Assembly: GCA_007859745.1 (NCBI GenBank)
Contig: SMLU01000001.1
Location: forward strand, 1,240,001-1,304,000
Length of the DNA stretch: 64,000 nt
Origin: Phycisphaerae bacterium RAS1
Lineage (GTDB): Bacteria > Planctomycetota > Phycisphaerae > UBA1845 > Fen-1342
Reading direction: 5' to 3'
In this document: piece after piece, positions 1 to 64,000 of the stretch
How positions within the stretch are numbered: position 1 is the first letter of the stretch
Layout of the letters: each line of letters opens with the position of its first letter
Position numbers and translations under genes: made by a program
Notes under the pieces: generated by a model
The model's input: the letters and a program-made list of their open reading frames with translations, nothing else
The model's database searches: none
Told to the model about the DNA's origin: nothing

Positions 1-15
1 GCTCATCAAGTTCCT

Positions 16-492
16 TTAACCGCTCTGTATTCGCTGATGCGCCCGCAGAAACGCCGTCACGCGTCCCTGCGCGGCCCGGCTGCGGACGGCGACGAATATC
101 GTGTCGTCGCCCGCGATCGTGCCGACAATCTCCGGCAATTTACGCTCGTCCAGAGCCACGGCGACGGTCCCGGCGGCGCCGATGACGGTGCGGACCACCA
201 CCAGGCTGGCGCCCGCCGCGTCGACCGCGGTGATTAATTCATCCAGGCGCGGGTCCTTCTCGATGTCGCGCCGCGGGCGGCGGATCTCGCCCAGCCGGAC
301 ATAGCGGCCGTTCACCTTCAGCAGCGCCAGCTCACGCAGGTCGCGGCTGACGCTGGCCTGCGTCGCTTCCAGCCCTTTTTCGCGGAGCAGGGCGACAATC
401 TGCTCCTGGCTCTCCAGCGCCTGCTCGCGCGCCAGTTTCGAAAGCAGCGCCTGCCGCTCATTCTTGCCTGCAACCGCGAACATACTCACCAT
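16..492 (-). CDS. argR: Arginine repressor ArgR
   Basis: The 158-residue protein has the ArgR layout. An N-terminal winged helix (about residues 8-75) contains the family's SVSRDLREL recognition helix. A C-terminal hexamerisation and arginine-binding domain (about 85-150) contains the GTVAVALDERKLPEIVGTIA stretch and the GDDTIF motif. The family represses arginine biosynthesis genes when arginine is bound. An in-frame ATG three codons downstream is an alternative start. The gene is transcribed divergently from the secreted protein at 650, and an ARG-box-like palindrome sits in its promoter, so autoregulation is likely. No arg structural genes are in the window. Confidence 0.93.
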   Translation of the reverse strand: MVSMFAVAGKNERQALLSKLAREQALESQEQIVALLREKGLEATQASVSRDLRELALLKVNGRYVRLGEIRRPRRDIEKDPRLDELITAVDAAGASLVVVRTVIGAAGTVAVALDERKLPEIVGTIAGDDTIFVAVRSRAAQGRVTAFLRAHQRIQSG

Positions 493-507
493 GAATTAAA
501 CAACAAG

Positions 508-525
508 ATTGAATTATTATTCGCC
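508..525. promoter_or_regulatory. ARG-box-like operator
   Basis: The core TGAATTATTATTCG (510-523) is close to the E. coli ARG-box core TGAATAATTATTCA. It overlaps the argR -10 element. A weaker half-site, TGAATT, begins at 492. ArgR operators are usually paired, so this could be one strong and one weak box. Autorepression is inferred from position. Confidence 0.5.
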
Positions 526-540
526 GTCAGCGAATGTCAA
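513..540 (-). promoter_or_regulatory. Promoter of argR
   Basis: Read on the minus strand there is a perfect -35 TTGACA (plus positions 535-540), a 16-nt spacer and a -10 AATAAT (513-518, five of six matches to TATAAT). It lies 21-48 nt upstream of the argR start codon. The -10 lies within the ARG-box-like sequence. Confidence 0.6.
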
Positions 541-649
541 GCCCCACGCCGCGCCGCGGACAAATTTCTTCGCCGCCGCCGCCCGCGGCGCGGTAGAATA
601 GGCGCATGTTCGGCCGGCGGCCCGGCCGCGGCTGCATGGAACTCAAAGA

Positions 650-1687
650 ATGCGCATTTCAGCTTCAATCGTGTCGCGGGCGCTGGTCCTTCTTGTGCCG
701 CTGGCGGTCGCCTCGGCCCCGACCGTCCGCTTCATGTCTTTCAACGTCGAGTCCTACAACTCGCCCGGGTCGGCGTCCTACAACGCCCTCGTGCGCCTCG
801 TCTACTCGATGGACCCGGACATCCTCCTGATCCAGGAAGCCAGCGACGACGCCGGCCGCACAGCTTTCCAAACCGAATTCGCCGCCGCCTACCCTTTTCG
901 CCAGCTCGGCGCGGCCGACGGCGGCGGCATCCGCCAGCACACCTTCAGCCGTTGGGCGCTGTCCGCCCCGGCCAACATCTTCGCCGGCGGATTCAGCCGC
1001 CCGACCATTCGCTGCGAGGTGGATTTCGATCCGAACCGCCCGGGAGCCGAGTTCCGCGTCTACAACTGCCACTGGAAGTCCGGCTCGGCCTCGACCGATT
1101 TCCAGCTTCGGGCGGCGATGGCCGCCGCCATCCGCACCGACATCGAGAACCTCTGGAACGTCCGCCAGGACTTCCGCATCATCCTCGGCGGCGACCTGAA
1201 CGAAGAAGTCGGCGAGCCGGACATCGCCCAGGTCTACTTCCCGCAGTTCAACATGAACTACGTCAACCGCGTCGACCCTTTCACCGGCAACAACGCCACC
1301 CGCCTCTCCAGCGGCCGCAGCATCGACCACTTCATCGTGTCGGACACGGCGTTCGCGCGCGTGCAGACGGCCTTCATCTACAACTCGGATACGTACGACC
1401 CCACCCCGCCGCCGCCGGCGCTGGCCAGCGACTCACTGATCGCCAGCGATCACCTGTCGGTGGTGATGGACATGGACATGGAGTATTTCCTGCTCGGCGA
1501 CCTGAACGACGACGGCGAGGTCAACGTACTGGACATCAACCCGTTCACGCTGGTGCTCGCGGCGCCGAACAGCTATCGCCTGCAATACCCGTGGGTTGAT
1601 GTTGAGGCGGTCGCGGACATCAACCTCGACGGAAACGTGGACGTGCTGGATATCAACCCGTTCATCGCCCTGCTGGCGGGTCCATAG
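650..1687 (+). CDS. Secreted endonuclease/exonuclease/phosphatase-fold protein with dockerin-like tail
   Basis: A signal peptide (about residues 1-22) is followed by an EEP/DNase I-like domain (about 26-270). Its landmarks are the FNVES start motif, LLIQEASDD (metal-binding Glu), GGDLNEE (Asp/Asn), and a final SDHLSVVM (catalytic His). These are the usual metal and catalytic positions for phosphodiester hydrolysis, but the substrate cannot be read from sequence. The last 70 residues hold two calcium-loop-like repeats, GDLNDDGEVNVLDINPF and a second DINLDG...LDINPF, resembling type I dockerin repeats as used by planctomycetes. The start is the ATG after a purine-rich stretch; the mature protein is probably extracytoplasmic. 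Confidence 0.85.
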   Translation: MRISASIVSRALVLLVPLAVASAPTVRFMSFNVESYNSPGSASYNALVRLVYSMDPDILLIQEASDDAGRTAFQTEFAAAYPFRQLGAADGGGIRQHTFSRWALSAPANIFAGGFSRPTIRCEVDFDPNRPGAEFRVYNCHWKSGSASTDFQLRAAMAAAIRTDIENLWNVRQDFRIILGGDLNEEVGEPDIAQVYFPQFNMNYVNRVDPFTGNNATRLSSGRSIDHFIVSDTAFARVQTAFIYNSDTYDPTPPPPALASDSLIASDHLSVVMDMDMEYFLLGDLNDDGEVNVLDINPFTLVLAAPNSYRLQYPWVDVEAVADINLDGNVDVLDINPFIALLAGP

Positions 1688-1721
1688 GCCGCGGGGCTCG
1701 CGCGCATAGAAAGTGGCGTAG

Positions 1722-1784
1722 GGCAGGTGAAGCCGCGCGGCGGGCCTTCGTTTTCAAATTCACCCCCACGCGGCTTCACCTGCC
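1722..1784. terminator. Perfect 16-bp inverted repeat between convergent genes
   Basis: Arms 1722-1737 and 1769-1784 (GGCAGGTGAAGCCGCG and its exact complement) flank a 31-nt loop, 35 nt after the stop of the secreted nuclease-like gene. The next gene converges on it. There is no T-run, so it may be a bidirectional processing or pause structure. The rest of the 1688-1980 gap shows nothing else. Confidence 0.4.
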
Positions 1785-1980
1785 GCCTTTTCGCCTCCGC
1801 GCCCACGGCCGTTCCCCTTCGCCCGGCGGCGGGGCCAGCGGCAGTTCGCAAACGGTCGCGAGCCGCGCGCCCGAACATCGGACGGTTGTTGACGCGGCCG
1901 TCTGCGACCTGCCCGACCCGCCACCCGCTGATCCTCGAAAAGGTATCGAAGATTTGTGAACGAACTTCTAACTCAGGACA

Positions 1981-4554
1981 CTAGGGCCGCATCACGATGT
2001 TCCACTCCGTTTGACCCGACGCGCTCGTATCCGACGCACGCGGCGTAACCGGAACGGTGTACCGCCAGCGCACTTCCCCGGCGCTCGTGCTGAAGCCGCC
2101 GGGCGGCGCGTTGACGCCGGAGCTGTTGAATGGCGTCCAGCCCATGGAGTGATCGTCGCCGCGCGAAATGCCCGTGCACGGGTCGTCATACGTCTTGGCC
2201 AGACCGGATCGGTAGTACGGCGCGTCCTCCGTGATGGCGATCGACGGCGACGAGCCTTGGGCGCAAAGAAACCGCCCGCGAACGGCGCTGATCTGGTGGT
2301 CGATGGGGTCGTAAGTCGCCGTCACGTCGCGCGGTTGCGGGCATTGCACCGTGCTCCCGTAGGAAACGGTGTACATCCACATGTGCCGAAGCCGCCACGT
2401 CCCCGTGAGCGTCCCATCCGGATTGACGTGCAGGTCGAAGTCGTCCGTTCGCGTGCGGACCTCGTGCGTCACGTCGAAGGTGCGGTCGATGACGCTGGTA
2501 ATCGACCCGGTGACGCTGCGCGGATCATCGAGCTCGTCGTACGGCTCCGACTCTCCGGCGAACGGATCGATCTGCCCATTCTGATCCAGGTCTTCCATGA
2601 AATCCGGCAGCCCGCCGTGATCGGCGTCCAGTTCCAATTCGGGGGCAAGGAAACCGCGCTCCAGGTAGCGCCGCGCGGCGCCGTCCGATCCACCGCCGTT
2701 GTGGAACGACCCCCACCCGTGCCGCAGGTCGAAGACGCTGCCTTCGATTTCGGCGCCGTCGCGGATGCAGTCTTCGTCCGTGTCCCACAGGGCCACGTCG
2801 GTCCCGAAGCGAGCCGTCTCATCGAAGTCAATGACACCGTCAGCGTCTCCGTCGGGCGCGTTCATGATGTCGGCTTCATCCGCCGCCGTCCGCACCGCGG
2901 CCGGCATCCGCCAGTAGGCCGCAATCGCGACATTCTCAAGGCCCAGCGCGATCCGCCTGGCATGCCAGGGGTCATTGATGATCAACTCACGCTGGCCATT
3001 CCGGATGCGCCAACCGATGATGACAACCGCGTGCTTGGCCGTGGGCGAAGGGTAATGGCCCATGAGGACCGGCTTGCGGTCGTGAACGTCGGATCGGACG
3101 GAATCCCAGAGCCGGTCGCGTTCCGCGCCGGTATTCGGCAGGCCCGGCGAGTAGTACACCGGCGCGCCGCCCAGCGCGAATCCAATCGCAAACGTGACCT
3201 CGTCGTCGTAGAGGCCCCGGCCGTAGTTGAGGTCAAGCTCCGGTCCCCGCCGCAGCTCCCGGAAGCGCGTGAATATCTCAAGTCCGATCCGATCCTGACT
3301 GAGATGTGGCGGCTGCGGCGCACGAGCGCCGGCGTAGTACGCGTTGATCATCGACGTCGATGCCAGCGCACAGTTCATCGCGTCCGCGGGGTCGCTTTCG
3401 TCGGTCTGGCCGACGGGGTGCGGCGCATTCCACGCCTGCGGGTCGCCCGACGGCCGGTTCGACTCCAGCAGCAGGAGCGATGAATCTTTGCGCTGCGAAA
3501 ACAGCGGAACCGCCAGCATCTCTCCGCGAACCATGTCCGGCTCATCCGACGGCGGATCGTCGAGCCCCAGTCCAGGCGGCAGGTCCAGCGCCGCCACGAC
3601 TTCGAGCTTTGCGATCGGCGAGTACGCCGGCGGCTCGTCCGCCATGCTCACGGCGCCGACGCGCCAGTAATAGATCCCGGGGTCTAGCGTGACAGACTCC
3701 GGCGGACGCTGCGATTTCCGGTCGAGCATGCGCTCGCCGGACAGGTCTGCCTGCATGCCGAGTTCGATCTTGTATTCGGACGCGCCGGGGACGACGTACC
3801 AACTCAAGAGAACCTCACCCGCCGGAACAACCGCGCCATCGGGAGGACGCAGCACCTCAACCGATTGAAGCGGGTTCGGCTCGCCCGGCGTCGCGAGCGG
3901 GGGCGGCACGGTGAACCACTCGCCGGGGGCATCCGACCCCGCGCCCTGCGGCCGCCGAGCGAGCGCAGCCCCATCCGGGATGCCCCCGAGCGCGCCACCA
4001 TTGCCCAGCCGCACCGCCCGATCGCGCTCGACGCCCCACGCGACCCGGTCGAGTACCGCGCCGCTCCCGTCGAGCAGCAGCAACTCGTCGCTTTGCTGGT
4101 CGAGAAAGTCGCTCAGGGCGGCAAACAGGATGCGCGGCTTGGAAGCGCCCGCGGCGTCCGGAACAACCGCAACGACCTCGCCGGCCTCCGGCTGCGCCGT
4201 GCTGCGCGGCAGCTTGAAGCTGGCGCCGGCTCCGTTCTTGAGCGACAATTCGCGCAGCGGGGGGCCGCCGCTCCCGACTTTCAATTCGACAAACGGGGCG
4301 CCGCCCGGCGCGGCGCGAAATACGACTTCATTCAGGAGCGTCACACTGCCGGGAACCGGCGGCGGCGCGGGTTTGTCAGCGCCGGCGCCCGGTCCGTCAG
4401 GCCGGCCGCCATTGTCGTTTGAGTTTGTGTTCGCGTTAGCGTTGGAAGCGTTGGAGCCATCGTCCGCCGCGCCCTGCGGCATTTCGCCGGCCATCGGACA
4501 ACCGAGGAGCAAACCCAGTAGTCCCGCAGTCAGAAGCCGCCGTCCGATGTGCAT
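1981..4554 (-). CDS. Large lipoprotein with lamin-tail-like and C39-like papain-fold domains
   Basis: The 857-residue protein has a lipoprotein signal ending LLGLLLGC (Cys19) and an Asn/Ser-rich linker. A lamin-tail-like beta domain follows (about 70-230), then an Fn3-like segment (233-320) and a C39-like cysteine-protease-fold domain (about 350-560). In that domain Cys395 (MNCALAS), His508 (AKHAVVIIGW) and Asn527-Asp528 (INDPW) form a plausible catalytic triad. Residues about 565-680 contain Asp-rich thrombospondin-3-like calcium motifs (DGDADGVIDFDE, DTDEDC). The C-terminal 170 residues are unassigned. The likely location is the outer envelope; protease activity is inferred from the triad only. 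Confidence 0.8.
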   Translation of the reverse strand: MHIGRRLLTAGLLGLLLGCPMAGEMPQGAADDGSNASNANANTNSNDNGGRPDGPGAGADKPAPPPVPGSVTLLNEVVFRAAPGGAPFVELKVGSGGPPLRELSLKNGAGASFKLPRSTAQPEAGEVVAVVPDAAGASKPRILFAALSDFLDQQSDELLLLDGSGAVLDRVAWGVERDRAVRLGNGGALGGIPDGAALARRPQGAGSDAPGEWFTVPPPLATPGEPNPLQSVEVLRPPDGAVVPAGEVLLSWYVVPGASEYKIELGMQADLSGERMLDRKSQRPPESVTLDPGIYYWRVGAVSMADEPPAYSPIAKLEVVAALDLPPGLGLDDPPSDEPDMVRGEMLAVPLFSQRKDSSLLLLESNRPSGDPQAWNAPHPVGQTDESDPADAMNCALASTSMINAYYAGARAPQPPHLSQDRIGLEIFTRFRELRRGPELDLNYGRGLYDDEVTFAIGFALGGAPVYYSPGLPNTGAERDRLWDSVRSDVHDRKPVLMGHYPSPTAKHAVVIIGWRIRNGQRELIINDPWHARRIALGLENVAIAAYWRMPAAVRTAADEADIMNAPDGDADGVIDFDETARFGTDVALWDTDEDCIRDGAEIEGSVFDLRHGWGSFHNGGGSDGAARRYLERGFLAPELELDADHGGLPDFMEDLDQNGQIDPFAGESEPYDELDDPRSVTGSITSVIDRTFDVTHEVRTRTDDFDLHVNPDGTLTGTWRLRHMWMYTVSYGSTVQCPQPRDVTATYDPIDHQISAVRGRFLCAQGSSPSIAITEDAPYYRSGLAKTYDDPCTGISRGDDHSMGWTPFNSSGVNAPPGGFSTSAGEVRWRYTVPVTPRASDTSASGQTEWNIVMRP

Positions 4555-4686
4555 GGTCGCTCCTACCCGCCGCCCGAAACCGTTGCCTTTGATTGTACCT
4601 TTCTGGGTCGGCCTTCAGGAAGACACATTACAGCTCGACGACGGGAAAAAGAGCGCGAGCAGTCGCGGCGCGCCGCGGCGACGCGC

Positions 4687-6039
4687 CTAACCCAGCTCAA
4701 ACTCCTCATGCAACCCCCTCACCGCCTCCGCCCCATCCTCCCCGCGAACCACGAAGCTTACCGAAATCTCCGACGAGCCCTGCGCAATCGCCATCACGTT
4801 CACGCTCCGCCGCGCCACCGCGCCGAACAGCCGCGCCGCCACCCCCGGCGTGCCGCGCATGCCCGACCCGACCAGCGCCACGACTGCGACATTCTCCAGC
4901 ACGTCGATATGCCGGGCGTCGCCGGTTCGCAGAAGCTGCTTCTGCAGCGCCCCGCGCGCCCGCTCGAGCTGCGAACCCGCGACGACAAACGAAATTCCCG
5001 CCTCCGAAACGCTCTGCGAAATCATCAGGATGTTTACGTTCTCATCCGCCAGCGCCCGAAATATCCGCGCCGCCGTCCCCGGCCGGCCGATCATCGCCGC
5101 CCCCGCCACCGTCACCAGCGCCGCCTTGGACACGCTCAGCACCGCCCGCGCCACGTGCCCCGCCTCGCCGCTCTCCGAAATCAGCGTCCCCGCCCCGCTC
5201 GGGTTGAACGTGTTCCGCATCCGCACCGGAATGCGATGTTCCGCCGCCGGCTCCAGCGCCCGCGGATGCATCGACTTGGCTCCGAACTGCCCCATCTCGA
5301 TCGCCTCGCCGAAGCTGATGGCCGAAAGGAGCCGCGCCTGCGGAACCACCTTCGGATTGGCCGACATGATCCCGTCCACATCGCTCCAGATCCAAATCTC
5401 ATCCGCCTTCAGCGCCGCCCCGAGAATCGTCGCCGTGTAGTCCGACCCGCCGCGGCCCAGCGTCGTCGTCACGCCGTGCTGCGTCGCCGCGATGAACCCC
5501 GTCACGACCACGCAGCGGCCGGGCGTCAGCAGCGGATCAAGCGTCTCCTTCACCTGATAGAGCGTCAGGTCCATCAACGGCTCGGCCTCGCCGAAGTTCT
5601 CATCGGTGACGATGCCGGCCTCCTGCCCGGTCAGCGCCCGCGCCCCGGCCGCCGCCGCCATCAGCTCCGCCGAAAGCCGCTCGCCGAACGAAAGGACATG
5701 ATCGCGCGAGCGCGGCGTCAGCTCGCCCACCGCGGCAATGCCCGACGCCAGCGTCTCAAGCCGATCGAGCAGCGGGCTGACACGGTCCGCCGCCGACAGC
5801 GCCCGGGCGGCGTGCTCGTGCTTCTCGCGCAGCTTGCCCAGCAGCATGTGCTGCGCCGCCCGGTTTCCGGCGGCGGCCGCCGCGGCGAGCTCGATCAGCA
5901 TGTCAGTGACGCCGGCCATGGCGGACACGACCGCGACGACGCGATGCTCGCGAGCCTGCTCGCGGACCAGCGCCGCGCAGCCGCGGATGCGCTCCGCATC
6001 GCCCATCGACGTGCCGCCGAATTTCATCACGATCGTCAT
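4687..6039 (-). CDS. lysC: Aspartate kinase
   Basis: This is a 450-residue monofunctional aspartokinase, the first step of Lys/Thr/Met synthesis. The N-terminal KFGGTS ATP-binding motif, the central GRGGSDYTA motif and the FGAKSMHPRALEPA segment mark the kinase domain. Two C-terminal ACT domains (about residues 310-450, MIGRPGTAARIFRAL and MRGTPGVAARLFGAV) are the expected feedback-regulation module. I chose the ATG at 6039 because MTIVMKFGGTS is the family start; the frame stays open 15 codons further upstream into an inverted repeat. It lies downstream of hom on the same strand, separated by a 215-bp palindromic spacer. Confidence 0.95.
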   Translation of the reverse strand: MTIVMKFGGTSMGDAERIRGCAALVREQAREHRVVAVVSAMAGVTDMLIELAAAAAAGNRAAQHMLLGKLREKHEHAARALSAADRVSPLLDRLETLASGIAAVGELTPRSRDHVLSFGERLSAELMAAAAGARALTGQEAGIVTDENFGEAEPLMDLTLYQVKETLDPLLTPGRCVVVTGFIAATQHGVTTTLGRGGSDYTATILGAALKADEIWIWSDVDGIMSANPKVVPQARLLSAISFGEAIEMGQFGAKSMHPRALEPAAEHRIPVRMRNTFNPSGAGTLISESGEAGHVARAVLSVSKAALVTVAGAAMIGRPGTAARIFRALADENVNILMISQSVSEAGISFVVAGSQLERARGALQKQLLRTGDARHIDVLENVAVVALVGSGMRGTPGVAARLFGAVARRSVNVMAIAQGSSEISVSFVVRGEDGAEAVRGLHEEFELG

Positions 6040-6060
6040 GGTCCGTTTCTCACTGCTCGG

Positions 6061-6225
6061 GTGGCGCCGGTTTTTCTGTGGCACCGGTTTTCAACCGGTA
6101 GTGTTTTCGCGGGTTTTCAACCCGCGAGTCTATGAATTATTGAAGCACGAATCAGACCGCACGGGTCGAGGACCCGTGAACACAGACACCGGTTGAAAAC
6201 CGGTGCCACAGAAAACCGGCGCCAC
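6061..6225. repeat. Long inverted repeat (GGCACCGGTTTTCAACCGGT family)
   Basis: The outer arms at 6061-6099 and 6188-6225 are reverse complements over 38 nt with a single-base indel. Two smaller hairpins lie between them, CGCGGGTTTTCAACCCGCG at about 6108-6126 and a CACGGGTC/GACCCGTG stem at about 6160-6178. It fills the hom-lysC spacer and could fold into a large cruciform or act as a transcript-processing site. Confidence 0.85.
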
Positions 6226-6254
6226 AGATACCGGCGTCACTCGCGATTCGCCCA

Positions 6255-7403
6255 TTACGATTCTTCCCGCCCGCCCATCTCGTGCCAGATATCGATCAGA
6301 TCACGCACGATCGCCGTCGCCGTCTCCGTCCCGCCCGCGCCGCGGCCGATGAGCGTCACATCGCCGCCGTTCTTCAGCGACACGCAAACCGCGTTCAGAT
6401 TCGCCGGAACATCCAGCGACCCGCCCGCGCGTACTTCCTGCGGCGACACGGACAGGACCTGGGGGACCGGTCTCCGACCGGTCTCTTCGCCCAGCGACAC
6501 CACTCTGGAAGACCGGCCAGAGGCCGGTCCCCCAGACGCCGCTCCGGCACCCCCATTCTGCGACTCGCCGAGCGCCGTCGCGTCGCCAATTTCGCCGACC
6601 AGCTTGACCACGTTGCCCCGTGCCGTCGCCTCGCGAATCCGCTCCAGCGGCAATCCGCGAATCCCGCTGATCGCCACATCCGCCAGCCGCGCCGGCACGC
6701 CCAGCACCGCATTCGCCAGAATCACAATCTTCGTCGCCGTGTCGATGCCGTCAATGTCCGTGCTCGGATCCGTTTCGGCGTATCCGAGCCGCTGCGCCTC
6801 GCCGAGCGCCTTCTCAAACGCCCATCCCTCCGTCGTCATCTTCCACAGAATGTAATTGGTCGTCCCGTTCAGAATCGCCCGCAGCCGCACGATCGTGTCC
6901 CCGCGCGCCGCCTCGCGCGCCAGCGCAATCACCGGCGTCCCCGCCCCGACCGTCCCGCTATAGCGCAAAATCCGCCGGTTGTAGCGCGCCAGCTCCAAAA
7001 GCGCCGGCATCGCCACCGCCAGCGGCGCCTTGTTCACGCTGATCGCGTGCTTGCCACTGCGAAACGCCGCCTTCAGAACCGCAATGTCGCCGGCCGGGTC
7101 GTTCAACCGAGTCGGCGTCGCCACCACGACCACGTCGGCATCGCTCTCGCCCACGAACTCCGCGGCGCGAGCGCCGCGCAATCCATGCCCATCCACCGCC
7201 GCGATCGTCCCCAGCTCGCGCTTTGCGTTCAACAGCGCCTCAGCCGTCAGCCCGGATTCAGACAGCGCCGCCCCGCGCGAGTCGATCACTCCCACCACCC
7301 GCGGCGTCAGCCCATGCGCGCGGTACAGTTCCGCCGCACGCTCCTCCAGCAGCCGCACCAGCGCCTGCCCGACGACCCCGAAACCGGTGAGAAGAACCCG
7401 CAT
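6255..7403 (-). CDS. hom: Homoserine dehydrogenase carrying an in-frame palindromic insert
   Basis: This 382-residue enzyme reduces aspartate semialdehyde to homoserine. It has the N-terminal NAD(P) motif GFGVVGQA, the HAISVNKAPLA segment, and the catalytic region RAILNGTTNYILWKM...GYAETDPSTDIDG. No C-terminal ACT domain is present, so it is the short form. Residues about 290-315 (ASGGPASGRSSRVVSLGEET and following) are encoded by an inverted repeat at 6459-6534. They fall in the C-terminal segment between VGEIGDATAL and the conserved NAVCVSLKNGGDVTLIGRGA end. This looks like an acquired insert that leaves the frame intact. Confidence 0.92.
   Translation of the reverse strand: MRVLLTGFGVVGQALVRLLEERAAELYRAHGLTPRVVGVIDSRGAALSESGLTAEALLNAKRELGTIAAVDGHGLRGARAAEFVGESDADVVVVATPTRLNDPAGDIAVLKAAFRSGKHAISVNKAPLAVAMPALLELARYNRRILRYSGTVGAGTPVIALAREAARGDTIVRLRAILNGTTNYILWKMTTEGWAFEKALGEAQRLGYAETDPSTDIDGIDTATKIVILANAVLGVPARLADVAISGIRGLPLERIREATARGNVVKLVGEIGDATALGESQNGGAGAASGGPASGRSSRVVSLGEETGRRPVPQVLSVSPQEVRAGGSLDVPANLNAVCVSLKNGGDVTLIGRGAGGTETATAIVRDLIDIWHEMGGREES
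6459..6534. repeat. GGGGGACCGGTCT-family inverted repeat inside hom
   Basis: The arms 6459-6485 and 6509-6534 are near-perfect complements (CTGGGGGACCGGTCT... and ...AGGCCGGTCCCCCAG). The same family occurs between genes at 51675-51746. Here it is translated in frame without a stop. Confidence 0.85.
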
Positions 7404-7796
7404 CGCAGCATTCTATCGGCGTTTTCAGGCAGCATCGCTGTCCCGCCGCCGGCGCCGCCGCTGTAGCGTCGGACCTCCGTGTCCGACGACGCTTCGTCGA
7501 GCGCTTGCTCCGCCTGGTCGCGCCTGCCCGGAGCTGCGGCCGGGTGCCACTGGCGGCTCGCCCGCCAGTGCACGGCCTGTAGGGTGGGCCGTGCCCACCA
7601 TTCACCAACGGCGCGGGTGATAGGCAAACGACGCTGCGTCGGCATGACGCTTCCGAACCGGGCTGTCCTCTGCCCGGTTCCGCCCGTGTCCAACCGGAGT
7701 TGGCATACTGCGGCTCTGATCGGTCGGTCGCGGGACTCACAGGTCCGCCGATTTCTCCGTTCACCGGACAAACGGTGCGGATCCCCAACCTTTAGA
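7404..7796. other. Gene-free spacer holding repeat arm and hairpin
   Basis: This 393-bp gap contains the left arm of the GTAGCGTCGGACC repeat at 7461-7488 and a short hairpin at about 7544-7574 (GTGCCACTGGCGG...CCGCCAGTGCAC). No credible reading frame or RNA gene was seen in the rest. Confidence 0.5.
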
Positions 7797-8678
7797 CTAT
7801 TCAAACGAGTAGCGGATGGGGTTTTGTGATTTTCCACCAAGCAAACGCCGAACGGATTTGCCTTTGTAGCGCGATCGCAAGTCCGTGGCGGGTCGTCCCT
7901 CGAATTCCCATCGCTTAGCTGCATCCCAGCCGTCCGTGCTGCGCGTGACATATGTCAGAGTGCCGGCTGGGAGCCAGCGTTCGATGTAGTAGACCTCGCG
8001 GACGACGCCTTGGAAGAGCGCAAGAGCAATCCGCGCGCGTTCCCGCTTGTTTCCGATTACCCACGCTGCGCGCGTTGCCTCGTACAACTCCAATTCTGAC
8101 ATGTCGGACCGGTACATGCGATTCAGCGTGATCAGCACGGCGGGATGGGCGAACTCCACTTCCGGTGCGTTGAATAACTGGATGTCCGCGAGGCTCGTAC
8201 GACCAAAACCGCGGCTACCTTCACCCCGAACCCGGTTGGTCAGGCGCTCCAATCCGAACAGGTCGATCGCGGCGGCTTCCACCAGCGCGGCTTCGTCGTC
8301 CGACAACGCGAAGCGGAGAATCTCGATCCGTGGTTGACCCCCTGAGTCGCGAATCTCGCGAATGCGGCGCACTTTCTCAGATTCCGATTGTTCATCGAGA
8401 TGCGAAAAACACCGATTCCCTTGACCCTTCCCGATGTAGAACACGCTTCCGTCGCGCGGATCGATGTACAGGTAGACGTAACTTTCCAGAAGAGCCTGAA
8501 CCTCGGGCGTAAAGGCGGGTTCAGCGTCCATGTCGCGCAGCTTACCGACGGCCTGGTTCAAGCTCCATGCACCGCGATTCGCACGAAACGAATTCGCCAC
8601 GGCCGCCCAGCATCTCCGCGCCCCCATGAGAACTTACACACCTTCCCCACCGTCGGACACAGAGGTCCGACGCTGCAG
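7461..8678. mobile_element. Segment bracketed by 28-bp inverted repeats around a GIY-YIG gene
   Basis: The left arm 7461-7488 (CTGTAGCGTCGGACCTCCGT...) and right arm 8651-8678 pair at 26 of 28 positions in opposite orientation. The only gene between them encodes a GIY-YIG nuclease-domain protein. A third occurrence of the repeat (40499-40631) has both arms around non-coding DNA, so the arms can exist without this gene. I see no clear target-site duplication, so calling it mobile is inference. Confidence 0.35.
7797..8531 (-). CDS. LEM-3-like GIY-YIG domain protein
   Basis: The 244-residue protein starts with a GIY-YIG module (about residues 15-110). YVYLYIDPRDGSVFYIGKG supplies the YLY and YIG signature strands, followed by the Arg of GNRCFSHL and a Glu-containing helix. 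The arrangement is most like the LEM-3/ankyrin-type GIY-YIG branch. The remaining 130 residues are unassigned. The ATG at 8531 is chosen because homology begins soon after; the frame is open 32 codons upstream. Third-position GC appears lower than in neighbouring genes by eye, suggesting transfer. Both flanks carry inverted repeat arms. DNA cleavage is expected from the family, but the target is unknown. Confidence 0.7.
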   Translation of the reverse strand: MDAEPAFTPEVQALLESYVYLYIDPRDGSVFYIGKGQGNRCFSHLDEQSESEKVRRIREIRDSGGQPRIEILRFALSDDEAALVEAAAIDLFGLERLTNRVRGEGSRGFGRTSLADIQLFNAPEVEFAHPAVLITLNRMYRSDMSELELYEATRAAWVIGNKRERARIALALFQGVVREVYYIERWLPAGTLTYVTRSTDGWDAAKRWEFEGRPATDLRSRYKGKSVRRLLGGKSQNPIRYSFE

Positions 8679-8734
8679 CTCCCGAAGACGCGCCGTGAAT
8701 GCCGCACCGTCGCCGGCGCGCGGGGAGACAGATG

Positions 8735-9589
8735 TCAGCGACTCGCACGCCGAATCTGATCGTAATCCACCGCCCGCTTCTCGTTGAACGCCGCAATCCC
8801 CTCCTTCGTCTCGTGCGTCAGGTTGTTGATCGCCAGCCAGTCGCGGGCGTGGCCGATCGTCAGGTGCCAGCTCAAGTCGCGCCAGAAATTAAGCTGCTGC
8901 TTCGTGTAGCGGATGCAGCCGGGCAGCTTGTTGATGAGCGTCGTGCACATCCGGTCCACCTCGGCGTCAAGCTGCGAGCGCGGAACCACGCGGTTCACAA
9001 GGCCCCACTCCAGCGCCTTCGCCGCCGGGATTTCCTCGCAGAGCATCAGGATTTCACGCGCCCGCCGATCGCCGACGATCAACGGCAGCCACTGCGTCGC
9101 CCCGCCGGCCGGGACCGAACCGCGCGCGGTGCCGACCTGCCGGATGTAAACGTCATCAGCCGCGACGGCCAGGTCGCAGGACATGTTGAATTCGTTTCCG
9201 CCGCCGACGGTCATGCCGTTCAGCCGGGCGACGGTCGGTTTTCCGATGTTGCGCAGCCGCTCGTGAGCCTCGATGAACGCGCCCATCCATTTCCAGTAGG
9301 TCTGCGGGTGATCGACGCAGTGCTCCTGCTGCTCCTTCAGGTCGGCTCCCGTGCAGAAGGCCTTGTCGCCGGCGCCGGTCAGCACGAGCACGGCGACCGT
9401 GTCATCGTGCGAGGTATCCAGAAAAGCCGCGGACATCTCGCTCAGCGTCTGGAAATCGAAGGCATTGTGAACCTCGGGGCGGTTGATCGTGACCGTGGCC
9501 CGGCCCTTCTGACGCTGGTGTTTCTCGTACACGATCTTCTGAAAACGAAACGAGGCGGGGTCGCGGCCCGCGATGTAGTCGCTGCTCAT
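8735..9589 (-). CDS. Enoyl-CoA hydratase/isomerase family protein, MenB/BamA-like
   Basis: This is a 284-residue crotonase-fold protein. The oxyanion-hole segments are CTGADLKEQ and GMTVGGGNEF; the Glu in GGGNE matches the first catalytic Glu of enoyl-CoA hydratases. The position of the second catalytic Glu is Gly here (QVGTARGSVPAGGATQ), as in MenB and the ring-opening hydrolase BamA. A simple hydratase role is therefore unlikely. The exact acyl-CoA substrate cannot be called. No CoA-pathway genes adjoin it; a GAACGCGAAGCG repeat lies just upstream of the start. Confidence 0.8.
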   Translation of the reverse strand: MSSDYIAGRDPASFRFQKIVYEKHQRQKGRATVTINRPEVHNAFDFQTLSEMSAAFLDTSHDDTVAVLVLTGAGDKAFCTGADLKEQQEHCVDHPQTYWKWMGAFIEAHERLRNIGKPTVARLNGMTVGGGNEFNMSCDLAVAADDVYIRQVGTARGSVPAGGATQWLPLIVGDRRAREILMLCEEIPAAKALEWGLVNRVVPRSQLDAEVDRMCTTLINKLPGCIRYTKQQLNFWRDLSWHLTIGHARDWLAINNLTHETKEGIAAFNEKRAVDYDQIRRASR

Positions 9590-9609
9590 GCGGAAGCTCC
9601 TCGGTTGAA

Positions 9610-9674
9610 GTCAGAACGCGAAGCGCAAGCGAGCGCTCTAGCCGCCGGCGCTCGTTTGCGCTTCGCGTTCTGAC
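9610..9674. repeat. GAACGCGAAGCGCAAGCGAG-family inverted repeat, copy 1
   Basis: The left arm begins GTCAGAACGCGAAGCGCAAG and the right arm ends with its complement at 9674. Copies of the same family lie at 17541-17600 and 31644-31709, all intergenic. Confidence 0.85.
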
Positions 9675-9705
9675 CGCGGCGAACGTTGCCGGCAGAAGCC
9701 GGTCG

Positions 9706-10761
9706 TTATTCGCGGGCGTCGCCTTCCGGCGTCAGGCCGACAAAATCCGCGATGAAAAGCTGCGCCGCGCTCAGCCCGCCGCGCTTCGAGGTCCACATGA
9801 CCTGCTTTCCGTCGGGCGAGAAGACCGGCAGACCGTCAAACTCGGCGTCGGTCGTGACGCGAAGCGTCTTCGAGCCGTCGTCGCGGATCAGGTACAGGTC
9901 GTAGTTCGGCCGGCCGCGGTGATCAGCCCGCGTGAAGATCAGCCACTTGCCCGACGGATGCCAGAACGGGCACCAGTGCAGCACCCCGTCTTCGGTGGTG
10001 AGCTGCTTTTCAGCGCCGCCGAGAGCGGAGTTGACGAAGATGTGCATGTTGCCGTCGCCCTTGCGGTCCGAGCGGTAGACGATGCGTTTGCCGTCCGGGC
10101 TGAAAAAGGGGCCGCCGTCATAGCCCTTCACATTCGTTATTCGCCGCGCGTGCGAGCCGTCAGCGTCGCTGATGTAAATCTCCTGGTCGCCGTCGCGCAT
10201 CGACGTAAAGACGATCTGCTGGCCGTCGGGCGAGTAACTGCCTTCGGCGTCGTAGCCGTCGCTGGTGGTGAGGCGTTTCATCCTTCCGTCTGCGAACGTG
10301 TGTTCGTAGATGTCCATCCCCGGCTGAAAGGGCCAGGCGTAGCGGCTCTTGCCGGTCTCCTTCAGCGCCTTCTTGACGTCTTCCGGCATCTCCGGCGGGC
10401 GCGGGTCGTGGTGGTTGGCGGCGAAGATCATCTTCGTGCCGTCGGGATGGAAGAAGGCGCACGTCGTGGCGGCCTGGCCGGTGCTGACTTGCTTCAGCCC
10501 GCTGCCGTCGACGCCCATCACGTAGATCTGGTAGTCTTCCTTGCCGGGCGGATAAGCCTGGAAACAAACGCGCTTTCCGTCGCGCGAGAAATAGCCCTCT
10601 CCGGCGCGGGCCAGGCCCATATCCTCACGCGTCAACTGACGGATATTCTTCAACCAGCGCGATTCATCGACGGCGTTCGACGCCGGCGGCTGAGCGAGAG
10701 CGGCGCCGACCGCGCAGGTGACGATCGCGAGCGCAACGGAGCGTCGTTCCAAGTTGAGCAT
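9706..10761 (-). CDS. Secreted TolB-like (PD40) beta-propeller protein
   Basis: A signal peptide (residues 1-22, ending AALAQ) precedes a propeller of WD40-like PD40 blades. The repeated signature is F-SPDGK, seen as SYSPDGQQIVFTS, FFSPDGKRIVYRS and VFSPDGKQVMWTS, spread over about residues 50-340. TolB-type propellers in planctomycetes are periplasmic and bind proteins or glycans; no enzymatic residues are visible. The ATG at 10761 was chosen because the signal peptide starts there; 39 upstream codons are open but low in quality. It lies between the crotonase gene and mntR. Confidence 0.8.
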   Translation of the reverse strand: MLNLERRSVALAIVTCAVGAALAQPPASNAVDESRWLKNIRQLTREDMGLARAGEGYFSRDGKRVCFQAYPPGKEDYQIYVMGVDGSGLKQVSTGQAATTCAFFHPDGTKMIFAANHHDPRPPEMPEDVKKALKETGKSRYAWPFQPGMDIYEHTFADGRMKRLTTSDGYDAEGSYSPDGQQIVFTSMRDGDQEIYISDADGSHARRITNVKGYDGGPFFSPDGKRIVYRSDRKGDGNMHIFVNSALGGAEKQLTTEDGVLHWCPFWHPSGKWLIFTRADHRGRPNYDLYLIRDDGSKTLRVTTDAEFDGLPVFSPDGKQVMWTSKRGGLSAAQLFIADFVGLTPEGDARE

Positions 10762-10816
10762 GGTTTTATCCTTCTCCAGCAGATGACGGCATGGTATCCA
10801 AGGGGGGAGCCGGTTG

Positions 10817-11269
10817 TCAGGGGGCCGGCCGCTTGCGCGTGGCCCGCTCGAATGCCGCGAGCGTCTCATCGCTGACATGATGCTCGATCCCCTCGGCGTC
10901 GGCCTGCGCCACCTTCTCGCTGACGCCGATCGAGAGCAGAAACGCCAGCACCACCTCGTGCCGGTGACGGACGCGGGCCGCCATCTCCCGGCCGGCGTCG
11001 GTGAGGAAGATCGCCCGGTACGGTCGCGTGGTGACCAGCCCGTCGCGCATCAGCCGCTCGACCGTCTTGCTGACCGTGACGTGCGAGACGCCCAGCCGCT
11101 CGGCGATGTCCACCACGCGCGCCTCGCCGCCTGCGTCGATCAGGTCGGCGACGACCTCGACGTAGTCCTCGCCCAGCTCCTTGCGGCGGGCCTCGCGCGT
11201 GCGGCGGTGGTCAGCGGCCTGCTGGCGCGGGTTACGGGCGGCGAGGGGTTGCGGGCGGCGCGCGTTCAT
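10817..11269 (-). CDS. mntR: MntR-type manganese-responsive regulator
   Basis: This 150-residue DtxR-superfamily protein has a winged helix (about residues 35-95, ERLGVSHVTVSKTVERLMRDGLV). A dimerisation domain follows with the MntR motif ADAEGIEHH, whose Glu, Glu and His match B. subtilis MntR Glu99, Glu102 and His103. The RHRHEV segment supplies the His77 equivalent. No SH3-like domain is present, as in MntR. It is divergent from the metal-transport operon, whose promoter region carries two repeated palindromes, so it most likely represses that operon when Mn(II) is abundant. The N-terminus (first 25 residues) is Arg-rich and the start is uncertain. Confidence 0.85.
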   Translation of the reverse strand: MNARRPQPLAARNPRQQAADHRRTREARRKELGEDYVEVVADLIDAGGEARVVDIAERLGVSHVTVSKTVERLMRDGLVTTRPYRAIFLTDAGREMAARVRHRHEVVLAFLLSIGVSEKVAQADAEGIEHHVSDETLAAFERATRKRPAP

Positions 11270-11335
11270 CGCATGTCACGATAGCCGGGCCGCGGCCAAC
11301 TTTCAACTCGAATCACACATATTATCAATTATTTA

Positions 11336-11397
11336 ATGTTGTAGTATTCGATACACCGGCTTGACAGCGACGGCGTCATGTTGTAGCATTAGTTACA
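11336..11397. promoter_or_regulatory. Two tandem candidate MntR operators
   Basis: ATGTTGTAGTATTCGATACA (11336-11355) and ATGTTGTAGCATTAGTTACA (11378-11397) match at 17 of 20 positions. Each is framed by TGTA...TACA half-sites. Their starts are 42 bp apart, about four helical turns. The second covers the -10 of the operon promoter, which fits repression by the adjacent regulator. Confidence 0.5.
11361..11389 (+). promoter_or_regulatory. Promoter of the metal-transport operon
   Basis: A consensus -35 TTGACA (11361-11366), a 17-nt spacer and a -10 TAGCAT (11384-11389) lie about 107 bp upstream of the first gene. The -10 lies inside the second candidate operator. Confidence 0.6.
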
Positions 11398-11495
11398 TGA
11401 TGTAGAAGCGTCTGGCGGCGCCTCGGGATCCGGGCCCGAATGCCGTGCAGCCACACGGACCGGCCGGCCGCGGCCCGCACCACAGGATCAACCGC

Positions 11496-12455
11496 ATGGC
11501 TGGATCGGGCCGCAGCAGCACCACACGAAAACCCGCGCGGAAGCACTGGCTCGCGGCGGCCATCGCCTCGCTCGGCCAGCAGGCGACCCTGGCGGAGTCA
11601 CCCGAATCGCAGCGCTCGCGCCACTCCGCCAGCGCGCCGGCGACGCTTCCGTCGCCCTCCACGGCGTCCGACATGGCCCCGACCGTCTGGGACGTTTGGC
11701 GCACGCCGCTGACCGAAGCCCTGGTCAGCGACCGGCCCGATTTCACCGAGAGCGCCGAGGCCATCCCGCGCGGACACCTGCAACTTGAGTCCGGCTACAC
11801 GTTCACCTACGACCGCGAGGACGGCCAGCGGCGGCGCGATCACACCGCCCCCGACTTGCTGCTGCGCGCCGGCCTCTTCGACCGCTTCGAGCTGCGCCTC
11901 GGCTGGCCGGGCTATTCGTGGACCAGTGATCTGTACGTGACCGAGACGCGCGTTGGCCGGCGCGTCAGCCGCGAGGAGTGGTCGCAGGGGGCCAATGACC
12001 AATCCGTCGGCTTCAAGTACCAGGTCTGCGATCAGGAAAACCTGCGGCCGCAATTGGCCGTGATCGGCGAGCTCGCCGCCCCTTCCGGCTCGCGCGGCGT
12101 CTCGGCCGGCGATGTGGAGCCGACGGTGAAGCTGCTCTGGTCCTATGACCTCGCCGAGCGGGTCGCACTGGCCGGCAACGTGAGCCTCTCCGTCCCGCAG
12201 GAGGACGGCAACCGGTTCGTTCAGGTCGGCAACTCGCTCAGCCTGGCGGTGTCCTGGAGCGACACGATCGGAACCTACTGCGAGTACTTCGGCTTCTATC
12301 CCAACTCGCGCTATTCCGACTGCGCACACACGCTCAACGGCGGCATTACATACTTGCTCACGGATAACCTGCAGCTCGACTGGCGGGCCGGGTTCGGACT
12401 TAACGAGGAAGCCGACGATTTCTTCGCCGGCGTCGGATTCGTATGGAGATGGTGA
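11496..12455 (+). CDS. Outer-membrane beta-barrel protein of the metal operon
   Basis: The 319-residue product has a signal peptide (HWLAAAIASLG region). It then shows alternating hydrophobic strands with aromatic ends (HLQLESGYTFTYD, RFELRLGWPGYSW, GGITYLLTDNLQLDWRAGFG) and a C-terminal Trp (VWRW) typical of barrels. The pattern resembles the MetA-pathway phenol-degradation/transporter-like barrel group. I chose the ATG at 11496 because AGGAT lies 10 nt upstream and the signal peptide follows; the frame is open further upstream. As the first gene after the Mn-type promoter it may let metal cross the outer membrane, but that is inferred from position only. Confidence 0.65.
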   Translation: MAGSGRSSTTRKPARKHWLAAAIASLGQQATLAESPESQRSRHSASAPATLPSPSTASDMAPTVWDVWRTPLTEALVSDRPDFTESAEAIPRGHLQLESGYTFTYDREDGQRRRDHTAPDLLLRAGLFDRFELRLGWPGYSWTSDLYVTETRVGRRVSREEWSQGANDQSVGFKYQVCDQENLRPQLAVIGELAAPSGSRGVSAGDVEPTVKLLWSYDLAERVALAGNVSLSVPQEDGNRFVQVGNSLSLAVSWSDTIGTYCEYFGFYPNSRYSDCAHTLNGGITYLLTDNLQLDWRAGFGLNEEADDFFAGVGFVWRW

Positions 12456-12456
12456 C

Positions 12457-12645
12457 ATGAATCAACTTCTCGGCAGAGTCGGCGCGGCCCTCGCGCTCGC
12501 CGGCGTCAGCCTGTCGGCCGCGGCGGCGGGCGGCTGCGCGTTTCAGGAAGCGCTGGCGGACGGCCTCTACGGCGGCGTGTCCGACACGATCGCCGGCGCG
12601 ATCTCAACCGTCGCACTGCGCGTTTTCAACGTGGGACAGGAGTAG
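12457..12645 (+). CDS. Small exported protein in the metal operon
   Basis: This 62-residue product starts one base after the stop of the barrel gene. It has a hydrophobic N-terminus with a possible, non-ideal lipobox (AAAGGC, Cys27). A short predicted helix follows (EALADGLYGGVSDTIAGAIS). It ends 4 bp before the next gene, so it is clearly within the operon. I do not recognise a family. It may be a periplasmic lipoprotein helper of the uptake system. Confidence 0.6.
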   Translation: MNQLLGRVGAALALAGVSLSAAAAGGCAFQEALADGLYGGVSDTIAGAISTVALRVFNVGQE

Positions 12646-12649
12646 TTCG

Positions 12650-13618
12650 ATGCATGTTTCTCTGTGGCGCTGGATCGTCGCCGCCGTGCCGGTCGCCTCG
12701 TTGATATCCGCGGCGATCGCCGGCGGACCGGCGAAGTATCCTTACAAGGTCGTCACGACCGTGGGCATGGTGACGGACATCGTCCGCCAGGTCGCCGGCG
12801 ACAAGGCTGACGTGAGCGGCATCATCGGCGAAGGCGTCGATCCGCACCTCTACAAGGCCACGCGCAACGACATCGCCGCCCTGCAATCCGCGGATGTGAT
12901 CTTCTACAGCGGCCTCATGCTCGAAGGAAAAATGGCCGACGCGCTGGTGCGCGTCGCGCGCAACGGCAAGCCGGTCTTCGCCGTCACCGAGCGGATCGAT
13001 GAGAAATACCTGCTCGAACCGCCCGAATTCGCGGGCCACGCCGACCCGCACGTCTGGATGGACGTATCGGCCTGGAGCAAGGCGGTCGAGGCGGTCGCGG
13101 CGGCTCTGACCGAGTACGACGGCGCCAATGCATCGCTCTACGCCGGCAACGCCCGGCGTTACGCAGCCGAGCTGGACAAGCTGCACGAGTACATCCGCAA
13201 AGTGATGGCGACTGTGCCGGAAAGGCAGCGCGTGCTCATCACGGCGCATGACGCCTTCAACTACTTCGGCCGGGCGTACGGATCGCGCGTCAAGGGAATT
13301 CAGGGCATCTCGACCGAGTCGGAAGCCGGCCTCGACGACATCAACAAGTTGGTCACGTTCATCGTGGACAACGATGTGAAGGCGGTCTTCGTCGAAACCA
13401 GCGTCGCGGAGAAGAACGTCAGGGCGCTGATCGAAGGCGCCAAGGCGCGCGGCCGAGACGTCGCGCTCGGCGGCACGCTCTTTTCGGATGCCATGGGCCC
13501 GGCGGGAGCCTACGAGGGCACCTATATCGGCATGCTCGACCACAACGCCACCACCATCGCGCGCGCCCTGGGCGGCGAGGCGCCCGCGCGCGGATTGAAC
13601 GGGAAATTGCGGGAATAA
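12650..13618 (+). CDS. mntA: Manganese-type ABC transporter substrate-binding protein (TroA/PsaA family)
   Basis: A signal peptide (residues 1-24) is followed by the cluster A-I metal-binding fold. Four ligands are visible: His66 (GVDPHLYK), His134 (ADPHVWMD), Glu223 (GISTESEAG) and Asp280 (LFSDAMG). This His-His-Glu-Asp set is the Mn(II)-type set of PsaA/MntC; zinc proteins have a third His in place of Glu. The His-rich loop of ZnuA is absent. AGGAG lies 8 nt upstream of the ATG. It delivers metal from the periplasm to the two permeases encoded downstream. The symbol follows the Mn prediction. Confidence 0.88.
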   Translation: MHVSLWRWIVAAVPVASLISAAIAGGPAKYPYKVVTTVGMVTDIVRQVAGDKADVSGIIGEGVDPHLYKATRNDIAALQSADVIFYSGLMLEGKMADALVRVARNGKPVFAVTERIDEKYLLEPPEFAGHADPHVWMDVSAWSKAVEAVAAALTEYDGANASLYAGNARRYAAELDKLHEYIRKVMATVPERQRVLITAHDAFNYFGRAYGSRVKGIQGISTESEAGLDDINKLVTFIVDNDVKAVFVETSVAEKNVRALIEGAKARGRDVALGGTLFSDAMGPAGAYEGTYIGMLDHNATTIARALGGEAPARGLNGKLRE

Positions 13619-13664
13619 GGAAGAGGATTAGAAATGCCAATGCACACCATGCAAAGATCTCAAC

Positions 13665-14597
13665 ATGGCAACTAGCCATCAACGGACTGAGCCGACGCCG
13701 ACCGGACGTGATCTTCGCGGACCCTCAGGTAGCGCGTCGGAGGATCCGCCCGCGCTTGCGGCGCTGCGCCGGGCGGATCGCGCGCGAAGCATGCCGGCGA
13801 CCGGCGCCGAGCACGCGCTGGGCGCCCCGCTCTCCATCCACGACATGACCGTCGCCTACCATCGCAAACCGGTGCTGTGGGACGTCGACTACGACGCGCC
13901 CCCGGCGCAGCTCGTCGGCATCGTCGGCCCCAACGGCGCCGGGAAGAGCACGCTGCTCAAGGCCGTTCTCGATCTCGTCCCGAAAGCCTCCGGCCGCGTC
14001 ATGGTGTTCGGAAAACCCTACACGCAGCAGCGCCGGCTGGTGGCGTACGTTCCGCAACGCGAAAGCGTCGACTGGGATTTCCCGGTCAGCGCGCTGGACG
14101 TCGTCGTCATGGGCCGCTACGGCCGCATCGGCTGGCTGCGCCCCGTCACGCGCCGTCACCGCGAAGCCGGCCTGCATGCCCTCGAGCGCGTCGGCATGGC
14201 CGACTTCGCAAGGCGACAGATCAGCCAGCTTTCCGGCGGACAGCAGCAGCGCGTCTTCCTGGCGCGGGCCCTGGCCCAGGAGGCCAGCGTCTACCTGATG
14301 GACGAGCCCTTTGCCAGCGTCGACGCCGCCACGGAAAAAGCCATCGTGCAGGTCCTGCATGACCTGCGCGGCGGCGGGCGCACCGTGCTCGTCGTTCATC
14401 ATGACCTGCAAACCGTGCCGGAGTATTTCGACTACGTGCTGCTGCTCAACACGCGCATCGTCGCGCACGGCCCCACGGCGCAGACGTTCACGCAGGAGAA
14501 TCTGCGCAAGACGTACGGCGCCCGACTGACGCTGCTGGAAGAGGCGGCCCACGCGATGGCGCGCGGCGTACGCGAGCGCCCCGCGCCGGCCGACTGA
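13665..14597 (+). CDS. mntB: Metal ABC transporter ATP-binding protein
   Basis: The 310-residue ATPase has Walker [11 protein letters not shown]-loop [13 protein letters not shown], signature LSGGQQQR, Walker B VYLMDEPF and H-loop VVHHD. The VDWDFPV segment is common in Mn/Zn/Fe chelate importer ATPases. About 55 residues before [10 protein letters not shown] are Pro/Arg/Ala-rich and not conserved-looking, so a later start is possible, although MATSHQ is the only early ATG. It energises the two permeases that follow. Confidence 0.9.
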
Positions 14598-14781
14598 GCG
14601 ACGGAGACCGAGATCATGGGCATGGACGCGAAAAACGGAAAACGAGACAAAGGCCGCGCCGGGCCGCGCGACCCCGCGCGCCCTCTGCCCCTTTGTTCCT
14701 CTATCCCCGCTGCGTCTTCTCCGTGTCTCCGTGACTCCGTGACTGCGTGGTAGAATTCTTGAGGCGCAGCGGAGCGGCCCC
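14598..14781. other. Spacer with half of a plain-text-like repeat
   Basis: This gap contains a run with short near-direct repeats, TCTCCGTGTCTCCGTGACTC, at about 14717-14750. It resembles the inner part of the CACAGAGGCGCAGAGGCACA-type palindrome seen at 43244-43414. No promoter was seen, so the downstream permeases probably depend on read-through. Confidence 0.4.
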
Positions 14782-16164
14782 GTGAATCCGTCCATCACCG
14801 ACAACACAATCCGCTGGCCGTCAGCCGCCGAATGGCTGAACGTGCTCACCCTGGCCGACTACAACACGCGCGTCGTCGTCATCGGCGTGACGCTGCTCGG
14901 CATGGCCTGCGGACTGGTCGGTTCGTTCATGCTGCTCCGCAAGCGCGCCCTTCTGGGCGACGCCCTCAGTCACGCCACTCTGCCGGGGATTGCCGCGGCG
15001 TTTCTCATCGCCAGCGCGCTCGGACTGAGCGGCAAGTCGCTGGCCGTGCTGCTGACCGGCGCGACCATCTCCGGATCGCTCGGCGTGCTCTGCGTGTTGG
15101 CGGTGGTGCACCTCACGCGCATCAAGGAAGACGCCGCCATGGGGATCGTGCTCAGCGTTTTCTTCGGGCTGGGTGTCACGCTCACCGGCGTCATTCAAAG
15201 CATGGGCACCGGCCACGCCGCCGGGCTCAAGTCATTCATCTATGGCAAGACGGCCTCAATGTTGTGGGGCGACGCGCTGCTGATCGGCGCCACCGCGGCG
15301 GCGGCGGCCGCGGTCCTGCTGGCCTTCTACAAGGAATTCAAGCTTCTGTGTTTCGACGCCGACTTTGCCGCCGCCCTAGGGCGGCCGGTGCTGGCGCTGG
15401 ATGTGTTGCTGATGACGCTGGTCGTCGCCGTGACCGTGATCGGCCTTCAGGCGGTCGGACTGATCCTGATCATCGCGCTGCTCATCATTCCGCCCGCCGC
15501 CGCCCGCTTCTGGACCGATCACCTGCCGACGATGCTGATTGCATCGGTGTGCATCGCCGCCGCAAGCTGCGCTCTGGGGGCGATGCTCAGCGCCGTCGTT
15601 CCGCGCCTGCCTTCCGGGGCCGTGATTGTCGCGGTCGCCGGACTCGCGTTCAGCCTGAGCATGCTCGCCGGCCCCGCCCGCGGCGTGCTCCCGCGGCTGA
15701 TCGATCAGCGCCGGCTCTCGCGCAAGATCGCCCGGCAACATCTGCTGCGAGCCCTGTACGAGCTGAGCGAGCCGGCCGGCGCGGCGCGCGAAACAGCCGT
15801 CGGCATCGAGTTTCGGCTGTTGATGGGGGCGCGCTCCTGGTCGGCGGCCGGGTTGCGGCGCGAGCTGCGGCGAGCGTTTCGCGACGGCCTGGTGCTGCCC
15901 GATTCCGCGTCGCAGACGTTCCGGCTGACGCAGCCCGGCTTTCAAGCCGCCTGGCGCGTCGCCCGCAATCACCGGCTGTGGGAGCTGTTTCTCATCAGTC
16001 ACGCCGACATCGCCCCCAGCCACGTCGATCGCGACGCCGACCAGGTAGAGCACGTGCTGGATGCGGAGATGATCCGCCTGCTCGAATTGCAACTGGCCGC
16101 GGCATATCCCGACCTTCAGGCGCCGCACAGCCCGCACGCGATTCGGCCGAGAAAGCCGGAGTAA
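14782..16164 (+). CDS. mntC: Metal ABC transporter permease fused to a DtxR-like domain (first)
   Basis: Residues about 30-305 form the ABC-3 (TroC/MntC/ZnuB) permease with eight or so membrane segments and the conserved RKRALLGDALSHATLPG loop. Residues about 315-460 form a DtxR-like winged-helix plus dimerisation module (LTQPGFQAAWRVARNHRLWE). Counterparts of the DtxR/MntR ligands are His397, Glu401, Asp416, Asp420, Glu423 and His424. The start is GTG with weak SD. A cytoplasmic metal sensor on the transporter is inferred; DNA binding is less likely. A CPHGxPIP-type end is missing here. Confidence 0.88.
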   Translation: MNPSITDNTIRWPSAAEWLNVLTLADYNTRVVVIGVTLLGMACGLVGSFMLLRKRALLGDALSHATLPGIAAAFLIASALGLSGKSLAVLLTGATISGSLGVLCVLAVVHLTRIKEDAAMGIVLSVFFGLGVTLTGVIQSMGTGHAAGLKSFIYGKTASMLWGDALLIGATAAAAAAVLLAFYKEFKLLCFDADFAAALGRPVLALDVLLMTLVVAVTVIGLQAVGLILIIALLIIPPAAARFWTDHLPTMLIASVCIAAASCALGAMLSAVVPRLPSGAVIVAVAGLAFSLSMLAGPARGVLPRLIDQRRLSRKIARQHLLRALYELSEPAGAARETAVGIEFRLLMGARSWSAAGLRRELRRAFRDGLVLPDSASQTFRLTQPGFQAAWRVARNHRLWELFLISHADIAPSHVDRDADQVEHVLDAEMIRLLELQLAAAYPDLQAPHSPHAIRPRKPE

Positions 16165-16177
16165 CGAGAACAGAGCG

Positions 16178-17500
16178 ATGCTGGCACTGACCTGGCTGCC
16201 CATGGACACCTGGATCGTCGCCGTCGGCGCGATGTCCGGCATGGCCTGCGCGCTGCTCGGCACATTCCTCCTGCTTCGAAAAATGAGCATGATGGGCGAC
16301 GCCATCAGCCACGCCGTCCTGCCCGGCCTGGCCGCCGCGTTCCTGATCACCGGCAGCCGCGGGAGCGCCACCATGCTGGCCGGGGCGGCGGTCGTCGGCG
16401 TGCTGACCGCGCTGCTCACACAGTGGATTTACAGCGTCGGCCGCGTCGATCGAAACGCCGCCATGGGCGTCGTCTTCACCGTCCTCTTTGCCATCGGACT
16501 CATCCTGATCCGCCGCGCCGCGGATTTCGTCGATCTCGATCCCGATTGCGTCCTCTACGGCGCGATCGAGCTGATTCCGCTCGACACGCTGCGCGTCGCC
16601 GGCTGGGACGTGCCCCGAGCCGCGATCACCATCGGCGGTGCGCTGGGCGTCAATCTTCTGTTCGTGCTGCTGCTTTACAAGGAACTGAGGATCACCGCCT
16701 TCGACCCGGCGCTGGCGACCACGCTCGGCATCAACGCGACGCTCATGCACTACCTGCTCATGACCCTGGTCGCCGTCACCACCGTCGCCGCGTTTGAAAG
16801 CGTCGGCAGCATCCTCGTCATCGCCATGCTCATCGTTCCGCCCGCTGCGGCACACCTCCTGACCGACCGCCTCAGTCTCATGCTTCTGCTGGCTCTGCTT
16901 TTTGCGGCCGCCGCCGCGGCGCTGGGCCACCTGTTGGCAATCGTCGCCCCGGGCTGGTTTGGAATGACCGGCGTGAGCACGAACACCGCCGGAATGATGG
17001 GCGTCGTCGCCGGTTTGCTCTTTGTCGCAGCGATGCTGCTGGGCCCGCGGCATGGCGTGCTCAGCAAGCTGGCGCACCGCGCCGCGCTCAGCGTTCGAAT
17101 CGTCCGCGAAGATGTTCTGGGGTTGCTTTTCCGGCTGGAGGAGGACGGCCGCATCGCTCCGCCCGCGGCCCTGCCGGCGCTCCTGCGCGGCGTAGGCGTC
17201 GCCCCGGTCGTCTCGCGCGCGGCGCTCTGGTCGCTGCGGCGCGCGGCCCTTGTGACAACGGATGGCGCGGCGCTCCGACTAACGTCGGCCGGCCGCAGCG
17301 CCGCGCAGCAACTTGTCCGATCGCATCGGCTGTGGGAGGCCTTCCTCGAAAAGCACCTGTCGCTGCCGCCCGATCATGTGCACGTCTCGGCCGAACGGCT
17401 CGAGCACGTCACCGGCGCCGCGCTGCAGACGCTGCTGGCCGAAAGCGTCGGCGACCCGCCGGTCGACCCGCACGGCAGCCCGATTCCGCCGACGAAGTAG
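16178..17500 (+). CDS. mntD: Metal ABC transporter permease fused to a DtxR-like domain (second)
   Basis: This is a second ABC-3 permease (about residues 10-300, RKMSMMGDAISHAVLPG) beginning 13 bp after the first, so the importer is probably a heterodimer. The C-terminal 140 residues are a DtxR-like module. A winged helix ending LRLTSAGRSAAQQ is followed by His383, Glu387, His402, Glu406, Glu409 and His410. This set has DtxR spacing for both the ancillary and primary metal sites. It ends with DPHGSPIP, matching the DtxR CPHGxPIP hallmark. The sensor part therefore looks intact, more so than in the first permease. Confidence 0.9.
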   Translation: MLALTWLPMDTWIVAVGAMSGMACALLGTFLLLRKMSMMGDAISHAVLPGLAAAFLITGSRGSATMLAGAAVVGVLTALLTQWIYSVGRVDRNAAMGVVFTVLFAIGLILIRRAADFVDLDPDCVLYGAIELIPLDTLRVAGWDVPRAAITIGGALGVNLLFVLLLYKELRITAFDPALATTLGINATLMHYLLMTLVAVTTVAAFESVGSILVIAMLIVPPAAAHLLTDRLSLMLLLALLFAAAAAALGHLLAIVAPGWFGMTGVSTNTAGMMGVVAGLLFVAAMLLGPRHGVLSKLAHRAALSVRIVREDVLGLLFRLEEDGRIAPPAALPALLRGVGVAPVVSRAALWSLRRAALVTTDGAALRLTSAGRSAAQQLVRSHRLWEAFLEKHLSLPPDHVHVSAERLEHVTGAALQTLLAESVGDPPVDPHGSPIPPTK

Positions 17501-17540
17501 AAACGGTCCCTACGTCCGCCGTTTCGCGTTCGAGCCGCCC

Positions 17541-17600
17541 GTCAGAACGCGAAGCGAGCGCCCAAGTGCGAAGGCGTTCGCTTGCGCTTCGCATTCTGAC
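17541..17600. repeat. GAACGCGAAGCG-family inverted repeat, copy 2
   Basis: GTCAGAACGCGAAGCGAGCG at the left is matched by a complementary right arm ending at 17600. It lies between the convergent mntD and histidine-kinase genes, where it may help terminate transcription. Confidence 0.8.
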
Positions 17601-17627
17601 ACGCGGCGCGACTTCGCGCATGTAGGC

Positions 17628-18455
17628 TTACGGTGCGTCCGCCGCCGGCCAGAAAACCCTGGCCGTGCAGCCGCGCGACTCGTTGAGGAGAAAGTGCAGC
17701 CGGGCGCCCTCGCGGCGGGCGATGATGCGGCACGCATTCAGCCCCAGTCCGACGCCCAGCCAGTCGTGCGGGGCCGTGCCCGGGTCGGCCGCCAGAAAAG
17801 GATTGAGCACGCGCTCGATGTGATCCTGCAGCATGCCCTTTCCGTTGTCGCAGATGTCAATTTCGACCTGGCCGTCATCTCGCCGGGCCGAAATCGTCAG
17901 CATCTCGCGAAGGTCTTCGCAGGCCTTGTGGCTGTTGAGAATGAGGTTCAGCAACAGGTGCACGAGCATGTCGCGATGGGCCAGGACGTGTATTTCCGGC
18001 GGCACGACCACGCGCAGCAGGATTGACGCCTGCTGCGCCGGGCGAATCACGGTATCGAGCGCCGCCTGCACCGCATCCGCCACGCGCACCGCCGTCGGCG
18101 GATCGCTTTTCGCCCCGGTCAGATCGAGCACGCGGCGGCTGAGGTCGATCGCCCGCTGGGCCTGATTCATGCCGCGCGTCAGCGTTTTCTTCATCATCTC
18201 CGGGTCGCCGGTCGAGATGGCGAGCTCGGCCGAGGCGACCAGGGGCGTCATGAGGTTGTTGAATTCGTGGGCGATGACCGCGGTCAGAGAGCCGAGCGTC
18301 GCCAGCTTCTGGCACGAAAGAAGCCGGCTTTCGAGCGCCGCGATGGCGCCGAGCAAATCGGTGGTCGGCGGAGGGGAACGAAAATCCGCGCGGGGCGCTT
18401 CACGCTGTCCCGTGAGATCGACCGTGTTTTCCGAGGCGTGAAGTGGAGAGTTCAA
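17628..18455 (-). CDS. Soluble sensor histidine kinase
   Basis: The 275-residue protein has an H-box VIAHEFNNLMTP (about residue 63), N-box LLLNLILNSHKA, G1 box DNGKGM and G2 box GVGLGLNACR, so the HisKA-HATPase pair is complete. Only about 45 residues precede the dimerisation helix, and no membrane segment or PAS/GAF input domain is visible. It probably acts in the cytoplasm with a partner sensor. No response regulator is adjacent. It converges with the manganese operon. Confidence 0.85.
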   Translation of the reverse strand: MNSPLHASENTVDLTGQREAPRADFRSPPPTTDLLGAIAALESRLLSCQKLATLGSLTAVIAHEFNNLMTPLVASAELAISTGDPEMMKKTLTRGMNQAQRAIDLSRRVLDLTGAKSDPPTAVRVADAVQAALDTVIRPAQQASILLRVVVPPEIHVLAHRDMLVHLLLNLILNSHKACEDLREMLTISARRDDGQVEIDICDNGKGMLQDHIERVLNPFLAADPGTAPHDWLGVGLGLNACRIIARREGARLHFLLNESRGCTARVFWPAADAP

Positions 18456-18674
18456 CGGCTTCCTTCCGCAGTACTCTCGGGCGCTCGCTTCTAGCCGCGA
18501 CGTATCCTACCGGCCCGCGCAGCCGCGTCAAACCCAGCCGCGCGGCCGATGCACCTTCGGGAGTGCGGGCCTCTGGCCCGCCGCCGCATGAACGAGGGGG
18601 CCGGCGCCGCGGGGTCACAGTTCCGCGGCGCCGGCCTGGGTCATCATTGGTTCGCAGAGCGCGGGAACCGCGCT

Positions 18675-19655
18675 TCAAGACGGCGAAATGGACTCCTCCA
18701 GCACGCTGCGCAGCTTGCTCAGCGCCCGGTTCTGAATCTGTCGCACGCGCTCTTTGGTCACGCCGATCATCTCGCCCACTTGTTCGAGCGTCTTGGCTTT
18801 GTTCTCGGGGTCGGCGGCGGGGTCGAGCGCGAAGCGCGCGGAGATCACCTGCTGCTCCACCTGATTGAGCTGCGCCAGGTTGCGGCCCAGGATCGACTTC
18901 AGCTCATCGACGTACTCGACCTCAACCGTCACGCGCTTCTGATTCACGTGATCGCTCTTCTCCATGGTCGGGTCGAATTCGGTCGGAAAGTAACCGCGGT
19001 AGCGGGCGGCCCGCGTGGCGACGCGCGAAAAGCTCTTCAGGATCGCGCGGCACGCGTACGTACTGAACTTGAAGCCGCGGTTGCAGTCGAACTTGTCGGC
19101 GCTGCGAAGCAGGGCCAGGTTTCCTTCGCTGATCAGGTCCGAAAAATCGACGCCGGTGATGCGCGTCCGCTTGGACATCGCCAGCACCAGCGGCATGTTG
19201 ATGCGCACGATCTCGTCGCGCGTCTCGAGCACGATCAATTCGTAGCGGACCAGCTCGCGAATGGCGTCGACCGTCAGCCGCCGGCCCGCGAATTCCTCCA
19301 GCTTCTGCATCACGCGCCAACGCGAGTAATTCAGCCGCAGGAAGAGCTGCCGCTCGGACGCAGCCGCGGGCGAGAGCTCGCCGTCGGCCAGAAGGTCCAT
19401 GCCGCTGTCGTCGGGCTTGAGTGGCCGCCGGGGCGTCTTCTCGACGCGGACCAATCGACCGGTGTAGAGCGATTCAGAGTCCTGCCTGAGGAACGACGAG
19501 TCGAATACGCACTCGGCCGTCTCGGTCAGGACGCGCTTGACCACCTCTACGTGATCGTCGGGCAACGTCCGCAGCACCGCGTTTGCGGGCAGCTTGCTGG
19601 TGGGTTCGATCTTTCGGACGGGACTGACGATTTCGGGCTGCTCACCGGGAAGCAT
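18675..19655 (-). CDS. Sigma-70 family RNA polymerase sigma factor
   Basis: The 326-residue factor has region 2 (DLISEGNLALLRSADKFDCN...FKFSTYACRAILKSF) and region 4 (LEQVGEMIGVTKERVRQIQN) with the recognition helix. It lacks the region 1.1 and long spacer of RpoD, so it is a group 2/3-like factor. The N-terminal 100 residues (with a MDLLADGELSPAA segment) are unusual. The ATG at 19655 is preceded by GGAG; the frame is open to 20057, but that stretch reads as non-coding and holds a promoter. Confidence 0.85.
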   Translation of the reverse strand: MLPGEQPEIVSPVRKIEPTSKLPANAVLRTLPDDHVEVVKRVLTETAECVFDSSFLRQDSESLYTGRLVRVEKTPRRPLKPDDSGMDLLADGELSPAAASERQLFLRLNYSRWRVMQKLEEFAGRRLTVDAIRELVRYELIVLETRDEIVRINMPLVLAMSKRTRITGVDFSDLISEGNLALLRSADKFDCNRGFKFSTYACRAILKSFSRVATRAARYRGYFPTEFDPTMEKSDHVNQKRVTVEVEYVDELKSILGRNLAQLNQVEQQVISARFALDPAADPENKAKTLEQVGEMIGVTKERVRQIQNRALSKLRSVLEESISPS

Positions 19656-20156
19656 GACGCTCCATTCCCTCCGCTCTCCTCCGAGAGCGAACAACCTGGC
19701 CGGGCCCGTGAAATCGCGCGTTTGGAAAAAGCGCGCAGCATCGCGGGCAGGCACGAACTCAGTTGTATGAAGGAGCCTGACGCACAGCACTGGGGGGAGC
19801 GACCAGTTCTGTTTGCCGCGCGTCGGCAACTTTGGGGAGCCGACGGAAGTATACACAAAGCAAGCAGTGTCTGCAAATAGGCTGGGCGCAAAGCCGGACC
19901 GCTTCCGCGATTTTTCGACGCGGGCCATCTGGCAAGACCAGCAAAATACGCAGGTTAGGGTGGCCGCCACCGCCCTGGAGCCGGCCTTCAGAATTTTCTC
20001 GCGCAATATGCACGATCCCCAAGTGTCCGATATCCATGCGCCGAAATGAGCCCCCAACTCGGACTGTCATTACGTTATAGCAACACCACCCCCACGAAAG
20101 TCAAGCGCGACAACAAACGTGGCAAATGTAGGGTCCGCTGTGCAGACCATCGCCTG
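19656..20156. other. Long leader/intergenic region upstream of the sigma factor
   Basis: This 500-bp stretch has no convincing gene. It is less GC-rich than the flanks and holds a promoter-like element at 19848-19876, giving a 5' leader of roughly 190 nt for the sigma gene. The 103-codon minus-strand frame at 19759-20070 lacks signs of coding. Confidence 0.5.
19848..19876 (-). promoter_or_regulatory. Candidate promoter of the sigma factor gene
   Basis: On the minus strand TTGCAG (19871-19876), a 17-nt spacer and TATACT (19848-19853) form a plausible sigma-70 promoter. The -10 is strong, the -35 weak. Confidence 0.4.
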
Positions 20157-20474
20157 CTATCCCGGCGTACTCGTCTCCACCTCCGCCACCATCATGTGAA
20201 TCAGCTTCCCCGCGAAGCCCATCACATCCTTCGCCGCCGCGCGCCCCTCCGCCGACTTCATCGCCGCATCCAGCGCCGCCTGATTGTCGAAATACAGTTC
20301 CGCCTGCAGAAAATAGCGCGCCTCGCCCCCGCCCGCGGCTGACTTGATCACCCCCAGCTCGCACTTGCGCAGCCCGGGCATCTTCATCGCCAGCGGCATG
20401 TGCGTCTCGCGGTAGTGCGTATTGAAGGCGGCGGCGTCATCCGGCTTGCTGTACAGAGCGATGAGCTTGACCAC
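20157..20474 (-). CDS. EthD-family protein
   Basis: The 105-residue product has the dimeric ferredoxin-like EthD pattern. It starts VKLIALYSKPDDAAAFNTHY and continues with RETHMPLAMKMPGLRKCELG and a C-terminal strand KLIHMMVAEVET. The family occurs in ring-cleavage and polyketide contexts, but its biochemical role is poorly defined. A GTG start at 20474 fits family length; the frame is open a further 27 codons. It lies downstream of the FecCD permease on the same strand. Confidence 0.75.
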   Translation of the reverse strand: MVKLIALYSKPDDAAAFNTHYRETHMPLAMKMPGLRKCELGVIKSAAGGGEARYFLQAELYFDNQAALDAAMKSAEGRAAAKDVMGFAGKLIHMMVAEVETSTPG

Positions 20475-20556
20475 GTGCGCATCCTCGAAGGGGGCCCTGG
20501 AAATCGTCGCGGGATTGTAACCGCGTCGGCTGCCGCGCGGTGGACCGTCCCGCATT

Positions 20557-21570
20557 TCACCGCCGCATCGCGATATCCGTGCGCGCCAGCAGATAGAAAA
20601 AGAACCCCGCCCCGATCAGGTTTGTAATCACGCCGACCGGCAGCTCGTACACACGCACGCTGCGGCCGATCGCGTCGCACCACGCCAGAAACGCCGCCCC
20701 TCCCAGCGCCGCGCCGCCCAGAAGCGGCAGCGTCCGCGCTCCGACCACCGCCCGCGTCATGTGCGGCAGCATCAACCCCACAAACCCGATCGGCCCGCAG
20801 TTCGCCACGACCACCGCCGTCAGCAGCCCCACCAACAGGTAGCAGCTCCAGACCACGCGCGACACCGGCACGCCGCGCGACGCCGCCACGTCGTCGCCCA
20901 GCGCCAGCAGGTCCAGCGCCCGGTGCTGCGCCGCCGCGGCCAGCCAGACGATCAGCAGCGCGACTCCCACCTCGGCCGCGGCGGTCGGGCGCGCCCCGGC
21001 CAGCGAGCCCATCATCCACTTCACGATGTCATTCGTTACGACGCGGTCCGCCAGAAACGTGACCAGCAGCACCCCCGCGGAGGACAGGTAGGCCACGCAC
21101 ACGCCCGCCAGAAGCAGGTGCGTCATATCCCGCTGCCCGCGAAAACGCGCCATGAGATAAACCAGTCCAATCGCCCCCAGCGCCCCGACGAACGCCAGCA
21201 CCGGCAACTCCGGCAGGTGCAGCTCAATCCCCACGAGCGCCGCCAGGCTCCAGCGCGAGCCCAATCCACACAGGAACCCGATCGCCGCCGCCAGCGACGC
21301 CCCGCTGGCGACGCCCAGGGTGTAGGGCTCCGCAAGCGGATTTCGAAAAAGCGCCTGGAAAACCACGCCCCCGGTCGCCAGCGCCGCCCCCGCCGCCGCC
21401 GCCAGCAACGTTCGCGGCACGCGCAGCGGCCAGAAAATGCGGCTGTGCTGAATGTCGAGGATGTCCGCCGGCGGCAGCGGCGTCGGCCCGACAAGCGCCG
21501 CCCCAGCGATCGCCACGAGCGCGAGCGTCGCCAGCAGCAGCACGCGGGCGGTGTTGGCGCGGGCGGGCAT
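20557..21570 (-). CDS. FecCD/BtuC-family iron-chelate or cobalamin ABC permease
   Basis: The 337-residue permease has about ten membrane segments and family motifs RVPRTLLAAAAGAALATGG, NPLAEPYTLGVASGASL and NCGPIGFVGLMLPHMTR, plus the LPVGVITNLIGAGFFFYLL end. It would carry ferric siderophore, haem or cobalamin with a binding protein and ATPase. Neither is encoded nearby, so its partners must lie elsewhere or be shared. Its start is 6 bp from the end of a lipoprotein gene, suggesting cotranscription with the two lipoproteins upstream. Confidence 0.9.
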   Translation of the reverse strand: MPARANTARVLLLATLALVAIAGAALVGPTPLPPADILDIQHSRIFWPLRVPRTLLAAAAGAALATGGVVFQALFRNPLAEPYTLGVASGASLAAAIGFLCGLGSRWSLAALVGIELHLPELPVLAFVGALGAIGLVYLMARFRGQRDMTHLLLAGVCVAYLSSAGVLLVTFLADRVVTNDIVKWMMGSLAGARPTAAAEVGVALLIVWLAAAAQHRALDLLALGDDVAASRGVPVSRVVWSCYLLVGLLTAVVVANCGPIGFVGLMLPHMTRAVVGARTLPLLGGAALGGAAFLAWCDAIGRSVRVYELPVGVITNLIGAGFFFYLLARTDIAMRR

Positions 21571-21575
21571 TCTCG

Positions 21576-22220
21576 TCAGCGTTCCTTGGGCGGCTTCTCT
21601 TCCAGGTCCGTGTCGTAGAAAAACCCGCCCACAAAATGCGACGTGTCGGTCGCCAGCTTGGCCGCCTCGATGTCGATCGTCTCGCGGGCGGCCTCGAGCG
21701 GCGGGCGCGAACAGGTGACCGATTTACCGTCGCGCTCCTCGGGCCAGAGCCGCGCGTGCGCCTCATCCTGCTGCGTGCCGATCACCTTCACCCCCAGCGC
21801 TGCGCTGGCCGCGACGACCGGATGCCCAGGCTCCTCCTGAAACTGGAGCCGCGTGACCCGCAGGTAGAGCACTTCATCGGCCTCGAGTTCGCGGCCGATG
21901 CGCTGAATCGTCCAGCTCGAATAATCCCGATTCACCTGCCTCAGGCTGAGCACATCATCAAACGAAATCACCTGGCTCTTCACCTTGTGATCGCGGAACA
22001 GGCCGGTGATCGCGTCGTGCAGGCGGCGGCTGAAGACCGGGTTCTCATCCTCCGCATGGGCGTAGTCGATCACGATCGCCAGCCGCCCCTCGGTCAGCTT
22101 GTAGGCCGCCTTCTGAATCTGCGGCGGAGACAGGTAATACGCCAGGGCGCGCAGCGCGCTGCAGCCGGCCAGCCCGGCCAGCAACGCCGGTAGCAGCAGC
22201 GCCAGGGCTTTCCGCGTCAC
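21576..22220 (-). CDS. Putative lipoprotein, coupled to upstream lipoprotein
   Basis: The 214-residue product starts with GTG at 22220, which overlaps the TGA of the preceding gene (GTGA), indicating translational coupling. A lipobox ALLAGLAGC follows. The body has a TolB-N-like mixed alpha/beta pattern (GRLAIVIDYA, DAITGLFRDHKVKSQVISFD, DEVLYLRVTRLQF). No known family is certain. It is probably periplasm-facing and acts with its 216-residue neighbour. Confidence 0.7.
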   Translation of the reverse strand: MTRKALALLLPALLAGLAGCSALRALAYYLSPPQIQKAAYKLTEGRLAIVIDYAHAEDENPVFSRRLHDAITGLFRDHKVKSQVISFDDVLSLRQVNRDYSSWTIQRIGRELEADEVLYLRVTRLQFQEEPGHPVVAASAALGVKVIGTQQDEAHARLWPEERDGKSVTCSRPPLEAARETIDIEAAKLATDTSHFVGGFFYDTDLEEKPPKER

Positions 22221-22849
22221 TTGTCCTTCACCTGGCGATCGTAGAACTTCCCGGCGACGTCGCGCCCGAACTGCTCCATCGTCGCGCGGCGGATGGAATT
22301 GTCGTCGGCGCCCCATTCACCCGGCGAGTCCGGCGGGAAGAGCGTGTCGATCGTCCCGCGGTAGGTCGGCGGAGCGTCCGGATGAGCCGTGTCGTACACC
22401 TTGAGATTGGCCGAAATATGTCCGCGATAGAGGTGCGGGCTCTCGGGATCGCGCGTGCTGTAACGCGTGATCTCGATCAGCAGCGTGTAATCCGCCGCGA
22501 AGCGCCGCCCGATCGTGCCCGGATGCTGGCGATCCCAGTCCAGCTCGCGCCGCTGAAGATCAACCACTTCACGCGACGAGACGAAGCTCGCTTTCTTCAC
22601 GTTCGACTGCATCGCGTACTGCACGTGCTCGGAAACCTCGAGCTGGACCAGGGGATACTCGAAAAGCGTGTCCATCTCGGTCCACACGATCAGGCACACT
22701 TTGCGGCCGGCCAGGTGCGGAAACTCGGCCGGCACTTTCCGCGTCGGCTCCTGGGCGAACATCATGAACGGCGCCAGCAGCAGATTGCAGCCGCTAAGTA
22801 TGAGAGGCAGGATGGCCAGCACCGGGAGCGCTTTGCGAGGCAGGCTCAT
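22217..22849 (-). CDS. Putative lipoprotein
   Basis: The 210-residue product has a lipoprotein signal ending LPLILSGC. The mature domain (KVCLIVWTEMDTLFEYP, YTLLIEITRYS, LYRGHISANLKVYD) has an alpha/beta pattern like its downstream partner, so the two may be diverged paralogues. The ATG at 22849 is chosen because the signal peptide starts there; six more codons are open upstream. Function unknown. Confidence 0.7.
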   Translation of the reverse strand: MSLPRKALPVLAILPLILSGCNLLLAPFMMFAQEPTRKVPAEFPHLAGRKVCLIVWTEMDTLFEYPLVQLEVSEHVQYAMQSNVKKASFVSSREVVDLQRRELDWDRQHPGTIGRRFAADYTLLIEITRYSTRDPESPHLYRGHISANLKVYDTAHPDAPPTYRGTIDTLFPPDSPGEWGADDNSIRRATMEQFGRDVAGKFYDRQVKDK

Positions 22850-22921
22850 GCGGGGCAGGATACGCAAAAGGCCGCGCGAGAGAAAGAGCGTCGCCGCGCG
22901 GCGCCGCCCCTCTGGCCTCTC

Positions 22922-23014
22922 TGGTGCGAGAATCCCTCCCTGGTGCGAGACCCTGGTGCGAGAATCCCTTCTCGCACCTCAACACTCCCTGGTGCGAGAA
23001 TCCCTTCTCGCACC
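22922..23014. repeat. Tandem palindromes GGTGCGAGAATCCCTTCTCG
   Basis: Two complete 24-bp palindromes (22955-22978 and 22991-23014) follow two partial copies of GGTGCGAGA (from 22922). The array ends 24 bp before the next start codon. It is likely a local amplification of one hairpin unit. Confidence 0.85.
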
Positions 23015-23037
23015 CCAACATATGATATAACGCCCCC

Positions 23038-24579
23038 GTGCCCACGCTCCGCCGCCGACACGCCGTCCTGTTGCTCGTCATCGTCCTGACGTGGGGCGCC
23101 TGGCTGCGCCTCGCATCGCTCGCCGATCGTCCCCTGTGGCAGGACGAGTGCTGGACCGCCGCCGCGATCCGCGACTCCAACGCCGCAAATCTGCTGCGCC
23201 AGACGGACCTGCCCATCCCGCCTCTCTTCGCCGTTCTGGCTAAATGCACGCATGCGCTGGCCGCCCCTATCGAGCGCGGCGTACGCCTGCCGGCGGCCCT
23301 GTTCGGCTGTCTGACGCCTTTCCTGATCTACCGCGCCGCCCGCGCCGCCGCCGCGTCGCGCAGCGTGGCCCTGGCCGCCGCGACGCTCAGCGCCTCCAGC
23401 ATCATGCTCGTCGTTTGGTCGCGCGAAGCCAAGCACTACGGCATCGAAGCCACCTTCGCCGCCGCCGCCGCATGGATCATCTTCGCCGTTCGGCGCGGTT
23501 CGCCCCGCGCGCGAACCTGCGCGACCGCGGTTCTGATCGGCCTGGTGACCGTCGCCCCCTGGTTCGGCTACGGCGTGTTTTTCTCCCTGGCGCCGCTGCT
23601 CGTACTCCTGTTTCTCCCCGACGCGCGCCGCCGCAGGACGGCTGTGACAATCGGCATCGTCACGACCGCGGCGCTCGCCGTCTCAACAGTCGTGCTCTGG
23701 TCGGTCGCCGCGCGGGGCCAGTCATCCAATCCCGCGCTGCAGTCGTTCTGGACCGAGCGCTATATCGACGCCGGGAATCTCAGGTCCTGGTTCGATGCGC
23801 TCTCGCGCCTGGCCATGTCGAGCTACCTGCTCGCGCTGCCCAGTGACTGGCTGCGCGAGGGCGACCAGGCGCTGCCTGGCGCGCTCCTGCTCGCGGCCGC
23901 CGTCGCGGGCCTGATCTTCTGGCCGCGCCGCGGCCGCCGCGAGATGGGCGTCTGGTTCATCGCTCCGCTCGCGCTCATGGCCCTCGCCGCCGCGGCGCAC
24001 CGCTACCCCTTCGGCGTACCGCGATTCTTCGTCGTCTGGTCGCCGGCGGCGCTGATCCTGATCGCCGCAGGGATCGTCGGCCTCTGCCGCGCGGCGGCGA
24101 AAGCCGCGCTGGGCGACGGGCGCGTCGGCATCCTCGCGGCGACGATCGTCTGCCTGCTGCCGGCAACGTACGTCCTGAATATCCCGTTGCGGCAAGCGTA
24201 CTGGTGCTACCACGACGTGCCGCGCGTGCTGCGCGAGCTGGCGGAAAAGCGAAAGCCGGGTGAAAAAGTGTTCGTTTCGCTGGTCGCCGGACCGGCGGTC
24301 GCGTTCTACGGGCCGGCCGGCGACCTGGACTTCGTCGACTATCCCCGCACGGCCGGGAACATCCCCGTTCCGGGATTCGATTATGCCGCCCGGACGCGCG
24401 ACGCGCTGGCCTTCGCCGGGCGACGCTTCTGGATCATCTGCATTTCCGATCGTAACGACGCGATCCTGCGCGGCATCCTGAGCGAAGCCGAGAAACGCGG
24501 CTATTCCATGGAGATTGTGCTGCAAGCCGGCGATCGCCCGGCGCTGGGGAACGCCGTCCTGCTCAGCATGAGCCGCTGA
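23038..24579 (+). CDS. GT-C (family 39-like) membrane glycosyltransferase
   Basis: The 513-residue protein starts with GTG and has at least nine hydrophobic helices over residues 8-375. The first periplasmic loop, LADRPLWQDECWTA, carries the acidic pair expected of GT-C enzymes using polyprenyl-phosphate sugars (ArnT/PMT-like). A second conserved-looking segment, SREAKHYGIEATFA, follows. The C-terminal 130 residues are soluble. The acceptor is unknown. Its start is preceded by the tandem palindrome array. Confidence 0.75.
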   Translation: MPTLRRRHAVLLLVIVLTWGAWLRLASLADRPLWQDECWTAAAIRDSNAANLLRQTDLPIPPLFAVLAKCTHALAAPIERGVRLPAALFGCLTPFLIYRAARAAAASRSVALAAATLSASSIMLVVWSREAKHYGIEATFAAAAAWIIFAVRRGSPRARTCATAVLIGLVTVAPWFGYGVFFSLAPLLVLLFLPDARRRRTAVTIGIVTTAALAVSTVVLWSVAARGQSSNPALQSFWTERYIDAGNLRSWFDALSRLAMSSYLLALPSDWLREGDQALPGALLLAAAVAGLIFWPRRGRREMGVWFIAPLALMALAAAAHRYPFGVPRFFVVWSPAALILIAAGIVGLCRAAAKAALGDGRVGILAATIVCLLPATYVLNIPLRQAYWCYHDVPRVLRELAEKRKPGEKVFVSLVAGPAVAFYGPAGDLDFVDYPRTAGNIPVPGFDYAARTRDALAFAGRRFWIICISDRNDAILRGILSEAEKRGYSMEIVLQAGDRPALGNAVLLSMSR

Positions 24580-24603
24580 AGCCGCATCGGAAACGTCGAC
24601 ACG

Positions 24604-26034
24604 CTATTCGTCCAACACGACATCCATCCCCTCTTCGAGCGCCCCCGGCAGCGACTCCGGCACGGCCACCCCCAGCGCCTTTCCCCCATCCGCCGTCAGC
24701 AGCAACGCCGCCCCCACGCTTCGTCCGCCGCTGCGAATCGTCAGCGGCGTCAAGAGCGGCGCCGCCGTCCCCTCCAACCGCAGGACAAACGCGGTTTCTC
24801 CCACGATAGATACGATTCGCCCGATCGGCACCGCCGGCCGTGGCGACGGGCCGAAACGCACGACATCGCCGGTCGCCAGTTCCAAATCACCGAACGCCGC
24901 CGCCGGCTCGACCATGCTGTAGTCACGCTGCACACGCTGCAGCAGAATCTGTCCGACTTCGGCGCCATCGCGGATAACGCGGCCGATTTCGCCCGCTTCC
25001 AGCCGATCGGCCTCGCCCGCATTGATCAACCCGCCGCGGTCCGTCAGCCGAAAAATCCGCGCCGCGAAGCGCCGCTGCGAAATCTCCGCGTCCGTGCGAA
25101 TCCGCGCGTTGTCGCCCACGCGAATCAGGTCCGGCCGGGCGCCCTCGGGCACGGTTCCTTCGCCGTTCACATCGGCGACGGCCGAGTGCGGCGACACCAC
25201 GCGCACGTACCAGAACCGATCGTCGCGCTTCTCCACCACGCCGTGCGTGACGTAGCGCCCGGATTGGAAGAAATCGATGTGCGCGTCGGCCGGACAGCGC
25301 ACTCCGCGCGGCGCCGCCACCCATGCCCGCGCGCCGTCGTCGATCGCCTCGACCATGCAGACCGCGGTCATGGCCTCTCCCAGTCGCCGCCGCGCGGGCG
25401 ACGGCCAGAGCGCGACGCTCTGAATCGAATGCAGCGGCAAGTCCGAGGCCAGCGCCACCGTGCAGCACAGGCACAGGTCCGCCTCAACCGCGAGCACCTC
25501 AAACCGCGCCACCGGCTGGCCGGCGGAGCGGCTCCACCAGGTATCGCCGACTCGAACCCCCTGCTCAGCCCCCGCGCGAAGCCACACGGTCCGCCAGCCC
25601 GGGGCGGCAGCGTCCACCGCGGCCAGAAGCGGCGCATCCAGCGGCCAGCGCGGCTGGAGCTCGCGCACCAGCGTCGGCCGCAACAACCACGCCCGCAGCG
25701 CACCCGGCGGCGGCGGTTCGAACCGGCGAAGAAAAAAGCAGGCGCCGGCCGGCGCGTTCACGCGCGTCAACCAGCCCAGCGGAGTGGCGCCGTCCGCAAG
25801 CAGCACGCGCGTGGCGGCGCCCTTCAAATCGGGCGCGGCCGCGAGCGTCAATAGCCAGCCTTCGCCGGCGGGACGGACGTCGACGACAGGCGTGCTCGTA
25901 ATCAGCGCGTCGTCCGCGCGGACCGGCGTGGGAAGCAGCAAGCCAAGCGCGACCAGAACACAGATAGCCCACCCCGACGCTTTGCAATGCCACGGCAGTT
26001 CGGGGATCCACCCGGCTGCCCGCTGCCCCGACAA
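24604..26034 (-). CDS. Secreted protein of unknown function
   Basis: Roughly 465-477 residues with a signal-like segment AICVLVALGLLLPTPVRA. A beta-rich body follows with repeated R-G-D-x-VR or GD-x-RIRTD motifs. I do not recognise a family. The start is unclear: no ATG or GTG is available after the terminator, only a TTG at 26034 inside the terminator T-tract or a CTG at 25998. The terminator directly before it suggests attenuation or a separately transcribed leader. Confidence 0.55.
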   Translation of the reverse strand: MSGQRAAGWIPELPWHCKASGWAICVLVALGLLLPTPVRADDALITSTPVVDVRPAGEGWLLTLAAAPDLKGAATRVLLADGATPLGWLTRVNAPAGACFFLRRFEPPPPGALRAWLLRPTLVRELQPRWPLDAPLLAAVDAAAPGWRTVWLRAGAEQGVRVGDTWWSRSAGQPVARFEVLAVEADLCLCCTVALASDLPLHSIQSVALWPSPARRRLGEAMTAVCMVEAIDDGARAWVAAPRGVRCPADAHIDFFQSGRYVTHGVVEKRDDRFWYVRVVSPHSAVADVNGEGTVPEGARPDLIRVGDNARIRTDAEISQRRFAARIFRLTDRGGLINAGEADRLEAGEIGRVIRDGAEVGQILLQRVQRDYSMVEPAAAFGDLELATGDVVRFGPSPRPAVPIGRIVSIVGETAFVLRLEGTAAPLLTPLTIRSGGRSVGAALLLTADGGKALGVAVPESLPGALEEGMDVVLDE

Positions 26035-26068
26035 AAAAAATGACGCGGCCGATTTTGTCGGCCGCGTC
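26032..26068 (-). terminator. Intrinsic terminator before the 24604-26034 gene
   Basis: On the minus strand an 11-bp perfect stem (arms 26042-26052 and 26058-26068, GACGCGGCCGA) with a 5-nt loop is followed by eight Ts (26033-26040). It is the clearest intrinsic terminator in the window. It lies 217 bp after the end of the sugar-dehydrogenase-like gene. Confidence 0.8.
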
Positions 26069-26200
26069 CGGGATTGGGAGAGGAGGAGAAGCAGTTCCTT
26101 GCAGTACTCGCTAGTCACCCCTAAGTACGCCGGACACGGCGGATCGTTCGTTCGCCGCGCAGATTGTTCGTAACTATTTATAAAACATAATGTTACAACC
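26035..26200 (-). ncRNA. Candidate short transcript ending at the intrinsic terminator
   Basis: An AT-rich promoter-like stretch around 26171-26198 (TATAAA on the minus strand, no strong -35) is followed by about 100 nt without a gene and then the strong terminator. The unit could be a small RNA or an attenuated leader of the next gene. The evidence is positional only. Confidence 0.3.
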
Positions 26201-26284
26201 CGAAAAGGCGGGCGCAGGCCGGCGGATAAGCGTGTTCGGGCAGTTCGAGATTGGCCGCCGTGACGGGTCACCGACTGGAGCGTA

Positions 26285-27742
26285 CTACTTGCCGCGCACC
26301 AGTTCAACGAACCCGTTGATGTCCAGGATGTTCAACGCCCCATCCCCATTGGCGTCGCCGATGATGTTCGCGTCGATCCCCGGAAACTGTTGCACGAACG
26401 CCGTCGGGTCGATCAGCGCCAGAATGAACGGATCGATGTCGCGATTGTCAACTACGTCATCGGCGTTCAGGTCTCCCGTCACGATCGACGGACGAATCCG
26501 CCGCACCGCCCCGTCCGTCAGCGACACGTGATAAATGAAACCGTCAGGCCCGAGCTTCAGATCGGTCGTCACGCCCCAGCCGTTGCCCCAGACGAGCGAT
26601 TCGCGTTCGTCGTCGGTGTCGGCCACCTTGTCACCCGCATCACCGGCGGTGACCAGCGATAGCCGATCGCCGCTCGGCTCGAAAAGATAGAGCTTTCCAA
26701 AGTTGTAATCGCCGACGAACGCCCGGCCGCGCAGATACCACGGATATCGCACGCTGTCGAGAAACAGCAGCGCCGTGATGCCGATCGGCTGAAGGAAGCT
26801 GAACTCCGGATCGGAATAGTGCGACCCGTCCAGCGCCATCAGGTCGGTCCAGTCATACGATGCAAAATCATTCTGCGTGAACTGCGCATTCCGCGCGTCC
26901 GGCCCCATGATCTTCAGCCAGCCGCTGTTGTACCCGGCCGTCACGCGGCTGATCTCGTCGTACACCTCCGGCCCGTTTTCGGTAATCCAGAGCTGCCCGC
27001 TGCGCCGGTCGAAGTCCAGCCCGTAGCTCTGGCGCACGCCGTAGGCGAACCAGCGGCGGAGCGACTTGTCGTCGGAGCCGGAAAACGGATTGTCCTCGGG
27101 ATAGGTGCCGTCGGCGTTGATGCGGAAGATGCCGCCGGCGCGGGCCGACGCGGACATGGCCGTGTTCTGTTCGATGCGCGGGTTGTCGAACGTGCCGCGC
27201 ATCAGATCGCCAGTCGTGCCGTAGAGTTTTCCGTCGGAACCGAAGGCGATCTTGCCTCCTTCGCAGCCGGTGTTGGTCTGGCCCGGATCGGCGGGGAAAC
27301 GGATGATCGGCGGCTCAGCCAGTCCGATCAGCGACTGGCCGTCCCAGGTGAAGCGCTGCACGCGGTTTTCAATCCACTCGCCGCCGTCCGCCGCGGCGAG
27401 CGAGTAATAGACGTAGACCAGATGATTGGTCGCAAAAGCGGGGTCGGTGGTCATGCCGAGCAGGCCGTGCGTGTCGGCCGAGGCGACCGGCAGATCGAGC
27501 ACCGTGCCGACGATCGAGCCGTTGACGACGCGCTTCACGCGGCCGGTGTTCTTTTCGCCGACGAGCAGCTCGTTCGCGCCGATGAAGGCGATCGACGTCG
27601 GCAGATCCAGTCCGCTGGCGACCGTCTGAACCGTGAGGCGCGAATCGGACACCGTCTGTGCCTTCGCGGCTGCGGCGAGTCCGCCGCCAGAGATGAACAT
27701 CCCCGCCACCGCCATGAGACCGATGGGTGTCGCAATGCGCAT
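26285..27742 (-). CDS. Secreted PQQ-dependent sugar-dehydrogenase-like protein with dockerin-like tail
   Basis: The 485-residue protein has a signal peptide and a GDH/soluble glucose dehydrogenase-like propeller. Landmarks are VASGLDLPTSIAF, GLLGMTTDPAF, GEGGKIAFGSDGKLYGTTGD with Cys in place of Gly1 (GCEGGKIAF), FAYGVRQSYGLDFD and GNGWGVTTDLKLGPDG. The C-terminal 75 residues carry calcium-loop repeats (GDLNADDVVDNRDIDPF, GDANGDGALNILDINGF) like those of the protein at 650. The ATG at 27742 fits the signal peptide. Oxidation of sugars with PQQ is possible, but no catalytic His could be assigned confidently. Confidence 0.8.
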   Translation of the reverse strand: MRIATPIGLMAVAGMFISGGGLAAAAKAQTVSDSRLTVQTVASGLDLPTSIAFIGANELLVGEKNTGRVKRVVNGSIVGTVLDLPVASADTHGLLGMTTDPAFATNHLVYVYYSLAAADGGEWIENRVQRFTWDGQSLIGLAEPPIIRFPADPGQTNTGCEGGKIAFGSDGKLYGTTGDLMRGTFDNPRIEQNTAMSASARAGGIFRINADGTYPEDNPFSGSDDKSLRRWFAYGVRQSYGLDFDRRSGQLWITENGPEVYDEISRVTAGYNSGWLKIMGPDARNAQFTQNDFASYDWTDLMALDGSHYSDPEFSFLQPIGITALLFLDSVRYPWYLRGRAFVGDYNFGKLYLFEPSGDRLSLVTAGDAGDKVADTDDERESLVWGNGWGVTTDLKLGPDGFIYHVSLTDGAVRRIRPSIVTGDLNADDVVDNRDIDPFILALIDPTAFVQQFPGIDANIIGDANGDGALNILDINGFVELVRGK

Positions 27743-27894
27743 GACGAATCTCCCGCGGGCGCGTCGGCGGCGCTCGCACTTGGCCCAAATGACCGCCGAC
27801 GGCCAGTCTAGCTTGGGTCCCGCGCGGGGTCTACGCAAAGTGAGTTGTAAGGAGCTGTAAAGACTCGCAGCGCCGTCCTCGGTGCGCGGGCAGC

Positions 27895-27982
27895 GCGGTA
27901 GCGGCCGGCCCCCGTGCCGGCCTTACTCGGCAAGAAACGCCTCCCGCCCCCAACGGCCGGCACAGGGGCCGGCCGCTACCGC
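27895..27982. repeat. GCGGTAGCGGCCGGCCCCCG-family inverted repeat
   Basis: Arms 27895-27920 and 27957-27982 are complementary with one mismatch around a 36-bp middle. Its right end is 9 bp from the stop codon of the PEP-CTERM gene. Degenerate or half copies occur at 28938-28999 and 61869-61897. Confidence 0.85.
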
Positions 27983-27991
27983 CGAGCATGC

Positions 27992-28768
27992 CTAGCGACG
28001 TCGCATCGCTACAGCCCCCAGCATCAGCAGCGCCATCCCCGCCGGCTCAGGAATCATCGTCGCCTCGGCGATCGGGCTGTCGCCTCCGGCGCCGCCCGTG
28101 TACACCGTGCCTTCGTCGCCGAAACCCAGACGAACGAACGTATTGGCCGATGCGATGCCGCCGGTTGCGGATTGAGCCGACGCCAGGTCGTGGCGAATGA
28201 ACAGCTCCCCGAACGTCGTGCCGGTCAGCTCAATGTGCCCCACCAGCGTCGACCGGGCTGCGCTTCCGCTGGCATTCCAGAAGTGCGGATCGCCGCCGAG
28301 GGGCAAGGCCGTGTTGCGCACGCCCATCCCGCCGACGGTGAACATCGTCACGCCCGTGACGCTTTGCACTGCTCCGCCGCCGTCCGGGTCGTTGTCGCCT
28401 TCGCTGGCATAGGCCCAGCGAAAATAGGGCTCCGGCGGATCTTCGGGGTCCGGCGGCCCGAACCGGTAGTTGTAGATCTCCACGTTGGTGATCGACAGAT
28501 TCCCCCCGCGGGCCTCAAACGCGTAGTCCTGGAAGCCGTTCCAGATTCGGCCGCCAGTTGGGGTGTTCACCCAAACGTAGAGGCGATGCGCCCCGACAGG
28601 AATTACCGGGTTGGTTCCGTAGTCAGCCGGAGCGACCGCCGGACTTTGGGGATCCGCCGGGTCCGAGAGACCGTAGCTTGACAGAAACCAGCGCGCGGCA
28701 GCGGTCTGCGCGGACGCAGCGCTGACCACGAACGACGCCATGGCGGCGGCAAGAACGATGCGCTTCAT
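27992..28768 (-). CDS. PEP-CTERM sorting-signal protein
   Basis: The 258-residue product has an N-terminal signal peptide (ending SAASAQ) and a C-terminal IPEPAGMALLMLGAVAMRRR: the PEP motif, hydrophobic span and Arg cluster recognised by exosortase. The middle is Gly/Asn-rich and beta-like, without a known domain. The ATG at 28768 fits the signal. Such proteins are anchored or released at the cell surface; the exosortase gene is not in the window. Confidence 0.85.
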   Translation of the reverse strand: MKRIVLAAAMASFVVSAASAQTAAARWFLSSYGLSDPADPQSPAVAPADYGTNPVIPVGAHRLYVWVNTPTGGRIWNGFQDYAFEARGGNLSITNVEIYNYRFGPPDPEDPPEPYFRWAYASEGDNDPDGGGAVQSVTGVTMFTVGGMGVRNTALPLGGDPHFWNASGSAARSTLVGHIELTGTTFGELFIRHDLASAQSATGGIASANTFVRLGFGDEGTVYTGGAGGDSPIAEATMIPEPAGMALLMLGAVAMRRR

Positions 28769-28937
28769 GTCACTCCCTCCACGCGTCAAACGCCCGCGGC
28801 CGTGTGACCGGGCGCGTCTCACGCCATGTTCCACTTATGACTTTAGCACGAAGAGCGCTCGCAGCAAGCGCTACTCCGCGTGCGCCGGCGGCCGATGACC
28901 GTTAGCCGCCGCAGACCGCGCCGCCGGAAGCGCGATC

Positions 28938-28999
28938 GCGGCCGGTCCCCGTGCCGGCCGTAGGTGACAAGAATCGCCCCCCAAGCCCAACGGCTGGTA
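28938..28999. repeat. Degenerate GCGGCCGG-family repeat copy next to rpmH
   Basis: GCGGCCGGTCCCCGTGCCGG and a following CCCAACGGCTGG resemble the repeat at 27895-27982 with mismatches, including its CAAGAA-CGCC middle. It abuts the rpmH stop codon at 29000. Confidence 0.55.
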
Positions 29000-29143
29000 C
29001 TACAGCTTGGGATCGATGTTCACCGACCGGCCGACGCGCCGCTTGCGGCTGAGCATCTTGCGGCCGTTCTTGGTTCTCATCCGGGTGCGGAACCCGTACT
29101 TGCGCTTGCGCTTGATCTTGCTGAGTCGATGGGGGTAATGCAC
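29000..29143 (-). CDS. rpmH: Ribosomal protein bL34
   Basis: A 47-codon gene, easily missed. The product begins MHYPHRLSKIKRKRKYGFRT and contains the bL34 core RMRTKNGRKMLSRKRRVGR. The start is GTG with GAGGTG 6-11 nt upstream. The N-terminus differs from the usual MKRTFQPSN, and the family's TxQPSxRKR start is replaced by HYPHRLSKI. A C-terminal SVNIDPKL tail extends beyond typical bL34. rnpA and yidC, common neighbours, are absent. Confidence 0.9.
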   Translation of the reverse strand: MHYPHRLSKIKRKRKYGFRTRMRTKNGRKMLSRKRRVGRSVNIDPKL

Positions 29144-29260
29144 GTCTTCACCTCGGATGCTTCGCCCGGATTCAGCCGCCGCTGTTTTCAGTCCAGCGCT
29201 GGGAACGCAGCATTATGCCGATCCGAGGCGACCGCGCCAAGAGCGCATCGGCCGGCAGTA

Positions 29261-29362
29261 CTGGTCAAGTTTGCGGGGAGCATCGGCGTCCCGCCGGTGC
29301 AATTCTGCACTCGCACCGGCGGGACGCCGATGCTCCCCGCGCCGGGAGTCAAACTTGACCAG
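29261..29362. repeat. Long inverted repeat with GGGAGCATCGGCGTCCCGCC core
   Basis: Inner arms 29274-29300 and 29313-29339 are perfect complements. Outer arms CTGGTCAAGTTTG (29261-29273) and CAAACTTGACCAG (29350-29362) also pair. It lies between rpmH and the M48 protease gene. Confidence 0.85.
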
Positions 29363-29374
29363 CACCCGGCCGCG

Positions 29375-30859
29375 TCACAGCCTGATCCCCACGAGCTCCC
29401 AGAGCTTCAGTTCCCACGCCGCCCACGCGCTCGACCCGGTCGCGACGATGAACACCGCCAGCTTGATCCACAGCAGCCGTCGCTCGAAGCGAGCGGCCAG
29501 CGCCGGGTCGCGCGCCAGCGCCTGCACGAAACGAGAACGCGACGCGATCGACGAATGCCGCCAGCTCGGCGCCTCCGGCGGAATGCCGTTCAGCACCGCG
29601 ACAGTGTTCAGCGTGTCGCCAAAGATGTGCGCCGCCGTGCTGCACAGACGCTCGGATTTCAGCGCGGCGCTGACCGGCGTGTCCGACTGGTGCAGGGCGC
29701 AGGGCTGCGAGCAGGGGACGCCCGCCAGCGCCAGCGTGCGAACGCCGTAAATATCCGCCTGCCGCTCGAATCGTCGTGAAATCCAGCCGAACAGCACGCC
29801 CCACTTGAAGGCCAGCAAAAGGCCCAGCCCGGCGGCGGCGAGCTGGTAGGTGAGCGGGTCCACCCGGTGCGTGCGAACCGAAAAGACGGTGGTGGCGCAG
29901 CCGCTGATCAGGGCGAAGAGCAGAAAAACCAGAATATGGTGCCGCTTGATGTGGCCGGCCTCGTGCCCGAAGACCGCCTCGATCTTCGTGTCGTCGAGCT
30001 GCTCCAGCATGGCGTCGGTCAGCAGCACATATCGCAGCGGCGGCACGACGCCCATGACGGCCGCGTTCACCACCATTCCGCCCGAACGCCAGATCAGAAT
30101 CTCGCGGCACTTCAGGCGCAGTTTTGCGCACAGCAGCAGCAGCTTGTCGCGCAGCGGTCCGTCGGGCAGGCGGCTGGTCACCCAGACGTAGCGCAGGATC
30201 ACCGGCGCGCACAGCGCCACAACGACCGCGGCCGCCCCCAGCAGCAGGTCGGACAGGTAGCCTTGCCGCGAGAATTTCCGCAGGTAGCTCTCGTTGGCCG
30301 CAATGATGTCGCGCGCCAGCAGAATCAGAATCATCGGCGCCAGCACGAACAGCACCTGGTGCCGCAGGTTGTAGACGACGTATTGTCCGAGTGACCAGAC
30401 CGGCCGCACCGGCTTGGACCGCAGCAGGTAGACCTCCACCGCGATCTGCCGCACCACGCGGTCGGCCGGATAGGCCGCCACCCAAAGCAGCAGCACGCTC
30501 AAAAGGAAAGGCGTCAGCGCCAGCAGGCTGCCGATCACGGGCCATTCGCCGACGACGGGCGTGCGCAGGCAGATGCGGATCCAGTCGGTCAGCAGCAGCA
30601 GCGACCCGTGGCCCGCCAGCAGCAGCGCATGAGCCGCCATCATCCCGCGGGCGAACGCGAACTGCCCTTCGCCGGGGTCGTCCACGCGCTTCTCAATCAG
30701 CCGCAGCGTTCGTCGCGCCGCCAGCAACCCCGCCAGCGGCGGCAGCAGCGACACCAGCGCAACCGCCGCCATGACGGCCGACGGATCGGTCAGCAGCCGA
30801 TAGACCGGACGTGGAAACGCCAGCACAATGGACAGAATGCCGATGACGACCAGGTACAT
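29375..30859 (-). CDS. M48-family membrane metalloprotease
   Basis: The 494-residue integral membrane protein has seven or more hydrophobic helices. The zinc site is AVFGHEAGHIKRHH, and the third ligand Glu is in RRFERQADIYG. This is the Ste24/HtpX-like arrangement. The family degrades or processes membrane proteins. The start at 30859 (MYLVVIGILSIVLAF) begins the first helix; the frame remains open upstream over the divergent trpF start. No SD is visible. Downstream lies rpmH on the same strand. Confidence 0.85.
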   Translation of the reverse strand: MYLVVIGILSIVLAFPRPVYRLLTDPSAVMAAVALVSLLPPLAGLLAARRTLRLIEKRVDDPGEGQFAFARGMMAAHALLLAGHGSLLLLTDWIRICLRTPVVGEWPVIGSLLALTPFLLSVLLLWVAAYPADRVVRQIAVEVYLLRSKPVRPVWSLGQYVVYNLRHQVLFVLAPMILILLARDIIAANESYLRKFSRQGYLSDLLLGAAAVVVALCAPVILRYVWVTSRLPDGPLRDKLLLLCAKLRLKCREILIWRSGGMVVNAAVMGVVPPLRYVLLTDAMLEQLDDTKIEAVFGHEAGHIKRHHILVFLLFALISGCATTVFSVRTHRVDPLTYQLAAAGLGLLLAFKWGVLFGWISRRFERQADIYGVRTLALAGVPCSQPCALHQSDTPVSAALKSERLCSTAAHIFGDTLNTVAVLNGIPPEAPSWRHSSIASRSRFVQALARDPALAARFERRLLWIKLAVFIVATGSSAWAAWELKLWELVGIRL

Positions 30860-30938
30860 CTGCGAGCGATGATACGCGAGCCGCCCGTCTTTGTCGGCAG
30901 CCGGATCGAACGCCGTGGCGCGGCCGCGTGGGCACACG

Positions 30939-31616
30939 ATGAAAGCGAAAATCTGCGGCATCACGAACCTTGACGACGCGCTGCTGGCCGCGGACGCTGG
31001 CGCCGCCTTCGTCGGCATGGTTCTGGCGGCCAGTCCGCGGCGGGCGGCGCCGGCCGTCTGCGAGCAGATCGCCGCCCGGCTCCCCGCGGCGGTTCAGCCG
31101 GTGCTCGTCTTCCGCGACGCTCCCGCAGAGCAGATCATCGCGCTGGCGGGCCGGATGCCGCGGGCGGCGATACAACTGCACGGCGCTGAAAACGCGGAGT
31201 TTGTGGCCACGCTGCGCGCGGCGCTCGGATCGGTTCGGGTCATCAAGGCGGTGGAAATCGGCGAGGATGTGGCCCTCGACGAGGTTTGCGCGCGGATGCG
31301 CGAACTGATGCAAACAGGTGTCACGACCTTCCTGCTCGATTCTCCCAAGGGCGCCGCCGGCGACCCGGCCGCGATGGACGCCATCGCGCGGCGACTGGCC
31401 CGGCCGGCGGGTCCGCCCTGGTTCTGGCGCGCCGGCGGCCTCACGCCTGATTCGGTTGAGGATGTAACGGCCGGCCTGTACTCGGCCGTGGACGTGGCCC
31501 GCGGCGTCGAGGCGGAAGCCGGCCGCAAGGACGCCGCCAAGGTGCGGCTCTTCATCGAGCGAGCTGCACGACTCGAAGGTCAGCAGCGCCCACCCGACGA
31601 TGGCGGCAATTCCTGA
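30939..31616 (+). CDS. trpF: Phosphoribosylanthranilate isomerase
   Basis: The 225-residue TIM barrel converts PRA to CdRP in tryptophan synthesis. It has the catalytic Cys motif KICGITNLDDA, the substrate strand AIQLHG, the FLLDSPKG segment (usual LLD...GGTG, here GAAGD) and the phosphate-binding AGGLTPDSVEDV and VDVARGVE. The GGTG and SSGVE motifs are both altered but in place. Divergent from the M48 gene with an 80-bp gap. No other trp genes adjoin. Confidence 0.92.
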   Translation: MKAKICGITNLDDALLAADAGAAFVGMVLAASPRRAAPAVCEQIAARLPAAVQPVLVFRDAPAEQIIALAGRMPRAAIQLHGAENAEFVATLRAALGSVRVIKAVEIGEDVALDEVCARMRELMQTGVTTFLLDSPKGAAGDPAAMDAIARRLARPAGPPWFWRAGGLTPDSVEDVTAGLYSAVDVARGVEAEAGRKDAAKVRLFIERAARLEGQQRPPDDGGNS

Positions 31617-31643
31617 ACCGTCGTGCGCGAACTCGGGACGGGC

Positions 31644-31709
31644 ATCCGAACGCGAAGCGCAAGCGAGCGCACATCGCCGCGGGCGCTCACTTGCGCTTCG
31701 CGTTCTGAT
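31644..31709. repeat. GAACGCGAAGCG-family inverted repeat, copy 3
   Basis: CCGAACGCGAAGCGCAAGCG at the left pairs with the right arm ending GCGTTCTGATC. It runs directly into a second repeat at 31710. Confidence 0.8.
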
Positions 31710-31775
31710 CCGAGCCGCGCGCGTAAGCAAGCGGTTCTTCAAGTCTCCGCTCCCTCACGGTCGCGGCTCGGAAAG
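31710..31775. repeat. CCGAGCCGCG...CGCGGCTCGG repeat, copy 1
   Basis: A 66-bp unit with a CGCGTAAGCAAGCGG middle and a CTCCCTCACGGTCGCGGCTC end. Its near-identical reverse copy is at 63241-63306. The two ends are complementary (CCGAGCCGCG/CGCGGCTCGG). Confidence 0.8.
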
Positions 31776-31796
31776 CGCCGCCTATCCTGGCTATTT

Positions 31797-33881
31797 CTAG
31801 CTCGTCGGTCGCTTCGGCCGGAGCGTCTCGCGCACCCATTCGGCCGGCTGGCTTCGCCCGAAGAGCTGGTCATCCAGCAGCGCAATCAGCCCGCGCAGTT
31901 CGAGCAGCGGCACGAGCTGACCGTCCGCCATCCGCGGCGCCGGAAGCGCCCGATGATCGCAGTAGCTGAAGCCGGGGATGCTCGTCGCCAGACGCAGACA
32001 GTACGTCACCAGCGCCTGCCACAGCAGCCCGGGCAGGGCGTTCAGGTGCGCCGCCGAGCGGCTCTCGCGGCGATAGAGCAGATTGCGGCGCGACCAGATG
32101 TCGCCGGAAGAGTCATTCGTGCACACGCCGGTGATCCAGGCGCGCGCCTTGGCCTCGCGCTGCTCGGCCGGGACGCTGAGACAAGCGCTGGTCAGCTCCG
32201 TTCGGCCGGCGGCCAGCGCGCCGCGAAACGCCGGCCCCAGGCGCTCGTCCGTGCCGACGAGCGTCTCAATCAGCAGCGCGCCAAACGCCAGCAAGTCGGT
32301 GGCTTCGTGGAACAGCGGATACCAGCGCATGGCGCAGCCGCGGAAGGGCTGGCCCGCTTTGACCGCAGCGACGTCTCCCTGCACCAGCCCGCGCACCGCG
32401 GCGCCGGCGCCGTCGTCCGGATTATGAACGCCGGTGGGCCCCAGCGTCGCCTCCCAGCCCGGGCCGCTGATCTGGATCACGTCGCCCGGCTGGAACAGGC
32501 TGAAGGCGATTCCCGTATCTTCGAGCAACCCGCCGGCGCGCACCGCGAGCGCCTCGGTCTTCGCCTCCTTCGCGAAAAACGTCGCCGGCCGCTGCTGGCC
32601 AAAGCTTCGCTTGGCCTCCACGATTTCGGCCGGGAACAGGTCGTCTTTCGAGTACGCCGGCGGATAAGGCAGCGCCGCCCCGCCCTCGCCGAGAATCGTC
32701 GTCGCCGGCTGCAACCCGATGCGCCGCAGCACCGGCTCGAAACCCCACGCGGCCGCCGGCGTGTGGGGCGGCGGCCGCCACGTCACGCGGACGGCGTCGT
32801 CATCCCAGCAAAGGTGCGACCGCTTGGCGGCGAGCCAGGCGGCGTCAAGCTGCGCCAGCACTTCCGCCATCAGGTTCAGCCGTAGCCGCGCGATCTCCAG
32901 CAGCTCGCGCCCATCGGTCTCGCCCGTCAGCAGCCGGGCCGGCCCCCATGCGTCGATCACCGCGGCGTTTTCCAGCCGCGCGCTTTTCAGCGGCGAATCC
33001 TGATGCGACGCCAACAGCGCCTTCTGCATTGCGGCCCCGCCGACGAACGCCGCCGCCTCCGACAGGCGCCACTCGGCCAGCGGCGCGACCCGCAGCGGCG
33101 CCTCAGCCGCGTGGACCACGGTCAGCCGATCCTGCACGTACGCGTAACCGCCCGCCGGGTAGCAGCGCGGCCGCTCGGAACAGCGAACGCAGGCATGCGC
33201 GGCGGCCAGGGCGTCGGCGGCCTGTGGATCCGCCTCGGCCAGCCGCGCCGCGCCCAGCGCGACGCCGCCCTGGTCGAGAATCAGCCGCTCGAATCCCTCC
33301 GTCGGACCGCAGGTCGAGTCGCCGGAGCGAAACGCGTAGATCTTGGTCGGTGGCGCATCGGGAGCCGCGTCGCAGCAGATCAGCGCCGGCGGCACGTGAT
33401 GCGCGGCGGCGGCCGGTTCGCCCTTCGGAGACGACAGCGGCAGCAGCGTCGCCGGCGAACGGGCGGCGAACAGCATGTTGCGTTTTCGGCAGTAGAGCAA
33501 AGGCGGGATGGGCCGCTCGTCGGCGATCGCGATGACCTGTCGCTCGCGAAATGCGGCCGGAAGCGCGTTCAGAACTGCGGTCGCGGAGACCAGCGCCGCA
33601 ACGCCGTCGCCGTGTGGAATCGCGCCGGCCGGCGCGGCGGCGGCAGGGTCGAAGACCAGCGTGAGCTCCACCAGCCGCAGAATCTGGCCCGCGGCGCTGC
33701 ACAGCGCGCCGAGGTAGGTCTGCACGACGCCCAGCGGCTCACCCAGGGCGATGAAGGGGCGGACGGCGGTTGGGGCGTCCGCGGCCCGCGGCCCGATGAT
33801 ACGGATCACCTCTCCGCCGAGAATCGGCAGTGGCAGCAGCGGGCCGGGGATCGGAGTTGTACCGGGTGTTGTCTGCGCCAT
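31797..33881 (-). CDS. Unrecognised 694-residue protein, possibly kinase-related
   Basis: This is a long high-GC3 ORF with a clear coding pattern but no family I can name. It has no signal peptide or membrane segment. A CVRCSERPRC cluster (about residues 223-232) could bind a metal. Near residue 560, FHEATDLLAFGALLIETLVG is like the helix F region of protein kinases (DLWSLG-LL-E-L-G). The catalytic motifs HRD and DFG were not seen, so it could at most be a pseudokinase. It is followed downstream by repeats and is convergent with trpF. Confidence 0.55.
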   Translation of the reverse strand: MAQTTPGTTPIPGPLLPLPILGGEVIRIIGPRAADAPTAVRPFIALGEPLGVVQTYLGALCSAAGQILRLVELTLVFDPAAAAPAGAIPHGDGVAALVSATAVLNALPAAFRERQVIAIADERPIPPLLYCRKRNMLFAARSPATLLPLSSPKGEPAAAAHHVPPALICCDAAPDAPPTKIYAFRSGDSTCGPTEGFERLILDQGGVALGAARLAEADPQAADALAAAHACVRCSERPRCYPAGGYAYVQDRLTVVHAAEAPLRVAPLAEWRLSEAAAFVGGAAMQKALLASHQDSPLKSARLENAAVIDAWGPARLLTGETDGRELLEIARLRLNLMAEVLAQLDAAWLAAKRSHLCWDDDAVRVTWRPPPHTPAAAWGFEPVLRRIGLQPATTILGEGGAALPYPPAYSKDDLFPAEIVEAKRSFGQQRPATFFAKEAKTEALAVRAGGLLEDTGIAFSLFQPGDVIQISGPGWEATLGPTGVHNPDDGAGAAVRGLVQGDVAAVKAGQPFRGCAMRWYPLFHEATDLLAFGALLIETLVGTDERLGPAFRGALAAGRTELTSACLSVPAEQREAKARAWITGVCTNDSSGDIWSRRNLLYRRESRSAAHLNALPGLLWQALVTYCLRLATSIPGFSYCDHRALPAPRMADGQLVPLLELRGLIALLDDQLFGRSQPAEWVRETLRPKRPTS

Positions 33882-34222
33882 CGCCCTCTTCCGCGTCGCT
33901 CCAGATTCGACGGCGGCGAGAGTATAGCAGAGCCGGGGCGAGCGGGGCTATTCAGAGATGAGCGGCGATAGCGGGGGGTGTGCCCAGAAATCTGGGAAAG
34001 CTCGCTGGTTTGTCCGAACCCGCCGCGCCAAGCGGCGGGGTGTGGTGCGCGCAGCGCTCGTCGTCAATCTACGACGCGCCGCCGCGAACGCCCCGGACAT
34101 CGCCCCGCCGCTTGGCGCGGCGGGTTCGGAAAGAAAAGCCGCCCGCCCGGGAAGATAGGCACACCCGTAGCCGGTGCGGCCGAGACGCCCCCACTCCCCG
34201 ATTCTCCCGTGCGCTCACGGAT
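33882..34222. other. Gene-free region between the 694-aa gene and secA
   Basis: This 341-bp stretch holds the palindromic repeat at 34013-34130 and nothing else that I can support. Confidence 0.5.
34013..34130. repeat. CCGAACCCGCCGCGCCAAGC-family inverted repeat, copy 1
   Basis: Perfect 28-bp arms at 34013-34040 and 34103-34130 with 62 bp between. Other copies: 39283-39381, 46357-46476 and, within a gene, 54161-54258. Confidence 0.9.
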
Positions 34223-37200
34223 TTACGCGCCCTTGCCGTGGCACTGCTTGTACTTTTTGCCGGAGCCGCACGGGCAGGGGTCGTTTCGGCCGACCTTCGG
34301 CGTGGCACGTTTGATCGGATCGACCTTCGCGCCCGCCTCGCCCTGTTTCTGCATGGCCGCATCGCGATCACGGTCGGCAGCCGAGAAACCAGCGCCGGTG
34401 GCGTCGGCCTTGGCGGTCTGCATGCGGCCGTAGGCCGTGCCGGCGTCCGGCGTGGGCGCCGCGCCGGGCGCGGCAGCGCCGCCACCGCCGGCCATCAGGT
34501 GCACCTTGAAGATCAGGTCGGTGACGCGCTCGCGGATGTTGGCGTTCATCTCGTTGAACAGCCGCGTGCCCTCGCGCTTGTACTCGATCTTCGGGTCGCG
34601 CTCGGCCTGCCCGCGCAGCCAGATTCCGCTGCGGAGCAGGTCCATCGCGTACATGTGGTCCTTCCAGACCGAATCAAACGTGTTGAGCATGACGTAGCGC
34701 TCGAGCTGCGTCAGCTCGAATCTCAGCATCTCGTAGGCGGCGCGCTTGAGCTGCTCGCGCAGGTCGCCATCCAGACGGATCGGGTTGCCCTCGAGCGCCG
34801 TGCCGAAGCGTTTCCGGGCCCACTCGATGATCTGCGCGTCGGGGTTCTCCTGAATCGCCTTGTCGATTTCGGCGTCGAAGCGGCCGTTGTAAAGGAACTG
34901 CTCATTGACCTCGCGCAGCTCGCGGAAGACTTCCTGCGGCGTTTTGCCCGAAAAGTGCTCGTAGGTCCAGTCGAAGCCGAACTTGCGGTTGGCCCAGGCG
35001 GCGATGCGGCTCAGCACCTCGGTCGCATTCTGCCCGCCGCGCTGCATGGCGAACTCGATCACCGCGCCGACGGGGTACTCGATCTCGCGGATGCGGTAGG
35101 CGGCCCGCATCTTCTCGCGGATGGTGCGGTCGGCGTCTTCGGGGCCGACGCGGGCGATCTCGTCCAGCGGAATCTCGACCTCGAACTTGTCCTTGGCCCA
35201 GCGCACCAGGCGCGCCTTCGGAAAGAGCGGATCAACGTACTGCTCCAGCGCCGCCATGTCTTCCGCCCGCACCTTGGCTTCGGCGGCGGCGATGATCCGC
35301 TCGAACAGCTCCTCCGGATCGCCCTTGCGCACTTCGGCCTGTGACACGCTCAACCCGTATTGCGACGCCCAGCTTGAAAGGCCGCGCACGTCCCACTCTT
35401 CCGCCGGCGAGCCGGGGTCGATGTACTCGCCGAAGACGCGCTGCACGTGGCTGCGCATTTCGGCGGCGGCCAGGTCGCGCACCTGCTCCTGAAGCAGATC
35501 GAGGTTCTTCGTTTCCAGCTTTTCCGCCTCGATCTGAACGCCGACGTGCTGGTTGACCCACTCGACGATGCACGTGGCGGCGTAAAGCGGGTCGTAGAAG
35601 CGATGGACGGCGTCGGCGACGACTTCGTCGATCATGTCCCAGATGAGGACCGACAGGTCGCGGCCTTCGACCACGCGCTGCCGCAGCGAATAGAAGGTCT
35701 TTCGCTGGTAGTCCATCACCTCGTCGTATTCGAGCAGGTTCTTGCGGATGGCGAAGTTGCGCTCTTCGACCTTTTTCTGGGCCCGTTCGATGCCCTTGTT
35801 GAGCCGCTTGTCCTCAATCGCCATCCCCTCTTCGAAGCCGAGCATGTTCAGCATGCGCAGCACCCACTCGCCCATGAAGAGCCGCAGCAGTTCATCATCC
35901 AGCGAGAGGAAGAAGCGCGAACTGCCGGGGTCGCCCTGCCGGCCGCAGCGGCCGCGGAGCTGGTTGTCGATGCGGCGGCTTTCGTGACGCTCGGTGCCGA
36001 CGACGTGCAGACCGCCGGCGTCGGGGACGCCCTCGGCCAGGCGGATGTCGGTTCCGCGGCCGGCCATATTGGTGGCGATGGTGACGTTGCCCTGCATGAA
36101 ACGCTGCTTGCTGCGGACGACTTCGTGCAGTTGGCCGGCCTTGGCGACGATCTCGGCTTCGCGGGCGTGGTTCTTGGCATTGAGCACTTCGTGATCGATG
36201 CCGTAGCGGCGCGTCAGAAGCTGGCTGAGCTTCTCGGAGTTCTCGACGCTGGTGGTGCCGACGAGGATCGGGCGGCCTTTCAGCGAATCGCCCATGAGCT
36301 GCTGATAGGCCGTCTCGAGCGCCTTCTCATCGCCTTCGCCGTTCTTGAATGCGCTGATCCCGGTGTTGATCGTGGCGAGTTGCGGGTCGATTTCGGCCTG
36401 AAGCTCGGGCCGAGCGTGAAGCTGCTCGCGGAGCGTCTTTTCCGCGTGCTTGAGCATGTCGTGCAGCGACCACGGATCGGCGGGATATCCGTTCTGGCTG
36501 TAGGAGCGGATTTCCTCGACGATCGCGTCGTACTTGGTCTCGCCGGTCTTGTAGATCTTGTCGTTGTAATCGACGCGGCGGACGGGCTTGTTGGTGGGGA
36601 TCGCGACGACTTCAAGCCTGTAGATCTTCATGAACTCGTCGGCCTCGGTCATGGCCGTACCGGTCATGCCGGCGAGCTGCTTGTAGAGCTTGAAGAGGTT
36701 CTGGAGCGTGATGGTCGCGAGCGTCTGCGTTTCCTGCTTGATGGTGACGCGTTCCTTGGCCTCGACCGCCTGGTGCAGGCCGTCGGACCACTGCCGGCCG
36801 GTCATCAGGCGGCCGGTGAACTCATCGACGATGGTGACGATGTCTTCCTGGACCACATATTCCTTGTCGCGCTGGTAGCAGGTGTGCGCCCGCAGCGAGT
36901 TGTCGATGTAGTGCGGCCAGTTCATGTTCTTGCTGTCGTAGAACGTGCCGATCGCCAGCTCCTGCTGGGCGATCTTGGCCCCGTGCTCGGTCATGTGGGC
37001 CGACTTGCGGTCCAGCTCGACCACGAAATACTGCGTGTGACCGATGGCCTCGGCTTCTTCGCTGCTGAGCCAGAGCGGGTCAGTGCGGAATTTCTTGATG
37101 CCGTCCTTGAACTTGGCGTCCGCGCGCGTGTCCTTGTCGGCGGTCGCCTCGACGTCGTCGATCCGCAGAGCCATTTCCTTGTTCGACTGCTCCTGCTTGC

Positions 37201-38203
37201 GGAGCAGCAGCCGGGCGATGTTGTCGGCCACGCGGTAGTTGGTCACGTCGTCATGCGCGGCGCCGGAGATGATCAACGGCGTGCGGGCCTCGTCGATCAG
37301 GATGCTGTCCACCTCGTCAACGACCACGAAATCCTGCTTGCCCTGCATCTGGTCGCGGCGCGACTGCTTCATATTGTCGCGCAGATAATCGAAGCCGAAT
37401 TCGCTGTTCGTGCCGTAGGTGATGTCGCAGCCATAGGCCGCCCGGCGGATTTCCGCCCCATCGCCAAAGACCGGCATGTCCGCGGAGATATTGCCGACCG
37501 TCACGCCCAGCAGCTCGAAGATGGGGCGGCAGAAGTCGGCGTCGCGCTTCACCAGGTAATCATTGACCGTGACCATGTGCACCTTCAGGCCCTGCAGGAC
37601 CTTCAGGTAATTGGCCATGTAGCAGACGATCGTCTTGCCTTCGCCGGTGCGCATCTCGGCCACGTTGCAGCCTTCGATGACGCGCCCGCCGATGAGCTGA
37701 CACTCGAACTGGCGGTGGGCCCTGGCGCGGCGCGACGCCTCGCGCACACAGGCATACGCCTCGGCGCGGATGTCGTCGATGCTCTCGCCGCGGGCGAGGC
37801 GCTCACGGAACTCCGCGGTCCTGGCTTTCAGCTCGTCGTCCGAGAGCCCCTGGAGCGCCGCCTCAACCGGATCGACGCGGCCGCGGACGAAATCGCGCAG
37901 CGACAGCACAATGCGATCGTTGCGCGACGGCGTGAATTTGAAGAACAGCCACCCGCCGTACAGCCCGCACAGGACCGCCAGCACGGCGACCGTTACGGCC
38001 ATCACGTCGCGCTGCGCAAAGGCCAGCAGCCCGCCGCCCGGTCCGGCCACGAGCAGCGCCCCGGCGATCAGGAGCAGCGCCAGCGGCGCGGCGCCGATCG
38101 AGAGCCACGTGCCAGCCCGGCGGGCGCGATACCAGAACACGGTCGACGCGCTGGTCGCGTCCCGCATGACATCCGCGTCGCCGACGTTAAGTAACCAGTT
38201 CAT
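34223..38203 (-). CDS. secA: Preprotein translocase ATPase SecA, large form with N-terminal membrane anchor
   Basis: At 1326 residues this is much longer than the usual 800-1000. The DEAD motor is complete: MRTGEGKT (Walker A), [18 protein letters not shown] (Walker B), [10 protein letters not shown] and [14 protein letters not shown]. The C-terminus has the zinc-binding SEC-C motif [16 protein letters not shown]. Before the canonical start, residues 1-90 contain two hydrophobic helices (about 33-54 and 67-88). The middle also contains extra segments, such as the [20 protein letters not shown] region and a long region after the helicase core. The N-terminal ATG and later Met codons all keep at least one helix. 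SecA normally cycles on and off the membrane; permanent anchoring is inferred. Confidence 0.95.
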
Positions 38204-38210
38204 AGGCTTT

Positions 38211-38393
38211 TCAGCCCCGGAGGGGCGAAAGAGTACAGCCCACGGCGCAAGCCGTGGGCCCCTGCGGAGTCACCAAAGAAGCCCCGGAGGGGCGAAAGAA
38301 CTCCACAGACGCGTACGGCCCAGCGTTCTTTCGTCCCTTCGGGGCTTGGCCGCAGACACGTCCCACCGCTTGCGCCGTGGGCTTTATTCTGGC
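38211..38393. repeat. GCCCCGGAGGGGCGAAAG repeat block
   Basis: Two direct copies of GCCCCGGAGGGGCGAAAG (about 38214 and 38282) and an inverted copy near 38331-38349 surround GCCCACGGCGCAAGCCGTGGGC (about 38238-38260) and its partner. It separates secA from efp. Confidence 0.8.
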
Positions 38394-38409
38394 GCCGCTC
38401 CGCGGCTGT

Positions 38410-38454
38410 TTCTGACTTCTGACTTCTGACTTCTGAGTTCTAACTTCTAACTTC
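38410..38454. repeat. Tandem TTCTGAC/TTCTAAC repeats
   Basis: Seven-base units TCTGACT and TCTAACT recur to the efp stop codon. The same unit, in a palindromic arrangement, is at 42036-42168. Confidence 0.75.
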
Positions 38455-39010
38455 AAGCCCGCTCCAGGTACTCGCCCGTACGCGTGTCGATGTTCAACAT
38501 CTCACCGATCTCGATGAACGGCGGCACTTTCACCCGCAGCCCAGTTTCCAGCTCGGCGTCCTTGGTCTGGTTGGTGGCCGTCGCGCCCTTCACGACCGGC
38601 GGCGTGTCCACCACCTTCAGGGCGACCGTGTTGGGCAGTTCAACGCCGACGATCTTCCCGTCCACAAACGAGCAGGTGATAATCTCGTTGCCCTTCAAAT
38701 ACTGGTCCGCGTCGCCGATCACCTCCGCCGGAATATGAATCTGGTCGAAGGTGGTCTGGTCCATGACAACGAAATCGTTGCCTTCGCGGTAGAGGTACTC
38801 GAACTGCTTGGTCTCGACAAAGGGCGTCTCGATGCGGTCGTCCACGGCCAGGCGCACGTCGATGACGTAGCCGGTCTTGAGCGACTTGAGCTTCGCCTGT
38901 AAGTAGCTGCGCCAGTTGCCTTTCGAGACGCGGGTGATGTCGCTGACGGAATAGAGGTTATTCTCGTGGAGAATGACCTTGCCCTTCTTGAGTTCGCTCG
39001 CCTTGATCAT
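38453..39010 (-). CDS. efp: Elongation factor P with Asn at the tip loop
   Basis: The 185-residue protein has the three EF-P beta-barrel domains: N-terminal KOW-like (MIKASELKKGKVILHENN), a middle OB domain with VDDRIETPFVETKQFEYLYR, and the C-terminal IDTRTGEYLERA ending. EF-P relieves ribosome stalling at polyproline. The loop that carries the modified Lys34 in E. coli reads SKGNWRSYLQAK, so the tip residue is Asn32, not Lys or Arg. The ATG at 39010 matches the family start; the open frame upstream runs through a 9-bp minisatellite and is not coding. Confidence 0.93.
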   Translation of the reverse strand: MIKASELKKGKVILHENNLYSVSDITRVSKGNWRSYLQAKLKSLKTGYVIDVRLAVDDRIETPFVETKQFEYLYREGNDFVVMDQTTFDQIHIPAEVIGDADQYLKGNEIITCSFVDGKIVGVELPNTVALKVVDTPPVVKGATATNQTKDAELETGLRVKVPPFIEIGEMLNIDTRTGEYLERA

Positions 39011-39176
39011 CCCGGATGCTCTCCAATCTTCGCCCTGCGTTCGTCCATTCGTACCCGGGACAACGCCTGTTGATGCCGCCGGCGGGCACACTTCTCGCGG
39101 AAACCGGGCGCGTCGGCCCATCCCGCGAGAACCCCAGAATATACCCGAGATCGCCCCAGACGGGGAGTACGCCTTC

Positions 39177-39229
39177 CGGCCGATCCGGCCGATCCGGCCG
39201 ATCCGGCCGATCCAGCCGATCCAGCCGAG
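39177..39229. repeat. 9-bp minisatellite (CCGGCCGAT)n
   Basis: About six tandem copies of CCGGCCGAT, the last two with A for G. Each unit keeps frame on both strands, which creates spurious long ORFs such as the Gly-Arg-Ile repeat upstream of efp. Confidence 0.9.
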
Positions 39230-39282
39230 GCGCGCCGGGTGTGGCCAAGATGCTTGGCAGACGCCGCCGGCCGGACCGCTCT

Positions 39283-39381
39283 TCCGAACCCGCCGCGCCA
39301 AGCGGCGGGTTGACGACCGGAAGCGAGCAGCGCCCGACAGGCCGGGGACGTCGACCCGCCGCGTGGCGCGGCGCGGTCGGA
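39283..39381. repeat. CCGAACCCGCCGCGCCAAGC-family repeat, copy 2 (degenerate)
   Basis: Left arm 39283-39310 is intact. The right arm 39354-39381 has several mismatches (CCGCGTGGCGCGGCGCGGTC). Confidence 0.75.
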
Positions 39382-39535
39382 CAGATAGGCCCGGCGGGTG
39401 TGCCATAGCGTCTGGTCACATCACCCGGCGCGCCGCCACTCTCTATCGCCGAATTTCCCGACTCGTCCGGCCGGAAATGAACTTTTCAAGCCCGCGGCGC
39501 GACGTCGTAGTGGCACATGGCAGGAGGCGAGCCGC

Positions 39536-40006
39536 GTGAGGATGCTTCAGTCTCTGTACGAGCAGCACGCGACCGCGCTGCTGCGCTACCTGCGGCGGAT
39601 GTTCGCCGACGCCGCCGCCGCCGAGGATGTCCTGCAGGAGACGTTCGTCCGGGCCGCCGCGAAACCCGAACGGCTCGAAGACGCCGATTGCCCCCGTGCA
39701 TGGCTGTTTGCGGTGGCCCGAAACGTCGGTCTGACCCAGTTGCGGCGGCGGCCCTGTCGGCCTCTGCCGCCGGCAGCCACCGCCCCCGCCGATGCTGACG
39801 TGGATCGGCGCGAGACGGCTGAGCAGGTGTGGGCGGCGATTGAGCGGCTGCCGACGGAGATGCGCGAAACGCTGGAGCTTCGCCTGCGAGACGACCTGAG
39901 CTACGCGGAAATCGCCGTGGTGCTCGAAATCCCGGTGGGAACGGTTCGCTCGCGGCTGCACCACGCCGTGAGAAAGCTGCGCGGCGAGCTGGAGGCTGGG
40001 CAATGA
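39536..40006 (+). CDS. ECF-type sigma factor
   Basis: The 156-residue sigma factor has region 2 (LYEQHATALLRYLRRMF...AEDVLQETFVRAA) and region 4 (LSYAEIAVVLEIPVGTVRSRLHHAVRKL). The GTG at 39536 follows AGGAGG by 8 nt; an ATG two codons later is the alternative. The TGA overlaps the ATG of the next gene by 4 nt, so the two are coupled. The pairing with a membrane protein suggests regulation by envelope signals. Confidence 0.9.
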   Translation: MRMLQSLYEQHATALLRYLRRMFADAAAAEDVLQETFVRAAAKPERLEDADCPRAWLFAVARNVGLTQLRRRPCRPLPPAATAPADADVDRRETAEQVWAAIERLPTEMRETLELRLRDDLSYAEIAVVLEIPVGTVRSRLHHAVRKLRGELEAGQ

Positions 40007-40503
40007 ACGCAGAGACGCTTGAGAGGCTGATTCTCGACCGGGCGCTGGGCGCGCTGGACGCCGACGTGGCGGCGCTGCTCGACGCACACCTGCGCGACAA
40101 CCCGGCCGCGGCCGCGGAAGCCGCGGCGATCGAGCGCACGATGGCTCGCGTCCGCGCTGCAACGAGGACCAACCCGCCGATCAACGTGCCGCCGTTCCCG
40201 TTGTCGCAGGCCGCGGCCGTGCGGCAACGGGCGCGCGTCATCCGCATCAGCGGCTGGTTCACCGGGCTGGCGGCGTGCCTGCTGCTGGGAGTCGGCGTGG
40301 GCGCGTGGTGGAAGGGGACCGCGATGCCGACCGGACCGATGCTCGTGGTCGGCCCGGCCCCGGAAGTTCAACCGCTGGCCGACCTCGGCATGTGGTCCGA
40401 GAGCCGGCGCTTGGCGGCGGCGCTCGAGGCGCGACGATCGGCGACGAGCGTGATGCCGGCGCGAGAGCTGATTCGAAAGGCGGCGGCGGGCGGCGGACTG
40501 TAG
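40003..40503 (+). CDS. Putative anti-sigma factor
   Basis: The 166-residue product overlaps the sigma gene by 4 nt. Residues 1-60 (LDRALGALDADVAALLDAHL) look like the zinc-less anti-sigma helical domain. One membrane helix is at about 86-106 (FTGLAACLLLGVGVGAWW). The C-terminal 60 residues are periplasmic. No HxxxCxxC zinc motif is present. The TAG stop lies inside a repeat arm beginning at 40499. Confidence 0.75.
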   Translation: MNAETLERLILDRALGALDADVAALLDAHLRDNPAAAAEAAAIERTMARVRAATRTNPPINVPPFPLSQAAAVRQRARVIRISGWFTGLAACLLLGVGVGAWWKGTAMPTGPMLVVGPAPEVQPLADLGMWSESRRLAAALEARRSATSVMPARELIRKAAAGGGL

Positions 40504-40631
40504 CGTCGGACCCCCGCGCCCGACGCCGACATGATTGACGTGTGGGGAGTGGCCTGACGGCACGGTCCGTCGTGGACCAGAATTCGAGACGAAGAAGAAA
40601 ACGCCGTCGGACGCGGAGGTCCGACGCTACA
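40499..40631. repeat. GTAGCGTCGGACC-family inverted repeat
   Basis: The left arm from 40499 (TGTAGCGTCGGACC) supplies the TAG stop of the anti-sigma gene. The right arm 40605-40631 ends 13 bp before the next ATG. The same family brackets the GIY-YIG gene. Confidence 0.8.
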
Positions 40632-40644
40632 AATGGAGCGATTC

Positions 40645-42033
40645 ATGAAAACGACCCTGATGTTCTCACTCACCATCGTGTGCCTCGCCGGCGTCGCCGG
40701 CTGCTGGCCGGAGAAACGCGTGAACTGGTCTCCCAACGGAAAGCGGGCGGCGGTGATCGCGGCCGACGGCCTCTACCTGTGCAATCCGGACGGGCAGCTT
40801 TCATCGCGGCTGGCCGAAAACGTGCGGCGCGTCGCGTGGACGCCCGACTCGCTGCAACTGATCGCCGTGCGGCAAGTGGCCGTGAACACCTGGGCGGAGG
40901 CGAGCCGCTTCTTTTCGGCGGAGCAGGGCGCGAGCATCGCGTCGGCCGCGGAGCTGCTATTCACGGAGGCGATGACGTACGACGGCGACTGGAAGGCGTT
41001 CCCGGCGCGCTCGCTGCACGACCTTTCACCGGGCGGGTCAACCGCGGCCCTGATCCACCTGCGCGAAGTGCACGGCCCGCAACTGGCCGGCAAGATCGGC
41101 AAGCAATGGGAAGACCTCGCGAACGCGGAGCTGAACGGATGGGTGCTGGAGGCGATCGCCATTCGCGAGCAGGGCGGGCCGACGCCGACCGAACTGGCCC
41201 GCAGCATGGATGAATACCTGTCGGTCAGCGTGGCGCCGGATGGACAGGCGCTGGCCCTCGTGCAGCCGAACGGCGAAGACGGCGCCAATCTGCTGGTGCT
41301 GGCGCTTGACGGCAGTGGGCGGGGTCCGGTCGTGGTGGCGCAGCGCGTGTCGGCCTATCCCGACTGGTCGGCGGACGGCCGGAGCATCGTCTACGCCACC
41401 ACACCGGTGCGCAAGGACAACACCATGGTCATGGGCAGTATCAGTCGCCGGACGGTCCGCGGTGACGACGGCGCACTTCTGAGCGAGATGCCGGCGGCGG
41501 AGGACCTGGCGGGCATCGCGTACATGGATGAGACGCGCGTGCGCTGCCTGCGCGACGGGCGGATCGTCTTCGCCTCCGTCGAGGTGTCGATTCCGTGCAC
41601 CAGCAAGGACCTGAACCCGCGCGGCTCGCTCTTTGCGATCGACCCGGAGCGGCAGGCGACCGTCTCGCGCCTGGTGCCGCGCGAGTCGGAAACGGCCCTG
41701 GGTGAGTACGTTCACCTGTTCGAGGTCAGCCCGGATGAGAAGCACATCTGCGTGCCCTTCGGCTCCGGACAGATTTCGGTGCTGACGCTGGCGACCGGCG
41801 ACGTGTGGCGAATTCCGGATAGGCCGATCGAGAACGACCAGCTTCGCTCGGCCCCCTGCTGGCGCGGCGACAACGAGCTGTGCTTCGCGACGCCGCCGGC
41901 GGAGGGCGACGAGACCAAGCGGGCGCAGATGGTTTTGTGCAAGCTGGATTTTGAGAAGCGGCAGGCGAGCATGCGGACGATCAGCAAGGACTGGGATGAG
42001 GCGAAGGTGAAGGAGTTCTTGTCGCCGAAGTGA
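40645..42033 (+). CDS. Beta-propeller-like lipoprotein
   Basis: The 462-residue product has a lipobox (LAGVAGC, Cys20) and a PD40-like first blade (RVNWSPNGKRAAVIAADG). Further blades follow with motifs ADGRSIVYAT, SPDEKHICVPFGSG and WRGDNELCFATP. It is probably a periplasmic binding or scaffold protein, and could be a target of the sigma/anti-sigma pair directly upstream. The ATG at 40645 is preceded by GGAG; an ATG four codons earlier is possible. Confidence 0.75.
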   Translation: MKTTLMFSLTIVCLAGVAGCWPEKRVNWSPNGKRAAVIAADGLYLCNPDGQLSSRLAENVRRVAWTPDSLQLIAVRQVAVNTWAEASRFFSAEQGASIASAAELLFTEAMTYDGDWKAFPARSLHDLSPGGSTAALIHLREVHGPQLAGKIGKQWEDLANAELNGWVLEAIAIREQGGPTPTELARSMDEYLSVSVAPDGQALALVQPNGEDGANLLVLALDGSGRGPVVVAQRVSAYPDWSADGRSIVYATTPVRKDNTMVMGSISRRTVRGDDGALLSEMPAAEDLAGIAYMDETRVRCLRDGRIVFASVEVSIPCTSKDLNPRGSLFAIDPERQATVSRLVPRESETALGEYVHLFEVSPDEKHICVPFGSGQISVLTLATGDVWRIPDRPIENDQLRSAPCWRGDNELCFATPPAEGDETKRAQMVLCKLDFEKRQASMRTISKDWDEAKVKEFLSPK

Positions 42034-42035
42034 GA

Positions 42036-42168
42036 CTGGAAGTAAGAAGTTAGAAGTTAGAAGTTGGAAGTTAGAAGTTGGAAGTCAGAAGTCAGAAGTG
42101 AAGACGCGGCCCAAAGCGCGCCCCACCTCTGACTTCTGACTTCTAACTTCTTACTTCCGACTTCTCCT
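42036..42168. repeat. GAAGTTAGAAGT direct/inverted repeat block
   Basis: Tandem GAAGTTAGAAGT units on the left are matched in reverse by TTCTGACTTCTAACTTC units on the right around a GC-rich centre. It could form a long hairpin just upstream of thiS. Confidence 0.85.
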
Positions 42169-42199
42169 TCCGTATAATCGCCTTGAAGGAGTCTCGGCG

Positions 42200-42400
42200 A
42201 TGCGGCTGATGGTGAACGGCGAGGAGAAAACGCTTCAAGACGTCCGCACCGTCGCCGATCTGCTGGCGCAGTTCGACTTGCCGCCGCAGCGCGTCGCCGT
42301 GGAGCTCAACCAGAACCTCGTCCGCCGGGCGAATTTCGAGCAGCAGGCGCTGAGCGAAGGCGACCAGCTCGAGATCGTCACGTTCGTAGGAGGCGGCTGA
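42200..42400 (+). CDS. thiS: Sulfur carrier protein ThiS
   Basis: This 66-residue ubiquitin-fold protein ends EIVTFVGGG, the Gly-Gly tail that is adenylated and thiocarboxylated to donate sulfur to the thiazole ring of thiamine. The N-terminal [12 protein letters not shown] strand is typical. The stop overlaps the thiG ATG (TGATG). Confidence 0.92.
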
Positions 42401-43239
42401 TGCACGCCGCGCCGCTGAAGATAGCCGGTTTCGAATTCGAGTCGCGCCTCTTCGTCGGCACGGGCAAGTACCTGCGCGGCGGCGAGCCGGACTATGAGCT
42501 GATGCGCGCGGCGCTCGACGCCTCCGGTTGCCAGGTGGTGACCGTCGCCGTGCGGCGCGAGCGGCTGTACGACCCGCAGGGCCGCAGCCTGCTCGATTTT
42601 CTCGATCTGAAGCGCTACACGATCCTGCCCAACACCGCCGGCTGCTTCAGCGCCGACGACGCCATCCGCTCGGCCCGGCTCGGGCGTGAGCTGCTGGAGG
42701 GCATGAACAACCGCGGGGCGAAGTGGGTGAAGCTGGAGGTGCTGGGAGATCGCAAGACGCTCCTGCCCGATCCGATCGAGACGCTGCGGGCGTGCGAGAC
42801 GCTGCTGAAAGAGGGCTTCACCGTCCTGGCGTACTCGAACGACGATCCCATCCTGGCGCGGCGGCTCAAGGATGCGGGGGCGGCGAGCGTTATGCCGCTG
42901 GGCTCGCCAATCGGCAGCGGCCAGGGCATTCTGAATCCGAACAACATCCGCATCATTCTCGAGGATCTGAAATCCGGCGACGCGGAATACCCGGTGATTG
43001 TGGACGCGGGCGTCGGGACGGCATCGGACGTGACGATCGCCATGGAGCTGGGCGCCGACGGCGTGCTGCTCAATACCGGGATCGCCTCGGCCGGCGATCC
43101 GGTGCGGATGGCGCACGCGATGCGACTGGCGATCGAGGCCGGCTGGCTGGCGGCGCAGGCCGGGCGGATCCCACGGAAGCTGTATGCCAGCGCGTCGTCG
43201 CCGATGACCGATCGAATCGCTCCCGCCGCGGCGAAATAA
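42400..43239 (+). CDS. thiG: Thiazole synthase ThiG
   Basis: The 279-residue TIM barrel forms thiazole phosphate from DXP, dehydroglycine and ThiS-thiocarboxylate. It has the catalytic Lys segment [29 protein letters not shown], and the phosphate-binding [13 protein letters not shown] and [20 protein letters not shown]. Overlap with thiS shows coupling. No thiH or thiO gene adjoins, so the dehydroglycine source is encoded elsewhere. Confidence 0.95.
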
Positions 43240-43243
43240 GATG

Positions 43244-43414
43244 AACCACAGAGGCGCAGAGGCACAGAGAATGCGGAGAATCGGGATCAAGGGACATCTG
43301 GGCGGATGGGGCGCGGGGCGCAGGCCGCGAGGCGCCGGAGATTTCCCGCGCCCCGCGCCCTGCGCCCCGTGCCCCTCGTCCTCGCTGCGCCTCTTCTCTG
43401 TGCCTCTGTGGTTC
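43244..43414. repeat. CACAGAGGCGCAGAGGCACA inverted repeat
   Basis: The left arm AACCACAGAGGCGCAGAGGC (43245 onwards) is complementary to the right arm ending CTCTGTGCCTCTGTGGTT (43395-43413). It lies downstream of thiG. Confidence 0.85.
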
Positions 43415-43441
43415 GTTTTCTTCCACCGGCTGGAGTAGTTC

Positions 43442-43954
43442 GTGCGGGCTGAATCGACATCGCCGATCGACCTTCCCGCCGGGCCGCCCTGCCCGGTGGA
43501 CCGCATGCCGCGCCGGCAGCGCAACCGCATCTGCATCTGGGTCATGACCGTCGGGGCCGCGAATTTCCTGCTCTACACGATCATCTACGCCGGCCTAGGC
43601 GGCGACGCACGAAACGGCTCGCGGCGGTTCATGCCCGCGGAGGACGGATCCACCCGGGCCGCCTATTTCCTGCGCGGCCATCACATACGCAGCCTGAGCG
43701 GAGAGGAGCGGCAGGTGAGCCGCGCGGTGTGGGTCTACAGCTACGCCCATTCGATCACGCTGCCGATCACGGCCAGCGCGATGATCATCAGTATGCTCGT
43801 CCTGGCGCGGCCTCACATCATCGCCACGATGCGCGACGGGTACATCAACGGCCAGACGTTCGTCACCATGTTCGGAACGATCGTGGTGGTGGTGACGCTG
43901 ATCGCCACCACGCTTTTCGCCTGGGATTTCGTGGCGCAGCTCAGCGCGCCGTAA
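43442..43954 (+). CDS. Membrane protein of unknown function
   Basis: The 170-residue product with a GTG start has three predicted helices (about residues 32-51, 96-120 and 138-162). No family is recognised. It is followed by the EVE protein after 12 bp, so the genes are probably cotranscribed. Confidence 0.6.
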   Translation: MRAESTSPIDLPAGPPCPVDRMPRRQRNRICIWVMTVGAANFLLYTIIYAGLGGDARNGSRRFMPAEDGSTRAAYFLRGHHIRSLSGEERQVSRAVWVYSYAHSITLPITASAMIISMLVLARPHIIATMRDGYINGQTFVTMFGTIVVVVTLIATTLFAWDFVAQLSAP

Positions 43955-43966
43955 CAGGGCCGACGC

Positions 43967-44377
43967 ATGCCGCACTGGTTGGTCAAGAGCGACCCCGACG
44001 AGTACTCAGCCGCCGACCTGGAGCGCGACGGCCGTACTGCGTGGACCGGCGTATCGAACGCGCTGGCGTGCAGGCACCTGCGCGAGATGCGCGCCGGCGA
44101 CCAGGTGCTGGTCTATCACACCGGTAAGGCCAAGGCGATTGTCGCGCGGGCGCGCGTCGAATCGCCGGCCGACGCCGCGGACGGCAAGCCCGGCGCCGTC
44201 GTCCTAGCTTTTGCCGGCTGGCTCACCGCACCCGTTTCGCTGGCAACCATCAAATCTGACGCCGCTTTCGCCGAATTGGCCATCGTGCGAATCGGCCGGC
44301 TCTCGGTCATGCCCGTTTCAACGCCGCAATGGAAGCGCATCCTGGCGCTTGGCAAGGCGGCGGCAAAATCGCCGTGA
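43967..44377 (+). CDS. EVE-domain protein
   Basis: The 136-residue PUA-like EVE protein starts with the hallmark MPHWLVKSDPDEYS, followed by WTGVSNALACRHLREM, GDQVLVYHTG and a C-terminal PQWKRILALG. EVE domains bind modified nucleobases in DNA or RNA. Its stop TGA is overlapped by the GTG of the next gene, suggesting coupled production. Confidence 0.88.
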   Translation: MPHWLVKSDPDEYSAADLERDGRTAWTGVSNALACRHLREMRAGDQVLVYHTGKAKAIVARARVESPADAADGKPGAVVLAFAGWLTAPVSLATIKSDAAFAELAIVRIGRLSVMPVSTPQWKRILALGKAAAKSP

Positions 44378-45183
44378 GCCTGCGGCCGCTTCTTCCGGGT
44401 CGATTTCTCGACGCGCGCCCGCAGAGCGCCGCCGAGGCCCTGCCGATCGCGGCCGCCGTCAACATCCCGGCCGACGAGTTGCCCCAGCGCACGCACGAAC
44501 TGCCGCCGCGCGAGCGGACCGTCGCGATCGCCGACACCGGGCCGGCGGCGGAAGCCGCGGCCTGGCTGCAATCGAACGGTCGGCGGGCGGAGCTGCGCAG
44601 CGACTGGAACTACGCCGGCAGCGTGGGCGAGCAGTGCGTTCGCCGGTTGTGGGAGCCGGCCGCTTTTCTGGCCGAGGTCGTCGCGCGGCTGGCGCCGGGA
44701 CGGGTGCTCGACCTGGCCTGCGGCAGCGGGCGCGACGCGGTTTTTCTGGCGGCCGGCGGCTGGTCGGTCAGCGCCGTCGATCGCCTGCCCGACGCGCTCG
44801 GACTGGCGCGCGATCTCGAAGATCGCTGCAAGGGGGCGATTGCCCGGCCCATTCAATGGGTCCGCGGTGATCTCGAAACGCCGGACATCGGCCTCCGCCC
44901 GCCGTTCGAGTTGAGCGGCGGATTCGATCTCATCGTGATCATCCGTTTCCTGCATCGCCCGCTGATGCGCCGTGTTGCGGACTGGCTGCGGCCCGGCGGC
45001 AGCGTCGTGTGCGAGACGTTCACCACGCTGCACCGCGCGCGGCACGGCAAGCCGGCCGGAACGGAGCATGTCCTGCGGCCAGGTGAGTTGCCGGCGCTTC
45101 TTGGGGGCTTGGAAATCACCCGATTTGACGAGGGATGGAGGGGCGAGATTCACACGGCGCGGGTGTGGGCGACGCGCTACTGA
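44374..45183 (+). CDS. Rhodanese-like and class I methyltransferase fusion
   Basis: The 269-residue product starts with GTG overlapping the EVE stop. Residues 1-90 look like a rhodanese domain (RFLDARPQSAAEALPIAAAVNI) whose active-site Cys is replaced (IADTGPAA), so it is probably inactive. Residues about 95-269 are an SAM methyltransferase: motif I VLDLACGSGRDAVFLA, motif II WSVSAVDRL, motif IV FDLIVIIRFLHR. The methyl acceptor is unknown. The pairing with an EVE protein may hint at modified-base chemistry. Confidence 0.75.
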   Translation: MSLRPLLPGRFLDARPQSAAEALPIAAAVNIPADELPQRTHELPPRERTVAIADTGPAAEAAAWLQSNGRRAELRSDWNYAGSVGEQCVRRLWEPAAFLAEVVARLAPGRVLDLACGSGRDAVFLAAGGWSVSAVDRLPDALGLARDLEDRCKGAIARPIQWVRGDLETPDIGLRPPFELSGGFDLIVIIRFLHRPLMRRVADWLRPGGSVVCETFTTLHRARHGKPAGTEHVLRPGELPALLGGLEITRFDEGWRGEIHTARVWATRY

Positions 45184-46178
45184 AGCGGGAGGGTCGAGGC
45201 GCGCGGAATGAGGGTCGGCGCGACGCGCGTCGTCTCGGGCGCGTCCAGGCGCGACTTGCTGACGCGCTGCAGAATGAGCGTGATCGCCCGCCGGCCGATT
45301 TCCACGGCCCCGTCGTCAATCGAGGTCAGCGGCGGCGTGACGGCCCGCGCCAGCGGCGTGTCGCCCTGGCCCAGCAGCGCGAAATCCTCGCCCACGTGCC
45401 GCCCGGCGCGGGCCGCCAGCGCCAGCAATTGCACCGCGAGCGAATCATCGGATGCGGCGACGGCGTCAACCGTGCGGAATTTCTCCACCAGCCGGTCGGC
45501 CTCGGCCGGCGACGGCGCCGCGCCCTTGAGCTCAAAGAGAACATCGTGCGGATTCACGCCGCGATCGCCGCAGGTCTCGCGAAACCCGGTCAGACGGTCG
45601 GCTGCGGCGGAGCCGGCGGGGGCGTGCACGTAAAGCGCGTGCTGCCGGTCCTTGGCAAAGAGATGCCGGCCAGCGAGGCGCCCGCTTTCAACGTGGTCGC
45701 TCAGCAGGATGTCACACTCGACGCCATCGACCTCGACGCACGAGACCAGCGGCTGGCGCTCGGCAATCTCGACCAGGGCCTTCCAGCCTTCGCTTGCGAG
45801 CCGTGCGGCGACGAGCACGCCGTCGTCGCGACGACCGGCGAGCGAGGCGATGTACTGCGCGGCGACGCCGTCATCGTGGCCGAGTTCGGCGACGTGAATG
45901 ACGTAGTTGTTGGCCTGCGCCTGGGCCAGGGCGCCGCGCAGCAGCGCCACGGCCGTGGGCGACTCCAAGTGGTCCAGCAGCACCATGACCGTGAAGGTGC
46001 GCCCGGTCGCAAGCGAGCGCGCGGCGTGGCTGCGGACGTAGTTCAGCTCGCGACAGGCCTGAATGACGCGGTCCTTGGTGGGCTGGCTGATGTCGGGGCG
46101 GTCGTTGAGGGCCCGCGACACGGTCCCGCGCGACAGGCCGGTTCGACGGCTGATGTCTTCGATGGTGACTTTGGCCAT
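45177..46178 (-). CDS. LacI-family transcriptional regulator
   Basis: The 333-residue protein starts MAKVTIEDISRRTGLSRGTV, the family helix-turn-helix and hinge, ending near SLATGRT. A periplasmic-binding-like effector domain follows (about 60-320). The position that often reads SxDD is conserved as AASDDSLA. The ligand is unknown. The 7-bp overlap with the convergent methyltransferase gene is at the 3' ends. No sugar operon adjoins. Confidence 0.88.
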   Translation of the reverse strand: MAKVTIEDISRRTGLSRGTVSRALNDRPDISQPTKDRVIQACRELNYVRSHAARSLATGRTFTVMVLLDHLESPTAVALLRGALAQAQANNYVIHVAELGHDDGVAAQYIASLAGRRDDGVLVAARLASEGWKALVEIAERQPLVSCVEVDGVECDILLSDHVESGRLAGRHLFAKDRQHALYVHAPAGSAAADRLTGFRETCGDRGVNPHDVLFELKGAAPSPAEADRLVEKFRTVDAVAASDDSLAVQLLALAARAGRHVGEDFALLGQGDTPLARAVTPPLTSIDDGAVEIGRRAITLILQRVSKSRLDAPETTRVAPTLIPRASTLPLQ

Positions 46179-46356
46179 CCGTGAGTTTCCATCGGCCAGG
46201 CAAGCCGCGCCCGAGGAAAGGACCGGGCGCGCCGAGAACTTCATCGCACCGCGCGCCCGGATTCTACCCCAATCGTGTGCAGGTTCAATGAACACCGCGT
46301 CAGGGCCGCGCGGTGCGTTACAACATGATGGGTAATCGAACGGGCGCGGGTGATAT

Positions 46357-46476
46357 TCGAACCCGCCGCGCCAAGCGGCGGGGTGAGCCCTCGGAGTCGG
46401 CGCGACGGCGCGCGCGGCACCGGTCAACGCGGCCTCGCAGGGTAGTCACCCCGCCGCTTGGCGCGGCGGGTTCGGA
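46357..46476. repeat. CCGAACCCGCCGCGCCAAGC-family repeat, copy 3
   Basis: Left arm ends at 46383, right arm spans 46449-46476. The arms are nearly perfect complements around 65 bp that differ from other copies. Confidence 0.85.
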
Positions 46477-46531
46477 CAAACGGCAAGCCACCCCGATGCC
46501 GACCGGTTACGACAGCGCTTGCTAATTTTTT

Positions 46532-46560
46532 TTGCCTCCGGCCCAAGTGTGTGTTAGATT
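46532..46560 (+). promoter_or_regulatory. Candidate promoter of the 46861 gene
   Basis: TTGCCT (46532-46537), a 17-nt spacer and TAGATT (46555-46560) lie just after an eight-T run. It would give a leader of about 290 nt. Confidence 0.4.
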
Positions 46561-46860
46561 CTCCTTATAGACCTTCACACCTGGAGGCGCAGCGAGTTTG
46601 CGGCAGCGCGGTAAAGGGGGGCTGACTGGTGTATACGAGCCGCCGTCGGGCTGATTGATCAGCGCGGTTTGATGCGCGCTGTCCGCGGCGGAGCTGGGTG
46701 CCGCTTCGCGCGGCATGTGGTGCGAGCTGCGCGCGGCTGTCCGAAAGGAGGCGCACATCACACTCACTTCCCCTCAGATTGCGGTGGAGTTTCACGTCAC
46801 ATCTGTCTGATTTCGTGAGAAGCGCCCGTCGAATCGGACGGACGCGTTGGAGAGATGCTC

Positions 46861-48072
46861 ATGTTGAAGAGAATCATCGCCCTTGCAGCGATTCTGTCGG
46901 TTTGCTGCCTCGTGGCAGGCGCCTCGGATCGCGTCACCGCCAACGAGAAGGGCAGCGTTCTGATCTTCCCCAAGATCGAGCTGCGCTGGATGCAGATCGA
47001 CAGCGAGTACAAGCTGGTTCAGGACACGTTCATTCACCTCACAAACGACTTCACCGATGCCGTTGACGTTCAACTGTTCTTCATGCTCGGCGACCCGCCG
47101 GCGGCAGGCGAGCCGGGCTGGATGCGCATGTCGAACGTGATCACGCTCCAGCCGGATGAGCCGGCTTTCTGGTCGGCGTCGACCGGGAACCCGAAGGGCG
47201 TCGCGCCCTTCACGTATCTGGATCCGGGCTCACCGCCCGGCCGGATTGACCCGGAGGGCTCCGGGCAGCGCGTGCTGCGCGGCTACATGATCGCGTTCGC
47301 GGTGAACAACGCCGGCGAGCAGATTCGCTGGAACCACATCGTCGGCACGACCAGCATCGTCAACTACCAGCATGGCGCCGTGTGGGAGTATGCCGCCTAC
47401 ACGTTCCAGGCGCTGATCGGCAGCAACGGCGCTGTCGTCGGCACGCCCGGAACGATCAACCTCGACGGCATCCAGTTCAGCAACGGCATGCACAAGCTGC
47501 TGCTGGATTTCCAGACCGCCGGCTCGCAGGGACTCTCCTGCCCCGAGCTGTGCGCGACCGTCGACACCGACCTGACGCTGGCCATGATCGACGTCGACCT
47601 GCGCTACGGCGGAGCTCAGCCTTACACGACCAAGCTCGAAGTGCAGGTCTGGAACGAGGAGGGAGTCGAGTTCTCCGGCCCCGCCCCGACCTTCACGCTC
47701 TGGAAGGAAGTGCTGCTCAGCGAGCTCGGCGGCGCGTTTGACAAAGGCTGCGTCGGAACCGACGGCGCCAAGGCTCGCATCGACGGCGTCGCCTTCCCGC
47801 AGCAGAGCGCCACCGCCCGCGCGTTTGTCGCGCTGGCCACCAAGGTCGTCACCTTCCAGGAAGCGCCGCCCGCCTACGGCATGGTTGGCCGCGTGATCCG
47901 CACGACCTTCGCCGGACGCAACACCATCGGCACCGGCGTCGAAGCGGCGCAGATCAAGTTTGACGTGCCGGACGAACCGGACGAGAGCAACGTCGACGGC
48001 CTGATCCCGGTCCCGCTGGGCGGCGCCCGGCCGGTGAAGCTCCCCTTCCAGGAGGGCGTTGACATTCGCTAG
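46861..48072 (+). CDS. Secreted protein of unknown function
   Basis: The roughly 403-residue product has a signal peptide (MLKRIIALAAILSVCCLVAG). The mature beta-rich body contains DTFIHLTNDFTDAVDVQLFF and GVAPFTYLDPGSPPGRIDPE. No domain is recognised. GGAGAG lies 6 nt upstream of the ATG at 46861, making it a better start than the ATG two codons earlier. The long structured leader suggests regulated expression. Confidence 0.7.
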   Translation: MLKRIIALAAILSVCCLVAGASDRVTANEKGSVLIFPKIELRWMQIDSEYKLVQDTFIHLTNDFTDAVDVQLFFMLGDPPAAGEPGWMRMSNVITLQPDEPAFWSASTGNPKGVAPFTYLDPGSPPGRIDPEGSGQRVLRGYMIAFAVNNAGEQIRWNHIVGTTSIVNYQHGAVWEYAAYTFQALIGSNGAVVGTPGTINLDGIQFSNGMHKLLLDFQTAGSQGLSCPELCATVDTDLTLAMIDVDLRYGGAQPYTTKLEVQVWNEEGVEFSGPAPTFTLWKEVLLSELGGAFDKGCVGTDGAKARIDGVAFPQQSATARAFVALATKVVTFQEAPPAYGMVGRVIRTTFAGRNTIGTGVEAAQIKFDVPDEPDESNVDGLIPVPLGGARPVKLPFQEGVDIR

Positions 48073-48161
48073 GAGCGCACGAGGACGCTGGTCGGCGCCA
48101 CGGCCGGCGCCAGGCAACGAGTCCACTTTTTTCGACGGCGGGAGCGCGGCTTGAACGTGGC

Positions 48162-48185
48162 GCGGCGCTCTCGCCGCACTTTTTT
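48162..48185 (+). terminator. Intrinsic terminator after the secreted protein gene
   Basis: A perfect 6-bp stem (GCGGCG, loop CTCT, CGCCGC at 48162-48177) is followed by AC and six Ts. It lies just before the next gene's GTG at 48199. Confidence 0.6.
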
Positions 48186-48198
48186 CCGGAGAGCTCCC

Positions 48199-49047
48199 GT
48201 GGGCAGGCACAGACGTCAAATTTCGCACGCGCTATTCGGAATGATGCTCGCGCTCTGGGGCGCGGCCGGAGGGTGTCGTACCACGCAGGCGGATCGCGGC
48301 GAGGCGCCGCCCACGCCGCCGGCCGCCTTTGCGGCTGACTGCGGCGATTTCCGCCTCGCCGTCGAGGCGGCCTGGAGCGCACGGATGCGCTCCGACTGGG
48401 CCGCGCTGTTCGCGTTTCTGGACCCCGACGTTCGCCGCGATGCAACGGCGGAAGAATACGCCGCGTGGGCGGAGCAGCGCGAGCCGTTCGTCGTGCATTC
48501 CTTTCTGATCGACAGCGTCGAGGTCAGCGACGGGCTGGGCTGGGCGTTCGTCACGTCGCGAACCACGCTGCGCCGGCTTCCGGCCGAACCAGTCGTGTCG
48601 CAGCGAGTGGAGAAATGGCGCTGCCGCGACGGCTGCTGGGCCCTGGTCCCGCCGGAACTGCTGGGTACGCTGCCGGCGCCGCCGTCGCAACGCGATCGCG
48701 CCGCCGAGCCGCGGCTGGCGGAGCGATTTCTGGCCGCGTGGAACGCGCGGCGCGTGCGCAGCGCCGACGCGCTGCGCGGCTTTCTCGATCCGGAGGACGA
48801 CGCCGCGGCTGCGGCCGAGCTGATCGCGATGCAGGACCGTCGGCTGGAGCACTTGCGCTGCGACGTGCTGTGGACCGAAGCCATCGGGCAGCGCGGGCGC
48901 GTCCGTGCCCGGCTGGTCGTGCAGGCCGCTGATCCGGCGATCAATGAAGGCAAACCGGCGACCACCGAGATGACCGAACGCTGGATTCGCCGCGGCGACG
49001 AGTGGTACTGCGACATCGTGAACCGCGATGAGAGCGCGCGGCGCTGA
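48199..49047 (+). CDS. Putative lipoprotein with NTF2-like segments
   Basis: The 282-residue product has a lipobox ending WGAAGGC. Two similar segments follow (CGDFRLAVEAAWSARMRSDW...FLDPDVRRD and LAERFLAAWNARRVRSADAL...FLDPEDD) that look like duplicated NTF2/SnoaL-type folds. GTG at 48199 follows GGAG; a TTG at 48151 is open but overlaps the terminator. Function unknown. Confidence 0.6.
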   Translation: MGRHRRQISHALFGMMLALWGAAGGCRTTQADRGEAPPTPPAAFAADCGDFRLAVEAAWSARMRSDWAALFAFLDPDVRRDATAEEYAAWAEQREPFVVHSFLIDSVEVSDGLGWAFVTSRTTLRRLPAEPVVSQRVEKWRCRDGCWALVPPELLGTLPAPPSQRDRAAEPRLAERFLAAWNARRVRSADALRGFLDPEDDAAAAAELIAMQDRRLEHLRCDVLWTEAIGQRGRVRARLVVQAADPAINEGKPATTEMTERWIRRGDEWYCDIVNRDESARR

Positions 49048-49122
49048 AACGCACGCCGCGCCGGAGCGCGGCGGCGGGAATCAGGACCGGGCTCCCCCTC
49101 TGAGTCGGGCCCCGTCCATAGC

Positions 49123-49191
49123 TGTGGGTGGGACGGGCGTCTCGCCCGTCCTTGCTCGACCCGGAACGGGCAAGATGCCCGTTCCACCCAC
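49123..49191. repeat. GACGGGC/GCCCGTC inverted repeat
   Basis: The outer ends GTGGGTGGGACGGGCG and ...GCCCGTTCCACCCAC pair, with inner hairpins GACGGGC-GTCTC-GCCCGTC and AACGGGC-AAGAT-GCCCGTT. It sits between convergent genes. Confidence 0.8.
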
Positions 49192-49206
49192 GGAGCATGC
49201 CGCACG

Positions 49207-51510
49207 CTACGGCGCCGCGGCTGCACCGAGATTCAGCGCCAGAATCTTCTCGCGATCGCGGACGTACAGCGTGCGCCCGCAAAGCGTCGGCGCCGTCCAG
49301 GCCGTCTTGTGGCAGATTCCCGGAGCCTTGGCGAGCAAGCGGTACTTGCCAGGGTCCGCTTTCACCAGATACAGCGTGCCGTCTTCGTCGAGGACAACCA
49401 GCTTGCCGTCGGCGTGAATCACGTTCGCCTTCGAGATGCCGCGCTGCCGCCAGCCGAAATCACCCGTCTTGGCGTTCACGCACGCCAGAAACGCCGGCCC
49501 GAAATCGCCGCTGCTGCCGTAGATCCATTCGCCCGCGCGGACGGCGTCGGCATGCTGAATCTTCATTCGCGGGTTGAACCACGCTTCTTTCGCCGCGAAG
49601 CCGTCGCCCGTCTTCTCGATCTTCACGCCGCGCGAACCCATTCCGTACGCCGACGAGACGAAGAGCAGCCCATCCGCGGCGTTCCAAATCGGCGTGGAGA
49701 TATTCGCGCCCCACTGCGTCGGATGCTCGATGCTCCACAGTTTGTCGCCTCCGGCCGGGTCGATGCCGCGCACGTCCTTGCCGGTGAACGCGATCAGGTG
49801 TTCGCTGCCGCCCACCTGGATGGTCAGAAGCGACGCATAGCCGGGCTCAAAGTCTCCCAGTTTCCACGCGACCGCGCCGTCCGACTGCGCAAACGCCATC
49901 ACCGCGTGGCCCTTCTCGCTGCTGACGGGCAGCACGATGTTGCCCCCGTGGGCCAGCGGGCTGGAGCCGTAGCCGCGCCCGTTCAGGGCCGCCTTGAACT
50001 CGCCCAGCAGGTCCTTCGACCAGATCAGCTTGCCGGACTTCTTGTCGAGGCACGTGAGCTGCGCCGTGCAGCCGACCGCGAAGACGCGATCGCCGACGAC
50101 CACCGGCGTGCTGTGCGGACCCGGGCCGAATTCCATCTGAAGGTCCTTCGGCCACGGGGCGGCGTACTTGTATTCCCAGATCGTCTTGCCGCTCTTGGCG
50201 TCGAGCGCGATCACGACCTCGTCGCCCTTGAACGCGTCCTCCTTCTCGCGAAGCGAGTACATCGTGTAGAGCGCGTCGCCGTCGCACAGAATCGCCGAAA
50301 ACCCGTCGCCCAGCGGCCGCTCCCACAGCTTCGCCGGCCCTTCCTTGGACCAGCGGTTCGCCAGACCCGTCGCCGTGCTGCTGAAGTTCCGGTCCGGGCC
50401 GCCCCATTGCAGCCATGCGACCGGCGGGTTCTCCGGCGTAACCGGATCGACCGCGCCTGAGAGAGCCTCGGCTTCTTCAGCTTCGCGTGCGGCCCTGGCA
50501 TCCTGCAATCGCCTGGCGATTTCCGCCTTCTGCTGGGTGCGTTCGGCGGCCGGTCGGACGGCAAGCCCGGCCTTGTATTCACCTTCGATTTTCATAAGCG
50601 GCGCCGACTGGTCCTTGGTCCACCACGGCTGAACCTCGACCGTGGCCGTCGTTTCGCGCGACATTTCGATCAGGCAGCCTTTCGCGACCGAGAACTTCGC
50701 CGTGCCGCTGAAACGCCCGTTCATGTTGCCCAGCCGCTGGTCCTTGGCCGGCTTTTCATCGGCGTCCTTGGCGACCGTCCCCTCGAACCGGATCACCGCG
50801 ACGTCCCCATCAGCCGCCTTCTCAACCTGCTCGAGCTTGCACTCGTAGTTGAGAATCACCTTGCCGACCTGCGGGTAATCATCATGCTGGGTTTTCTTCC
50901 ACGTCTCGCCGGTTTTCACCTCGCGATTGGGCAGCAGCACCAGTAGCGATTCGCCGAAAGCGGACATGACCGAACGGTCCGCAAAGTCCTCGCGGGCCAG
51001 CGAGCTGGCGACGAAGTTCTGCTCTCCCAGCGCTTTGAGTTTCTGACGGATCGGCTCGGCGCCTTCCACCGCGGCGCCGACGCCCTGCCCGTCGAGCGTG
51101 ATCTTCAGCGGCATGCTCAGAATCGGCGTGAACGCAGCCTTGTGATCCGGCGAGGCGTCCTCCGCCTCGGGATCGTCGCTGTCGAACCGGCTCTTGATCG
51201 ACTCGCCGAATGACATGAAGCCGAACAGGCGGTCGAGCGTCGCGTCGAGCTGTAAACCGTCACCCTTCGCGCTGGACTTCAGCATCAGCCCGTAGACCGA
51301 GCGCGTCTCGATCTTCGACGGCGCGCCATCCGGACCGGACATCTTCTGCACAGCTTCGCCGGTGAACTCGACGTACGCCTCCGTGGCGTCTGGCCTGGGC
51401 TTGATCAGGACCGACGCGCCGCCCTGCGCCAGCGAATCGGCCGCGGCCGAAGCTATGACCAGACACGTCACCAGAGCACTCAGAGCGCACTTCGGCCCAC
51501 GAAGCTGCAT
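49207..51510 (-). CDS. Secreted PQQ-like beta-propeller protein
   Basis: The 767-residue protein has a signal peptide. An N-terminal beta domain (about 35-325) resembles the planctomycete DUF6263 group, and is followed by an Ala/Glu-rich helical linker (about 325-350). A PQQ-type propeller (about 365-760) carries blade motifs WPKDLQMEFGPGPHSTPVVV, ALDAKSGKTIWEYKY, CLDKKSGKLIWSKDL and CVNAKTGDFGWRQRG. The AxDxxTGKxxW repeats are diagnostic. No cofactor ligands could be assigned, so a binding role is as likely as catalysis. Confidence 0.8.
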   Translation of the reverse strand: MQLRGPKCALSALVTCLVIASAAADSLAQGGASVLIKPRPDATEAYVEFTGEAVQKMSGPDGAPSKIETRSVYGLMLKSSAKGDGLQLDATLDRLFGFMSFGESIKSRFDSDDPEAEDASPDHKAAFTPILSMPLKITLDGQGVGAAVEGAEPIRQKLKALGEQNFVASSLAREDFADRSVMSAFGESLLVLLPNREVKTGETWKKTQHDDYPQVGKVILNYECKLEQVEKAADGDVAVIRFEGTVAKDADEKPAKDQRLGNMNGRFSGTAKFSVAKGCLIEMSRETTATVEVQPWWTKDQSAPLMKIEGEYKAGLAVRPAAERTQQKAEIARRLQDARAAREAEEAEALSGAVDPVTPENPPVAWLQWGGPDRNFSSTATGLANRWSKEGPAKLWERPLGDGFSAILCDGDALYTMYSLREKEDAFKGDEVVIALDAKSGKTIWEYKYAAPWPKDLQMEFGPGPHSTPVVVGDRVFAVGCTAQLTCLDKKSGKLIWSKDLLGEFKAALNGRGYGSSPLAHGGNIVLPVSSEKGHAVMAFAQSDGAVAWKLGDFEPGYASLLTIQVGGSEHLIAFTGKDVRGIDPAGGDKLWSIEHPTQWGANISTPIWNAADGLLFVSSAYGMGSRGVKIEKTGDGFAAKEAWFNPRMKIQHADAVRAGEWIYGSSGDFGPAFLACVNAKTGDFGWRQRGISKANVIHADGKLVVLDEDGTLYLVKADPGKYRLLAKAPGICHKTAWTAPTLCGRTLYVRDREKILALNLGAAAAP

Positions 51511-51674
51511 CGGTTCACTCCTTGAATTGGAATCGGCCGCGGAACAACCCGCGGGGATTATAGGGGAAGTCCGCCGTCCGGCGCGAACATGCGGCGACTT
51601 TGTTTGACACCGCGGAAACGCGGTTCTACTATCGCGCGCGGTTGATTGGCGCGGCGCGCACGCGGGGGGTCAAT

Positions 51675-51746
51675 CGGGGGACCGGTCTTTCGGCCGGTCT
51701 TGTAGCCCACGCGCCGCAACGCGAGACCGGCCGGTGGCCGGTCGCC
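51675..51746. repeat. GGGGGACCGGTCT-family inverted repeat, copy 2
   Basis: Arms at about 51675-51701 and 51724-51746 match those inside hom. Here the repeat is intergenic, directly upstream of the TolC-family gene. Confidence 0.8.
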
Positions 51747-51801
51747 TGGGAAATCGCCGGCCGCGGCCGTGCGAAGTGAGCCGCGAGTGAGAAACCTGCC
51801 G

Positions 51802-53610
51802 ATGAATGCCCGAACGGCCTGTTATTCCCTGCTGATCGTGCTGGCGAGCGGCTGCGTCCTGGACGCCGGAGATCTGGACGCGTCCCTGAGCGCCTACCGC
51901 GAGCGCATGCTCGCCTCTTCCGAAGACCCGCCGGCCGGCGGCGAGCCGCTGGCGCGGCCCGCGACCGGCGCCCTGCCGCCGCGAAACGCGCTGGTCACGT
52001 CGGCGCCGTCGTCGCAGCCCTCGTCCGAGTCGATCCTGTTCGAGCTGCCCGATCCGACCGAGGCGGCCAGCGTCTTCGCCCGCCGCCTGCAGGCGCTGCG
52101 CGACGTGCCGCGGCAGGAAGAGCGCGTCATCAAGAATTACGAAGGCGTGCAGCGCTACGCGAACGAGTACCTCGCGCAAGTCGCGCGGCCGACCAAAGTG
52201 AAGCTCTCGCTCAGCGAGTGCATCCAGCGGGCGCTGGAGCACAATTTCGAAATCCGCGTCGAATCCTACAACCCGGCCATCAGCCAGACGCAGATTGTCG
52301 AGGCCGAGGCCGCCTTCGACACGGAGTTCTTTCTCGATTCCAGCTATTCCCCGCGCGACAACGCCACCGCCAGCACCCTGCAAACCGGAAAGAGCGACAC
52401 GCGCCTGGTTCGGGCCGGCATCCGCCAGTTGCTGCCGTCCGGCATGCAGGTTTCCACGTCGGTCCAGATGCAGCGCTTCAGCGCCGACTTCCAGTTTCAG
52501 CGGCTCAACCCGGCCTACAGCAGCTCTTTCGTCGCCGAGTTCCGCCAGCCGCTGATGCGCGGCTTCGGGCTGGACGTGAACCGCGCCCAGATCAACGCCC
52601 GCCGGGTCGAGTTCAACTCCGCCTACGAGGTCTACACGCAGCGCGTTCGCGACCGGCTGCTCGACGTCGAGCGGGCCTACTGGCGGCTGCTGGCGGCGCG
52701 GCGCATCGCGGCCGTCTTCGCCGAAACGCTGGCCCAGAACCGCGTCACCGCCGAGGGCATCGAGCAGCGCCGCTTTCACGACGCGACCGAGGTCGAAATT
52801 CAGAACTCGCGCGCCAGCTTCAAGCAGCGCGAGGTGCAGTACATCGAGACCGTCAAGAAGGTGAAAGACGCCGAGGACATCTTGAAGGGGCTGCTCAACG
52901 ACCCGGAGCTCCTGCTCTCGCGCGACATCGAGCTGGTCCCCACCGATCTGCCGCTGATCGCCGGACTGGCGCTGGATCAGTTCGCGGAAGTGCGCGCGGC
53001 GCTCGACGAGCGCAGCGAAATCCGCCAGGCGCGCCTGGCGGTCGACGGCGCGCGGATCAACACCGGCGTCGCCAAGAATCAGACGATGCCGCAGCTCGAC
53101 CTCGCGTTCCAATACGAAGTGCAGGGCGTGGGCGGCACGGCCGACAACAGCTTCGGCCAGCTCACGCAGTCGCGCTTTCAATCCTACAACGTCACGCTCA
53201 CGTTCTCGGTGCCGATCGGCAACCGCGCCCGCCTGGCGGCCTGGAACCGCGCCCGGACCCAGGAGACGCAGGCGATGACGCGCGTCTATCAGGTCATGGA
53301 AGCGGTCGTGGTCGAGGTCAATACGGCCGTGCGAAACCTCGTCGTTCGCTTCTCGCAGATCGCCCCGCAATACGAGTCGGCCAACGCCGCCGAGCGCAAC
53401 CTGCGGGCGCTGCAGGCCCGCACGGCCAAGATCGACCCCGCCTTCCTGGACACCGAGCTGCGCGGCGTCGAGCAGCTCAACTCAACCCGCCAGACGCTGC
53501 TTCAGATCATCACCGACTACAACATCAGCATCGCCGAGCTGGAGCGGGCCAAGGGCACGCTGCTCACGCACTACAACATCGTTCTGACCGATGAGCCGCA
53601 GCCGCGCTGA
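51802..53610 (+). CDS. TolC-family outer-membrane efflux protein
   Basis: The 602-residue product has a lipobox (LIVLASGC) and about 130 residues of low-complexity/linker. Two long TolC/OEP alpha-barrel repeats follow: LSLSECIQRALEHNFEIRVE...DVERAYWRLLAARRIAAVF and ...SYNVTLTFSVPIGNRARLAA. It forms an outer-membrane channel for a type I or tripartite pump; no pump gene adjoins. The ATG at 51802 is the signal-peptide start. Its last 20 bp overlap the next gene. Confidence 0.88.
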   Translation: MNARTACYSLLIVLASGCVLDAGDLDASLSAYRERMLASSEDPPAGGEPLARPATGALPPRNALVTSAPSSQPSSESILFELPDPTEAASVFARRLQALRDVPRQEERVIKNYEGVQRYANEYLAQVARPTKVKLSLSECIQRALEHNFEIRVESYNPAISQTQIVEAEAAFDTEFFLDSSYSPRDNATASTLQTGKSDTRLVRAGIRQLLPSGMQVSTSVQMQRFSADFQFQRLNPAYSSSFVAEFRQPLMRGFGLDVNRAQINARRVEFNSAYEVYTQRVRDRLLDVERAYWRLLAARRIAAVFAETLAQNRVTAEGIEQRRFHDATEVEIQNSRASFKQREVQYIETVKKVKDAEDILKGLLNDPELLLSRDIELVPTDLPLIAGLALDQFAEVRAALDERSEIRQARLAVDGARINTGVAKNQTMPQLDLAFQYEVQGVGGTADNSFGQLTQSRFQSYNVTLTFSVPIGNRARLAAWNRARTQETQAMTRVYQVMEAVVVEVNTAVRNLVVRFSQIAPQYESANAAERNLRALQARTAKIDPAFLDTELRGVEQLNSTRQTLLQIITDYNISIAELERAKGTLLTHYNIVLTDEPQPR

Positions 53611-55921
53611 CGCGCCCAACCCGCCCGCCGCACAGACGCGCCCGCCGCGGCGCGCGGCGCGGCTGAGCGGGCCGTGGCCGGCCGTGCTGCTGGGGGTGCT
53701 CTGCTATGCGAACAGCTACTTCAATGAGTTCGCGTACGACGACGTCGAGATCGTCGCCAAGCACCCGCGCGTCCGGTCGCTCGCCAATCAGAGGGAAATC
53801 TGGCTGAGCGACTGGTGGAAGCCCTTCCGCGAGGAGGATCGCGTCCTCGACAAGCAGCGCGACCGCCTCTATCGCCCGCTCGCCACGTTCTCCTTCGCGC
53901 TTCAATACGCCCTCAGCCGGGACGATCCCGCCGCGTACCACGCGGTCAACATCGTTCTGCATGGGCTGATGTGCGGACTGGTCTGGCTGCTGGCGCAGCG
54001 GCTGCTGGGGGATCGCAGCGTCAGCAGCATCGCCGCGCTCATTTTCGCGGTGCATCCGCTGCACAGCGAGGCGGTGGCCAATGTCGTCGGGCGAGCCGAA
54101 GTGCTGGCGGCTCTGCTGCTGGCGCTCGGAATCCTGGTGCTGCTGCCGCCGCTGCGTCTGTCCGAACCCGCCGCGCCAAGCGGCGGGGTGCCGCTCGTGC
54201 GCGCGAGACGCGCAACACAGGGCGACGTCGACCCGCCGCTCGGCGCAGCGGGTTCGGAAAGATCGGCTGCCGAGGCGGTCGCGGACAAATCGAATACGGC
54301 CGCCGGCTTCACGCTTTTTCGCACTCTGGCCAGCGTGCCTCTCTTCACGTTGGCGTTGCTCGCCAAGGAGACCGCGGTCTGCTACCTGCTGGTCGCGGCG
54401 TTGATCGCGCAGAATCGCGGGCGGCGGGTCGGCGGGCTGGCGAAATCCGTGTGGCTGATCCACGGAGCGATCCTGCTCTTGCCGCTGGCGGTCTATCTGC
54501 CGCTGCGCTACGTGGCCCTCGAAAACCACCTGCTGCGCGACCGCGAGCCGGCCATCGTCATGAACGCGCTGGTCGCGGCGCACGGGGGGGACCGCGTCTG
54601 GCTGCCGTTCTCAGTCCTCGGGCATTACACGCGCTTGGTGCTGGCGCCCGCCAAGCTGAGCTGCAACTACGGCTATGCCCTCATGGATCCCGCCGCCGGC
54701 CCGGACGCGATGACGCTGCTCGGAGCGCTGACCGCCGCCGCCGGAATCATCGGCCTGGGCGGCTACCTCTCCGGCTCGCACACGTGGCGACGAATCGCGT
54801 TCATGACGGCGCTGTGCGCCGCAAGCTACGTGCTGATTTCGAATACGGCGCTGCTCATCGGCGTCGCCGTCGCCGAGCGGCTGATGTACTGGCCGACCGC
54901 GCCGATCTTCATTCTCTTATCGCTCCTGATCGTCGAGGGCTGGCGCGCGTTCTGCACGAAAGAGCGCCCGCTGCACAAGTCAGCCGGCCTGCTCCGCGGC
55001 GTGGGCGTGGCGCTGCTGTTTGCCCTGGCGCTGCGCGGCTTCTTCCGCAACGCGGACTGGAAGAACAACGGCGCGCTGTTTCCGACCGACGCGGCGGTCT
55101 GGCCCGAAAGCGTCGAGCTGAACCTGGGTGTGGCGCGCGAGCTGCTGCCGCACGCCGCGCGCGCCGCCGGCCCGCGGCGGCTCGAGCTCGTGGCGCAGGC
55201 GCAGGCCCACCTGGAAACCTGCCTGCGGCTGCTGCCGCGCTATGACGCCGCCATGCGCGAGCTGGGCCGCGTCAAGGGTCTGCTGGGCGACTACGACGCG
55301 GCGATCGAGCTGCTCAGCACGGTCATTCAGATCGTGCCAATGGACCGGTTGTCCACGCAGCTTCTGGCCGAGGCGCGCGCCCTCAAGCAGGGTCGGCCGG
55401 CCGACACGCTGGAGAGCGTCCTGGCGCCTCTCGCCTCGCAGCCGGCGTCGGCGCCGCTCCATCGGCAAACGGGCGAGCGGCTGCTTTCGCTCGGCTATCC
55501 GGCCGAGGCGCTCGACGTGCTCAAGCGCGCCCGCGACCTGGCGCCAGAAGACGGCCAGACGCTGCGGTTGCTGGCGGACGCCTACGCCAGCATGAACGAG
55601 CCGGAGCTGGCGACGCAGACCTATCTCGACGCGGTGAAGCGCTCCCCGGACGACTGGCGGATTCACACCAACCTGGCGCGAATGCTGGCGCAGATCGGCT
55701 CCGATCGCCCCGCCGCGCTGCGGCACGCGCGCGAAGCCTACCGCCTGATGCCCGGCGACCCGCGCGTGAACATCAACCTGGCCGAGGCGCTGGTGGTCAA
55801 CGAGCAGATCGATGAGGCGCTGACGCGCTTCCGGCACGTCGTGCGGAACCTCGATCCCTCCGATCCGCTGCTGCCGGCGGTCGAGCAGCGAATGCACGAG
55901 GTGGAGCGCAATCGGCGATAA
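53591..55921 (+). CDS. TMTC-like GT-C membrane protein with TPR tail and in-frame palindrome
   Basis: The 776-residue protein has a GT-C-like membrane half (about residues 25-490). The acidic first loop EFAYDDVEIVAKHP is typical of TMTC/PMT-like proteins. Several helices follow, including the AVHPLHSEAVANVVGRAEVL motif. The soluble half (about 500-776) is made of TPR repeats. Residues 191-224 (SEPAAPSGG...GAAGSER) are encoded by the palindromic repeat at 54161-54258 and fall in a loop between helices. The gene starts with ATG 20 bp inside the TolC gene, suggesting coupling. Confidence 0.85.
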   Translation: MSRSRADAPNPPAAQTRPPRRAARLSGPWPAVLLGVLCYANSYFNEFAYDDVEIVAKHPRVRSLANQREIWLSDWWKPFREEDRVLDKQRDRLYRPLATFSFALQYALSRDDPAAYHAVNIVLHGLMCGLVWLLAQRLLGDRSVSSIAALIFAVHPLHSEAVANVVGRAEVLAALLLALGILVLLPPLRLSEPAAPSGGVPLVRARRATQGDVDPPLGAAGSERSAAEAVADKSNTAAGFTLFRTLASVPLFTLALLAKETAVCYLLVAALIAQNRGRRVGGLAKSVWLIHGAILLLPLAVYLPLRYVALENHLLRDREPAIVMNALVAAHGGDRVWLPFSVLGHYTRLVLAPAKLSCNYGYALMDPAAGPDAMTLLGALTAAAGIIGLGGYLSGSHTWRRIAFMTALCAASYVLISNTALLIGVAVAERLMYWPTAPIFILLSLLIVEGWRAFCTKERPLHKSAGLLRGVGVALLFALALRGFFRNADWKNNGALFPTDAAVWPESVELNLGVARELLPHAARAAGPRRLELVAQAQAHLETCLRLLPRYDAAMRELGRVKGLLGDYDAAIELLSTVIQIVPMDRLSTQLLAEARALKQGRPADTLESVLAPLASQPASAPLHRQTGERLLSLGYPAEALDVLKRARDLAPEDGQTLRLLADAYASMNEPELATQTYLDAVKRSPDDWRIHTNLARMLAQIGSDRPAALRHAREAYRLMPGDPRVNINLAEALVVNEQIDEALTRFRHVVRNLDPSDPLLPAVEQRMHEVERNRR
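54161..54258. repeat. CCGAACCCGCCGCGCCAAGC-family repeat within the TMTC-like gene
   Basis: Arms 54161-54188 and 54231-54258 match the intergenic copies. It begins exactly on a codon boundary (codon 191) and is read through in frame, with no stop. Confidence 0.9.
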
Positions 55922-56058
55922 CGTCTCATTTCGCAACTCACGGTACTTCCCGAACATCCGAATTCACCGCGCTTTGCCGTCCCCGCGACAGGCCGCTACG
56001 CTTCGCTTCCATCGCTTGCCGGCGCGGCGAGCCTTCGCATACTTCGTCGGAGCCTGCG

Positions 56059-57300
56059 TTGCCGCTCGCGGCGCTTCTTCCCCAGTTTTCGTCCACCTGG
56101 CTCGCCGTGTGGTTCTGGGCCACGCTGGTGATCTGCCTGGTATGGCTGCGCCGGCACATTGACCTGTTGCTGGCCGGGCGCGACCGGGACCTGGCCTTCG
56201 AAAGCGAACGCTTGACCGACGCGGCCTCCGCGCCGCTCCCGCGGCTCTCCATGCTCGTCGCGGGCAAAGACGAAGAGGCCAACATCGGACGATGCGTCGA
56301 GGGCTTGCTGCGACAGGACTATCCGAATCTCCAGGTGATCGCGATCGACGATCGCAGCGGCGATCGCACCGGTGAAATCATCGACCGCATCGCCCTGCAC
56401 GACGCGCGCTTCACGGCGCTGCACGTGAGCGAACTCACGCCCGGCTGGTTCGGAAAGAACAATGCGATGCGCCTGGGAGTGGAGCACGCGGATGGCGAGC
56501 TGCTCTGCTTTACCGACGCGGATTGCACGTTCGACTCGCCCCGCCTCCTGACGGCCGCGGTGCGCCTGATGCTGCGAGACAACGTCGATTTTCTCTCGGT
56601 GCTGCCCCTGCTCGAAGCCGGCAGCTTCTGGGAGCGCGTGGTGCAGCCGGTGGCGGGCGGGATCATGGTCGTCTGGTTTCCGCCGCAGCGCGTCAACAAC
56701 CCCAGGTCCGCCTGTGCCTATGCCAACGGCGCATTCATGCTGATGTCGCGGCGGACGTACGACGCGCTGGGCGGGCATGAGCCGGTCAAGGCGACCCTGA
56801 ACGAGGATATGCACCTGGCGCGGCTGACCAAGCGGGCCGGGCTGCGGCTGCGCGTGATTCGCAGCGGCGGAATGTACCGCGTGCGCATGTACACCGGCTT
56901 TCGCCAGATCTGGCGCGGCTGGTCGCGCATCTTCTTCGGCTGCTTCGGGACGTTCCCGAAGCTGCTGGGCAGCGTGTTGATGCTCACGATCTTCAGCCTG
57001 TCGCCGTGGCTGTCGCTGTTCATCGCGGGCGGAGCGTGGCTGGCTGGATCGGCGCATCTGGGGCCGATCGCGGCGATGGCGGCAGCGGCGGTCACGGCGC
57101 AGCAGTCGGTGCTCTGGCGGTTCTACACGCTGTCCGGCGTCGGTTCAGCGTGGGCGCTGAGCTACCCGGTTGGCGCGGTTGTCTGCCTGGGAATGACGTT
57201 AAGCGCGATCACTCGCCTGGGGGGAAGCTCGACAAACTGGAGGGGGACGACGTATGAGGGTGGGGCGCATCGTGAGCGCGGATCGGTGGTCGGAAGCTAA
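56059..57300 (+). CDS. Family 2 glycosyltransferase, HpnB-like
   Basis: The 413-residue protein has an N-terminal membrane helix (about 10-28). A GT-A domain follows with DDRSGDRTGEIIDR, DADC, NEDMHLARL and RGWSRIFFG motifs. C-terminal helices follow (about 300-390), as in hopanoid- or lipid-associated GT2 proteins. UDP-sugar transfer to a lipid acceptor is expected. The TTG start follows GGAG by 8 nt; the acceptor is unknown. Confidence 0.8.
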   Translation: MPLAALLPQFSSTWLAVWFWATLVICLVWLRRHIDLLLAGRDRDLAFESERLTDAASAPLPRLSMLVAGKDEEANIGRCVEGLLRQDYPNLQVIAIDDRSGDRTGEIIDRIALHDARFTALHVSELTPGWFGKNNAMRLGVEHADGELLCFTDADCTFDSPRLLTAAVRLMLRDNVDFLSVLPLLEAGSFWERVVQPVAGGIMVVWFPPQRVNNPRSACAYANGAFMLMSRRTYDALGGHEPVKATLNEDMHLARLTKRAGLRLRVIRSGGMYRVRMYTGFRQIWRGWSRIFFGCFGTFPKLLGSVLMLTIFSLSPWLSLFIAGGAWLAGSAHLGPIAAMAAAAVTAQQSVLWRFYTLSGVGSAWALSYPVGAVVCLGMTLSAITRLGGSSTNWRGTTYEGGAHRERGSVVGS

Positions 57301-57495
57301 ACCGATCCCAAGCGACGCAACTAGTTCAATAACAAATATTTATGAATACTAGCGCATTTCGCGATTTGAAACTCGCGCTCACCCACGTCGCTCTTTCTAA
57401 TTGACACCGGCAATCCACAAGGCATAGTCGATAGAGCGGGTGGCGGCAACCGGATGTTGTGCCGCCCGTCGCGCGGTGAGTTTTTTCGTCGCAGC

Positions 57496-57524
57496 TTGAC
57501 TGCCGGACGATGTTAGGTTACTAT
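57496..57524 (+). promoter_or_regulatory. Promoter of the lexA unit
   Basis: TTGACT (57496-57501), a 17-nt spacer and TACTAT (57519-57524) lie 59 bp before the first ATG (57583). The -10 is overlapped by a perfect TACTA-T-TAGTA palindrome. Confidence 0.6.
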
Positions 57525-57529
57525 TAGTA
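57519..57529. promoter_or_regulatory. Candidate LexA operator
   Basis: TACTATTAGTA is a perfect 5+1+5 palindrome over the -10 of the lexA promoter. Its TTAC/TTAGTA character resembles the TTAG-N6-TTACTA type known for some proteobacterial LexA proteins. Which site a planctomycete LexA recognises is not known to me. Confidence 0.35.
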
Positions 57530-57582
57530 CGAATGGACATCTAACTGACGGCAGTCGGTTCTCAGACGCAATGGAGTGCGCC

Positions 57583-58116
57583 ATGTCCCGCAGACCTCAG
57601 ACTCTCGACGACGCGCTTTGCCTGGTCGGCCCCGGCGGCGATTTCTGCCGCGAACTGCGCAGCGTCGGGCCGCGCCTGACGGATGTGGCGAGTCGCCCGC
57701 TGACGGACGCGGAAGCGGCCAATCTGCGGCGGCACGTCGCGGCGCAATTCGGCGCCGCGGCGGCGCTGGCACTCGCGCGCCAGGCGGATGAATCCGCCGC
57801 GCAGACGGTTCGCGCTGCGGCGTCTGGTCCCCTGCCTCCGGTGGTGTTCGGCTCTCTTAGCGCCTACCTGGCGGAGGAATGGAATCATGCCGCGTCACCC
57901 GTCGTCGAAGAAGCCTGCCTCGCTCACGCCCAAGCAGCTTCGCGTTCTGACCTACATCCGCGACTACAGCCGGGCGCGGGGCTACGCGCCTACGATGCAG
58001 GAGATGGCGGACGAGCTGGACGTCAGCAAAGTTACCGTGTTCGAGCACATCGCGGCGTTGCAGCGAAAAGGCCTGCTGAAGCGTTCCCGGCACAGGGCAC
58101 GCTCTTTGCAACTTAA
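57583..58116 (+). CDS. Unknown ORF overlapping lexA
   Basis: The first 100 codons have the GC-rich third positions of real genes in this genome and start with ATG 59 bp after the promoter (MSRRPQTLDDALCLVGPGGD). After about position 57915 codon quality falls and the frame runs out of phase with lexA until the TAA at 58116. The gene may have lost its own stop, or may be shorter. No family is recognised. Confidence 0.4.
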   Translation: MSRRPQTLDDALCLVGPGGDFCRELRSVGPRLTDVASRPLTDAEAANLRRHVAAQFGAAAALALARQADESAAQTVRAAASGPLPPVVFGSLSAYLAEEWNHAASPVVEEACLAHAQAASRSDLHPRLQPGAGLRAYDAGDGGRAGRQQSYRVRAHRGVAAKRPAEAFPAQGTLFAT

Positions 58117-58519
58117 CGAAAAGTACAGCTTTCCTGACGAGCGTCCCACGCGGCTCCCGCTTGTAGGCACAATCGCCGCCGGCCGGCCGATCGAAGCGCT
58201 CGAAGATCGGGAAGTTCTGGACCTTGAGGACATGTTTGTCTCGCCGTACGGCAATTTCGTCTTGCGCGTTCGGGGCGACAGCATGATTGAAGACCAGATC
58301 CGCGACGGGGACTACGTGATCTGCGAGAAGCGCGACATGGCCCGCGACGGCGACACGGTCGTCGCCCTCCTGGAGGACGGCGAAGCCACGCTGAAGCGCT
58401 TTTATCGCGACGCGAAGGGCATCCGGCTCCAGCCGGCCAATCCGAACTACAAGCCGATCGTGACGCCGAACGTAACCGTGCAGGGCGTCGTGGTGGGCGT
58501 GTTGAGGCAGTATCGCTGA
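57887..58519 (+). CDS. lexA: SOS repressor LexA
   Basis: The 210-residue protein has an N-terminal winged helix (about 10-75, APTMQEMADELDVSKVTVFEH). It also has the autocleavage site GTIAAGRP (Ala98-Gly99) and the Ser132 (RGDSMIED) and Lys170 (GEATLKRF) dyad, so it should self-cleave when RecA is activated. The ATG at 57887 follows GGAGG by 9 nt. It starts inside the preceding ORF, which shares the promoter. Confidence 0.93.
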   Translation: MPRHPSSKKPASLTPKQLRVLTYIRDYSRARGYAPTMQEMADELDVSKVTVFEHIAALQRKGLLKRSRHRARSLQLNEKYSFPDERPTRLPLVGTIAAGRPIEALEDREVLDLEDMFVSPYGNFVLRVRGDSMIEDQIRDGDYVICEKRDMARDGDTVVALLEDGEATLKRFYRDAKGIRLQPANPNYKPIVTPNVTVQGVVVGVLRQYR

Positions 58520-58522
58520 AGA

Positions 58523-58606
58523 GGAAAGGGATCAAGGGATCAAGGGATCTAGCGTACCCCTCGCCCCCTCGCTCCCTCGCTCCCTTGATCCCTTTATCCC
58601 TTTCTC
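58523..58606. repeat. AAGGGATCAAGGGATC inverted repeat
   Basis: AAAGGGATCAAGGGATCAAG on the left is complementary to CTTGATCCCTTTATCCCTTT on the right. It separates lexA and the convergent VOC gene and may act as terminator. Confidence 0.8.
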
Positions 58607-59074
58607 TCAGTGCGAACACATCGCCAGCATCGCCTTGTGGCACTCTTCGGGAGTGACGTCGCGTGTGTGGGTCGCGATGCTCCACTCGTGGCCGAATGGA
58701 TCGGTCAGCTTGCCGTAACGGTCGCCCCAGAACATGTCGGTGACGGGCATCGTGACCTTCGCGCCCGCGTCAACCGCGCGCTTGAACGCCGCGTCCACGT
58801 TCGTTACGTAGAGATGGATGCCGACCGGCGAGCCGTTGTATTTCTGCGGTGAATGGCAGTTCATGTCGGGAAACTCGTCCGCCAGCATGAAGATCGAATT
58901 CCCGATCTTCAGCTCGGCGTGCATCACCGATTTTCCATCCGGACCGGGCATCCGCATGACCTCCTCGGCGGCGAAGGCCTTCTTGTAAAACTCAATCGCC
59001 GCCGCGGCGTTGCGGATGACCAGGTGCGGCGTGATCGTGCTGAATCCCGGCGGAATCGGAGCGGCGCTGGGCAT
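58607..59074 (-). CDS. VOC/PhnB-like protein
   Basis: The 155-residue protein has paired beta-alpha-beta modules: ITPHLVIRNAAAAIEFYKKA, HAELKIGNSIFMLADEFPDM and VTMPVTDMFWGDRYGKLTDP. It has the PhnB-like variant of glyoxalase/bleomycin-resistance folds. Metal ligand positions are uncertain, so the substrate is not predicted. The ATG at 59074 matches the family start; the upstream open frame is not coding. Convergent with lexA. Confidence 0.8.
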   Translation of the reverse strand: MPSAAPIPPGFSTITPHLVIRNAAAAIEFYKKAFAAEEVMRMPGPDGKSVMHAELKIGNSIFMLADEFPDMNCHSPQKYNGSPVGIHLYVTNVDAAFKRAVDAGAKVTMPVTDMFWGDRYGKLTDPFGHEWSIATHTRDVTPEECHKAMLAMCSH

Positions 59075-59316
59075 GACTGTTCTCCCAAATGATTGTCGCG
59101 GCGCGCCCGCGGCGCGCGGCGACTGGCCCATGAGGTTTGCGATCCACGTCTGTGACTTCGCCCACGGCAGGCTACCACAACTCGCCGCGGACGCATAGTC
59201 CTTTTGCATGATGTACAACATCCGACGCCCGCGTTTTTGACCAATCTTGACGGCCGCGCCGCCCCGCTCGTACGCTGCGCCGCGAATTCGGGAGGGGCGC
59301 AGACACGGAGACCGAC

Positions 59317-60969
59317 ATGCGACACATGGCCCTGATGGCAATTCTGATCATCTCCCTGCTCGCGACTGGCTGCCAGAGCACGCCCCGCGGAGCAGCCGGC
59401 TCGCCGCCGATCTTCGACGGCATCGGCGCCTACGGCCGGCCGATCTCGACCGCGTCCCCTGACGCGCAACGCTATTTCAATCAGGGGCTGACGTGGGCCT
59501 ACGGCTTCAACTACGACGAGGCGATTCGGTCGTTCCGTCAGGCGGGCGCGCTTGACCCGGCCTGTGCCATGGCGGATTGGGGCGTCGCGCTATGCAACGG
59601 TCCGCACATCAACCGGCCGGAAATGACCGGGGACCAGTCAAAACAGGCCTGGGCGGCGATCCAGGAGGCGTTGACGAAGGCGAATTCCGCGACGCCGGTC
59701 GAGAAAGACCTGATCGTCGCGCTCTCAAAACGCTACGCAGAAGCGCCGCCCGCCATTCGCCGCGGACTGGACGAGGCGTACGCCGCGGCGATGCGCGATC
59801 TGTGGGCGAAATACCCCGCGGATGCGGACGTGGGCACGCTTTTCGCCGAGTCGCTGATGGACCTGCAACCGTGGGACTTGTGGACGCAGGATGGCAAACC
59901 CAAGGGGCTGACTCTGGAAATCGTCGCGACGCTGGAGCGCACGATTGAACTGAGGCCGGACAACCCCGGCGCGTTGCACCTGTACATCCACGCCGTCGAA
60001 GCGTCGCCGCATCCGGAGCGGGCGCGCGTGGCGGCGGACCGGCTGCGGCTGCTGGTGCCGGCCTCGGGTCATCTGACGCACATGCCGGGGCATATCTACG
60101 CCCGCATCGGCGAATGGGCGGAGGCGTCGGAGGCGAACGTGCGAGCGATTGCGTCGGACAAGGCCTACCGCGCGATCTCGCCGCGGCAGGGCTTCTATCG
60201 CGTCTACATGGCTCACAACCGGCACTTCCTGGCGTGGACGTCGATGATGGAGGGGCGCTACGAGGCGGCCCGGCGGGCGGCGCGCGAGATGCTGGCCGAG
60301 ATGCCCAAAGAGATGTCAAAGGAAGAGGCCGCGTTTGTCGACGTGCTCAACATGATCGAGATGGACGTGCTGAAGCGCTTCGGCAAATGGGACGCGATGC
60401 TCGATATTCCGCAGCCTGCGGAGATATTCCCCGTGTCGCGCGCCTTGTGGCGCTACTCGCGCGGCCTGGCGCTGGCCGCCCGGGGCGACGTGGCCGCGGC
60501 CGAGGCGGAACGAACGCTCTTCGAGCAGGCCGCAGGGCAGGTTTCGCCCGAGGCGGCCGTCGGCAACAACACCGCCAAGGACATTCTGCAAATCGCGAGG
60601 CACATGCTGGCCGGCGAAATCGCCTATCGAAAAGGAGAGATCGATGCCGCCGCGCGCGAGCTTCTGGCGGGCGTCACGATCGAGGATACGCTGAAGTACG
60701 ACGAGCCGCCGGACTGGATGCAGCCGGTGCGGCACACGCTGGCGGCGATCTACACGCAAAAGAAGATGTACGCGCAGGCCGTGCCGATGTATGAGCATGA
60801 CCTGGCCAAGTGGAAGGACAACGGATGGTCGCTGTTTGGCAAGGCCAAAGCCCAGTCCGCGGCCGGCGAGAAGCAGAAGGCGGCCGAAACGCAGCGGCGG
60901 TTTGAGCAGGCGTGGCGGCGGGCGGACACGAAGATCCACGCCAGTTGCCTGTGCGTCGCGGCGGAGTAG
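59317..60969 (+). CDS. TPR lipoprotein
   Basis: The 550-residue lipoprotein (lipobox LLATGC, Cys19) has at least five TPR-like helix pairs, starting RYFNQGLTWAYGFNYDEAIRSFRQA. The LTHMPGHIYARIGEWAEA segment recurs in a family of planctomycete/proteobacterial TPR proteins of unknown role. A C-terminal TPR region follows (about 420-530). Confidence 0.75.
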   Translation: MRHMALMAILIISLLATGCQSTPRGAAGSPPIFDGIGAYGRPISTASPDAQRYFNQGLTWAYGFNYDEAIRSFRQAGALDPACAMADWGVALCNGPHINRPEMTGDQSKQAWAAIQEALTKANSATPVEKDLIVALSKRYAEAPPAIRRGLDEAYAAAMRDLWAKYPADADVGTLFAESLMDLQPWDLWTQDGKPKGLTLEIVATLERTIELRPDNPGALHLYIHAVEASPHPERARVAADRLRLLVPASGHLTHMPGHIYARIGEWAEASEANVRAIASDKAYRAISPRQGFYRVYMAHNRHFLAWTSMMEGRYEAARRAAREMLAEMPKEMSKEEAAFVDVLNMIEMDVLKRFGKWDAMLDIPQPAEIFPVSRALWRYSRGLALAARGDVAAAEAERTLFEQAAGQVSPEAAVGNNTAKDILQIARHMLAGEIAYRKGEIDAAARELLAGVTIEDTLKYDEPPDWMQPVRHTLAAIYTQKKMYAQAVPMYEHDLAKWKDNGWSLFGKAKAQSAAGEKQKAAETQRRFEQAWRRADTKIHASCLCVAAE

Positions 60970-61065
60970 CGGTTCCGGCAGCGACGAGAGGACGGGCTGG
61001 AAGCCCATTCCACACTGAGGCGCGCCCCGCTTCCGATTCTCATCGCTGTACGTTAGCTTCACCTC

Positions 61066-61848
61066 ATGATCCCGCGCACGCTCTACCTGACAACGCTGGC
61101 AACCGCCCTGCTTGTCTCGACCGGCTGCTCCGCCTACACCGCCGAGCAGAAACGCTGGCTGCTCGACGGTGAGAACGCGTACGTCGAAGGCCGTTACGAT
61201 CAGTCCATCGCGAACCTGTCGAGTTTCCTCGGACAGGTAAAAGACAAGCCGGAGACCGGCCGGGCGTACTACGTTCGCGGCCTCGCGCAGGCGCGCCGCG
61301 AGCAAAGGGCCGCCGCACGGAGCGACTTCCAGTCGGCCGTCGCCGCCAGCTCCGACGCCGAAGTGAACTGGCGGGCGCAGGTGATGCTCGGCACGATGTC
61401 GTTCGAGGATGAACAGTGGGCGGCGGCGGCTCAATTCCTGAGCCAGGCAGCCGACACCATGCCGACCTTCCCGCCGCAGGACGCGGTGCTCTACCGCCTC
61501 GGCCTGTGCTGGGAGCGGCTGGGTCGCTGGGCGGAGGCGATCGAGCCCTATCAGCGGCTGGTCGCGAACTTTCCGGCCAGCCGCTACAGCGATCACGCCC
61601 GGCGGCACATCGAGCTGCGGCCGACGTATTTCGCGGTGCAGTGCGGCGTGTACGCCGAGCAGCGAAACGCGGACGCGATGGTCGCGGAGTTGAAGACCAA
61701 GGGGCTCAGTGCGTACGTGTGCAGCGAGCCGCGGCGGGGGAGGCCGGCGTACGTGGTGCTGGTGGGGCGACACGCCGGGTATTCCGACGCGCGCCGCGAG
61801 CTGGCGCGCGTGATGGGGCATGTGCCGGGGGCGGTGCTGTGGCCGTGA
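61066..61848 (+). CDS. TPR lipoprotein with C-terminal SPOR-like domain
   Basis: The 260-residue lipoprotein (lipobox ALLVSTGC) has about four TPR helices (residues 30-185). Its C-terminal 70 residues (FAVQCGVYAEQRNADAMVAE, AYVVLVGRHAGYSDARRELA) match the SPOR fold, which binds glycan strands lacking stem peptides at division sites. A role at the cell wall is inferred. Confidence 0.75.
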   Translation: MIPRTLYLTTLATALLVSTGCSAYTAEQKRWLLDGENAYVEGRYDQSIANLSSFLGQVKDKPETGRAYYVRGLAQARREQRAAARSDFQSAVAASSDAEVNWRAQVMLGTMSFEDEQWAAAAQFLSQAADTMPTFPPQDAVLYRLGLCWERLGRWAEAIEPYQRLVANFPASRYSDHARRHIELRPTYFAVQCGVYAEQRNADAMVAELKTKGLSAYVCSEPRRGRPAYVVLVGRHAGYSDARRELARVMGHVPGAVLWP

Positions 61849-61868
61849 GCGAAGCGTCGGCCACGCGA

Positions 61869-61897
61869 CGGCCGGCACGGGGGCCGGCCGCTACCGC
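61869..61897. repeat. Half copy of the GCGGTAGCGGCCGG repeat
   Basis: CGGCCGGCACGGGGGCCGGC and a following CGCTACCGC match the right arm of the repeat at 27895-27982. Its CTA supplies the stop of the gene at 61891. Confidence 0.75.
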
Positions 61898-63156
61898 GCC
61901 AGCCGCGTGCGCAGCTCGCGGGCGTTGGGCTCAACGCGACTTCCTGTGAATGAGCGGTCGAACACGTCCAGCAGGCGCTGGGCTTCCTTGCGCTGCCCGG
62001 TTTCCAGTGCGCACAGGGCCAGGTTGTAAACAGCCCGATCCTGCAGCGGCGTATCGGGGTGATCGCAGAGCAGGTCGCGCAGCGGTTTGCGCGCGTCGAC
62101 GAAAGCACGCGCCTCAATCCGCACCATCGCCAACTGGTAGAGCGACTCGTCCACGTAGCTGGAGGTGTCGCGGTGCCTGGCAAGAACCTCTTTCAGCGCC
62201 TTTTCCGCCTCGCTGCGCTCCTTCAGCAGCCGGCAGGCCTTTCCGCGCCAGTAGAGCACGTCCCCGCGGTAAACGGAGTTTCTCTGTTGCCGCAGGAACC
62301 CCTCTGTCAGTTGTTTGACGACCCCGTACTTGCGATCGCGGTCGGCCTGGACGATCTGGAGATAGGCGGACGTCTCGGGCGGCCGCAGGGCGGTGATGCG
62401 ATCCAGCGCATACTGTCGCGCGGCGCCTTCGAAGTCTTTCCATGTCATCGCCGCGGCCGCCGCGACGGCGCCCGATCCGGCTTCGCCGGCTTTGAGCTTC
62501 GCCACAATCGTCGCGAGCACTTCAGCGCCGTGCTGCTTGACGAGGAACTCGATCGCGAGGCCGTACTCGGCGTAGCGCTGCAGACCGCTGCCCTGCTCGA
62601 GGCCGATGATCAGGCTCTGCGGCGACTCGATCACGTCGGACAGGCGCATGAGCGATTGCACGCGCTGTTCGACCTGCCCGGCGGCATGCAGCGCCAGCCC
62701 TTCCCGCAGCCAGCGCGGCACAGCGGCGTATTTTTCACCCAGCGCGAGGCGCATCACCGCGTGGGTCATCTCGTGCGTCAGCTCTTCGGACAGGCGCCCG
62801 ACGCCGTTCAGGATGAACTCGGGGTGAATGACGATCTGGGCCTTGCCGCCTTCGATCGACCGCGTCTGAAACGGCTCATCGGTGTAGCGCCCGAGCGTCT
62901 CAGCCATGGGATCAAGCGCATCGGCGACGACGACGCGGATATCGCCACGGCTCACGCCGGCGACGCCCAGCCGGGCGCAGGCTGTCTCGAACGCCGTGTC
63001 AGCCAGCTTGTCCAGGTCGGCGAAGCTCTTCTTGAAACGCGGGTCGCGCGCGTACTTGCCGGCGTACTCATCCGCTTGGTCGGCCGCGGGTGGGGCCGGC
63101 AACGGGGCGAGTGAAAACAGCGCCATCAAGACAGTCGGCATGCGCAGCCGATTCAT
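61891..63156 (-). CDS. Peptidase-MA-like protein with TPR tail
   Basis: The 421-residue product has a signal peptide and a gluzincin-like site (LTHEMTHAVMRLALGEKYAA, then PRWLREGLA with the third Glu ligand), as in peptidase MA-family proteins. A C-terminal TPR region follows (about 290-415, SLYQLAMVRIEARAFVDARK). The start is the ATG at 63156; the upstream frame to 63966 is the antisense of the cytochrome gene and not coding. Activity is inferred from the HExxH. Confidence 0.8.
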   Translation of the reverse strand: MNRLRMPTVLMALFSLAPLPAPPAADQADEYAGKYARDPRFKKSFADLDKLADTAFETACARLGVAGVSRGDIRVVVADALDPMAETLGRYTDEPFQTRSIEGGKAQIVIHPEFILNGVGRLSEELTHEMTHAVMRLALGEKYAAVPRWLREGLALHAAGQVEQRVQSLMRLSDVIESPQSLIIGLEQGSGLQRYAEYGLAIEFLVKQHGAEVLATIVAKLKAGEAGSGAVAAAAAMTWKDFEGAARQYALDRITALRPPETSAYLQIVQADRDRKYGVVKQLTEGFLRQQRNSVYRGDVLYWRGKACRLLKERSEAEKALKEVLARHRDTSSYVDESLYQLAMVRIEARAFVDARKPLRDLLCDHPDTPLQDRAVYNLALCALETGQRKEAQRLLDVFDRSFTGSRVEPNARELRTRLAR

Positions 63157-63240
63157 CGGGTTCTCGCAGATGTTTGTGTGTATTGTAGCGATGGATGCTG
63201 AGGTTTTTTTTGTTTGAGTAGAAGCGATCCCAAGGCTCTT

Positions 63241-63306
63241 TCCGAGCCGCGACCGTGAGGGAGCGGACGCGTAAGAACCCGCTTGCTTACGCGCGCGGCT
63301 CGGATT
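63241..63306. repeat. CCGAGCCGCG...CGCGGCTCGG repeat, copy 2
   Basis: This is the reverse-oriented copy of the 31710-31775 unit, with over 85% of bases matching by eye. Confidence 0.8.
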
Positions 63307-63320
63307 CCAGCGCGGTGCGC

Positions 63321-64000
63321 CTAGCGCCAGACGGCCCCGTCCCTGATCCACTGCCGCAGCGCCTCGACCTCGGCCGCCGTCAGCGGGTCGTTGTTGAGCG
63401 GCATCTGCGGCAACTTCAGCGAGTCGTGCTTCTCCGTCACGACCGTCATGATCAGGCTTTCGTCCGGCTTTCCGGGGACGAGCGCCGGACCATGCTCCCC
63501 GCCTTTCAGAATGTCCGCCATCGTTGTGAGCCGAAGCTCGCCGCCGATGCGCCGACCGCCGCCATGGCAGCCGAAGCAGCGCTCGTCCAGCAACGGACGC
63601 ACCGCCGAAGTGAAATGGGCGGCGCGCGGGTCGTCGCCGGCCGGTTGCGACGTGGCGGCGGACGACGTGGCGCCGCCGCGCGGAAACCCGACACCGTGCG
63701 TATACACGAGTGTGCCCCCATGATGAGCAGTAATGCCGGTCCAGCCCGCCAGGCCGAACGAAGCGAGGCCGACAATCGCGAGAAGGCTGGCGCCGCGGGC
63801 GCCGAGCGCGGGCCGGGTTTTTGAGGCGTTGCCGGCGCGCGCCGGCTGGCCCGTGGCGCCAGCCTCGGGCGCGTCGCGGCCGCCCCCCTTTCGCACGCTG
63901 AGGCTCAGCAGCAGCAGCACGACGAGCGTCAGCGCAGCGCCGATCCAGATCTGCTCGGCAAACCACTCGTGCGTCTGCACGCGGTCGATGATTTCCTCGG
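63321..64000 (-). CDS. Membrane c-type cytochrome domain protein, partial
   Basis: The frame is open to the right edge, so the 5' end is missing. The visible part has two membrane helices (about WIGAALTLVVLLLLSLSV and GASLLAIVGLASFGLAGWTG). A planctomycete-type cytochrome c domain follows, with CFGCH (haem c) and PGKPDESLIMTVV...LKLPQMPLNNDPLTAAEVEALRQWI, where Met is the likely sixth ligand. The preceding residues (EEIIDR, read from the edge) continue the frame. It would transfer electrons in the envelope. Confidence 0.85.
   Translation of the reverse strand, partial: EEIIDRVQTHEWFAEQIWIGAALTLVVLLLLSLSVRKGGGRDAPEAGATGQPARAGNASKTRPALGARGASLLAIVGLASFGLAGWTGITAHHGGTLVYTHGVGFPRGGATSSAATSQPAGDDPRAAHFTSAVRPLLDERCFGCHGGGRRIGGELRLTTMADILKGGEHGPALVPGKPDESLIMTVVTEKHDSLKLPQMPLNNDPLTAAEVEALRQWIRDGAVWR

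Follow-up and report, generated by a model that had tools for sequence, protein, structure and literature searches.

Palindromic repeats that lie in frame within genes, including uvrA genes, are established for Rickettsia, Opitutus terrae, Thauera and other bacteria (PMC10969869, PMC3733652). The accounts of the Rickettsia palindromic elements, RPEs (Ogata 2000 and 2002), that are relayed in these two papers describe palindromic units of ~100-150 bp, which occur in many copies and are translated in frame within unrelated genes; as relayed there, nearly half of the copies are located inside ORFs (PMC10969869, PMC3733652). RPE-6 and RPE-4 of R. conorii have been equated with CGTC-1 and CGTC-4 REPs (PMC3733652). 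CGTC REPs carry a CGTC, TGTC or CCTC head, an 8-9-bp stem opening with A and a 4-5-nt loop, and they form head-to-head dimers (Di Nocera et al. 2013, PMC3733652), which in H. neapolitanus are found within a longer palindrome (PMC3733652). The Results of this survey name CGTC repeats from five phyla without Planctomycetes, the abstract being less clear, and no transposase was known for CGTC REPs at the time (PMC3733652). QMITE1 and QMITE2 of Coxiella are bacterial MITEs with in-frame effects, QMITE2 having a GTAG REP and 7-11-nt direct repeats (PMC5896051). In the literature accessible without subscription we found no report of in-frame palindromic repeats in planctomycete proteins. For other bacteria in-frame REPs were already known, which qualifies the original prediction.

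We analysed a window of 64,000 nt from the 5.5-Mb genome of Phycisphaerae bacterium RAS1 (contig SMLU01000001.1, positions 1,240,001 to 1,304,000). The segment at 54161-54258 was confirmed to be one copy of a palindromic element specific to this genome. It represents the element core, i.e. two CGTC-tagged REP-like hairpin arms arranged head to head, with the left arm TCCGAACCCGCCGCGCCAAGCGGCGGG at 54161-54187 (SEPAAPSGG in translation) and the right arm ACCCGCCGCTCGGCGCAGCGGGTTCGGA at 54231-54258 ((D)PPLGAAGSE(R)). The DNA fold of this core had an energy of -45.2 kcal/mol with a z of -5.8. The window contains four paired-arm copies, three of them intergenic; as had been predicted, both arms of the copy at 54161 are shared with those at 34013, 39283 and 46356. 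The first of these is a full-length copy of 191 bp at 33976-34166 (G000:C1:1273976-1274166; core 34013-34130) with the ends GGGTGTGCCC and GGCACACCC, while the cores of the other two span 39283-39381 and 46356-46476. With up to 3 mismatches allowed, the 26-nt arm yielded 454 matches on one strand of the genome and 410 on the other; the reversed control yielded 0. In 100 relatives the arm was matched only by two single hits, each with 3 mismatches. Because the arm is nearly absent from the relatives, we concluded that the family expanded in this lineage. Statistics on genes and paired copies were obtained from 2.06 Mb of the genome, which was analysed in stretches; genes were called by codon usage with a program of our own, giving a coding fraction of 0.83. 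This sample held 140 paired copies with their heads inward versus 44 single arms. A blastn search with the copy at 54161-54258, suggested by the original prediction, matched 155 separate intergenic stretches of the sample, the best with 80-84% identity over 107-128 nt.

The host of the copy is an ORF at 53591-55921 (plus strand) for a TMTC-like multi-helix membrane protein of 776 aa with C-terminal TPR repeats, as judged from the ORF list, Pfam TPR matches and an AlphaFold model. Because a Foldseek comparison of the model with the PDB gave only TPR superhelices among the 50 best matches, the TMTC label is based on the architecture of helices plus TPRs. The ORF was matched in 41 of 41 genomes searched, and the nearest homologues identified by name were metagenome-assembled planctomycetes, mostly Phycisphaerae. 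TCC at 54161 starts with the first base of codon 191 and the frame is open throughout, exactly as originally described. The GRAEL and KE motifs were 85 aa apart in the window's protein; in 18 homologues of other genera the spacing was 34-38 aa. This amounts to a net gain of 49 residues or 147 bp. Similarity to the repeat reached from about CDS nt 552 to 699, i.e. ~30 nt beyond 54258 on the right, where a remnant of the right outer arm lies at 54259-54289 (blastn matches to intergenic copies up to CDS nt 693-699). The 98 bp and about 34 added residues of the original prediction were therefore too short. Homologue spacing, pLDDT and repeat similarity place the inserted block at approximately 54149-54295 (plus strand, net +49 codons), each border being accurate to ± ~15 nt. 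At the sequence level, the block was shown to be an in-frame insert absent in homologues of other genera, the isolated extra block that an alignment had been expected to reveal. The AlphaFold model, built from 18 sequences, had a mean pLDDT of 81. Residues 191-236 had a pLDDT <50 and were flanked by confident helices at 167-184 and 237-258, in agreement with the predicted location in a loop between membrane helices. The codon-usage score falls within the insert. The insert appears harmless and is presumably translated as an extra loop of ~49 aa.

The cores of the copies were mostly 95-98 nt long with a second mode at 114-119 nt. From the centre outward, an arm consists of CGTC, two bases (AA or AC), CCCGCCGC, the 5-nt loop TTGGC, GCGGCGGG and a TTCGGA tail. 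In 177 of 280 arms CGTC precedes CCCGCC at a distance of two nt, and CCTC or TGTC variants were seen in others. Compared with their published descriptions, the element resembles CGTC REPs in the head, in a stem opening with A, in the 5-nt loop and in the head-to-head dimers. The CGTC tag of its arms likewise recalls RPE-4 and RPE-6, a likeness drawn from descriptions rather than sequences. The outer arms, which lie outside the core, fell into three subfamilies, with full-length copies of ~165-191 bp: subfamily I of about 166 bp with the ends GGGCGCATCC...GGATGCACCC, subfamily II of about 185 bp, and subfamily III, to which the copy at 33976-34166 belongs, of about 190 bp with the ends GGGTGTGCCC...GGGCACACCC. 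The outer arms terminate in GGGYGYRYCC inverted repeats and the boundaries are sharp. Outer-arm matches with and without a core numbered 34 vs 2, 32 vs 1, 40 vs 2, 17 vs 0 and 32 vs 1. Because outer arms were almost never found without the core, we consider the whole unit to be integral. As a short unit with terminal inverted repeats and without a transposase gene the element has the make-up of a MITE.

The flanks of the element carry target-site duplications. In subfamily I the identity of the flanks at 9 bp was 0.526 compared to 0.308 in shuffled pairs (sd 0.038), and in subfamily III the identity at 8 bp was 0.511 compared to 0.267 (sd 0.053; shuffled pairs). At 7 and 10 bp identity was at or near the control. 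For subfamily II duplications were not significant against the shuffled control. Single copies showed perfect duplications, e.g. accggcggc, gttcggcgc, caaatggca and tcgccgaa. Duplications of 8-9 bp imply a transposase of the DDE type. In the sampled 2.06 of 5.5 Mb we found no transposase whose ends match those of the element, and a scan of the same 2.06 Mb for inverted repeats with target duplications gave no credible long element as an autonomous partner. In contrast to the CGTC REPs of the 2013 survey, the element as a whole unit has both inverted repeats and duplicated target sites. Such duplications at a CGTC-REP unit look new, and they provide a handle on the movement of CGTC-type REP dimers that the survey had left open. 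With QMITE1/2 the element shares its non-autonomous nature, terminal inverted repeats and direct repeats; it differs in sequence, in carrying CGTC versus the GTAG of QMITE2, and in having copies in conserved genes, e.g. carB and addA. At the TMTC copy inverted-repeat ends were not recognisable. Thus this copy is truncated or decayed, and that it transposed itself we infer from the family.

Placement relative to genes was biased. HMM matches in the 2.06 Mb numbered 182, of which 162 (about 89%) were intergenic, 3 partly genic and 17 (~9%) inside 12 genes with in-frame copies. For a sample that is 83% coding the intergenic bias corresponds to a binomial p of about 4e-99; thus genes are strongly avoided by the element or purged of it. 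The predicted resemblance to RPEs is apt, with some differences. Like them, the element is palindromic, has many copies and lies in frame in unrelated genes. Unlike them, it is GC-rich, comes from a different phylum, has ~9% and not nearly half of its copies in genes, uses more than one reading frame, and possesses terminal inverted repeats with 8-9-bp target duplications. Protein-coding palindromic elements are thereby extended to a planctomycete lineage. At least one frame was open in 139 of 140 copies. Open frames are thus frequent on compositional grounds. Because 94 of 103 short-core copies had the SEPAAPSGG frame open, an open frame by itself is weak evidence. Most genes use the SEPAAPSGG/PPLGAAGSE frame; the CarB, UvrA-like and PKS-like genes use a PNPPRQAAG-type frame. 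In the 2.06 Mb no gene split out of frame by the element was found with a gene caller biased toward in-frame cases. The two closest candidates were separate genes by eye, one pair being an ABC ATPase beside an aspartokinase, the other two different neighbouring genes. A preference for divergent or convergent gene pairs was not significant when intergenic length was weighted (p=0.053). Two genes, G000:C1:66490-68412 and 1310994-1312316, end at a TGA inside the left arm and so have element-derived C-terminal tails (...FPNPPRQAAG* and ...FPNPPRLAAG*).

The TMTC loop that carries the element has also received other repeats in other genera. Most TMTC homologues have about 6 residues there, and two (from genomes G009 and G006) have 30 extra residues at this same loop. 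In G009 the extra DNA is made up of GATCCGAGCCCGAAGCGC units, for which the G009 genome gave 46 matches and the window's genome four weak ones; in G006 it is made up of ACCGGCTTCCAGCCGGT-type units, for which the G006 genome gave 85 matches and the window's genome six weak ones. A further genome (L191) has a shortened version of the G009 insert. In the family alignment, where the aligner split the window's own insert in two, three of the four internal insertions of at least 15 residues were located in this loop. On sequence grounds, three unrelated repeats were thus shown in one TMTC loop in three genera. Because the insertions in other genera are independent and of unrelated repeats, they show that the loop tolerates additional residues, which, along with the predicted structure, bears out the original view that it accepts them. 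This threefold use of one loop looks new and constitutes a natural experiment on selfish DNA becoming protein sequence. The same loop is enlarged by the repeat-like sequence VTGHRSRVTSPKSDLR in a TMTC homologue of Candidatus Latescibacterota (L222).

Taken together, we think it probable that the TMTC block represents one decayed copy of a palindromic, non-autonomous MITE with >400 copies and 8-9-bp target duplications, mobilised by a DDE transposase in trans and retained as a tolerated, translated loop. The full unit would comprise a terminal inverted repeat, an outer arm, a CGTC REP hairpin, a variable middle, a second hairpin facing the first, an outer arm and a terminal inverted repeat. It would insert with an 8-9-bp target-site duplication by means of a DDE-type transposase acting in trans, and insertions into genes would mostly be purged. 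The TMTC copy may have lost its outer ends after insertion; the remaining ~147 bp, stop-free and in frame, would be translated into ~49 disordered residues that lengthen a short inter-helix loop, the peptide probably being neutral and without a function of its own. The copy would persist because the loop tolerates extra residues. Hairpin arms in head-to-head dimers, together with 20 Y1_Tnp matches in the genome, would also fit a REPIN-like REP doublet moved by a REP-associated tyrosine transposase via single-stranded hairpins. Yet such movement proceeds without target duplication, while the outer inverted repeats carry duplications of 8-9 bp. In addition, none of 10 examined Y1_Tnp loci (of the 20) was flanked by arms and one had an arm ~1.3 kb off, and GTAG was close to the head in only 5 of 140 copies and absent in 135. 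The element thus differs from GTAG REP/RAYT systems in both the tag and a repeat-flanked tyrosine transposase gene, and because of the target duplications and the unflanked Y1_Tnp genes we consider mobilisation of this kind unlikely.

The protein could be free of the 49 residues if the hairpin were excised at the mRNA level or if ribosomes bypassed it. The high stability of the hairpin and the drop of the codon-usage score inside the insert would agree with this. On the other hand, all in-gene copies found were in frame and stop-free, out-of-frame split genes were not encountered by our in-frame-biased caller, and the block coincides with a predicted tolerated loop, so that we rate excision or skipping as very improbable. 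Recruitment of the peptide for a function, e.g. to make a specific contact at one face of the membrane, would accord with the conserved frame and with independent enlargement of the loop in three genera; since the three sequences are unrelated, disorder is predicted, no peptide is conserved across lineages and most homologues have about 6 residues at the loop, such recruitment has equally little likelihood. Ordinary divergence of the loop with a chance likeness to the repeat, for which nothing but the high GC content speaks, is refuted by the 155 intergenic matches, the 80-84% identity of the best copies and a control count of 0.

Inserts were not restricted to the TMTC gene. Homologues backed the element insert in five of the 12 genes, i.e. 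TMTC, CarB, AddA, an amidohydrolase and a spermidine-synthase-like protein. Compared with its E. coli counterpart (1bxr), CarB had four extra blocks, the second of which contains the element (+43 residues), and AddA had about +40 residues at the element compared to 3u44 with a weak match on one side. The amidohydrolase had 42 residues versus 6 in genome G023 (about +36), and the spermidine-synthase-like protein 45 versus 7 in G020 (about +38). A GH5-like protein of 1251 aa (L119:4404-8156; G000:C1:924404-928159) contains five complete tandem 138-bp in-frame copies (46-aa repeat TPPLGAAGSERPGSGGLSEPGAPSTG...). It had no homologue in the family, so that its insertion is a putative one. Among 1550 called genes of the 2.06 Mb, 51 had internal in-frame segments that match at least 5 intergenic stretches and derive from several repeat families; common translations were GGTGVSPV...GTGETPVPP and SRDREGA / PLPHGRGSE. 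Repeat-derived inserts in conserved proteins such as CarB, AddA and the UvrA-like protein can disturb alignments and phylogenies. To the broader proposal, that CGTC REP dimers may be part of a DDE-moved MITE and that planctomycete proteins may gather translated loop inserts from several such repeat families, some loops being recurrent landing pads across genera, we assign an even chance.

Several minor observations were made in the same data. The four extra blocks of CarB (L094:5000-8803, minus strand) are in frame, match several repeat families and are all flanked by regions alignable to the E. coli protein. A UvrA-like protein of 1798 aa (G000:C1:228324-233720) has, besides the element, about six blocks in frame that look like heptamer palindrome arrays (SSELGVASSELK, SEVGSQKSEVGSE, TSDFVLPTSDF). 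Intergenic inverted arrays of ~7-bp units (ACTTCTG/GAAGTCA) at 38401-38468 and 42039-42178 of the window are of the same kind as arrays inside the UvrA-like, CarB and CcoG-like genes. Four Y1_Tnp matches lie ~1.3-1.6 kb apart at G000:C1:2614693-2619377, three of them in tandem with a 1578-bp spacing. Finally, Acido-Lenti-1 RNA (RF01687) had two matches in the window, at 38213-38258 (minus strand) and 38362-38407 (plus strand), which form the arms of one inverted repeat.
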